From NCBI GenBank assembly GCA_008802785.1, contig VUYT01000060.1, positions 1-44,193 on the forward strand: 44,193 nt of DNA. The letters are read 5' to 3'. The DNA is from Symmetrospora coprosmae (taxonomy: Eukaryota; Basidiomycota; Cystobasidiomycetes; Symmetrosporaceae). Shown here piece by piece: positions 1 to 44,193 of this stretch (its first letter is position 1; every line of letters starts with the position of its first letter). Below the pieces are notes generated by a model that was given only the letters and a program-made list of their open reading frames with translations, made no database searches and was not told the DNA's origin. The position numbers and the translations under genes are program-made.

Positions 1-361
1 CTTCGAAAGCTTCTTCGAACTTCGAAGCTCGCCTTCGAACCTCGCTCCCTTTCCTTCGAGCCGCACACCCCTTACACCCTTACACTTCTCCCACACGATG
101 GTTTGCACATCTTCAACAACGTCGGCAAGCAGAAACTTGTACAGCGCGCGGCTGTCCGGCGCCCTGCCCGCTTCGCGACCGGCGAGGTTTGTGGCGATGG
201 CGCCCTCTCTGGTACCCATACCCTTGTCGTTGACGAGGTGCTCGATGCCAATGCCGGCGAGCAGCAGGCCGAACTTGAGCAAGAAGGCGTCGAGGTCGCC
301 ACCGGTGAATCTACGGTCGTCCGGCAGTAAGAGCGAGCTGATGTTGATCAAGCGTGACTGC
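1..361 (-). CDS. Unidentified open frame truncated by the left window edge
   Basis: On the minus strand an open frame runs from about 361 down to base 1 and continues out of the window. A possible splice acceptor (pyrimidine-rich stretch ending in TAG) sits just before it, so it could be an internal exon. The translation includes LLLPDDRRFTGGDLDAFLLK and, further on, GREAGRAPDSRALYKFLLAD, which look like folded protein rather than noise. A second candidate exon at about 539-692 on the same strand would join it in phase only through an atypical GTTAGG donor. I do not recognise the family. The gag-like feel of the LPDD..FTGG stretch is an impression, not an identification. It could be a host gene or an old element relic. 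Confidence 0.25.
3..52. repeat. Clustered TTCGAA palindromes
   Basis: Four copies of TTCGAA, plus shorter TTCGA variants, lie within about 50 bases at the very left edge. They resemble clustered heat-shock-element half sites (GAA/TTC) but the spacing is irregular. They also fall inside the minus-strand open frame, so they may simply be a degenerate coding repeat. Confidence 0.4.
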
Positions 362-2320
362 TAGACGGTTAAAGCAGCTAGCCGCGAAACGTGGAGGCGC
401 GGCAGGCTCTGTGGCGTTGGGATTTGGCTGTGGGGTTCTGTTCGTAAAACCCCAAAAGCCTGTAAAACCCCCAAAGACCCATGTTACGCCACATTTCCGT
501 CACGTGCTGTGTGGCGACCTCTTTACCGCATACCTAACCTCTTTTGGCGCCGGACCTGCGTGCATGGCTTGGTGGTTGCTTTCTGAGAGAACCTGTTTGA
601 GCCAGCGATACGAAAAGATGAGCTTCACTTCTGGCGTTCCCTCTCCTCCGTCAATACGCAGGGGTGCTAACCCACCAGCCAGCGCCTCCATACTGCGGAA
701 ATATATGCAGCACGGTGCAACTAACGACTGACCGGGACGATGTACATGCCCATGGCTTGACTCAGCGCTTTACGAGCCTGGTGTGATGTAATGTTAGGCG
801 GTTGGTTAGACCCTGAGCCAGAGCGAGCTGCTTCTGCAAGACGACAAGGGGCTGTGGGGCAGTCAGACTCCAGGCCGCGAAGCCCAGGAGACCGCTCGAC
901 ATTCAATAGGCAGGCGACAGATCTAGAGACACAACAACGTAGGCGAAATGTAGTCGGATAATGGTCTGGCAGAGTTCTACTACACGCTGTCCGAGGTAGA
1001 AGGATTCCCTGGCATTGGCAGACACAATCATACCTGAATCCCGCAGGCTGGCGCGCAGTCCCCTTTACAAAGAGATCCGCCATGGTTTGGCAGCATGGCG
1101 AAGGTTTCCGCTGGCAACATCACCTTCTCCATTTCGGAGTGGCCCTCCTCATTAACATCGCAGCCCCCGTCGGGTCCGCGACTTCAACACCACAAGGGCG
1201 GCGGAATCGTCGCTCTCACGTGAGGCATACCTGCGATGCGTCCGCTCGCTTGATGTGGGCGGCCGGCTTCTAGGCTGATGCCCAGTGTCGACGTATCTCG
1301 CGATGGAAGGCAAAGCAGGTGCTGCAGTCCTGCGCAAGATATCTGGCTGCTCATTAGTAGTAGCTGGCTCGAGCGCCGTTCAGGTACTGCTAGAGACATG
1401 GCACCTTTCGCAATGTGGCCACGCTCCGCTCTTGGTCTCCGTGCTGCGTGTGGTTCTTCGGCTTTGTGCAGCCGACTAGGCCAGGGCTCCGCCGGCGACG
1501 TATATGCGCTGATGGTTTTGCAGCCGACGCAGGGCAGGGCTAGATGGCGCCGTAGCTGCGTTCGCAATGTCTGGCGGTGATGCGTCTCAATCATGCCCCA
1601 GACGCTCGCCGGGCATTTCCAGCACGCGCCCATCCTACATGCGAGATCCGCTGGGGCATGGGGAGAGGGTAGTGAAGGCAGGAAAGTAGCAGGCGGCTGC
1701 AATATGCAGACTGGGTATGGTGGGTCGCGCTACCGACGCTATCTTCTGAGCCAAGGTGCGTGGTGAGGGACGTCCAGACAATCAAAGAGCAGCCTAGACA
1801 ACCAGGCCTCGGCTCGACATGCGCTGCCACGACGAGACGCGACAAGCGTGCTGCTGAGTAGCTAGCGGGCAGGCGGGCGGCGGTTCGAGGCGACTGGCTG
1901 AATGAAAGAAGGATCCCCCTCCGGATTGCATGCCGTTTCTTTGCAGACGTCCGGAGCGTGGGGAGCCGCGATTCCAGCATGAGCTAGTGGACTGTGTGAC
2001 GTATATGTCGGTCATCTTCGCGTGCCCGCTATTCGCTGCGAGGCAACGGCTGTCGTGCAGGAGGGCTAGCCAGTACAAGCCTCGAGTGCGGAGCAGACGC
2101 CGCTGCAGAAGCCGTGCACGATAGGGCGCAAGGCGAGGCCGGGCGGATGCTGAGAGAGAAAAGACTTCTCGCCGAGAAGCTACCGTGCCTGCCGCATCCG
2201 CATTCATTCCCTTCGCTGAGGATTGCGATGTATAGTCGTCCCGTCCAAGCCGAGCGCCACGAGTCCTGTTTCAATGCCAGCTTCTTCTGCCTCACACCAC
2301 GACATCGGCGATATAAAAAG
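362..2320. other. Region without a supported gene upstream of UTP7
   Basis: About 2 kb with no frame I can defend. Two minus-strand stretches deserve mention as possible exons of the left-edge gene. One is about 539-692 (contains GTPEVKLIFSYRWLKQV). The other is 1033-1083 (begins MADLFVKGTARQPAGF and ends at a GTATGA donor in a phase compatible with the first). Joining them needs a roughly 340-nt intron, longer than is typical here. The remaining open frames are GC-driven shadows. The 3' part, next to 2321, is presumably the UTP7 promoter. Confidence 0.4.
2312..2318 (+). promoter_or_regulatory. TATAAAA just before the UTP7 start
   Basis: A perfect TATAAAA lies only about 3-9 nt before the first candidate ATG of UTP7 (2321). 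If it works as a TATA box with a start site some 30 nt downstream, that ATG would be excluded from the mRNA and translation would begin at the next in-frame ATG (2366). If it is just A-rich leader, 2321 stands. Confidence 0.4.
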
Positions 2321-4554
2321 ATGGAGGATGCAGCTGACGACCCTGCGGGGCCAAGCAGCAGCAAAATGCAGCTGGGAGATGCCGTTGTCAATGGCGCGGA
2401 TGGAGCAAAGCCAAAGAGGAGCCGGTCGCGCCGTGCTGGAAAAGGCAGAGAGGATGGCGAGGGCAGCATCAAGGAGACGGCGATGCCGATGCCAGCGACA
2501 GCAACAGCGACGACGAGAGCCATGGGGAAGACGCATGCTGCAGCAGCATCCTCACCCGATGGCAATAATGGCCACGGCGTCTATGCGCCTCCGAGCGATG
2601 CTGTCCGGGCTTACGCTCGTGCTCCGCCACCCTCAAAAATCACCACGGTAGGTTGTGCCATCCCCGTAGCAGCAGCCTTCGAGCTGGTTCAGCACGGACT
2701 CCCGCAGGTATACTGATGTGCTCTGTCTCGACTGCCTACTTCTGCCCTTTTCGCGCCTCTCCCTCGCCAATCTGGGTGGGTCCATGCGCCACCCGCTTTC
2801 CTTGACATCCCCCTCCTCCTGCCTACACAGAAGAACAAGAAGCTCGCTTCTCATCTGAACAGCATGGCAAAGCAGCAAAAGGCGTCGTCGACCGCAGCGT
2901 ACGAGCACGACTCGCTCCTCCTGCCTCAGGACGCGTCTAGCAGGCTGCAGGCAGAGACCGACCTCGAGCGGACATGGAGGGTGTCGCAGCAGGACATTGC
3001 CCAAGGCGTTGGTAGCTCGGCGGCAAAGAAGCACTTTGACCTCCGACTCAGCGACTTTGGACCCTACCAGCACGACTACACCGCAGACGGTCGGCACGTA
3101 GCCATCGCAGGCAGGAAAGGGCACGTTGCTACATTTGATTGGCAGGCGGGCAAGCTCGGGACCGAGCTTCACTTGAAGGAGACCGTCCGCGACATTACGT
3201 GGCTGCACAACACGTCCTTCTTTGCCGTCGCGCAGAAGAAGTATGTCTATATCTACGACTCGAACGGGCTAGAAGTGCACCAGCTCCGAAATCATATCGA
3301 GGTCACGCGCATGGAGTTCCTTCGCTATCATTTCCTGCTGGCGACCGTCGGCAACCCTGGCTTCCTGAAATACCAGGATACGTCCACGGGAAGCGTGGTG
3401 GCCGAGCATAGGACGCGTCTCGGAGCGTGTGCCACCATGGCCCAGAACCTACACTCTGGCGTCATCTCGCTCGGGCATGCCAATGGCACAGTCACCATGT
3501 GGACGCCGAACATCTCGACAGCGCAGGTCAAGCTGCTGGCTCATCAGGGCCCCGTCGCTGCCATAGCTCACGATCCGATGTCAATGGGGACGTACTTTGC
3601 CACGGCTGGCTTGGACGGGAGCATGAAGGTGTGGGATGCGAGAAAGTGGGGAGTCGTGAACGAGTGGAGCCTGCGAAGGCCTGCAAATGCGCTCGACTAT
3701 AGCCAGAAAGGCTTGCTCGCATGTGGATGGGGCAACCATGCGACCGTGAGTCAAGGCCTCCACCCGTACATTACGGCCAGGCATGATGCTTGGCGACGCA
3801 TCTCACGCGTGCGGTTATCTGCTTCTGGTTACAGGTTTACGCCGATACAACAAAGGCCAGTGTGCGAGCTCCTGGCCCTTACATGACCCAGCTCTTTCCC
3901 TCGACGCCGGTCAACTCGCTTGGGTTTTGCCCCTTCGAGGATGTCCTTGGTGTTGGGCACGCCAACGGCTTCTCCTCGCTCATCATTCCGGGTGCAGGAG
4001 AAGCGAATTACGACTCGCTCGAAGTCGATCCTTTCGAGTCCAAAAAATCTCGTCGGGAGCGCGAAGTCACCAGCCTCCTCGATAAGATCCAGCCGGATCA
4101 GATACATCTCGATCCAAATCTCATTGGCAAGCTGGCCGAGCGCAAGATCGAGACAGACGCTCTTGCTGGACTTACAGTCGGCGACCGTCGACTCGCTGCT
4201 CTGCCTCGGCAGAAGCAAAAGAGCTTTGCAGAGCTGTCGCGGGTGGAGAAGCTGCAGAAGAGCGGGCTCATCGAGGAAGACTCCGAAATCGAAGAGGACG
4301 ATGAGCAGGGCGATGAAGAAGCTGGCCCGGTCACTGTCGTCAATGGGGTCGAAGTCAGACCAAAGAAGCCAAGGGGCAAGAACAAGGTGCTCAAACGTAT
4401 CCTGAGGCGCAAGAAGAACATTATCGATGCCCGCACCGAGCAAATCAAGGAGCTGGTGGACGAGCGCCGACGAGCGACAATCGACAAGAAGCGGCAAGCC
4501 CAAGCTCAGCGGGCAGCCGAGAATGGCGATGCCCTAGCGCGCTTTGGCATCTAG
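2321..4554 (+). CDS. UTP7: U3 snoRNP / SSU processome WD-repeat protein Utp7 (WDR46/BING4 family)
   Basis: Nucleolar scaffold of the small-subunit processome, needed for 18S pre-rRNA processing. Exons 2321-2647, 2831-3745 and 3835-4554, all junctions in phase 0, give 653 residues; yeast Utp7 is about 554, and the excess is a low-complexity, Ala/Lys-rich N-terminus. The family N-terminal segment with KKNKKLASHL begins at residue 110, followed by the linker ending LERTWRVSQQDI. WD-type repeats span roughly residues 180-400 (HVATFDW, VTMWTP, GLDGSMKVWDARKW). The BING4CT domain starts at about 415 (PVNSLGFCPFEDVLGVGHANG, split here as PVNSLGFCPF and EDVLGVGHANG). An acidic patch (EEDDEQGDEE) and a basic, coiled C-terminus follow. 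Start 2321 is the first in-frame ATG; 2366 is an alternative because of the adjacent TATAAAA. It converges on the DUF1295 gene, 146 nt away. Confidence 0.95.
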
Positions 4555-4700
4555 CCGGCACGGGCAAGCCGACAAGTCAGGGAGAGGCGACGTTTTTGTG
4601 GTACGTCAATCATGTTGTTGTCTCCGTTGCGATTCATATGCTGTCCCGATCGTACAATGCAAGTTATGTCGTTGGCGACATCTTTGCGCTACAGATCACG

Positions 4701-6633
4701 CTACTGTCGCTTAGGTTTCGGCTTGCCGCTTCCGTAAACCTGCTCGTTCACTTTGCTCAACTGGCCCGTGACACCAAGCCACATTCCCTTGAGCGTCGTC
4801 ATGATGGGGCTGTTCCAGTGAGTGTCCCGGAAACGAGTCAGCATGGAATGAGCAGCCACGCTACGCGAGAAGCAGAATACGCACAGGAACATGCCGACTC
4901 GGCGCTGGTATTCCCTGTACTTTGGATACTTGCCAGCAGAGATGGCCTCTGTGAGAAGCGTGCTGCAGAAGAAAAGGCTCGACATGCTGATGCCGGCAAT
5001 CCACGAATAGTTGAGCAAATGGGGCGCGGCGGCTTTGAGAGCGTTGACAATGTGGATGGGGTCCCTGAGGTCGAAGCTCGTACGAGCGCTCTGCCAGATC
5101 TTCTCAAAGACTACTTCGGGGACCGTTGCACGCAGGGTGAACAGGCTCAGGATCCAGAAATTGAGTTGCTCATGCAGGAAGTTCTGATGACACTTCAATC
5201 AGCACACTGACGAGTGCATCGATTGGAATTCGATGCAGGCAAGGGCTCACCGGGTGACGACTGTACGACCACAGGCCCGAAGTCAGGAAACCCCGCTTGA
5301 GATCGCCCTCAGCCACCTCAACCTGACGACGCGAAGCTCCCGCAATGACGCGGGCTCCCTTGCCCTCCTTGACAGCTTTTGAGTGCTTCCAATTCTGAAA
5401 TGCTTGCTGCTGAGAGTCGGCAATCTGCGCATGGACAGACGACATGCACTTGCTCGGTGCAGGCTCTACGCTTTTCAGGAGAGAAACGCAAACTCACCTG
5501 CTCCATCGTCAAGTTGAGCACAAAAAGACCGGCGATGGCAAAGTCTGGCCAGCCGACCGGAGTGGGCGGATTGGCAGGGTGGTAAGCCCTGGTCGCCGCT
5601 GTAATGAGCGGAGAGGGTTGAGCGGAGATCAGCGCGCCTGCCTAATCATGCCAAGCTTTCGCCTCTGTACGCACTGAGGAGCAAGTACTGGGGAAGCTGT
5701 GGATCGAGCATCGGAACGCAAGGTCAGCAGATCTGTCATGGGCAGATGGGCCAGAGCATGGCGGACGCACCGCGGTCATCAGGAGCAGATAGTTCTGACC
5801 AAATGCGACAAAGAAGAAGTCGAGAATGGCAAAGTTGAGATGGCCGAGCTTGTTGCGGACGATGGGCCATCTGTAGTCCTCCTTTGTCCAGTCAAAGAAG
5901 CCCCTGCGGACAGTGTTGCCAGAGAGGCGGATGGACCAGAGTACCTGGAGGAGGAAGACGAGGAACATGCGCTCGTCTACTCCGTTGGGTACGAGCGACT
6001 GCCAGAGGGAAGGTACAACGCTGTCGGTCGTGCCGGCGGTGCCGCTGTTCTTGCCGAAAATGTTGGCTACGCTCCCTGCTCCAGACCATTTGCCGTGGAA
6101 AGTGAAGTGGGCCGAGTAGAGGAGAGGCCAGAAGGACCTGTGGATGTGAGGATACAGTGTCAATGCGAGGGGACTTCGGGGATGCGCCTTGGCCTTCGCC
6201 CAAGGGGGGCCAAGGGGCGGCTCACCAGACTCTGGAGGACAGTCGCCGCAGACATGCCATGCGATGACCCTTGTGTCAGCAGTGTGCCTCGCTCATTTAA
6301 ACGTGTCCAAGCACGATGACAAGCTGCAGCCACACACCGGTCCACGGTACTTGCGTTCTGGGTGAGCTGGCCGACAATGAAGGTAAAGACCGAGAACCAG
6401 GTCGCGAAAGTGAGGGCCGAGTGGAGGGGCTCTGTGTGAGCATACCAATCCTTCACGAGAGTTGTGCTAGACGCATAGTCCCAGCGCTTTGCAATGTTCT
6501 TCCAGTTGTCGATGCTGGTTGCGAACTCGCCCGCCCTGGATGCCCAGAGCTTGAGGCCCGGGACGAGGTGTGTCGCCGACCTGACAGCTGGATGAGGTGG
6601 AGGCAGTCCTCCGTAGCCTGTGCTTGTGCCCAT
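4701..6633 (-). CDS. DUF1295 family membrane protein (steroid 5-alpha-reductase-like)
   Basis: Polytopic membrane protein of the DUF1295 superfamily, relatives of sterol/steroid reductases; the substrate is unknown. My model has seven exons, listed 5' to 3' on the minus strand: 6633-6338, 6231-6226, 6137-5771, 5696-5675, 5598-5498, 5424-5251, 5183-4701, giving 482 residues with all phases consistent. Seen in the sequence: a VDR-VW-SFWPLLYS block, where the VW is supplied by the 6-nt exon; WTKEDYRWPIVRNKLG; and the family signature GLWSYSRHP-NF across the exon 6/7 junction (residues about 315-324). Hydrophobic spans occur throughout (for example FSVFTFIVGQL, FLVFLLQVLWSIRL, FAIAGLFVLNL). The end of the protein is basic (KPKPKRQ). 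The 22-nt exon 4 is the least certain piece; it restores frame and reads LPQYLLL. Confidence 0.87.
6226..6231 (-). other. 6-nt microexon in the DUF1295 gene
   Basis: Exon 1 ends in phase 2 after VD (CG|gtgtgt). The hexamer AGTCTG is bounded by ..ctccag and gtgag.. and completes R-V-W before the next exon's SFWPLL. Introns of 106 and 88 nt on either side are normal for this window. Family members I know carry VDR-hydrophobic-W-S here, so the hexamer restores a conserved tryptophan. Skipping it would keep the frame but remove VW. Confidence 0.75.
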
Positions 6634-6989
6634 CTCGGTATATTCTGGTGCGATGCTGCGACCTTGAAGGGGGGGGGGGGGGATGGTATGGAGATCGGCG
6701 TCTCCTAGGTCGGGCGGAGACTAGCTCTTCTTCCTCTGCCGTCCTTCGTTGCAGGCAAGCTCTCTGCTCTGCTATGCTCTGCCTGACGATTCCCTGCTGG
6801 CGTCGTCGTCGTCGTTGCTGAGAGTGGGAGCAGAGCAGAGCAGAGAGAGGAAGGGAGGGGCGAGAGGTGACATCACGCTTGGGAAAGTCACGTGGCTCGG
6901 GGGATACGCGGAGGTTATGCGAACAGGCGGGTATCCACGTCATATATATACTCGTACACACTGACCTCCAGATCCCTGATGCAGTACAC
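6634..6989. promoter_or_regulatory. DUF1295 gene upstream region with a 14-G tract
   Basis: This 356-nt gap separates the DUF1295 start (6633) from the stop of the next minus-strand gene (6990). It contains a run of 14 G at 6669-6682 (C on the transcribed strand, 36-49 nt before the ATG), GA-rich stretches (6829-6860) and TATATATA at about 6942-6950, too far upstream to be the core box. No further gene seen. Confidence 0.5.
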
Positions 6990-8922
6990 CTACAGCCGGA
7001 TCCGCCCTGTCTGTCTTCTTCTCCACCAGGACACGGGCGACCAGACGGCCTGTCCCCGTGGTGCAGCGCCATCACCGGACACATGTGTTCGCGCCTGCTC
7101 GCCAACATCATCCTCACCACCCGCCTCCTCCTCCTCCTCCATCCTGACCAGGACGCTGTTCGACTTGCGGTTGCCGTTGTCATTGTCAAGAGCGCCCCCG
7201 TCTCGATCAGATCGCTCAGATGCGTGCCGAGCCGTCTGTCCGGCCAAAGAGGACCCTTCTCCACGTCCACCGCCGTCCTCGTCCGCAGCCGCAGTTACAT
7301 CCTCCACAGCATCCGCCAGCTCCTGCGTCCAGTATCGTCGAAGCAGGACTGGGATGAGAGCTCCCACGACAACCCCGCTCAGGCCCAGAAAGTTTCGCCA
7401 CTGTAGCGTGCACGACAATTAGCTGCCGAGCGTTCGATGATACAAGAGCACTAGACCGCGACCTGAACCCACAGAGATGAGGTGGAACTCGTCTGCACTC
7501 GTCATCTGATCCAGAGTAGTGCCGATTTGGACGTGAATGAGCGACACGGCCATGACGCCGAAAAAGGTAGAGATCCAGAACAGGGGAATGGAGATGTCCA
7601 GGTGGGGTGCAATGACGTTGACTACCCAATGAGGAGGTAATGGTGCGATTCTATGGCAGGGAAACGCGCTTCAGCATCTCAGACCGGATGCGCCGGGCAG
7701 CTGAATTCTGCAAGGGAGGTCGAATGGCCTGTTCGTGTACCCACCTGAGGACGATGAGATAGCTGATCATGTTGCCCCCTTGCTGGCGTATCCTCTCCCT
7801 CCACTGCTCGAGCCGATCCCTCCACTTTTCGCTGGCCAGTAATAGAGCTGGACCGAGGAGCGCAGAGATCAGGTAGCAGAGTGTCGCTCCCGAGGCGACA
7901 CACAGGCATACCAGGGGCAGAGCAAAGAGTACGCCATACATTGCACCCGCCTCGCAAAACCAGATAAGCCATGTCAGCATCGTGAACAAGGCGTCTTGCC
8001 CTCTTGGACTGAGCAGGGCCGCGCTCGCAAGCAGACCGTAGACACCTACAAGTATGCTCAGGTACATGGATCCTGGCAGGCTGTACGCCTGGAGGCTGTT
8101 TTGTCAAGTATATTCAGGATCATCGTTAGACCATCGCCCGTAGAATGGAAAGGGACGTACAATAGGTAGAGGGCAACCCAGGAGCCGAGGACCCGGGCAA
8201 AGTTGCGCTCCTTGTAGATTTGTAGGACGGTGTTCAGGCTGAGACGAGACGATGGGCAGCGAGTGAGCGAGTGAGTCGCGAATGCGGCGTGATGAGCGCG
8301 AGGTGGGTGTAAGAATAGCCACGCCAGGAGGATCCGTTGGGCAGACCGGTCAGGACTCTTTGTACGGCGGCTCAAAGACACACTCGCATCTCACTCACCG
8401 TTGCAATTCGTCAAAGTTCTTTGGTATTTTGACTGCATCGCGATCCTTTGGATCGATGGGAGGCAGGAGTGTGTGGAGGAGGAGGGCCAGGACGGCGAGC
8501 GAGAAGAGGAAGAGGGCGATTGCTTTTCCCGCCGATTCGAGGAATGTTCTGTACTGAATGGCCCACTCACTCCATGTGAGGCGATGAGAGGTGACTGTGC
8601 TGCTGCTTGCGGGTGTTCCGGTCGTTTGTGGCGGTCGCAGGTGAGTCTCGTCCGCTGGTAGCGTTGCGGACAACCGCGGATTCGGCGAGTCTTTGCTTTT
8701 CGAAGGTCTTGCTGTAGCAGGTGTGTCGACCTTGCTTCCAGCGTCGTTGTCGAGCAGCTCGCCGTCTTTCCGCGCGTCTGCGGGCGCGACAAGGACGACG
8801 TCATGGTCGCACTCTCGAGGCGATTCCGTGTCTGGACGGTTGAGTGGAGCGAGGCCATTGTGAGTGCCGCGCACATCCGACGACGCCTTTCCGAGATGGC
8901 TGGCGTGCGATATCGATGCCAT
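6990..8922 (-). CDS. VTT-domain (SNARE-associated Golgi / TMEM41-like) membrane protein
   Basis: ER membrane protein of the TMEM41B/VTT (DedA-related) family; animal members are phospholipid scramblases acting in lipid mobilisation and autophagy. Exons on the minus strand: 8922-8399, 8238-8161, 8095-7745, 7650-7473, 7400-6990, with consistent phases, giving 513 residues. Residues 1-120 are polar and disordered. A first membrane span lies at about 134-154 (ALFLFSLAVLALLLH). The VTT core follows: FLQAYSLPGSMYLSILVGVY, then CLCVASGATLCYLIS, then the diagnostic RIAPLPPHWVVNVIAPHLDI, then FWISTFFGVMAVSL. A last span reads FLGLSGVVVGALIPVLL. The C-terminus is long, acidic and basic (EEEEEAGGEDD, WWRRRQTGRIR). 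The start ATG lies 33 nt below a TATATA. Identity is firm; which TMEM41/VTT subgroup is inferred. Confidence 0.92.
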
Positions 8923-8954
8923 TGCGTGTGTGTCTTGCCGGGCGGACCTAGAGC

Positions 8955-8960
8955 TATATA
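8955..8960 (-). promoter_or_regulatory. TATA box of the VTT-domain gene
   Basis: TATATA on the minus strand about 33 nt upstream of the chosen start codon at 8922. The spacing fits a short-leader fungal promoter. Confidence 0.4.
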
Positions 8961-9066
8961 GAGGGATGTCGTCTGCACGGCCTTGCGCTTTCTGCCGTCG
9001 CACCCAGGCAACGCCGGTGCGCCTTGTTTGCCAGGTTGTGCTATGTACGCCTGTCCGGCTGTATCT

Positions 9067-9068
<2 letters not shown>

Positions 9069-9103
<35 letters not shown>

Positions 9104-9109
9104 TCGTCT
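9069..9109. repeat. (CGT)n microsatellite in a divergent promoter
   Basis: An almost pure CGT/ACG trinucleotide tract of about 41 nt lies in the 293-nt gap between the VTT gene (minus) and UBA1 (plus). Both genes must share this region as promoter, so repeat length could affect either. Confidence 0.85.
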
Positions 9110-9195
9110 GTGCCTCTGAGTGGCGTAAGGGAGACCATGGGGGCAGGATATCCCCTCTCTTCCCTCTTGTTCTCCCACCAAGCCACACCGATATC

Positions 9196-9210
9196 ACATA
9201 TATACATATA
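9196..9210 (+). promoter_or_regulatory. TATATACATATA stretch just before UBA1
   Basis: An AT island in otherwise GC-rich sequence, ending 5 nt before the UBA1 ATG (9216). It is too close for a classical TATA box serving that ATG. It may be leader, or the true start may be the in-frame ATG at 9228. Confidence 0.3.
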
Positions 9211-9215
9211 CAGCG

Positions 9216-12200
9216 ATGGCAGACAGGATGCAGGTAGACGGAGAGAGGACAGCGTCCAACGGCGATGGAGATGGAGACGGCAATGACGGATCCACCATCG
9301 ACGAGTCGCTCTACTCGAGGCAGCTGTGCGTTTCGGACCCCGATGCAGGCAGACGGATAGCGGACTGACTGGTACACTCTCTGTGCTATGGCCATGTCCG
9401 CGCTGCTGCGTGTCCGTCTGCAGATACGTCCTCGGTCATGACGGTACGTCAATGGCCACGTCAAAGGGGCCTGGCTGGCTGGCTAGGATCGCCCATCCGT
9501 CCATCCATCCATCCCTGGTGCCGGAGACTGACGACAACCTACCTTGTACCTCAACCCCCAGCGATGAAGCGCATGGCCGCATCGAACGTCCTCATCGTCG
9601 GCCTCAAAGGTCTCGGCGTAGAAATCGCAAAGGACGTCTGCCTGGCCGGCGTAAAGAGCGTCACCCTGTTTGACCCAGCACCGACAGAGCTCGCAGACTT
9701 GGGCACACAGTTCTTCCTGCGCGAGTCAGACATTGGGCAGCAGAGAGACAAGGCAACACTGCCACGCATAAGGGAGCTCAACCGCTATGTCCCCGTCAAC
9801 GTCCTCGAGGAGGACTCGCTCTCCGACACCGTCCTCGCGCGCTTCCAGGTCGTCGTCCTCACAAACGCTACACTGCAGGAACAGCTGAGGGTGAACGACT
9901 ACACGCATCAGAACGGCATTCATTTCATCGCAGCAGATGTTCGCGGGCTTTTTGGGTGCGGGGCAGATTTACTCCAGTCATCTGTGTTGAGGCGAGCTGA
10001 CTCTCTCTCACTGAACCGCGAACGCATCCACTGCAGCTCCGTCTTCAACGACTTTGGCTCGCAGTTCCCAGTCATCGATACGAATGGAGAGACACCTCTG
10101 AACGGGATGATTGTCTCTGTCGACGAGGAGGGCATGGTCACTACCCTCGACGAGACACGGCACGGCCTTGAGGATGGTGACTACGTCACCTTCTCCGAGA
10201 TCCAGGGCATGGAGGGCTTGAATGACACAGAGCCACGCAAGATCAGCGTGAAGGGTGAGTCAATTGCTATTGGCGAAATATATCGTCGACAAAGTATGGC
10301 CCTTGCTGACAGCCCTCTCTGTTACCGCACACAGGACCGTACACATTCTCCATTGGCAGCGTATCCGGCCTCGGCAACTACAAGCAAGGAGGGCTCTTCC
10401 AGCAGGTCAAGATGCCAAAACTCATCGATTTCAAATCTCTGCGCGATTCCCTCACCGCACCCGAACTCTTCATTTCGGATTTCGCCAAGTTCGACCGCCC
10501 CGCCACTCTGCACACCGGTTTCCAGGCTCTGTCTGCGTTCAGGGAGAAGAACGGCCGACTGCCAGCGCCGAGGAACGATGCCGATGCTGAGCAGCTCATC
10601 AAGCTCGCTGGCGAGATCAATGCAGCTGCAAAGGGCGAGGATGACCCGGATGCCAAGCTGCTCAAGCAGCTTGCGTACCAGGCGACTGGCGACCTGTCGC
10701 CAATGGTCGCCGTTATCGGGGCCTTCGTCGCGCAGGAGGTCCTCAAGGCCTGCTCCGGCAAATTCCACCCGTTGTATCAGTTCCTCTACCTCGACTCGCT
10801 CGAGTCGCTGCCGACGGACGCCGAGAAGACGCTTTCTGAGCAGGAGTGTGCGCCCACTGGCAGTCGGTACGACGGTCAGATCGCCGTCTTTGGCAAGGCC
10901 TTCCAGGCCAAAATCCAGCAGAACAGGCAGTTCCTGGTCGGAGCGGGCGCCATTGGGTGCGAGATGCTCAAGAACTGGGCAATGATGGGACTGGGGACGC
11001 AAGGGCAAGGCAAGATCCATGTCACCGACCTCGACACGATTGAAAAGAGCAACCTCAATAGACAGTTCCTCTTCCGCGCGAAGGACCTTGGCAGCTTCAA
11101 GGCCGAAGCAGCGGGGTCAGCCGTCGCAGAGATGAATCCGGACATGAAGGGTCGCATCGAAGTCCACCAGACCCGAGTGGGCGAGGAGAGCGAGAGTGAG
11201 TGCTGCATGTCAGTGCTTGTGCTACTGTGAATTCTGAAAGCTGACGTATGGGTCGCATACCAGACGTATTCGGCGACGCTTTCTACGAGAATATCGATGG
11301 CGTCACCAATGCACTCGACAATGTCGCTGCGCGACAGTACATGGACCGCCGCTGCGTGTACTACGAGAAGCCCCTGCTCGAGTCAGGAACACTCGGCACA
11401 AAGGCCAACACGCAGGTCGTCCTTCCACACATCACCGAGTCCTATTCTTCCTCGCAAGACCCGCCGGAGAAGGACTTTCCCATGTGCACCATCAAGAGCT
11501 TCCCGAATCAGATCGAGCACACAATCGCATGGGCAAAGGAGCAGTTTGAAGAGGCCTTTGTCAAGACGGCAGAGAATGTCAACCTCTACCTGGGTACAAC
11601 CAACTTTCTCGAGGCGGCAAAGGCATCGGGCATGTCGCCGTCTCAGCTTGTGCAGATCCGTACCAACCTGGAGAACAGGCCGCTGTCGTTCGAGCAGTGC
11701 ATCGAGTGGGCGCGCATCAAGTTCCAGGAGGAGTACGGCAACAGCATCAAGCAGCTGCTGTTCAGTCTGCCAAAGGACATGGTCACCAAGGAAGGCACAC
11801 CCTTCTGGTCGGGCCCCAAGCGGGCACCCGATGCCATCGAGTTCGACATTTCCAACCCTCTCCACCTCGAGTACGTTGTTGCCGCAGCCAACATTCGAGC
11901 GTTCAACTATGGCCTGAAGGGCAGCACCGACCCGACCGTCTTTGAGAAGGTTCTCTCGAGCGTCATCGTGCCGCCTTTCAAGCCAAAGACAGGCCTCTCT
12001 GTTCAGGTGAAGGACGATGAACCGGTAGACACCAAGGACAATGAGGAGCAAACGCTCGGCGACGTTGCGGCAACGCTTCCATCGCCGAGCACGTTGGCTG
12101 GCTACCGCCTCATTCCGGCAGAGTTCGAGAAGGATGACGACACCAATCACCACATTGACGTGAGTCTGACACGAAATGGGCTATATCGATTGCGCCCCTG

Positions 12201-13097
12201 GCTGATGCTTGTCTGCCATCTCCTTTCTCCAGTTCATCAATGCCGCCTCGAACCTCCGAGCGACGAATTACCAGATCCAGCCGACCAACAAGCACAAGAC
12301 GAAGCTCATCGCAGGCAAGATTATCCCCGCAATCGCAACGACCACGTCTTTGGCGACAGGGTTGATCTGTCTCGAGCTCTACAAGGTGAGGCAGATGGTC
12401 GCAGGCTGTGAGTGGGATGAAGCTGACGCTACCAGCACGTGGACGTAGATCATCGATGGCAAGACCGACATTGAGCAGTATAAGAATGGATTCGTCAACC
12501 TCGCTCTGCCGTTCTTCGGCTTCTCCGAGCCGATAGCTGCTGCTAACCTAAAGGTGGGCTGTCTGTCAAGCGGTAGCGCCTTGGCCCTACGTGTCATACT
12601 GATTCTGCTGCGCCGCCCTCTCGCAGTATGGCGAGACGACCTGGACGCTGTGGGACCGGTTCAAGCTCGAGCAGGACTATACTCTGCAGGAGTTCATTGA
12701 GCACTTCAAGCAGCAGTACAAGCTCGAGGTGACGATGGTCACGTCTGGCAGCTCGCTCCTCTACGCCAGCTTCCACCCGAAGGCCAAGCTAGCTGAGCGG
12801 CTACCGAAGCCGTGAGTGCTCCCTTCACACTCTCTGTTTGTTGACATCCTGATTGACTCCGCGCCCTTGATGTGGTCCTTCACTCCAGCATCTCGAGCTT
12901 GGTCGAGACCATCTCCAAAAAACCAATCCCGCCTCACGTCAAGTACATCACCCTCGAGATCATGGCAGAGGACGAGACTGAGGAAGATGTTGAGGTGGGT
13001 CCCGGTTCTACGTTCAAGGCTGGCTTTCAAATGTCTCTAATGTGCGCTTTCTCCCTCCACTCTCCAGGTGCCATTCGTAATGCTCAAGGTCAGGTAA
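9216..13097 (+). CDS. UBA1: Ubiquitin-activating enzyme E1
   Basis: ATP-dependent activation and thioesterification of ubiquitin, the first step of all ubiquitination; cytosol and nucleus. Eleven exons: 9216-9325, 9424-9443, 9562-9955, 10037-10254, 10335-11195, 11264-12159, 12233-12385, 12449-12553, 12627-12811, 12889-12994, 13068-13097, all in phase, giving 1025 residues (yeast Uba1 is 1024). Seen: RQLYVLGHDAMKRM; the inactive adenylation half with [14 protein letters not shown]; the active nucleotide site [16 protein letters not shown] at about 447-462; [14 protein letters not shown]; the catalytic cysteine in [10 protein letters not shown] at about residue 609; and the ubiquitin-fold domain near the C-terminus ([18 protein letters not shown]) ending VPFVMLKVR. 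Exon 2 is only 20 nt and encodes the invariant YVLGHD. Intron 3 (9956-10036, 81 nt) is a multiple of three without a stop, so unspliced translation would give a plausible but wrong insertion. Confidence 0.97.
9424..9443 (+). other. UBA1: 20-nt microexon of UBA1
   Basis: Flanked by ..tctgcag and gtacgt.. . It supplies YVLGHD between RQL and AMKRM, an almost invariant E1 motif, so its reality is strongly supported although de novo gene finders often miss exons this small. Confidence 0.9.
9492..9514. repeat. (CATC)n tetranucleotide repeat in UBA1 intron 2
   Basis: About five CATC-type units (ccatccgtccatccatccatcc) inside the 118-nt intron between the 20-nt exon and exon 3. Confidence 0.7.
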
Positions 13098-13435
13098 AGT
13101 CTGATCAAAGCCGCCCCCGACCGTAGAGCAGATACATGCGCAAATGCAGCAGTGCCTCTTCCCCCAAACCATGTATCTTAGCTTCTCCGCGGTCCCGAAC
13201 GCAAGCAGGCCTTTCATACGCGCAGGACATTCGCGAAGCGGTCGAAGCTTTCGTGAAGCTTTCCCAGCCGCGATGTGCTACTGATCGGCCTTGCGAGGCA
13301 GTTTTGGTAGGTGCGGGCTGTACTGCTTTGCAAATTGGTCTGCTGGTGGTAGGACTAGTACGACAACATTGAAGAACGGTGAACGGCGGCTGCGAAGTCC
13401 CGGATGGATAACTAGACCGATAAGTGACGGTGACT
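13098..13435. terminator. Convergent 3' region of UBA1 and ARP1
   Basis: A 338-nt gap between two facing stop codons, so it holds both 3' ends. I see no clear polyadenylation hexamer and no further gene. Confidence 0.4.
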
Positions 13436-15296
<1,861 letters not shown>

Positions 15297-15660
15297 CTGG
15301 GGAGAGGGGGAGGACGATGGACAGTTCGGGGCCGGTTCAGCGGAGGCGTCCGCATGTTCGCTGCCTCGCCTCGGTACGATGTGACGTGGTGTGCTGTGCT
15401 ATGCTATGCCTCGCCTCGCCACGCTGCCTGGGCGCTGCCTGCCTCCCCTCACCTCGAATTCACTGTACGCCGTCCCACCACATCAACGACAGTTCAGTGT
15501 CGGGCCCATATCGACGACGACGACGTGATCCGGACGACGCTCACGCTGGCATTGCTGCTATGGGAGTTGATGCTGTTGCTGTTGCTGTTGGGGGGGTCGG
15601 AGGAGAGCTACATGCCTCCCTCTGACGGACACCAACACGATATACGATGCATACAACGCC
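15297..15660. promoter_or_regulatory. Divergent promoter region of ARP1 and the Cys-rich membrane protein gene
   Basis: A 364-nt region between the first sure ARP1 exon and the plus-strand ATG at 15661. It must also contain the ARP1 first exon. It holds repeated GCTATGC/CTCGCC motifs (15395-15425), a run of GCTGTT units and seven G at 15590-15596. Confidence 0.5.
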
Positions 15661-16658
15661 ATGACAGCAACGACGACGACGACGACGACGCCGACGTCGA
15701 CGAAGCGCGCAATGAACGGATACCCCTCCACCGCAACGAGGTGGACGCGCTCGCTCCAGCTGCTCCTCGTCGTCTTTGTCCTGCTCATCCTGGGGCAACC
15801 TCCTCAAGAACAGGGATCCCTCGACGTGCGTTCAGACATGGCAGGCCACCTCCTGACGATTCGCATCGCATCTGACACGTATCTCTCTCTTTCTATCCGT
15901 GCACACTCTCCGGATCCACTGCTGCTCGCCCTCGCAGGCCATGCGCAACCCCCGCCCAGGCATCCTCGTCCGAGCTGGCTTCCTCTCGGGATCATCAGCA
16001 TCCGACAGCAGCTCCTCCATACACTTTTGCAAGTGCATCTGCTTCTCCAACACGACCATACTCCCGCTCTATCGACCGGCAGACCCGGCGAAACCCTGTC
16101 TGAGCTGCACAAAGTGGGGGAGCAGCTGTTCCGCCCTGTGCAAGAGATCCCAGGACTGACCCAGTCCCATTACTGCCTGTCGCTCGCCGCAGACAGTTCT
16201 GCCTCGATCAGAAGCTGCCCATGTGCAAGGATGCAAGCTTGGGCGATGTCGATCCAGACACGGCAACGGGAGAAGAAGGGGACATTCAGACAAAATGCTT
16301 CCGTGGGTCATGTCATCCTCGCCCCCTTTGCAGCGCGTGGGGCGGACATGGCTGATAGCCTGCTCCTTTATACTTCACAGAACGCGACTCCACCCTCAGC
16401 TACTCGGTCGTCATGATCTTTATCGTGCTCACGAGCGGGTTGCTCATTGGGGCCGTGCTCAAGGAGCGCATGGGCGACCGCCTCGAGCAGGCCGGGCTGT
16501 ACACGATGGTCGAGGTGAGCCTGTTCGAGAGCTGCTGTCACCGTCTCAGCCACTGTGGAAAGGCTCGGCAGCTGACTTCTCGGCTTGTCTGTCCGCCTGC
16601 GGCCCCTCAGCGCTTCCGCCGTCCAACCCGCACCGGGTTCAGGAGCATGGGGCGGTGA
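15661..16658 (+). CDS. Conserved cysteine-rich two-span membrane protein, function unknown
   Basis: Exons 15661-15825, 15938-16113, 16193-16302, 16381-16514, 16611-16658, phases consistent, 210 residues. A Thr-rich N-terminus (encoded by a CGA repeat) precedes a hydrophobic span at about 31-46 (LQLLLVVFVLLILG), which may be a signal anchor. Then come eight cysteines in CKCICFSN (86-93), CLSCTKQFCL (109-118), LPMCKD (122-127) and CFQRDS (149-154). A second span follows at about 158-177 (SVVMIFIVLTSGLLIGAVL), and a short basic tail ends in RTGFRSMGR. I recall similar CxCxC..FCL..LP.C..CFQRDS proteins in other fungi but cannot name a family. The cysteine-rich loop lies between the two spans, so a lumenal or extracellular disulfide-bonded domain is a reasonable inference. 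The alternative start ATG 15712 would drop the Thr tract. Confidence 0.8.
15670..15690. repeat. (CGA)n repeat in coding exon
   Basis: A trinucleotide tract encoding the poly-Thr N-terminus of the Cys-rich membrane protein. The same CGA/CGT unit recurs at 9069-9109, 17032-17060 and 36489-36512. Confidence 0.8.
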
Positions 16659-16850
16659 GGTGTTCTTCTTTAGCCAGGTACAAGAGGACCATGGCTTGTG
16701 CATTCCTGGCATTGCACAAGGCCTGTCCCAATGCAGTTATCTTGTTGTTGATTCAAAAGTGTGTAGCTACCGTAGTGTTACAGAATGCTTACTTTCTCCT
16801 TGTTACCGATCAAGACCGTTCGCTTCATCGGTTACCAATTTGGCGCTAAA

Positions 16851-16882
16851 GGGGCTTAACCTTGCTTGCCGAGATAAGCCCC
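16851..16882. repeat. Perfect 8-bp inverted repeat (hairpin)
   Basis: GGGGCTTA, a 16-nt loop, then TAAGCCCC. It lies in the AT-richer intergenic island and is not part of any gene model. Confidence 0.6.
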
Positions 16883-17031
16883 TGGGTTTGACTCTGCTTG
16901 ACTCTGCTTGACTTTGGCTTGACTCTTCCCCCTTGACTTCCTTACTATCGACACCAGAGGCTAATAAGGCGTCAACGAGGTGGTGCGGCTCTCCATGGGC
17001 GTCTCTGTGCCCAGTCACCGCCATCCACGAA

Positions 17032-17060
17032 GGACGACGACGACGACGACGACGACGAAG
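17032..17060. repeat. (CGA)n microsatellite
   Basis: Nine to ten CGA units about 95 nt upstream of the ATG at 17152, probably in the 5' leader or core promoter. Confidence 0.85.
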
Positions 17061-17151
17061 ACGATATCAGCGTGTGGTCGCTGCTGATCTTCCCTGCTTG
17101 CCAGCAGTAGACGAGGTCGGGACGGCGCAGAGCCAAAAACACGCGGCGGCC

Positions 17152-19142
17152 ATGGCTCGCCCGACAGTTCACACCATCTCATCGAGCGAGGACGACGACG
17201 ACGATGAGGTGCACGTCGTCGGAGGGTCATCCGCCAAAGGGCGCGCTGTTCATCGGAACGCGTCGTCGCAGCGCTCAACTCCGGCAGGCGCACGCGCAGG
17301 CGACACAAGTACCGGCAGGCCGGGAGGAGGCGCAGGTGGCTCGGGCACAGTAAGAAAGGCAGCCGCGACAGCAGGAACCTCCTCACAGTCTGCGGCGCTT
17401 CGTAATGCGTCCAACGGCAAGCCTACCCCTGCTAGATCAGCTCTCGCATGGCAAGCAGACGCAGCTTCACCGGCCCGTCTGGTGGCACCCCTGCATGCCG
17501 CCCCAACACTCCCCAGCTTCCTGAAACCCAACACCCAGGACGCTTCAATGTCCTTCTCTCGTTCTGCCTCCTCCTCATCCTCCTCCGGGCTCGAGCTCGT
17601 GCCAGATGGCACGTCTCTTGCAAGACGCGTCGACCTGCCTAAATCTGTACGTGAAGCGTAGCTGTGTCGCGCATAACGAGCAAGTCAGAGTGCTCAATCA
17701 GCTCGGATCACCTTTCACACCGTAGCGCGGCTCAAAAACAGTCGAGATCGCCATCGTGTCCGATTCGTCCTTCAATTCTATCGTCAGCAAGGTGGGTTGA
17801 TGCTTGTGTCCGCAAACAGCTGCATTGGGAGGCTGACCCGCGCGACTGCATCCCATGTCTCCGCTACAGACAAGTACACCTCCGACCAGCTATTCAGACG
17901 CCGGGGACGGCAAGAGGGTGGCCACTCTAGAGCGCTCGGCCGCCCGCTTGAAGACCTTCACGTCCGCCAGCAAGCTTTCTCTTCCGGCGGAGAATGCCAA
18001 GGGCAAGCAGCGGGAGGCGAGCGAGCTTGACTCGGACGACGAGTACATTGTGAGTCTTGCGTCAGCCCATGCGTAGCTCAGCGCTTACCAGCGCTGACGG
18101 TCTTCTCGGCACACCGTCGTACCCCCAGGGCGGTTCCAACAAGACTGCTCGAGTTTTGCAAAAACGAGCAGGCTCCCTGAACACGGTTCCACCTTCGTCG
18201 TCGCGCAAGGCGCATCCGCCAAACTCGTCACGCCAGAGCCCCATTCTCGCCGAGCCGCTCACCCTGGTGGCGGCGACCGAAAAGCTGTCGACGCTGTCAG
18301 TCAAGACGAAGCACAAGCGTTCAGCGGGTACGGCGGCAGACACGGACAGTGCATCATCGAGACCGAATACACGCAGCCCATCTGCAAAGCTCCCACCTCT
18401 GCAGCTTGAAGACAGGAAGCCGCCTGTCCCTCCGCCTCTTCCCAAGAATCACGTCATCCCCCTGCCTCTGCTGCTCGTCCCGCCAGTCCGCTTTCATAAG
18501 ATGACTCGCGACGACGAACAGTGTCTCAAGCGTGACATCGAAGCCGTCCTCGATCCTCGGGGATTCTTCAGCAGGAAGGATGAGCATGGGTCACTCAGTA
18601 CTCTTCTGGGATCCCTGTCGGCTCCGACTGCGCGATCGCGCCTGACAGAGGTGCCTGTACCGCGGACTCCAGGTGGAAAGTCCAGAAAAGGCAAAGAGAA
18701 GGGCAACGAAGAGGGCGACAGCGACTACAGCGTTAGCGAAGGCGAGGGCAGTGACGACGACGACGACGGAGAAGAGGTAGTACACTCTGAGCTGGACGAG
18801 TCAGAGAGCGAGACGACACTTGATCCTGTGTTGCTCGCATTCAAGCAGCAGACGAGGTCGTGTCGCAGCCTGCCGGCCGACTCCGTCATCACGCTCGTGC
18901 GCAAGCGGCGATTGCCGTGTCTCGAGGAAGCCCTCGCCGACCCTTATGGCGGGCCACTGTCCGGCACGCTGGCGTCGGATCAGCTCGGCCATCAGTTCGA
19001 AGGAGGTGGGAAAGTGGGCAAGCGCAAGTATCAGCGGACGATCGGCGCGGACGTCCTCGCTATGGAGCACGGCCTGTTGCACAAGGTGGCCGACGAGTTT
19101 GCGCTCGAGCCGCCGCACCGCAAGAAGAGGAAGGGCAAGTAG
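17152..19142 (+). CDS. Acidic, largely disordered protein, function unknown (probably nuclear)
   Basis: Exons 17152-17646, 17726-17791, 17870-18049 and 18129-19142, all phase 0, give 584 residues. The N-terminus has an acidic cluster after Ser (SSSEDDDDDEVHVV), then long Ser/Ala/Thr/Pro-rich disorder. Two short segments look structured: about 166-187 (KTVEIAIVSDSSFNSIVSK) and about 355-400 (LPLLLVPPVRFHKMTRDDEQ then CLKRDIEAVLDPRGFFS). A second acidic block (EGEGSDDDDDGEEVV) precedes LDPVLLAFKQQTRSCRSLP and a basic tail (PPHRKKRKGK) that resembles a nuclear localisation signal. I do not recognise the family. The neighbours UTP7 and BMT2 are nucleolar, but that is weak context. The start was chosen because it opens a clean acidic N-terminus; the upstream in-frame extension reads through the CGA repeat as poly-Arg. 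Confidence 0.8.
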
Positions 19143-19289
19143 GACTGCATTTGTCGTCGTTTAGCATTCTCCTTCGCTGTCTTGTTTGCGTGTTGTTGTG
19201 TCTATTCATCGTGGCGCGCACCGGCTCCTTCACCTAGACCATCTTCGGCAGTCTTGCTTTCTCCTTCTCGTTAACACACATTGCCTGCG

Positions 19290-20267
19290 ATGAAGGAGGA
19301 CGCTCCATCCTCATCCAAGAAGCAGAAGAGCGCAAAGCAGATTGCAGCGCGACGTCGAGCCATCCAAGAGAGGGTCCAGGCAGGTGGCAGTCGCCGTGCT
19401 GGAAGTGCAAAAAAGGCGTCCGCGCCGCAGCGGCGGGAGCCCAATGACCATGTCAGCGAGCAGGATTCTGCGCACGCCGCGGTTATTGCAGAGTACCACG
19501 CGCTGGAGAAGCGCATAGCGAGAACGGCGCCTGGCGAAGAGTTGGAACGTCTTAAAGCGGAACAGCTCCGCCTCGGCGGATTGGAGATCTACCAACAAGC
19601 GAGCCTCACCGGCGCTGCTCAGTATGGGGAGACGAGCAAATGGCTCATGCAACAGCTTGATGGCCTGTCAATACCGAAGCGGCTAGCCGGAAAGCGCCGC
19701 CGCCTGCTGGACGTCGGAGCGATAGCCGGCACATCCTACTTCACCTACCTCGATATGGTCGACCCGACGTACATCGATCTGAATCCACAAGCGACGCATG
19801 TCATACAAGCAGACTTCCTTCAATTCCCACTTCCATCCGACCCGACGGGCTTGTTCGACGTAGTCTGCTTGTCCCTCGTCATCAATTTTGTCGGCAGTAT
19901 CCCCGACCGGACGGAGATGCTGCGTCGAGCGCACGACTTCCTCGAGCCTGATGGGCTGCTTTTCGTGGTCCTTCCGCTGGCGTGCCTGGCCAAGTAAGCC
20001 CGTCCAACAGCCTGTCGACGGATCCTGCCATCCAGCTGACGCACTTCCTCCATTGTCTGTCGCCGCAGCTCGCGCTACATGGACCATGACCGCTTTACCG
20101 GCATTCTCAGCACGCTAGGCTGGACAGTACAGGAGCAGCATGACTCGGCCTTGCTCACTCACTGGCTGTTATCAAAGGCAGAAGGAAATGCAAAGTTGTG
20201 GCCGAGGAAGGAGATCAGAAAGGGCGTCAAGCGGAATAACTTTGTCCTGATGGTCAAGCAGGAGTAG
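19290..20267 (+). CDS. BMT2: 25S rRNA (adenine-N1)-methyltransferase Bmt2
   Basis: SAM-dependent methyltransferase that makes m1A at the position equivalent to yeast 25S A2142; nucleolus. Exons 19290-19993 and 20069-20267 (phase 2 junction) give 300 residues, close to the family length. The Lys-rich N-terminus (SSSKKQKSAKQIAARRR) is followed by the family-specific YQQASLTG at about 101-108 and GETSKWLMQQL, the SAM-binding strand LLDVGAIAGTSYF (139-151), YIDLNP, the acidic strand IQADFLQFPL, then FDVVCLSLVINFV (189-201), FVVLPLACLAN and SRYM across the splice. The C-terminus ends KGVKRNNFVLMVKQE. It starts only 147 nt after the previous stop and ends 149 nt before the next start, all on the plus strand, so these three genes have very short promoters. 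Confidence 0.92.
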
Positions 20268-20416
20268 CGTCGGCCTGCTCGCTATCGGGTTCGCTAGCTT
20301 CTCAGGGCCGTCTCTACCTGTTGTTGATATCTCCCAGTATTAGCCATTCCCTCGTCGAGGTATCTTTTCGTCTCCGTACGACTCCTTCGAATCCACCTGG
20401 GATCCCGGCCCCCGCA

Positions 20417-21570
20417 ATGGCCTCGCTTCTACAGGACTTTTGCATGCTCAAGGCAACCTTGCTGGATTCAGAGTTAGTGCTGGACCCGACACTTTCGGAG
20501 ACCACTCGGCAGTTCTGGGAATCCTTGCAGCCGGTAAGGTGCGGGACACGCCATGACCGCATTGCACGCTCCACGAGTCTGAAACTGACGATCCCGCCCC
20601 GTGACTGTTCCGCTCGGTATCTGCAGGACGCTCCAGCCGAAGAATATGATGTCGCTGCCCACTTACCTCTGACCTTCACCGCCGTCCTGCCACGCTCGTC
20701 AGCGTTGAGAGTGGACGTCATCGGCGTAGAGGACGTGCGCTTCTCTGTCACGAGCGAGGATCGTGACATCCAGAGCCAGCTCTCCGCTACTCTGCAAGAT
20801 TCTGAGCAAGAAGCAGGGCAAGAAGGTACACGGTGACGAACAGCACTAACCGCGTGCGCATTGCTGATCGCTGACCGCTGCAGGCTTCTCTTGCGTTCTC
20901 AGACTTCCCCATCTTCTTCATCCACTCGAGTCTACATGCACATCTCCTCTCGAATGTCACGTCCCCTCCCGCAGAAGCATCTCATCAGCTAGGCCACAGC
21001 ACGGCGCCTGCTCCTTCTGCCCGTACATCTTTGAAAGTCAAGACGGTCTTCTTGTGGGCTCACCATCTGCTGGCGCAGTCCAAGCGGAAAGACATCAAGC
21101 ACTGGTCGACCGAGCTTGGGATCTGGACAGTGCACCTCGTCGGCTACCCGGGCGTGATTGTTGCACAAGGAGGGGCGGACGATGTCACGGAATTCTTGCG
21201 GCGTATCAAAGTGGGTCGTTACGTACAGGCTCAAACACAGAGAGACGGGACGTTCATCGCGGCTTATGCCTGCCCGCATCTTCACTAGGCTTTGCAATGG
21301 TACGCCCTGCAAGTGCGGAGCGAGGAGCAGGTAGAAGTGCCAATAGATGACAAGACCGACGAGCGAGACGCAGAGGCTGCGCATTGTCCTCTCCGTTTGG
21401 CTGTGCTGCACGACACACCTGAAGCCAGCCAGCCGATATCGAAGGTGAAACCGGGCGGACGCGAGCTCGACTCCATGTCAACGCTTGCGAGCTTGATGAA
21501 AGTCGCCGGGCTGTCAGGCGTCTTCACTACGAGCATACTCAAACTGCCTTCGCGCGACGAAACGTCATGA
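20417..21570 (+). CDS. RWD-domain / DUF1115 protein
   Basis: Related to the RWDD2 group: an N-terminal RWD fold plus a C-terminal DUF1115 domain; molecular role unknown. Exons 20417-20533, 20627-20825, 20903-21210 and 21289-21570 give 301 residues. The third exon must use the inner acceptor (..ttctcag at 20902) because only that one keeps the phase after the GAAG|gtacac donor; it then reads DFPIFFIHSSLHAHL. RWD-like features are LPLTFTAVLPRSS and VDVIGVEDVRFSV. DUF1115 features are VFLWAHHLLAQSKRKDIKHW, LGIWTVHLVGYPGVIVAQGG, VTEFLRRIK, LQWYALQVRSEEQ and the terminal MSTLASLMKVAGL. It faces the phosphatase gene, 316 nt away. Confidence 0.8.
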
Positions 21571-21886
21571 GAGGAGATCAGACAGCGCACTGGAATACAC
21601 TGCAGGAGAGCGTAGGTGGACCAGCCACACTACTTGTTTCCGCACGCGGCGGCGCAGGCTGGCTACATGTAAGAGGGTAGGACAGATGCTGGAGAGCGTG
21701 GATGCATCGGGCAGTATCAACGACAAGGGGAACTGCAGGAAGAGGTTCAAAGCGAGAAATGAAGATGTAGCTAGAGCGTTTCGGGTGGCAACAATCGGGC
21801 TCCGCGTCGACTTCGAAAGCCGAGTGCCGAGTGAGGAGCGGGCGACCGAGGCGGAGTATATGCAGTGAAGGCTGGAACGACGGAAG
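21571..21886. terminator. Convergent 3' region of the RWD and phosphatase genes
   Basis: A 316-nt gap between facing stop codons. No gene or clear motif seen. Confidence 0.4.
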
Positions 21887-24794
21887 CTACTGAGGGGTAA
21901 GAGGTGCGACAGGCACGACAGGGCTCTCGAAGAACTTGGATAAATCGGCCGAGAAGGTCTTTCGGTGATCCCGCTCCCTGGAGAGCGTGCCAAAGGCGAC
22001 AGTGTCCGGTTCTGCCGACCGGGAGATGCGCATGGCTGCAGCCATGGGTGAGAGCTGTTCTTCCACTCTGCGAGATGCCGAAAGAGGCGGCGTCGCGAGT
22101 GCCGCCTGGCGCTTAAAGGCACTCGGTGGGTGGCGGGCATCGCTCCGACCTTCAGGAGTGGTCAAGCGGCTGTCGACCTCGCTTTCCGATGTCGACGATG
22201 GAGACAGATCGTCTGGGCTACTGCTGTCGCTGCTGGCCTTCTGCAGGGACAGCTGGCTGTCATAGTATGCCGAGTTGGTATATGAAGCTCCAGGCGGATT
22301 GGCACACGATTCTGCCAGCACGCGCTCGTACTGCACAAGCTGGGCCTGGAGGATGCCGAGACTTGCAGTCAGTATTCGCATTTCTGGGTATGCCTCCTTG
22401 CGGCCGTGCAGGCTCACCAGTAGCCCGATATTTGGTGCAACCCATCTGCTCTTGCTCCTCACATACGTGTAGCTGTCATGCATCGTCCTGACGTCTGCGA
22501 GAACGTCCTCATTGCCCTTCAGTGCCTGGCGAAGGCAGTACCCTATCATCAGGGTGGCAGAGCGCGACACGCCCAGCTGGCAGTGCACCAGACACCTCCC
22601 GCCGTTCTGGCGGGCCCGGTCAACTGTCTCGCAGATGCTGTAGGTCTCAAAATGCGTGGCAATGTCGTCCTCGTCGTGACCCCAAGGCAGCTTGGTGTAC
22701 TCGAGGGCGGGCCGTCCGCTCGAGCGATTCGAAGGGAACTGGCGGAACAGGTAGCCTGTATGAGCGGGCGCTGCTCGACGGGTCGAGAGAGGCTGCACGG
22801 GCGGTAGAGGCGTAGCAACTCCAATGCTGCTGGCAAGATCTGGACCGCTCCCCGGGTGCAGGAGCGAAGGCGAAGTCGTCTTCTTGGCCGATAGACGGGC
22901 AGCAGATCCAACGACGGTCTCGGGCGACACCTCCCTGAAACGTTGCTGGAGATTTGGCGTACTCGCCGTGGGCCTGACGAGGAGTGGCCGGGCAGGCGGC
23001 ATGGGGCCGTGCCGAGAGGCAGCGCTATCGCGTCGGGCGTCACAGCTGGATGGCGCTGCGATGCGATTTTGCCATGCCCTTTCACCAGAGCCACTGCACA
23101 GTCTTTCGATCTCCTGCTTGCTGTCGGACGTAGAAGAGAACGTCGAAGCCGACGTGGAAGAAGCTGAGTCGTCTTCTTCGCTCCTGGCGTCCTTCTCGTC
23201 CGTGTCCTCAGGTGTGACATCCTCCGTGAGCCAGGGGCAGGCGACCTCCTTTGCCACGCACAAGACAGTAGAGATGCCAAGTGCGCGCAGGCAAGTCGGG
23301 TCTTTGGCGTTCTGCTCCGAGCCCAGGAACAGGCCGGGCAGGATCTCCTTTGGCCCGTTCTGGTAGGGAAAGTCCTCGAGCGCTTCGAGCGAGTCGACAT
23401 CTGCTGGAGCACCGGCCTCGCGGTTCCGTGCGACAAGGTTCTCCACGATCAAGGGTGCCGCCGGACGATTGGGCCGCGCTCCTGCCCCTGCGCCAGGCGT
23501 TGGCGGCGGCTGGTCTGTGAATCCGGAGCCGGCGGCTTGCGTGTTGATGGACAGGCATAAGCGGGTCGCCTTGACGTTCAGGCGGGGCAGGGAGGTGCGC
23601 CGCTTCATCGTAATGTCGCCTTGCAAGGATGACTACGGTTTTCGTCCAGTCAAAATCAGCCTGGCGTCCCAGCCATTCAGACTAAGCAAGCTTCTCACCT
23701 TCAGTTCCTCTCGCTTTTCGACGTCAATCATCTCCTCGTCATTGTTATCCGTGTTGATCAGCAGCCGGGGAGTAGGCGGGCAGGAGCGTGTCTCGCTGAG
23801 GTCCAGGGTGCCGGGCGAGTGCGGTGGCTCAGTAAGGAGGTGGAGGCCGCTTCTGCTCGTGGCACTCGCGGCCGCCGTCCCTGATCCCTCGGTAGGGACA
23901 TGCAGGAAGAGGTGCTTTGCGTTCCGCTGGCGTCGGTTGCTGAAGGACGGGACGGGCGACACGGGCGTTTTGGGGTGGGACAGCGAGAGGGTGGGCGGGA
24001 TGCACGGCGCGGCTGCTATGTGAGCTATTGGCGAGAGCAGTGGGCGCGGTTGCCCCGCCTTGGCCAAAGCTGATGTAGGTGCAACACTGCCTGCTTCTTC
24101 CGACTTTCCAAGCGTCATCTGGCACGTGTAGCCTTCGTCTGGCCCGAGGTCCGGCAGGGCGAGCTTGAGGACGGGCTTTAGCTTGTGCAGCTTGGGGGTG
24201 GTGTTTGCCTGTCTGGGCGGCAGTACGGGCACGGCAAAGGTGCCGGCGTCGGCTGCGGCTGTTGCAGGTCCCTTTTCCTGGTCTGCACGGCGGGACGTCG
24301 GGATGCGAGGTGGGGATGCGGGGGCGTTGGCGATATCGATACGGTCTGGATGTGACGACGCAAAGAAGGCCGTCTTGTATGCTGGTGCACTCAGAGGTGG
24401 CTGTATACGCGCGCGTGTCAGGGCGAGAGCTTTGGGTCAGTTTGCCCGGGCTTCCCTTGCGCACAATGTCAAGACAGCGGGGTTTGCCCACCTTGCAACA
24501 ATCAAAGTCGACCATGCTGCTGTCGTTGATGATCTCCATCTCTGGTGATGTGGGAGCGCTCTGCACGGCTCTGGCAGGGTTGGCACCCTGGGGACGCGCT
24601 CCTACTGCACGCCTGCGCAGCGCCTTGCCGCGACAGCGATGGCGCTTGCTGCTCTTGTTCGCGGTGTCATGTGCGGTATCTGACACAGGCAGCAGCAGGT
24701 GCTCGTGATAAAGGTCGTGTATGGAGCGTTTGGGGCGCAGTGCGTTGCTGTGAGTGCAGCCCTGGCCATAGAAGCCGGCGTTGATGTGATCCAT
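21887..24794 (-). CDS. Dual-specificity protein phosphatase (MAPK-phosphatase-like, Msg5/Pmp1 type)
   Basis: Likely dephosphorylates phospho-Tyr/Thr of a MAP kinase. Minus-strand exons 24794-24492, 24400-23699 and 23632-21887, all phase 0, give 916 residues. The active site VHCQLGVSRSATL (HCxxGxSRS) puts the nucleophile near Cys686; the general-acid region is LPWGHDEDDI just upstream. The domain starts at about 429 with PKEILPGLFLGSEQNA and LGISTVLCVAKE, but about 170 Ser-rich residues are inserted before EYTKLPWGHDED. A basic-hydrophobic stretch at about 171-183 (KLHKLKPVLKLAL) fits a MAPK docking D-motif. The C-terminal 150 residues are Ser/Pro-rich. The start MDHINAGFYG was chosen as the first ATG after a non-conserved stretch; an upstream extension is possible. 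The exact orthologue is not assigned. Confidence 0.88.
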
Positions 24795-26114
24795 GGGCGT
24801 GGAGTCAGTTGCGGTCGACAGCGACTGCTGCTTGTCGAGGGAGGAAAGCCCCAGCCAGAGTCCTTTCAGATGACAGGCTGTCTCTCTCTGTGTGGCTCTC
24901 GTGCGTTGCCTTCTCGACGTTGTCGCCGTCACCGTCGCCGTTGCCGCCCCCCTTTGAGGGATGCGTGCCGTCTCTCTCCCGGTGAGATTCGGAGGACCAC
25001 AGGCTGGCAGGACAGAGGCACTCTGCAGTATACAGTTGGTGTGACAGCCGTGCACGATGGCAGCGTGGCCGTCGGTCGACGACAGCCCAGTGTTGGGCTG
25101 CTGCGCTGCTGCTCAACCTCCTCGGGGCGGTGCTGCGAGACTGCGCTGAGCTGGGAAGGCCACGACGCCGAGCGGCTTGAAGTGACGAAAGGGGGAGATC
25201 CAGCTCCTTTCTCTCTCTGTTCTCTATCTCTCTGTGTCCTCCTGCTGCTGCTGCTGCTGCGATGATATACGTGCAAGCGTCGGTCAGAGCGAAGCAGAGG
25301 AGAAGCGCACCGAGGGAGCAACAAAAGCGCGCTGCACGGCGACATTGACGCGTAAAGGGCCACTGGGAGGCAACAATTGACACTGGAAGGAAGGAACGGC
25401 AGGAACGATGATGGGGACCAGGCTATCCTTCCTACAGAATGTCTACGCATCCCTGAGCTGTACCTGATCGCACCTCACCCCAAAGCCGCTTGTACTGCGC
25501 TGGCCTGTGCAGGGTGTCGCGTCGGTCCGAGTCGCCTCGCCGCGTCTGGCAGGGAGACTTCTTCACCTGGATGACTGCAAGACGCCTGCATCACGCATGA
25601 GCGGGATATGAGCGCTCGCGAGGGAAGTGGACGTGGCTCTCACATGGCTTGGGCGGAGGGCGGAACGCCGTCCAGGACCCTGACGCCAGGCACTGGGATA
25701 GGAAGTGGAGATCACACCTGAGAGCGTGTCGACAACTGTCAGCGTGTCAATCCATCCGTCAGTGCAAGCCATTCACTGGCCAGTCAGTCTATCGTGTTTG
25801 GATGCTCCTGTCAGCTTCAGTATCAGTGTCCGTGGCATTGAGCAGACGACGGGAGGGAGGTGCCACTCTTTCCCGGACATCAATTGCGAGCTGCACGGTA
25901 TGCTTGTGATATTAGCGACAGGCAATGCAGTGAATTGCGCAAAGCGAGGTCGCACTGACCTAGTCGCAATTCGCAGTCGTCGTCGTAAAGGGGACAATGC
26001 TTCCTCAGAATGGGCCATCCACATCCATTCGCACTGACCACTGACATCCCTCTCCTCATCTCCGTCCATTCACCCTCAGGCCGTCCACTCTGGCAGTGAG
26101 CGTGCCGCGTGAGA
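24795..26114. promoter_or_regulatory. Long divergent intergenic region
   Basis: 1.3 kb between two divergent starts (the phosphatase on minus, the seven-span protein on plus). It holds a pure CTG tract at 25241-25260 next to TCTC-rich sequence, and a GTC/GTTG-rich tract near 24915-24945. I see no convincing gene; all open frames are short and unspliced pieces do not match anything. An unusually large shared promoter is the simplest reading. Confidence 0.5.
25241..25260. repeat. (CTG)n microsatellite
   Basis: Six to seven CTG units in the divergent intergenic region, adjoining a TCTC-rich stretch. Confidence 0.8.
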
Positions 26115-27912
26115 ATGCCCACTTTCATTCAGCTCGTCTCCGTCCTCGTCCTCCTTTTCTTGACCCTCGCCCTGACCTCGAGCTCCGCCGCCGTCGCGGC
26201 CACTCCGACGCCTGGTCTGGACAACACGTCCGACCTCTCGCAAGTCTCGGAAAGCACCACAAACATCTACTCTGCACTGAGAGAGTCGGCCAGACTCTCG
26301 CTCTTCCCCGACATCCCTTCATCCTTCTGCAAGCAACTCTGGGCTCTGGCCGCCGTCTGTGCTCCGGCTTGCCTCGTCTCGCTCGCCTCTCTGGCGCTCG
26401 CGGCAAGGAAGGGGGAACTCCACTTTGTCCATCGCATCGAGAGCACCCGCAGCGTAGTAGACTCGGGCGCATTCTGGGTCCCGTCCTGGACCTCCATCTT
26501 CCCCCTGTGCATCGCCCTCCACTCGGGCCTCGCTCAGGGCTACATCGCGTCCACCCTCGCCATCGACCGCAACAAGGATCACGCGGCGGAAGCAGAGGAC
26601 CAGGTCAACTACATCCTGTGGCAGACCTGCATCTGGCTACCCCTGTGGTTCGCCGGGTACTCGCTCGTCTGGCACATGGTCTTCACCGCAGACACGACCC
26701 GCCTGGCATCGTCGCACTTTGTCAGCTCGCAGGACGGGCCATCGCAGCGCACCCCAGGCATCGTCGCCTTCCTCCCCTCACCCCGCGTCACCAACGCCCT
26801 CCTCTGGTCCCTCCCTCTCGTCGTAGCGCTCGTCACCGTAATCCCGTTTGCCCTCGCCAACAAGGCCTACAACCACCTCTTTTACGCCTGGCAGAGCTAC
26901 GATGCGACCGCTGCTGATGCCGCAGAGGACTTTACGGGGCTCGTCAATCCGAGGATCAATCGGCGCCTCGCCAACCTCATGGACATCATCCTCGACGAGC
27001 GCGACGAGACCGTCAGGCTCGTCCGCGGAGGGTACATTGCCTATGTGTTTTTCGGTGCTCTGCTCTTCCTGGTAAGCGCTCGCTCGCAGGGTCTAAGCAG
27101 CATCTCTGCGCGGCAAAGACCCAGACCCGAGCCTGAATCGTCAGCCAGCACGCTGACGCCTCCGTCTGCCTGACCGATGACGCAGGCCTCCTTCGCCCTT
27201 CTCCTCGTCATGTCGCGTGTCCTCGATCGCCAGCTGCGCAGCCTTGCGGCAGCCGCAATCCGCGAGGAGGCCGGAGAGGTCGCCCGCGTCGCGCCAAGCT
27301 ACGCCGAGCGGCACACAGCGATGAAGGCGTACATGGTCAGTCGCGCGGGCGGAGCCGCCTGCCCTGCTCGCACTGTCGGTTCCACTGACTGATGCAAGCT
27401 GGCTGCACCCGCCACAGCGGTCCTTCCTCCTCGTCGCCGGGAGCGTCTTCCTCGTCTCTGGCCTGTACACGGGCATCAGCCTGTCCATTGCCATTCAGCC
27501 GGCCAACCCAGAGGCAGGCGACCCGAAGCACGCCACGTCCTCTCGGATCCTTGCGGGCCTGTGGACGTTTGCCGTGCTCGGTACATGCGCAACGGCTGCA
27601 ACCCTGCACCAGACCTGCTCGGCCAACTCTACTGGCTCTACCGCTGTGCGGTCGCCCGCGCAGGCGCAGACGCAAGCGGGAGGACCAACCGTCGAAATGC
27701 GCGAAGCGACGAGCGCATTGCGCGGTCTGCGACCGCTGACTGTCGTCCTGCTTGGCGGCAACAGAGTCGGCTTGGGCAGCGGCAAAGAGGGCAGCATCCG
27801 CCTGAAGAGTTCAGACAGCTTTGGGTCGCGTAGCGGGTACTCGACCAGCGCGCTGCAAAAGGAGGCCATCATGGAGATGGACGAGAATGACGGGCATAGA
27901 CCTGGTGCTTAA
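26115..27912 (+). CDS. Orphan membrane protein with signal peptide and seven predicted spans
   Basis: Exons 26115-27071, 27186-27335 and 27418-27912, all phase 0, give 533 residues. A signal peptide covers about residues 1-29 (VLVLLFLTLALTSSSAAVAA). Then seven hydrophobic spans can be counted: LWALAAVCAPACLVSLASLA, IFPLCIALHSGLAQGYIAS, ILWQTCIWLPLWFAGYSLVW, LWSLPLVVALVTVIPFALA, YIAYVFFGALLFL joined to ASFALLLVMS, FLLVAGSVFLVSGLYTGISL and LAGLWTFAVLGTCATAATL. A polar tail of about 110 residues ends the protein. The architecture is receptor-like, but I do not recognise a GPCR class, and the count is by eye. A transporter or scaffold is equally possible. Confidence 0.78.
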
Positions 27913-28138
27913 GAGTGATCATCAGTGCTCCTCAGCGAGACAGGTCTCCTTCACTATACTCCACGCCAGCCTTCGCTGCAGCTCCGCTCTGGCAGCGGGT
28001 TGTAAGTCAGTACATATTATATCATAGCACATATCATTAGCATGTTTGGCTGTGCCCGATGGCTGCCTGATCTCGAATGCACTGAAGTCAGACGAACGTG
28101 CTCAAAACTCCGACAGCGCGACAGCCTGTCCGTCGCGG
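27913..28138. other. 3' region after the seven-span gene
   Basis: AT-richer sequence (TACATATTATATCATAGCACATATC near 28012-28036, given here only as its position range and AT character) that probably holds the 3' ends of two convergent genes. No coding feature seen. Confidence 0.35.
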
Positions 28139-29294
28139 TCAGCCTGAGGACGTCGTTGCAGATAGAGGCACGATACGGAGCGCTGTCAGGACCGACAGGA
28201 ACAAGATGCTGAGCCGCAGATAAGCGACGCGATGTGATGTGCTGTGCAAGTTGCGACGAGGGAGCGAGGCATGCCAAATTCGGGTGTGAGCCGATCCGTG
28301 TGAAGTTGGTGAGTTGGAACCCTGTGGGTCTTCTCCGCCCGCCCCGCATCTGCCTAAGCGATCCAAGCTTCCCCGCTCCCGAAGGGCACGCGTTACGTAC
28401 GTACTCGAGTACGGCGACAGTTCGTCCTCGTCTGCATCGTCATGACTCTGCCTGGACAAGTCGCTGTGGCTCGCTGCGATTGGAGGATCCGGAGAGCCGT
28501 GGTCGAGACTCTGCTATCGGGCTTCCTCGCTTCTCTCAGGCTCCCAATAGCGTACCGTAGCCTCGTTCGTCCGGTGCGGATGGGCCCAGTGAGCTTAGCT
28601 CGAAGCGCGCGCGCGCGGTGTGCGGACCTGGTTGGGAGATATGGCATGATAGCCGTAGCCGGTATGCCTGCAGCGATTGCGCACCGCCCGCTGGCTTGAC
28701 TATATGTACATGGACCCGGTACGGCAAGTGTGCGTGTTGAGCGAGGGGAGAGCCTTGACGGGGCTGGTCGATGTCGGAATACTTGGGCGACGTCTGGCAG
28801 GCACGCGACTTACACAGCCCGGGAGGCATCCAGAAGGGATCAGACAGCGTCGGAGGTGTCATTAGCGCATGGCCCGGTCCCTCTGATATCCGGTCGGCGT
28901 GGGTGGTGGGGCCGTCAAGGCATTCTGCAGCGCTTGCAATCCAACTTGCATCGCCTGCACCATCCCTCGCACTGTGTGTGCGGGCAGGCAGTTTTCTCCG
29001 GATCCTCCTCGGGGGTCGGGGTTGCGTCGCGCGGGCACTTCGTCAGGACGAGCACCGAAAAAGCAACGGGGCTACCGGAAGGGCACTGGCAAGCGAGAGG
29101 GGGCACTAGGCTCTGCTCTGCGACGATACCATAGTACATCGCAGCACGATCCGTCTTACCCGAGGTACCTGTCAGTGTGTCTGTCTCGTCTGTGCCTGTG
29201 AGTGCTCGCTGCAGTCCCTCCTCCTTCGATCGCACCGAGTGTCGGTTCCGCCTCGCGGGGAGCCCGCCCGCGAGCTTGAGAAGCTGTCAGACAT
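28139..29294 (-). CDS. Probable multi-exon gene, model unresolved
   Basis: Coding potential is clear but the exact structure is not. A likely start is the ATG at 29294 (MSDSFSSSRAGSPRGG), divergent to the cold-shock gene. An open frame from about 29040 down reads DGPTTHADRISEGPGHALMT and PPTLSDPFWMPPG and stops at a strong donor (GTAAGT, 28813-28808). The exon at 28667 continues in phase as IPATAIMPYLPT. From there two phase-consistent endings exist. One uses exons 28667-28556, 28508-28401 and 28241-28139 and ends in SHDDADEDELSPYSS plus a hydrophobic C-terminus (LRLSILFLSVLTALRIV). The other ends at 28440 after PRLSGSSNRSEPQRLVQ but needs 34- and 45-nt introns, so I favour the first. The 5' half is not joined convincingly. 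I do not recognise the protein. Confidence 0.35.
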
Positions 29295-29597
29295 TCTGAG
29301 CGAAGAGCGGAAGAGACGGAGACGAAGGGCGGAGGTTCGACGGAGCTTCTCGCGCAGGGCAAGGACAGACGCTGACTTCTTCGCTGGCTCGCCCTCGCTC
29401 CTACGGATCGCATTGCCCATCAGACCAGGAAGAAACACACGCCCGTTCTCCACGTCAGGAGCTCTCCTCTTCGACCCCAGAGTCCAGGGAGACGCGAGCA
29501 CGCGGGTTGGAAAACCCAAGAAGACGGAGAGTGAGAGAGAAAGAAGAGGGAGCACTTTCTTCTTCTTCGGCGAAGCGCAGAGGGAGAAGAGAACACG
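29295..29597. promoter_or_regulatory. Short divergent promoter and leader of the cold-shock gene
   Basis: About 300 nt between the putative minus-strand start at 29294 and the plus-strand ATG at 29598. The last 80 nt are purine-rich (GAGAGAGAAAGAAGAG-type), probably 5' leader. Confidence 0.4.
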
Positions 29598-31465
29598 ATG
29601 GCAGCGCCGTCTGGATACGAAGCAGTCGTCGGTCGCAGCGCAGCCAACGGCAGCAGTGGAGTGCCCCATCAGCCCGCAGCCAACGGAAGCCACAGGGGCT
29701 CGGTCGGCGCTGCTGCCTTAGGTCATCCAGCAGCAGACCAGCAGCAGCAGCAATTCCAGCAGCTCCAGCAGCAGCACGGGCAGAGCGCGAGCAGCATGCA
29801 GAACCACAGCCATCAGAGGAGCGCATCGGCTCTCTTCGATGCCTTTGCCAACCTCTCTGTCGGTCCACCGCCTTCGCACCCCTCTTCCTCCTCTTCTGCT
29901 CTGTCACCGCAGCCGGGACCAGCCCCTGGCACCATCCCCAGCTCTTCAACCTCGAATGGCCCTCCACGACACGCATCAGATCCGTACGCTTCAAAGCAGC
30001 AGCCGTCTCAGCATCCCAATGCGGCTGTCCCCGCCAACTTCGCCGTCCCGTCGTCCTCCTTCCTCGACCAGCAGTCCGCCCTCGACAACCTCGCCAGTCA
30101 CCTATCTGCACAACCCTCCATCCCCGCTGCGCAAAAGCGCAATCCAAATCCTGCAGTCCCTGCCATGTGGCCGAGACGCTCCGGCGTGGTAAAGTTCTTC
30201 AACAGCACCAAGGGTGAGCGATCTCGACCGCCGTTCAGGCGGATCTCTCGCAAGGCATCGAAGAAGCTTGCCTGACTTTCTCTCACTACAACACGCGCAG
30301 GCTTCGGCTTCATCTGGGATAACAATTCGAATGAGATCGGCGAGGTCGACATATTTGTGCACTGGACGACCATCCAGGGCGAGGCGCAATTCAAAAGTCT
30401 GGGCGAAGGCGAGATGGTCGAGTACGACCTTGGTCGCGGACCAAAGGTGAGGCTTTCCTTCCTGACGGGGAGGACCGTCAGTCGCCTTGGCTGAGATTCT
30501 TTGCGCGCCGTCGTCTTGCAGGGCTTCCAAGCTTTGAACGTCACCGGTCCTAATGGAGGGAGCGTTCAAGGTGACCCCATGGCGAGGATGCCCCTTGCGC
30601 TGGGCAGGTGCGTCGGCTTTGATCTCCTCCATATACCTCAGGAAGACCTCCGTCTGACTTCTTCTTGGGATTCGACAGGCTCCTCCCGCCATCTCGCTTC
30701 AACCCGATGGCTATGGGTCTCCGTGAGCCCGATGCTCATTCCCCTGAGACTGATGCTGGTATTGACGGAAAATTCAATCCCGTTTCAGCTATGCAAGCGT
30801 ATGGCCTGTCGCCATATGGACCACACCCGGCCGCCCACATCGATCCAGCTTTCGCGGCGCACTTCCTGCAGGCCGGGGGCAGATACATGCCTCACCCTCA
30901 GGCCGCCTTCTTCCCGATGCAGCCCAACCACGCTGCCGCCAGTCCGGCTCCCACATCCTCAGCTCAGACGTCTTTGGGCAATTACTCGAGCACTGCCAGT
31001 ACGCGCGAGCCATCCTCGACGCAAAGCGCAGCTTCAACCGCCGCTACGCATGGGACTGCTGCCGGATCCGCGTACGCACACTACCTTGCGGCTGCCAACG
31101 CGCAGCAGCCGTATCGCCAGCCCGTCAGTGGACCCGGATCGCCTGTCTACTCCTTCGACGCTCGGCAGCAGTCACAGGCGCCAGCCAGCGATGCCTACGG
31201 GACGTACGGTGGCGGCCTGCCTTCCGCTAACCGTGCCGGCACATACGGGCAGGCAGGAGGGCCGGTCAAGCACGGCCAAGGCCAGAGCCCTCTGACGTCG
31301 ACACTGTCGAGCACAGCCATTCACTACTTCGATGGCGGGCTAGGGTCGCAACAGCATCAGCAGAACGGGAGCTCGGGCGTAGAGTCACATACCAACGCGC
31401 AGAATCATCAAGATGCGCTGGCCTTCTTCGGCAACTCCGCAGCTTGGCGCAAGCAGACTCTCTAG
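29598..31465 (+). CDS. Cold-shock-domain RNA-binding protein with low-complexity flanks
   Basis: Single-stranded nucleic-acid binding protein, probably acting on mRNA in cytoplasmic granules. Exons 29598-30213, 30301-30446, 30522-30607 and 30679-31465, phases consistent, give 544 residues. The cold-shock domain lies at about 194-262: SGVVKFFNSTKGFGFIWDN contains RNP1 (KGFGFI), and DIFVHWTTI contains RNP2; FKSLGEGEMVEYDLGRGPKG and FQALNVTGPNGG complete the barrel. An intron splits the KG of RNP1. The N-terminus carries a Gln tract (DQQQQQFQQLQQQHGQ) and Ser/Pro-rich disorder. The C-terminus of about 280 residues is Ala/Ser/Gln/Tyr-rich, prion-like. Fungal cold-shock-domain proteins are uncommon, and a Gln-rich version suggests condensate formation; both remarks are inference. 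Confidence 0.93.
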
Positions 31466-32573
31466 GCGTAGCACGTCGGAACGGCACTAGCCCAATCTCG
31501 AGAATCAATCTCGAGAACCAAAATGGCCTTCGTATGGTCCTCCTAGCACCACAAATGCACAGCAATCGCCAATATCCACAAATCTCCTATTCTAAAGCTT
31601 TTCAAGGACAGCAAGCTCCTCTCACAAGATGTAGCGGAACACCAAGAACGCCAGTAGCCGTGCTTTCTTCAGCTCGTCAGTGAGAGAGTCACTGTGTATC
31701 GGTGTCGTCGGTACCTCAACAGCATCGCAGTAGCATTGGAAGCGCACAAAGAAAGCAAGGGCGATCCGATCAGACGCATCTTCACGTTACCCCACTTCGA
31801 ATCACCCTTTCTGGTCCCGGATCTCTCGGCTTCCGAATCGAATGGCAACAGCAACTTTCGCAGTATCTCTGTCTCTCTCCTTTCATCCTCGCATAATCAC
31901 CCTTTCGCTTGCAACCCCACGACTCGGCCCAGCCTGCGGGTTCACGTTGTGTTGTGACAGCATCCGGGCCATTCCATTTCCTCTGTGCTCTTCAATGCCT
32001 GTCTGCCTTCAATGCGTAATGCTACTTCCGTGCCCCTCAAGTCTTCTACATCCCGCTCATCTGCAGTCTGCATTGATCATGCGTCTTCGTTCGTACCATT
32101 GACCACAGGCATGAGCCAGTCTGACTCGAACAGCACAAGGGCTGAGTCTGCACTGATTCGGTCCGCCAGACCGTCATGCATTTTATCATCAGCTACGACA
32201 TGCTGCCATCCTTAGAGCGACTGGACAAAGGGAGCCAACTGCAACATCCGCGGCGCGTTGCTGCCCTGACCGCTGGCATACTCAAAAGGTGGCAGCATGG
32301 CCTCGAAAGCACCTCAATGCACCTGTCTACACCTATTGCTGGCTGTTTCGCCGTCTATGCCATGACGTGCCGCACCTCGGGCTGCCTGCAGGAGCACCGC
32401 CCAGACGCGGCCTTTGTGTCCGACATGTGGCGAATGCAGGCGGAGCTCTCTGTGCAGTTCCAGCGTGCCTGCGGTGTTGCGCATACGCCTCGGGCCTGCT
32501 CTGACAATGACTGCTGACGGGTCCTCCCGCTTCTGCCGACACTGATTCTGCTCTAACACAATCTGCGAATAGC
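31466..32573. other. 1.1-kb intergenic region without a supported gene
   Basis: The first 600 nt are AT-richer and probably include the cold-shock gene 3' UTR (AATCTCGAGAATCAATCTCGAG direct repeat near 31494-31517). A plus-strand frame at 32176-32517 (begins MHFIISYDMLPSLERLDKG) has no recognisable domain. It could be an upstream exon or short protein, but I do not annotate it. Confidence 0.4.
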
Positions 32574-34603
32574 ATGTCATCGCGACAGTCCAGCCGCTTC
32601 ACCAGTACCAACAGCGCAGCTCGCCCCAGCGAGAGCATGCGTCAGCACCGACCGGCGCTATCGCTCGACGCCAATGCGCTCGGACGCCGCATCGAGCGTG
32701 CTCCTCGTACAGCGCGATCTCGGAGCAGCGAGCAGGCCAAGACGCAGTGTAATGAATTCGCAGCGGCGTGTCACAATATTGGCGCTGCCCCGTTGACAAG
32801 CATCCCGATCGCGAGCGACATGCGCAAGACTGCATCTGTGCGGCATCTCGAGGACGAGGGCACAGACCAGCGCGATGGCTTAGCTTTCAGCGCATCCGGA
32901 CCTCTGCTCGAGCGCACAGCGCCCGGCGGGGCTGTGCTCTGCCTCACGCTAGACCGCTCTATCCACTATCGAGCCGCGAGCGACAAAATTAACACGGGAT
33001 GCACTAGCGACACGAGCGTACCTCGCTTGCTCCTCGCCTTTACACTTGACATCACGCCTTGCCTGCAAGATGTGGAGCTCGGCATAAGGGAAAACTACGA
33101 GTTCATCTCGATCCACTTTGACTTCGAGGACGTGCTTTGCACCAGTGTCTCTGACACGCTGTCAGAAAGAGCTCCCCCGATTGTCCATGGCTTTGTGGCG
33201 AGTTCGCTAACTGCGACGGGCTTCCTGCAGTCGTTTGGATCGGAGCTCTACCCGCCGAAAGGGGCCAGCACGGCGATTGATGAAGCCCCACCCATCGTCT
33301 TGGGACACGCCGGCACAGCTTACCAGAAGTTTGAGGAGCGGGTTTGTCGACATCAGCCCCCTGTTCGAGTGGAGACCGACCGCATCACTGCTCGGGGCAG
33401 ACACGACACGGGCAGCTCAAGCATCCCAGCCACTCCAGCCTCTGGTCGCCCAAGCACGTTCTCTCAGTTCGCATCCTCCCCCTACTTCCACGACACAGCT
33501 TATGGCGAGTCGTCGATCCGAGTTATGGTCAAGCGGGATCTGCGCGCCGAGTCGTCCTGGTGTGCAAGGAAGCTGGCGTTCCTCATTCTCGTTGAGCCTC
33601 GCTCGGCAGCGGCGACCGTGGACGACAAGCTTCGACTTGATACCTGCACAACCCGCCAGCGACTGTCGAGCATCACGAGACACGGTACCGTTGGTGAGGG
33701 ATGGCTGCAGAAGCGCGAGCGCGATCAGTCGGGAGCCGGCCCAGCTACGCCCTCTGCCGTGCGCTCGACTAGCCCAGGCACCACGGGCCTGACGGACGAG
33801 GACGAGCGCGTCGTCCGGCTCTATCCGCGTGAGGATCCGGTCTCAGTGGTCGCTCGCGGCGGCGCAAGCGTGAGGGATACCCTATACCCGTCTGGCATCG
33901 TGACTCGTACACGGTCCAACGTCACTCAGGGCTCGTCAGCGGAGCGCAAGCGGTCCTTGCCGAAGCAGCTCAGCGAGAGGCCCGCTCCTATCGAATCACC
34001 TCGCACCTTAGCGGCCGTCGTCAGCTCATCGAGATCCATCAGTCCGCCCTCTGCCCCACTGCAACGAGGGCGGCCGACATACGCTCGGCACGGACACTCC
34101 CAGTCCGTCCAAGTTCAGCCTTCCAGCTATCTGCGGGCTGGAGACCAGGTGTTCAGCACGTCCCCACCAGAGGAGCCGCTCCTACGGGCACCAAGCACTT
34201 CGTCCCCGGGGGCGACGAACATGTACGACCGCTCTGATCAGGGCAGCGAAAGCGGCGCCAGCTCGGAAGCCCTCAACAACCGCTACTCCCCAGCGCCGCC
34301 TTCCCGCTGCACGCATAGCCGAGCCAGGCGAATGACTGTAAGAATAGGGCTGTGCCTTCCGAGTCTGAGAATCTCTCGACTGACGCCCGCTCCCCCGCTT
34401 CTCAGATCAGCAGCTCGAGCACAGTACGCTCAAGCAGGAGTGGGAGCGGGTCAGAAAAGGATGTCGACGCTCTCTTCAACTCGGTTCTGACCGATTGGAC
34501 CGAGAGACGGATGCGAGAGGCGTCTCCGCCGGAGAGTATCGTCTTCGTGCACAGCCCAGCGCGGGAGAGGAGCTTCATTCCGTTCAGTGGTGGCAGAGGA
34601 TAG
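32574..34603 (+). CDS. Long, mostly disordered protein, function unknown
   Basis: Exons 32574-34337 and 34406-34603 (phase 0) give 653 residues. The intron has a good GTAAGA donor and a pyrimidine-rich acceptor. Residues about 115-230 look folded (VLCLTLDRSIHYR, SVPRLLLAFTLDITPCLQDV, ENYEFISIHFDFEDVLC, PIVHGFVASSLTATGFLQSF). A second folded patch is SSIRVMVKRDLRAESSW with KLAFLILVEPRS at about 330. The rest is Ser/Pro/Arg-rich. The C-terminal exon carries a conserved-looking helix, KDVDALFNSVLTDWTERR, and ends in a polar tail. No family recognised. The strong codon-level continuity over 1.7 kb and a clean splice argue that it is real. Confidence 0.75.
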
Positions 34604-34769
34604 GTACGCTTGGAGCGACCAACGCATTGCTTGACCCGAGGGGCCGGATGTCGCGGAGGTGTTGCTCTTCTTCTGCTTACTTAACAAGGCTCAGACATAG
34701 ACGTTCAGCAAATGACACCTTGCTTCCGAGAGCTTTTTGCGATTCATTGCCTTTGGGCCTCTATTACAG

Positions 34770-36681
34770 TCAGACCTTTAGGCTCCAGTTGATCCTCCTC
34801 ATGAGGCCCGCTAGGAAGAAGACTCCAGCGAGCGAGGTGCCAATGACAAAAGGCTTGCGGAGCAGATTCGCCTTGCTGTAGTCGTACGAGACGAGGACCT
34901 CTAGGCCGTGCTTTTCGGAGCAGGCCGTCTTGTGCAGGACGAGCGTCGGCCGGCCGGTCGTGTCGAGATATGTGTACGTCGTCTGGTTGCTGCTCTCGTC
35001 TACCGGAAAGGGCGGCGAGAGGATTATGTTGCTATGTGTATGCACAGCCAAGGCTTCATCAGCTTCGATATGCAGGCGTGCTGCTCCGCGGTACGGTGGG
35101 AGGTGACCCACCTCGCTCCCTCGGGCAGCACAATCTTGAGCGTCACGTCGTCGAAAGCCACATTTTTCAGAGGCGTCAAGAACGGGACTGCAAGGACGTA
35201 TCTTCCCTTGTGGACGTCATGACGCAGGATATCCTGGAGGGGCCAAGTGTAGCCGACGGTGAAGGTGTAGTTCCACCCGCCGAGGAGGGGGTACCGTGGC
35301 GTGATCTCGAGAACCGAGTGTCCTGCGGGGCGTTTGGGCTTTGCAAGCTCGGTCGTGTGCTTTGGCTGCGGTGCCGAGGGCCGGAAGCGCGAGGTGGAGA
35401 CGTTGCCGATCTCGTCGATAAAGTACGGCGAGTGCACGTTCGGCGGGAGGATGAATGCCATCGCAGTCAGGGTGTGCGGCGAGACGGCGTTGCCGGACCG
35501 GCGCATGTACGAGATGGCTTGGTGGGTGAGGCGCGAGAAGTGGCCTTTCAGTCTGGGCGGAACACAGAGGGCAAATCAGCGTGAGTTGTCGCGTCGTGCC
35601 TGACAGGCGAGCAGTGATTGACGCGACCCACTTTGGTCCATCGTTGACGAGCACAATGTCGTCCTGGATGGCCAGACTGTGGCCCCAGTGACTGACTTGC
35701 GCCGTTCGGTCGAGCTTGCGCACAGAGATGACGGGCTCGGGCTGCTCGTAATAGACGGACGCGACGGTGCCAGAGGAAGCGGACGAGGCCGAAAGAGGCT
35801 CGCTCGTGGTGAAGGTGATGATGCTTGCTCCATTGGGGTGCGAGGCGGACCAGCCGGCTGGCACGAGCTCTTCTGCCGAGCGCGGTGAGGGTGTCCTGCG
35901 GGGGTTTCCGGTCGCACTACATCGTCAGCCCCCCTTGTTGCGATTGCAAAGGAGCGACCGAGCAGGGGCGGGGAAATGGACGCACTTGACCTTGACCTGC
36001 ACCTTGCCTGGTTGCAGCGGGTCGACGAGCGCTGCCGCAGCTCCTCCGAGGAGATCCCCATGCCAGTACATGCCCTGGCTGACGGCGTCCTGCGGGACGG
36101 TGGCCGGCTTGGCTATCGAGGCATGGTTGTAGACGGCGTGCACAGTGACTGTACTCGCAACCGCTCCATCCTGTGCAAGCGGGAGCTGTGCCGCGTAGAA
36201 GTGGGCGGACCTGATTAGGGCGTTCCCGAGCGTGTGTTGAGAGGGCAGGCAAGTCAGTCAGTCGGCTACAGAAGGGGAGCTCGGCGCAGGACTTGCGCGG
36301 CTTTGCGTTTGCGCACCTCGCAGCATCGTATCCCAGACTGTGGACGTGGACCGGCCTCTTGCTGTTGGACGTCTTGCCCGTCGTTGCCTCGAGCCACGAG
36401 AGCTGCCCGTGCCCGTGCCCTTGCCCGACGCTGCCGGCATCAGCCTCCAGCGAGAAGATGAAGCGACGATGATGGCCATTGTCGTTGTCGGTGATGGACG
36501 ACGACGACGACGACGACAGCGTATACTGGGTGGATACGCGTGTGATTGCTCCGCCGAGCTCGACGGAGCGCGAGATTGCCTCGACCGTGTGGGATGATGA
36601 CGGCGCATCGAATGCAGCGCAGACGCAGCTCGACAGGGCCGCAAGGAGCGGCGGCAGCAGTGCACGCAGCGATATCCGCAT
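34770..36681 (-). CDS. OST1: Oligosaccharyltransferase subunit OST1 (ribophorin I)
   Basis: ER membrane subunit of the N-glycosylation oligosaccharyltransferase. Minus-strand exons 36681-36317, 36210-35986, 35895-35632, 35552-35112 and 35031-34770, phases consistent, give 518 residues. The signal peptide is MRISLRALLPPLLAALSSCV. The lumenal domain shows FYAAQLPLAQDGAVAS, SHWGHSLAIQDDIVLVNDGP-KLKGHFSRL, the ribophorin block GNAVSPHTLTAMAFILPPNV with YFIDEIGNVSTSRFR, and PRYPLLGGWNYTFTVGY. A single C-terminal span (FVIGTSLAGVFFLAGLM) is followed by RRINWSLKV. A Ser tract (SSSSSSS) near residue 55 comes from a CGA/TCG repeat at 36489-36512. It lies 193 nt downstream of the FAM32A-like stop on the same strand; one unspliced reading frame falsely joins the two. 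Confidence 0.94.
36489..36512. repeat. (CGA)n repeat inside OST1 exon 1
   Basis: A trinucleotide tract encoding a short poly-Ser stretch in the lumenal domain of OST1; the same unit recurs elsewhere in the window. Confidence 0.75.
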
Positions 36682-36874
36682 CCTGCTGGGCGCTGTCTGG
36701 ATCAGGATTACTCGGGTTGGTGCGAGCGAGAGAGAGGGGATCCTCAAAGACCAACGACGACGCAGATGCATTGCCTCGGGACGAGGAACAGGAGAGAGAT
36801 GGTGTATACAACGAGAGCAACGCGCGGACAGAGAGGCCAGCGACGCGAGACACGGCCATGCCATGCCATGCAGC

Positions 36875-37445
36875 CTATCCAGGTCCAATCTGCGAGCGAC
36901 GGGAGAACAGCCGTCAGCATTAGCAGCGGGAGACGCCTGCAAACAGCAAGCGAGCAGGAACAAACCCACCCTCGGGAGATCGTAGTGCTCCGACTGCCTT
37001 CCCAGCCGGTCATTAAAGTCGGAAACGCGCTCCTTGTGCGACTTTTTGGCCTCCTTGCGCACCCTCTCGGCCATTCGCTGCTGCCGGATCACCTCGTACC
37101 GCCGCTCGCTCTCCGTCATGGTCGCCTCCTTTGGGCGATACGCGAGTGGCTGCTGCTCCTCGTTGACGCCGTCGATGCCGTCGTCATTGTTGTTCTGCGC
37201 ACGGCGTGATGGCGATGCGCTTCCCCTCTTGCTGCTGCTGCTTTCGGCGACGACATCCTCCTCCCTCAGCTTCTGGCTCGTCGACGACTTCTTCTTTCTG
37301 AGGAGACGGAGTGACATGCAGGATCAGCCCGAGACAGCTCCAGATCCATGCGTGAGACCTGAACGCACTTCTTCTTCTTGTCGTCGCTGCCCTTGAACTT
37401 GAGCGAGCCGCCCGGCTTGTGCTCGTACTCGGACGAGGCCGCCAT
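36875..37445 (-). CDS. FAM32A-like protein (DUF1754)
   Basis: Small nuclear protein; the human member FAM32A is a factor of the catalytic spliceosome promoting exon ligation. Minus-strand exons 37445-37369, 37297-36970 and 36889-36875 give 139 residues. Seen: the N-terminal SEYEHKPGGSLKFKG signature, a Lys run across the first splice (DDKKKKKKK), the central Glu/Arg block with MTESERRYEVIRQQRMAERV, then KKSHKERVSDFNDRLGRQSE and HYDLPRIGPG at the end. The last exon is only 15 nt (IGPG plus stop). It is supported because fungal members end this way, whereas reading through the donor gives a hydrophobic non-homologous tail. An acidic/Asn-rich insert (QNNNDDGIDGVNEEQQ) is extra relative to the animal protein. 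Confidence 0.9.
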
Positions 37446-37811
37446 GGGCGGGCAGCGTGTGCGCGCAGTTGTCAAGATCTGGACTGCGCTTTTCGCTTTC
37501 GAGTCGTGCCGTGCGGGCGTAGCACGTTAATGTCGATAGCACTATGGCCTGCCCCTGCTGTGAAAATGGGCGTTATCGGCCAGTCCGAGCGGAGCCAACC
37601 CTCGTCTTCCGGACAACTCCGTCTGATGATATCGCAAATAATGACAGGGACACGCAGACTGACTGACTGACTGACTGACTGACAATGAAAAGAAGGACTG
37701 GTCGTTCCCGATGGATCTTCGCGCTCGCACGCCTCTCTGATGACCCGATCCCCCTTTCCTCTGCCCGTTATCACACGCACACATCCCCCTTCCAGACAGC
37801 CGAACAGCCGG
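37446..37811. promoter_or_regulatory. Upstream region of the FAM32A-like gene
   Basis: 366 nt between the FAM32A-like start and the stop of F-box-like gene 1, both on the minus strand. It contains a TGAC tetranucleotide repeat (37657-37683). No further gene seen. Confidence 0.4.
37657..37683. repeat. (GACT)n tetranucleotide repeat
   Basis: Nearly seven perfect GACT units upstream of the FAM32A-like gene. Confidence 0.9.
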
Positions 37812-38894
37812 TCACGACCATTCTCCCAACGGACCTCCCCCGGCAGACCAGAATCGCCTGCCTGCCAGACCCTGCTTTGCAGCCTCCAGCAAGCCGCGAG
37901 CTGCATCCTCTCCGCTGATGATGCCATGAGGCATACCCTCAGTCAGAAGTGAAGGACGGTATGCCGTCTCGAGGTACAAGCCCGGTGTCGTCCGCAGGTT
38001 TGGCAGAACGGCCGGATCTGCCAGGGCCTCCAGAGCTCGTACCCGAGCGGCGCCATCGAATGCTTTGTACCGCGGATAGACGTTGAGGTACTGCAGCTCG
38101 GCCAAGCTGTCCAGCAGGATAGACAGCATCGCCTCCGTCATCCAGCCGGGAACGCTCGCCACCTCGAGCGTCCGTACTGACGGGAAGCTCGACATGATTG
38201 CCTCCCAGTGCGCTACGCTCGGTCCGGCCGGCACGCAGGTAACCTCGAGGGACCCGACACAATCTCCCAAGAAACGAGCGTACGCTGCCAAGATACTCCA
38301 GCTGGGAAGGCCGAAGCGCATGTCCAATGGCCGACCGTGCATGGGCTTGCCGAGCAGTCGCTGCAGGATGTCTGTGGGAACTCTGCCCGCCGAAATGCTG
38401 TAATGAAAGCTGATCGAAGCAGAGGCGAGATGGGGCAGACCAGCCAGTAGTGACGCATTCAGGCAGGTGACTGGGAGATCGACGAGATGGAGTGCAATGG
38501 CCCGGAGGTTGACCAAACGGTGAACGACGAGGACAGCTTCGAGATGTGCTTCCGCTGCGAGGCATACCGCCGCTCTTTGTGCCAAAATTGTGAAGTCTGG
38601 ACGTGAAGCGAGCGACTTGACCAGCAGAGCTGTACTGGCAGCGGCCCGCGGATACTGGGAGCCGGCTCCCGCAAAGGTCAAGGTGAGATCGGCGTAAAGC
38701 CTGGCGACGGCGGCCCAGTACAAGCACTTGTTCACCCGGGCGAGTCTGGCGAGCTCCCCATTGCGCCTGCTATTTGGCGTAGAGGCTGCCCAATGCTCTA
38801 GAATAAGCTCGATAAGCTCAGGGATGGCCAGAGCAGCTTGAGCTGCAGCGCTCCGCCTGGCGACCGTTACTGAGGCGGTTGGAGGCGATACCAT
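37812..38894 (-). CDS. F-box-like / leucine-rich protein, paralogue 1
   Basis: Intronless, 360 residues. An F-box-like helix set lies near the N-terminus (AIPELIELILEHWA, LARLARVNKCLYWAAVARLY at about 23-68). Leucine-rich segments follow without a strict LRR period (VNLRAIALHLVDLPV, SFPSVRTLEVASV, LAELQYLNVYPRYK). The C-terminal block EALADPAVLPNLRTTPGLYL and LLEAAKQGLAGRRFW with final EWS is shared with the neighbouring gene at 39374-40402, so the two are tandem paralogues on the same strand. A role as substrate adaptor of an SCF ubiquitin ligase is inferred from the F-box-like start; the F-box itself is divergent. Confidence 0.78.
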   Translation of the reverse strand: MVSPPTASVTVARRSAAAQAALAIPELIELILEHWAASTPNSRRNGELARLARVNKCLYWAAVARLYADLTLTFAGAGSQYPRAAASTALLVKSLASRPDFTILAQRAAVCLAAEAHLEAVLVVHRLVNLRAIALHLVDLPVTCLNASLLAGLPHLASASISFHYSISAGRVPTDILQRLLGKPMHGRPLDMRFGLPSWSILAAYARFLGDCVGSLEVTCVPAGPSVAHWEAIMSSFPSVRTLEVASVPGWMTEAMLSILLDSLAELQYLNVYPRYKAFDGAARVRALEALADPAVLPNLRTTPGLYLETAYRPSLLTEGMPHGIISGEDAARGLLEAAKQGLAGRRFWSAGGGPLGEWS

Positions 38895-39373
38895 CGGGTG
38901 TGCGATTTGCGATGTGAAAGAGTGGTGGTCGAACGAGGGTTTGTGCGATACACGTCAGCGGAGGCGACAGAATGTACCGAGCGAGTCTCATGCTTGCTGG
39001 CTATATCTCGGACCTACCATCGGCTTTGGCAGCGGCGGCAGATTTGCGGATCTGTGCTAGTATACGAGACAGCCATGTACGTGACATCCTCGCTTTGGGA
39101 GTATCAGTACGAAGGAAGCCAGGCAGCGCATCAATCAGCTCGTCTGAAGCCTCCAGCTCTGTCAGACAGAGCGATCGCAGATGCGCTGTCGTTAGTGTCA
39201 GTCAGGTATCTCGGTCCTGCGACCGATATTAGATGTCCATTGCGCGCACGCGACGGACGCGACAAGGTGCTCCAGGGCTTGTGGCACAAACTCTGCAAGC
39301 TTGCTCGACATTGCACAGCTGACGTTTTCACGAGTCTATACTATCGGTCCTCCATTGCTCGCACAGGACTTCC
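38895..39373. other. Intergenic region between the two F-box-like genes
   Basis: 479 nt. It must include the 3' end of paralogue 2 and the promoter of paralogue 1. Short open frames on both strands carry no clear similarity to the flanking genes. Confidence 0.35.
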
Positions 39374-40402
39374 TTACGACCAAGGATTCGGTGCCACTGC
39401 AGAATCTGTCCAGAACGGCCTCCTTCGTAGCCCTTCCTTCGCAGCCGCAATCAGCCGCCTGCACTCATTCTCTCGTGCTTCCCTGTCGGCAATGCTGGCC
39501 AGAGCGTTGAGCAGCTCGCTCGAACTCTGTTCCTTATCGTGCAGAATGCCCGGCGTACTCCGCAGCTTGGGCCAAATCGCCGGATCTGCCAACATCTCGA
39601 GGAAGGCGATCAATCCCGTACCGTAGAAGACCATGTCGAGGTGTTCTAGCTTGGCCAGGGTGCTCAGACGGTCAGGCGACACTTGCTCGGATAGGCGGTA
39701 CGATGTCCGCAGTGTCCGAAGCGAGGGCAGGCCGTCGAGGATGCCATCCCAGACAGCATGTAGGGTGTCCGTCGCTGTCGGACCTCGGCGCTGAACGACT
39801 GACAGGTCGAGGTGACTGATGCGGTCGCCGACGAACGATATGTATCTGGCAACATGTGCGCCGTCGATGGATTCGACGCAGAGGTGTATCGTTTTGTCGC
39901 CCATGGGTTTGCCCAATATCTGAATCAGATAGTCTGCGGGCATGCTGTCAGGAGGCCGCTGGACAAGGACGACTTTTACGAATGTGATATGCGGCAGCCT
40001 GCTGAGGAGCGCCGCGTCGATGTTTTCGGACATGCTGCCTCGGGCATCCAGAGTGATAGACCGGAGGTTCGGCAGGAGCAGCAAGAGACCCAGGGCCTGC
40101 CGCTCCATCGCGGGATTGAATAGGACAGAAGCCTCCTGCACCAGGCTAGCATGAGAAGGCCGTGAGGCGAGAGTCGCCACAAGGGCATCCAGGGAGGGGC
40201 GATCCGCCATATGACCCACATCCCATTCCAGTCGGTAATCCAGCTTCCGATAGAGTACCGGTGTAGCCGCTTGGTTGAAGAGCTGATTGACCACGGCTAA
40301 GCGCGCCAGGTACTTCAGGCGTAGGCGTTTTCCGACACACCAGTCGACAATGGGATCGACTATCTCTGGGAGTGACAGGGCAAATTCGGTTGCTGAGGGC
40401 AT
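39374..40402 (-). CDS. F-box-like / leucine-rich protein, paralogue 2
   Basis: Intronless, 342 residues. It opens directly with an F-box-like segment (FALSLPEIVDPIVDWC, LARLAVVNQLFNQAATPVLY, about 7-52). Leucine-rich segments follow (LPNLRSITLDARG, LPHITFVKVVLVQ, LPSLRTLRTSYRL, LAKLEHLDMVFYG). Blocks shared with paralogue 1 are LQRLLGKPM / LIQILGKPM, LADPAIWPKLRSTPGIL and CRRLIAAAKEGLRRRPFW with final PWS. The two are clearly homologous but diverged, so the duplication is not recent. The start was chosen as the first ATG of the frame; a short F-box-like stretch lies just upstream in another frame (see the relic entry). Confidence 0.78.
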   Translation of the reverse strand: MPSATEFALSLPEIVDPIVDWCVGKRLRLKYLARLAVVNQLFNQAATPVLYRKLDYRLEWDVGHMADRPSLDALVATLASRPSHASLVQEASVLFNPAMERQALGLLLLLPNLRSITLDARGSMSENIDAALLSRLPHITFVKVVLVQRPPDSMPADYLIQILGKPMGDKTIHLCVESIDGAHVARYISFVGDRISHLDLSVVQRRGPTATDTLHAVWDGILDGLPSLRTLRTSYRLSEQVSPDRLSTLAKLEHLDMVFYGTGLIAFLEMLADPAIWPKLRSTPGILHDKEQSSSELLNALASIADREARENECRRLIAAAKEGLRRRPFWTDSAVAPNPWS

Positions 40403-41617
40403 ACTGCGCGGTGACGATGTCCTCGTAGAGCCTGCGAAACACTAGACAAAGAGTTCAGCCACTTCCCGGGCGGGCGGTCTGGTTAGTAGCAGAGCAGCGG
40501 AGGTAGCCGCAGTCACTCACGGCTCGCCCTTTCAAAGTTGATTGGCAGATGCTGTCAGGAGTGCTTGCCTACAGTACTTGCAGAGCCAAGCCGGCGAGAT
40601 GATGTAGCCGGCCGTTTCCAGCGAGAAAGCTAAGAGCAGTGTCGGAGCGTGAGTCAACCAGAATGACGTACGTCTGTCAGTCAGGTACGTCTGGAGACGG
40701 TCAGTCAAGCGTACACTCGCTTCGCAGCCGGCAGGTGTCAGTTGAGCGGCCTCGAAGATGTCGAGTTCGCGAGAAGCTGTCAGAGGTGACGCCAAAGCAC
40801 AGCCTGCAAGATTGCATAGGAGCTTGGGTATGCCGCGTCGGTGCGCACTGCGAAAGATGCCGGATGCTGGGCTCCCATGTTGTCCTCGTCGTCCAGAAGC
40901 GCCTCCTCGTTGAACCCTTTCGCGCAGCATCGATAAGCCGAGCGTAACTCAAGAAGAAGGAGCTGATTTCAGGCACTTATTGAGGTGGTGCAGTGTCTCC
41001 TGGAGTTTGAAGTCCATGGCGTGGTGAACAACAACAGAGACGCACAGGCTGCTGAGTCTCGAAATGACCAGCCTGCGCCAGTCAGGAGAGTCAGGAGCAT
41101 ACCGAGAATGAACATGTCAGTAGGTCCGGGTGGGACAGAGTCAGCACAGCCTCTCGAAGGTACGGCAGAAAGACCTGAAACCCCAAACGCCAGCTGTCCT
41201 GTATGTACAGCAACTGGACAGAAAGACATGAGGTGTTTCAATGCGCGGCGGTGGACCGCGAGTGCGGGAGCAGCTACGTATGCGAAGGACGAACGGAGGC
41301 TTCTGGGAGGTGGAAACGGCGGGTAAGGCAGGTTTTTGATCTTCTCGTCGCTGCGCGGTACTGCCTGCGCTTTTGCTTCAGTGAAGGCTGGACGCATGGT
41401 GTCGTGATGTGAGGGAGGCTATGTACGGAACCCCGTTGAGCTGTGTATGCTGAGCGAAGACACGGTCATCGGCGTGCTCGGTTTTTCTCCTCTTCCGTGT
41501 TGTACGCGGAGGCTCATAGGCCATGTGCTGTTGCATTTCTGTGCTCGCAGCAGACGATATGCAAGTTCAGTTTCATCATGACGTCCGTCGACAATGCAGG
41601 TGCAATGGACTCACGCA
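40403..41617 (-). pseudogene. Relics of a further F-box-like paralogue
   Basis: No intact gene fits this 1.2 kb, but two fragments on the same strand resemble the neighbouring F-box-like genes. At 40866-40949 the reading RLIDAARKGSTRRRFW matches RLIAAAKEGLRRRPFW and LLEAAKQGLAGRRFW of the paralogues, at the place where those proteins end; here the frame runs on past the expected W-x-P-S/EWS end. At 40404-40442 a stretch VFRRLYEDIVTAQ resembles the F-box helix end (ARLYADLTLT). They lie in different frames and lack the middle of the protein. The first match is good; the second is short and could be chance. The rest of the interval shows no recognisable feature. Confidence 0.5.
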
Positions 41618-43817
41618 TCACATGCCGTACCAAGCCTTGTGCAATGCGGTCACCTCCATCTGCTTCGCTAGCGGCTTGTTCACACTGTGCGCCCCGCCCC
41701 TCGCACGTTCCTGACCAGCAGACGGCTCTGGCATCTGCTTCGGCGCGACCCGCGCGCCTGCAGACAGGAGCGGCATGCTCTGATTCTTCCTGAGCATGAC
41801 GACCGGCCTCGGCGAGATCACCTTGGTCCCGTCAGCTCCAAAGAAGGGATAGTCGTGCGTGACGGCGCGCTCGGCCGACACGCCCTCGTTGGATATGTGA
41901 AGGCTGAACGGCAGGGGCTGAGGCGGAGGGCCGGGCGAGCGGGCGTACGCGAGCCGCTCAAAGCGCTCGTCGGGCAGCGCGGTGCTGCGGGGCGGGCGCG
42001 CGTCTGGCGAGTCTCGAGCACGGGGCTGGCCGCTGTTGCCTGCACCAACGAGACGAGAGAGTAGCGTCGGGGTGCTCGAGCGCGAGGTCGAGGCAGACGT
42101 GGTGCCGCCGTGCGTGAAATTGCGGTGCGTATCAGCCTGAGCGGCGTGGAGTATCTTAAGACTAAGATCAGGCGTGGACAGCTGCGGGAGCAAGCAAGGG
42201 CGGTCTGAAGGAATCGAGTCGGGATGTGGGAAGCCAGGGGTCAGGAGAAGGTGCCGCGAGGATGAGGACCATCGTGACGGCACAGGCAGAGGCGAGAGGT
42301 CAATGTCGAGGTTCCGAGACGTGCCAAAGTGCTCATCGAGGTGCTCGATGAAGCGGGATGAGGTGGTCGAGCGGATGCTGCTGTCTGAGAATGCGGGAGC
42401 TGGAGCTTGGCTGAAGGACCGGGCACATAGATCTTCCTCTTGCGTGAGTGATGGACGAGTAGGGCCGGCGTGCGAGGCAGCCGGACGATCAGGAGCGTCG
42501 AGGAGGTCGCCGAAAGGTCCCGCCGCCACGGTGGTGAGGTAGACGTTCGTGTCAACCACCAAGGCCGATGGTCGGGCGCTCATCGAAGGCGCCACAGCTG
42601 CAGGATGCACCATCTCCGCTGGGCTCGTGGCTGCTCGCGAAAACGAGGGCGGAAGGGGCGCTCGCTGCCTGTTGTACGATTCGCTGATGACCTGAATCGA
42701 CATTTTCGCCCTCTTGCTCTGGCTTGAGCCTGCGCTGTCCATCCTCCCGCCCCTGCTGAGCGGAGGCATGGGCAGTCCTGCTCCGCGGCCGACGCTGCTG
42801 CTCCGTCGGCGGTGGCGATGGCGGGCTGCGAGATGCCGTTTCTTCGGTGACGAGGCGGGCGCGGACGAGCCCGAGTTGGTTTTGGACACGCAGCTCTCCG
42901 TAACGATGGTGTCGTCGCTGTCGAATGAGACTCGCTCGAGCGGCCCTTGGGCGGCTGCGGCTGAGACGGACCCTGTTGCGGGGGAGAGATAGGCGCTCGA
43001 GGGCACGTACGACGAGGGCGCAGTCGAGACGGGTGAGCTGGAGAAGGACCATGTACTGTCGTTGTGGTTGCCGTTGCCGTGGCTGCCCGTGCTGCTAATG
43101 GGCGAGATTGGGGCGAGCGAGGTGGGCGAGCGCGGGAAGTAGTCGCTTACGGAGGTGACCGAGCGCGAGGGGGTGTGCGAGCGGGTGGACGAGGTGGACG
43201 TTGCTGTGGACGAGCTCTTGCTGTGCTGCTTGGTGTAGACTGGCGAGGGGCACACGCGGGCGACTGAAAGGGTCAGGGCGGCGTCATCGTGTCAGCTTCT
43301 TCGTGCTTGACCAGACCCGCTTCTCAGGCTTCAGGCTCCCCCTACAGGGATCCTCTGCCACCTCTTTCGAGCAGCAGCTGAGCAGCGGAGTCGAGACGTT
43401 CTTCTTGTTGACATTTTCCGCGCTAGCTACCCTGTTGGCCGAGGCGCCCCTCGAGAGGGCCCGCAGGAAGCGCGGTGCCGTTGGGGGAGCGGGGAGGCCA
43501 ATGTTGTTGAGAGCGAGTCCGATGCTGCTCATGTTGAGGGCCATGAAGGAGGAGCGTGCGCTTGTGCTGCCTTCAGGCAGACTTGGTGCTTCAGATGGTG
43601 TTGTCGCCTGTGCGTACGGGTCGCCTCCGCTTTCGGAGAGCGTGCTGCCTGTGCTGCCGGGCTTGCCGTGGACAGGGAGGCCTGCAAATAGCAATAACGG
43701 AGAGCCAGCCTCGTTATTGTCGCTGTTGTTGATGCTGTCTGGCGTGAGCGAGCCAGGCGCAGTCGATGCTGCCTTTTGGTGGGCCCTCCTGGAGAAGAAG
43801 TCTCGAAGAGAGTGCAT
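41618..43817 (-). CDS. Ser/Pro/Arg-rich disordered protein, function unknown
   Basis: Minus-strand exons 43817-43346 and 43263-41618 (phase 1 junction, FARVCPSPVY across it) give 705 residues. The start MHSLRDFFSRRAHQKA is the ATG nearest the gene body; upstream in-frame sequence looks like leader. The intron donor is GTAGGG and the acceptor ..ctttcag; the longer open frame before it ends soon after, supporting the splice. The protein is mostly Ser/Thr-rich disorder with basic patches (KKRHLAARHRHRRRSSS, SKRAKMSIQV). A few hydrophobic segments look ordered: SALVVDTNVYLTTVAAGPFG, RFIEHLDEHFGTSRNLDIDL and the end KQMEVTALHKAWYGM. No domain recognised; a signalling or cytoskeletal regulator is only a guess. 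Confidence 0.75.
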
Positions 43818-44193
43818 GTTTTTGTTACTGTGGTGGAGAGAGAAGGTGGGACGCAATTGACTGATCTGGACTGCGGTGTTGAGAGGAAGATGAGTGATGA
43901 GAGCGGAGGAGAGAGGCGATGGATCGATGGGAGAGAAGGAAAGCAGACTGACGGGGGAAGCTTCTCCGATGACCGCAGTGACGCCACCTCCGCGCATGTG
44001 CCTGTGCCTGTGCCCTCGACAGGGGGTGCGGGTGACATTGTCGGGCGGCATGAGGATCCCCGCGAGCCAAACCTCCGTCAGTCTCACGTGGACGGAGGAA
44101 GGAAAGCGGAGGCGGAGGTTGAAGCGGAGAAGCTCCCGGTGGTTCCGACGCCCAAACAGAGTGGCGAGGGGAGGAGGGAGGGAGGGAGGGAGG
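43818..44193. promoter_or_regulatory. Upstream region of the Ser-rich protein gene
   Basis: The 5' leader and promoter of the preceding minus-strand gene, reaching the window edge. GA-rich stretches (43885-43945) and the terminal GGGA repeat (44168-44193) mean C/T-rich sequence on the transcribed strand. No further gene supported. Confidence 0.45.
44168..44193. repeat. (GGGA)n repeat at the right edge
   Basis: Six GGGA/GGA units running off the window, in the upstream region of the Ser-rich protein gene. Confidence 0.85.

Follow-up and report, generated by a model that had tools for sequence, protein, structure and literature searches.

The window analysed here is a stretch of 44,193 nucleotides of Symmetrospora coprosmae DNA, taken from a genome assembly of 20.05 Mb in 77 contigs. 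The genome has 15 matches to the Pfam family Fungal_trans, against none in 14 control genomes, a fungal signature in keeping with its short GT-AG introns. On its minus strand lies a DUF1295 gene of seven exons and 482 codons, running from an ATG at 6633 to a TAG at 4701, with exon lengths in order of 296, 6, 367, 22, 101, 174 and 483 nt and introns of 106, 88, 74, 76, 73 and 67 nt, every one GT-AG. Exon 1 (6338-6633, ATG at 6633-6631) closes in phase 2 on GAC CG, and its end aligns to FIVGEITKNNSQMDK of a bacterial homologue. Intron 1 (6232-6337) runs from GTGTGT to CTCCAG, the 6-nt exon AGTCTG occupies 6226-6231, and intron 2 (6138-6225, GTGAGC to CCACAG) leads into exon 3 (5771-6137), which begins with GTCCTTCTGG. 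Exon 4 (5675-5696; CTTCCCCAGTACTTGCTCCTCA) is a second microexon; its residues QNYLLLMTALPQYLLLTA align gaplessly with the bacterial profile, and because its 22 nt are not divisible by three, skipping it breaks the frame. Exons 5 (5498-5598) and 6 (5251-5424) follow, the latter with SRHP at its end, and exon 7 (4701-5183) opens with the N of RHPN, a motif that spans the exon 6/7 junction and is invariant across the 29 sequences of alignment A1 (see below). DUF1295 (PF06966) membrane proteins possibly share the sterol reductase / steroid 5-alpha-reductase (SRD5A) / ICMT fold. On the plus strand, a convergent neighbour with a BING4CT (NUC141) domain (3787-4554) ends about 150 bases from the DUF1295 stop, and a run of 14 C (6682-6669, minus strand) lies 35 bases 5' of the DUF1295 start codon.

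The hexamer AGTCTG is found on the minus strand at 6231-6226, where the preliminary description had placed it, in the context CTCCAG/AGTCTG/GTGAGC; exon 1 meets intron 1 as GAC CG/GTGTGT at 6338, and intron 2 meets exon 3 as CCACAG/GTCC at 6137. Spliced in, the hexamer is read as CG/A GTC TG/G, giving R-V-W, such that it contributes the last base of the arginine codon, the whole valine codon and the first two bases of the tryptophan codon. The protein then reads STVDRVWSFWP (482 aa, STVDRVWSFWPLLY), and its skipped counterpart STVDRSFWP (480 aa, STVDRSFWPLLY); as had been pointed out, a length of 6 nt leaves the reading frame intact on skipping. The preliminary description had the hexamer turning VD-SFW into VDRVWSFW. 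The gain of V-W stands, but the form without the hexamer is VDR-SFW rather than VD-SFW, the arginine being kept because CG/G also codes for R. Both forms pass the Pfam gathering cut-off for DUF1295 (20.4 bits), the included form with 100.4 and the skipped form with 94.0 bits, and only the included form carries the D-x-x-W motif of the family, as VDRVW.

Homologues supply the main evidence on whether the hexamer belongs in the protein. A tblastn search against plasmids gave four matches, the best of them a Tenericutes plasmid reading ITKNNSQMDKLWSILPIVYA; three of the four start at query residue 149 or 161, past the motif. The included form aligns to the plasmid homologue without a gap at the hexamer (111 bits, 26% identity), whereas in the skipped form (102 bits) a 2-residue gap opens at precisely that point. 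A homologue scan of genomes yielded 11 bacterial loci, one being the same Tenericutes plasmid, and all 11 read D-K-[L/I]-W-S-[I/L]-L-P at the hexamer position; because the search patterns included KNNSQMDK, which adjoins the W column, these loci are biased to conserved neighbours. A profile built from them scores the included form at 145.5 bits and the skipped form, which again needs a 2-residue gap, at 135.6. A wider sample was drawn from PF06966 matches in 149 genomes of one phylum, that of the L013 genome (titled Treponema sp.), 73 of which exceeded the cut-off; W is present in 24 of the 30 loci (L043-L072) taken from among the best matches, and three of these rows (L066, L071 and L072) read DRLWS.

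In a joint alignment of 48 homologue rows, 47 carry the D and 41 the W of the D-x-x-W motif; one row has a gap in place of D, and W is replaced by Y in four rows and by G in three. When the duplicates L017, L018, L019 and L022 are set aside, W is found in 37 of 44. Alignment A1 comprises 29 of the 48 rows and leaves out the four duplicates, L015, whose coordinates include a stop, and 14 hand-picked, mostly low-scoring rows. The "invariant" tryptophan of A1 is no independent evidence, because all seven rows without W are among those left out. The homologue alignment at this position, proposed earlier as a check, was thus run on prokaryotic sequences and fits the included form without a gap, with seven of 48 rows lacking the tryptophan. 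The gapless alignment and the higher profile scores bear out the earlier claim that a normal DUF1295 protein requires the hexamer, and the tryptophan that it supplies is indeed the conserved one. Every homologue used is prokaryotic and distant (26% identity in the case of the plasmid homologue). Single-protein scans of the genome-contig and viral-contig collections with the fungal protein as query returned no relatives, and a PDB sequence search with the DUF1295 protein returned no match.

Splice signals were scored with a model trained on 252 kb of the source genome, in a single run with an altered codon model and looser thresholds, the preceding version having called no introns. The search was limited to introns of at most 130 nt, and the 78 introns called (median 73 nt) are themselves predictions, skewed to strong sites. 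Measured against these 78, intron 1 is weak at both ends, with a donor GTGTGT of 5.80 bits (2.6th percentile) and an acceptor of 3.30 bits (1.3rd percentile); GTGTGT serves as donor in 2 of the 78. Comparably weak acceptors occur elsewhere in the gene, at introns 4 and 6 (3.54 and 2.33 bits), and intron 2 is ordinary (donor 7.96, acceptor 8.63 bits). Among 5-mers, CTGAC shows the strongest enrichment towards the 3' ends of the called introns and is present in 37 of 78. Intron 1 contains a branch-like CTGAC whose A, at 6276, lies 44 nt from the 3' end of the intron, a distance inside the observed spread, though far out in it; intron 2 contains TTGAC, whose A at 6160 lies 22 nt from the end, and CTCAC at 9 nt. 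The minus strand also shows a twin donor, GTGTGT (6337-6332), and a twin acceptor, AGAG (6233-6230). Three sequence features of a spliceosomal microexon are present: a length of at most 30 nt (here 6 nt, or 4 nt in the rival reading discussed below), flanking introns that are both canonical GT-AG and contain a branch-like site, the intron 1 sites being weak, and a conserved protein sequence that depends on inclusion, as judged with prokaryotic homologues only.

We enumerated the splice forms possible between exons 1 and 3, comprising 121 one-intron and 594 two-intron GT/AG combinations with a minimum intron of 45 nt, of which 191 proteins remain open. Under the 11-homologue profile the 6-nt exon leads with 145.5, followed by a 4-nt exon with 145.2, and skipping comes fourth (135.6); under the 30-locus PF06966 profile the 4-nt exon is first (112.1), the 6-nt exon second (111.8) and skipping 21st (103.3); and under a profile of L066, L071 and L072, which are three rows of the 30-locus profile, the 6-nt exon (122.3) again ranks above the 4-nt exon (122.2), which is second, and skipping falls to 13th (112.2). 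The two forms that give VDR-x-WS hold the top two ranks of 191 under all three profiles. The protein evidence demands a microexon ending at 6226 and leaves 6 and 4 nt undifferentiated, with gaps of at most 0.3 bit.

The 4-nt exon, overlooked in the preliminary description, would consist of TCTG at 6229-6226, with exon 1 extended to 6336, a donor starting at 6335 and an acceptor formed by the second AG of AGAG (6231-6230), and would give the protein VDRFWSFWP. Its protein scores match those of the 6-nt exon under each profile (145.2 vs 145.5, 112.1 vs 111.8 and 122.2 vs 122.3), and splice-site strength is the only thing that favours 6 nt. Here its donor GTGTGG (0.04 bits) and acceptor (2.64 bits) fall below the 5.80 and 3.30 bits of the 6-nt exon, a sum 6.4 bits worse; the acceptor is a GAG, a trinucleotide that ends one of the 78 called introns against 71 for CAG; and both shifted sites are needed at once, as one shifted and one unshifted site break the frame. 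We consider a 4-nt exon very unlikely on these grounds. There is a similarly slight chance that the locus makes use of several forms, such that the twin donor and twin acceptor would yield either the 6-nt (R-V-W) or the 4-nt (R-F-W) exon, alongside some skipping, which the weak intron 1 sites would permit; three proteins could then be made, in proportions that may be regulated.

The preliminary description had also raised regulated inclusion, in which a two-residue V-W switch would turn the protein on or off by condition. The frame-preserving length and the weak intron 1 sites are compatible with such a switch, and some skipping is plausible because the acceptor at 6138 (8.63 bits) is far stronger than that of the microexon (3.30 bits). 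Precedents can be cited as well: a 20-nt microexon of Xlr2 in Trichoderma virens is described as glucose-controlled (PMC11121469), and basidiomycetes do skip exons. In Ustilago maydis skipping accounts for 12 events out of 193 (PMC2219887), and a junction analysis of Schizophyllum commune lists 1,527 coding cases of it in a total of 15,054 primary events (PMC5034255). However, skipping costs the protein the conserved W and the D-x-x-W spacing, a loss that argues against a second working form, and the same Schizophyllum commune report puts exon skipping at 1% of assembled coding events. Regulated inclusion is very unlikely in our view.

Least favoured among the rival readings is a single 200-nt intron, 6337-6138, in which the hexamer would be intronic noise and the protein would lack V-W. 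Its acceptor at 6138 is strong, its donor at 6337 is common to the microexon form, and it keeps the frame. Yet every profile or pairwise comparison places it 6 to 10 bits below the included form, it removes a residue that 41 of the 48 rows share, and its length of 200 nt is well above the 73-nt median of introns called in a search limited to at most 130 nt. We also asked how often chance would offer an equally good rescue, by shuffling the interval with the outer splice sites fixed and the dinucleotide content preserved. Some GT-AG form reached the local profile score of the included form (at least 25.0) in only 4 of 500 shuffles, splice strength being ignored. In 20,000 shuffles, an R-x-W hexamer arose in 2.8%, one with x as V, L, I, M or F in 0.57%, and one with hydrophobic x plus a combined splice score as good in none; the figure of 4 in 500 is the fairer one, because the hexamer pattern was set after seeing the case. 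Taken together, these comparisons make a single intron very unlikely. Two further candidates were rejected by reading the sequence: retention of intron 1 leaves the frame open but reaches 6226 in phase 0 where exon 3 needs phase 2, and a stwintron (an intron nested in an intron) fails because any such nested splicing takes out a single unbroken stretch, and N-NNN-TG beside exon 3 can be supplied neither by the bases that follow 6338 nor by those that precede 6137.

We interpret AGTCTG as very probably a real, normally included 6-nt spliceosomal exon of a fungal DUF1295 gene, with 6337-6138 made up of two short GT-AG introns; this assessment is drawn from sequence comparison, and the exon is most likely constitutive. 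Each short intron would most likely be recognised across the intron, as expected in fungi, and where short introns are defined one by one, the size of the exon between them matters little. The two introns would probably be removed one after another, since both machineries cannot occupy 6 nt at once, and the stronger intron 2 probably leaves first. Its removal would fuse AGTCTG to exon 3, whereupon intron 1 would gain an ordinary downstream exon, and the final product with the hexamer would carry the conserved D-x-x-W motif. Because the conserved tryptophan is lost with the hexamer, a protein made by skipping is probably defective rather than a second working form, and we regard a working second isoform as unlikely.

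Exons of this size have been described before, and the hexamer is a clear but ordinary example. The preliminary view that six nucleotides lie near the lower limit for spliceosomal recognition overstates the case, given that 1-nt exons are documented in a fungus (PMC12940212) and in plants (PMC8831610). In P450 genes of the basidiomycete Phanerochaete chrysosporium, the shortest exon is 6 bp (2 aa) and microexons code for 2-10 aa (PMC1184071); that case resembles ours in being fungal, with many short introns and a 6-bp exon, and differs in that the genes encode P450s rather than a DUF1295 protein. The 1-nt exon of Fusarium CYP621A is supported by transcript reads and needed for the frame, and was suspected from an intron more than twice the median length together with an incomplete motif (PMC12940212). 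The two cases share a tiny exon within a conserved motif and an over-long apparent intron as the clue, whereas the present exon is 6 nt, frame-neutral and known from sequence alone. The Xlr2 microexon of Trichoderma virens likewise completes a conserved domain in a fungus, being 20 nt long and reportedly regulated by glucose (PMC11121469). Plant microexons, including 1-nt exons of APC11 and VPS55, are similarly presented as very small, missed by annotation and needed for gene function, but they belong to the plant lineage and are conserved across species (PMC8831610). In the accessible text of two Cryptococcus papers, microexons appear only as a read-mapping setting (PMC3990503, PMC8022950). 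No report of a DUF1295 microexon was found in the open-licence literature, in which the two terms were never searched in combination.

The case carries a practical lesson: an exon that could drop out of a gene model without any frame error, leaving a protein short of one conserved residue, is exposed here by homology alone. It suggests scanning fungal introns more than twice the usual length for hidden tiny exons, a clue shared with the Fusarium case (PMC12940212). The biology of the DUF1295 gene is otherwise ordinary. The same genome holds a second DUF1295 match (G000:C6:143430-143597, L003), which covers profile positions 106-161 only.
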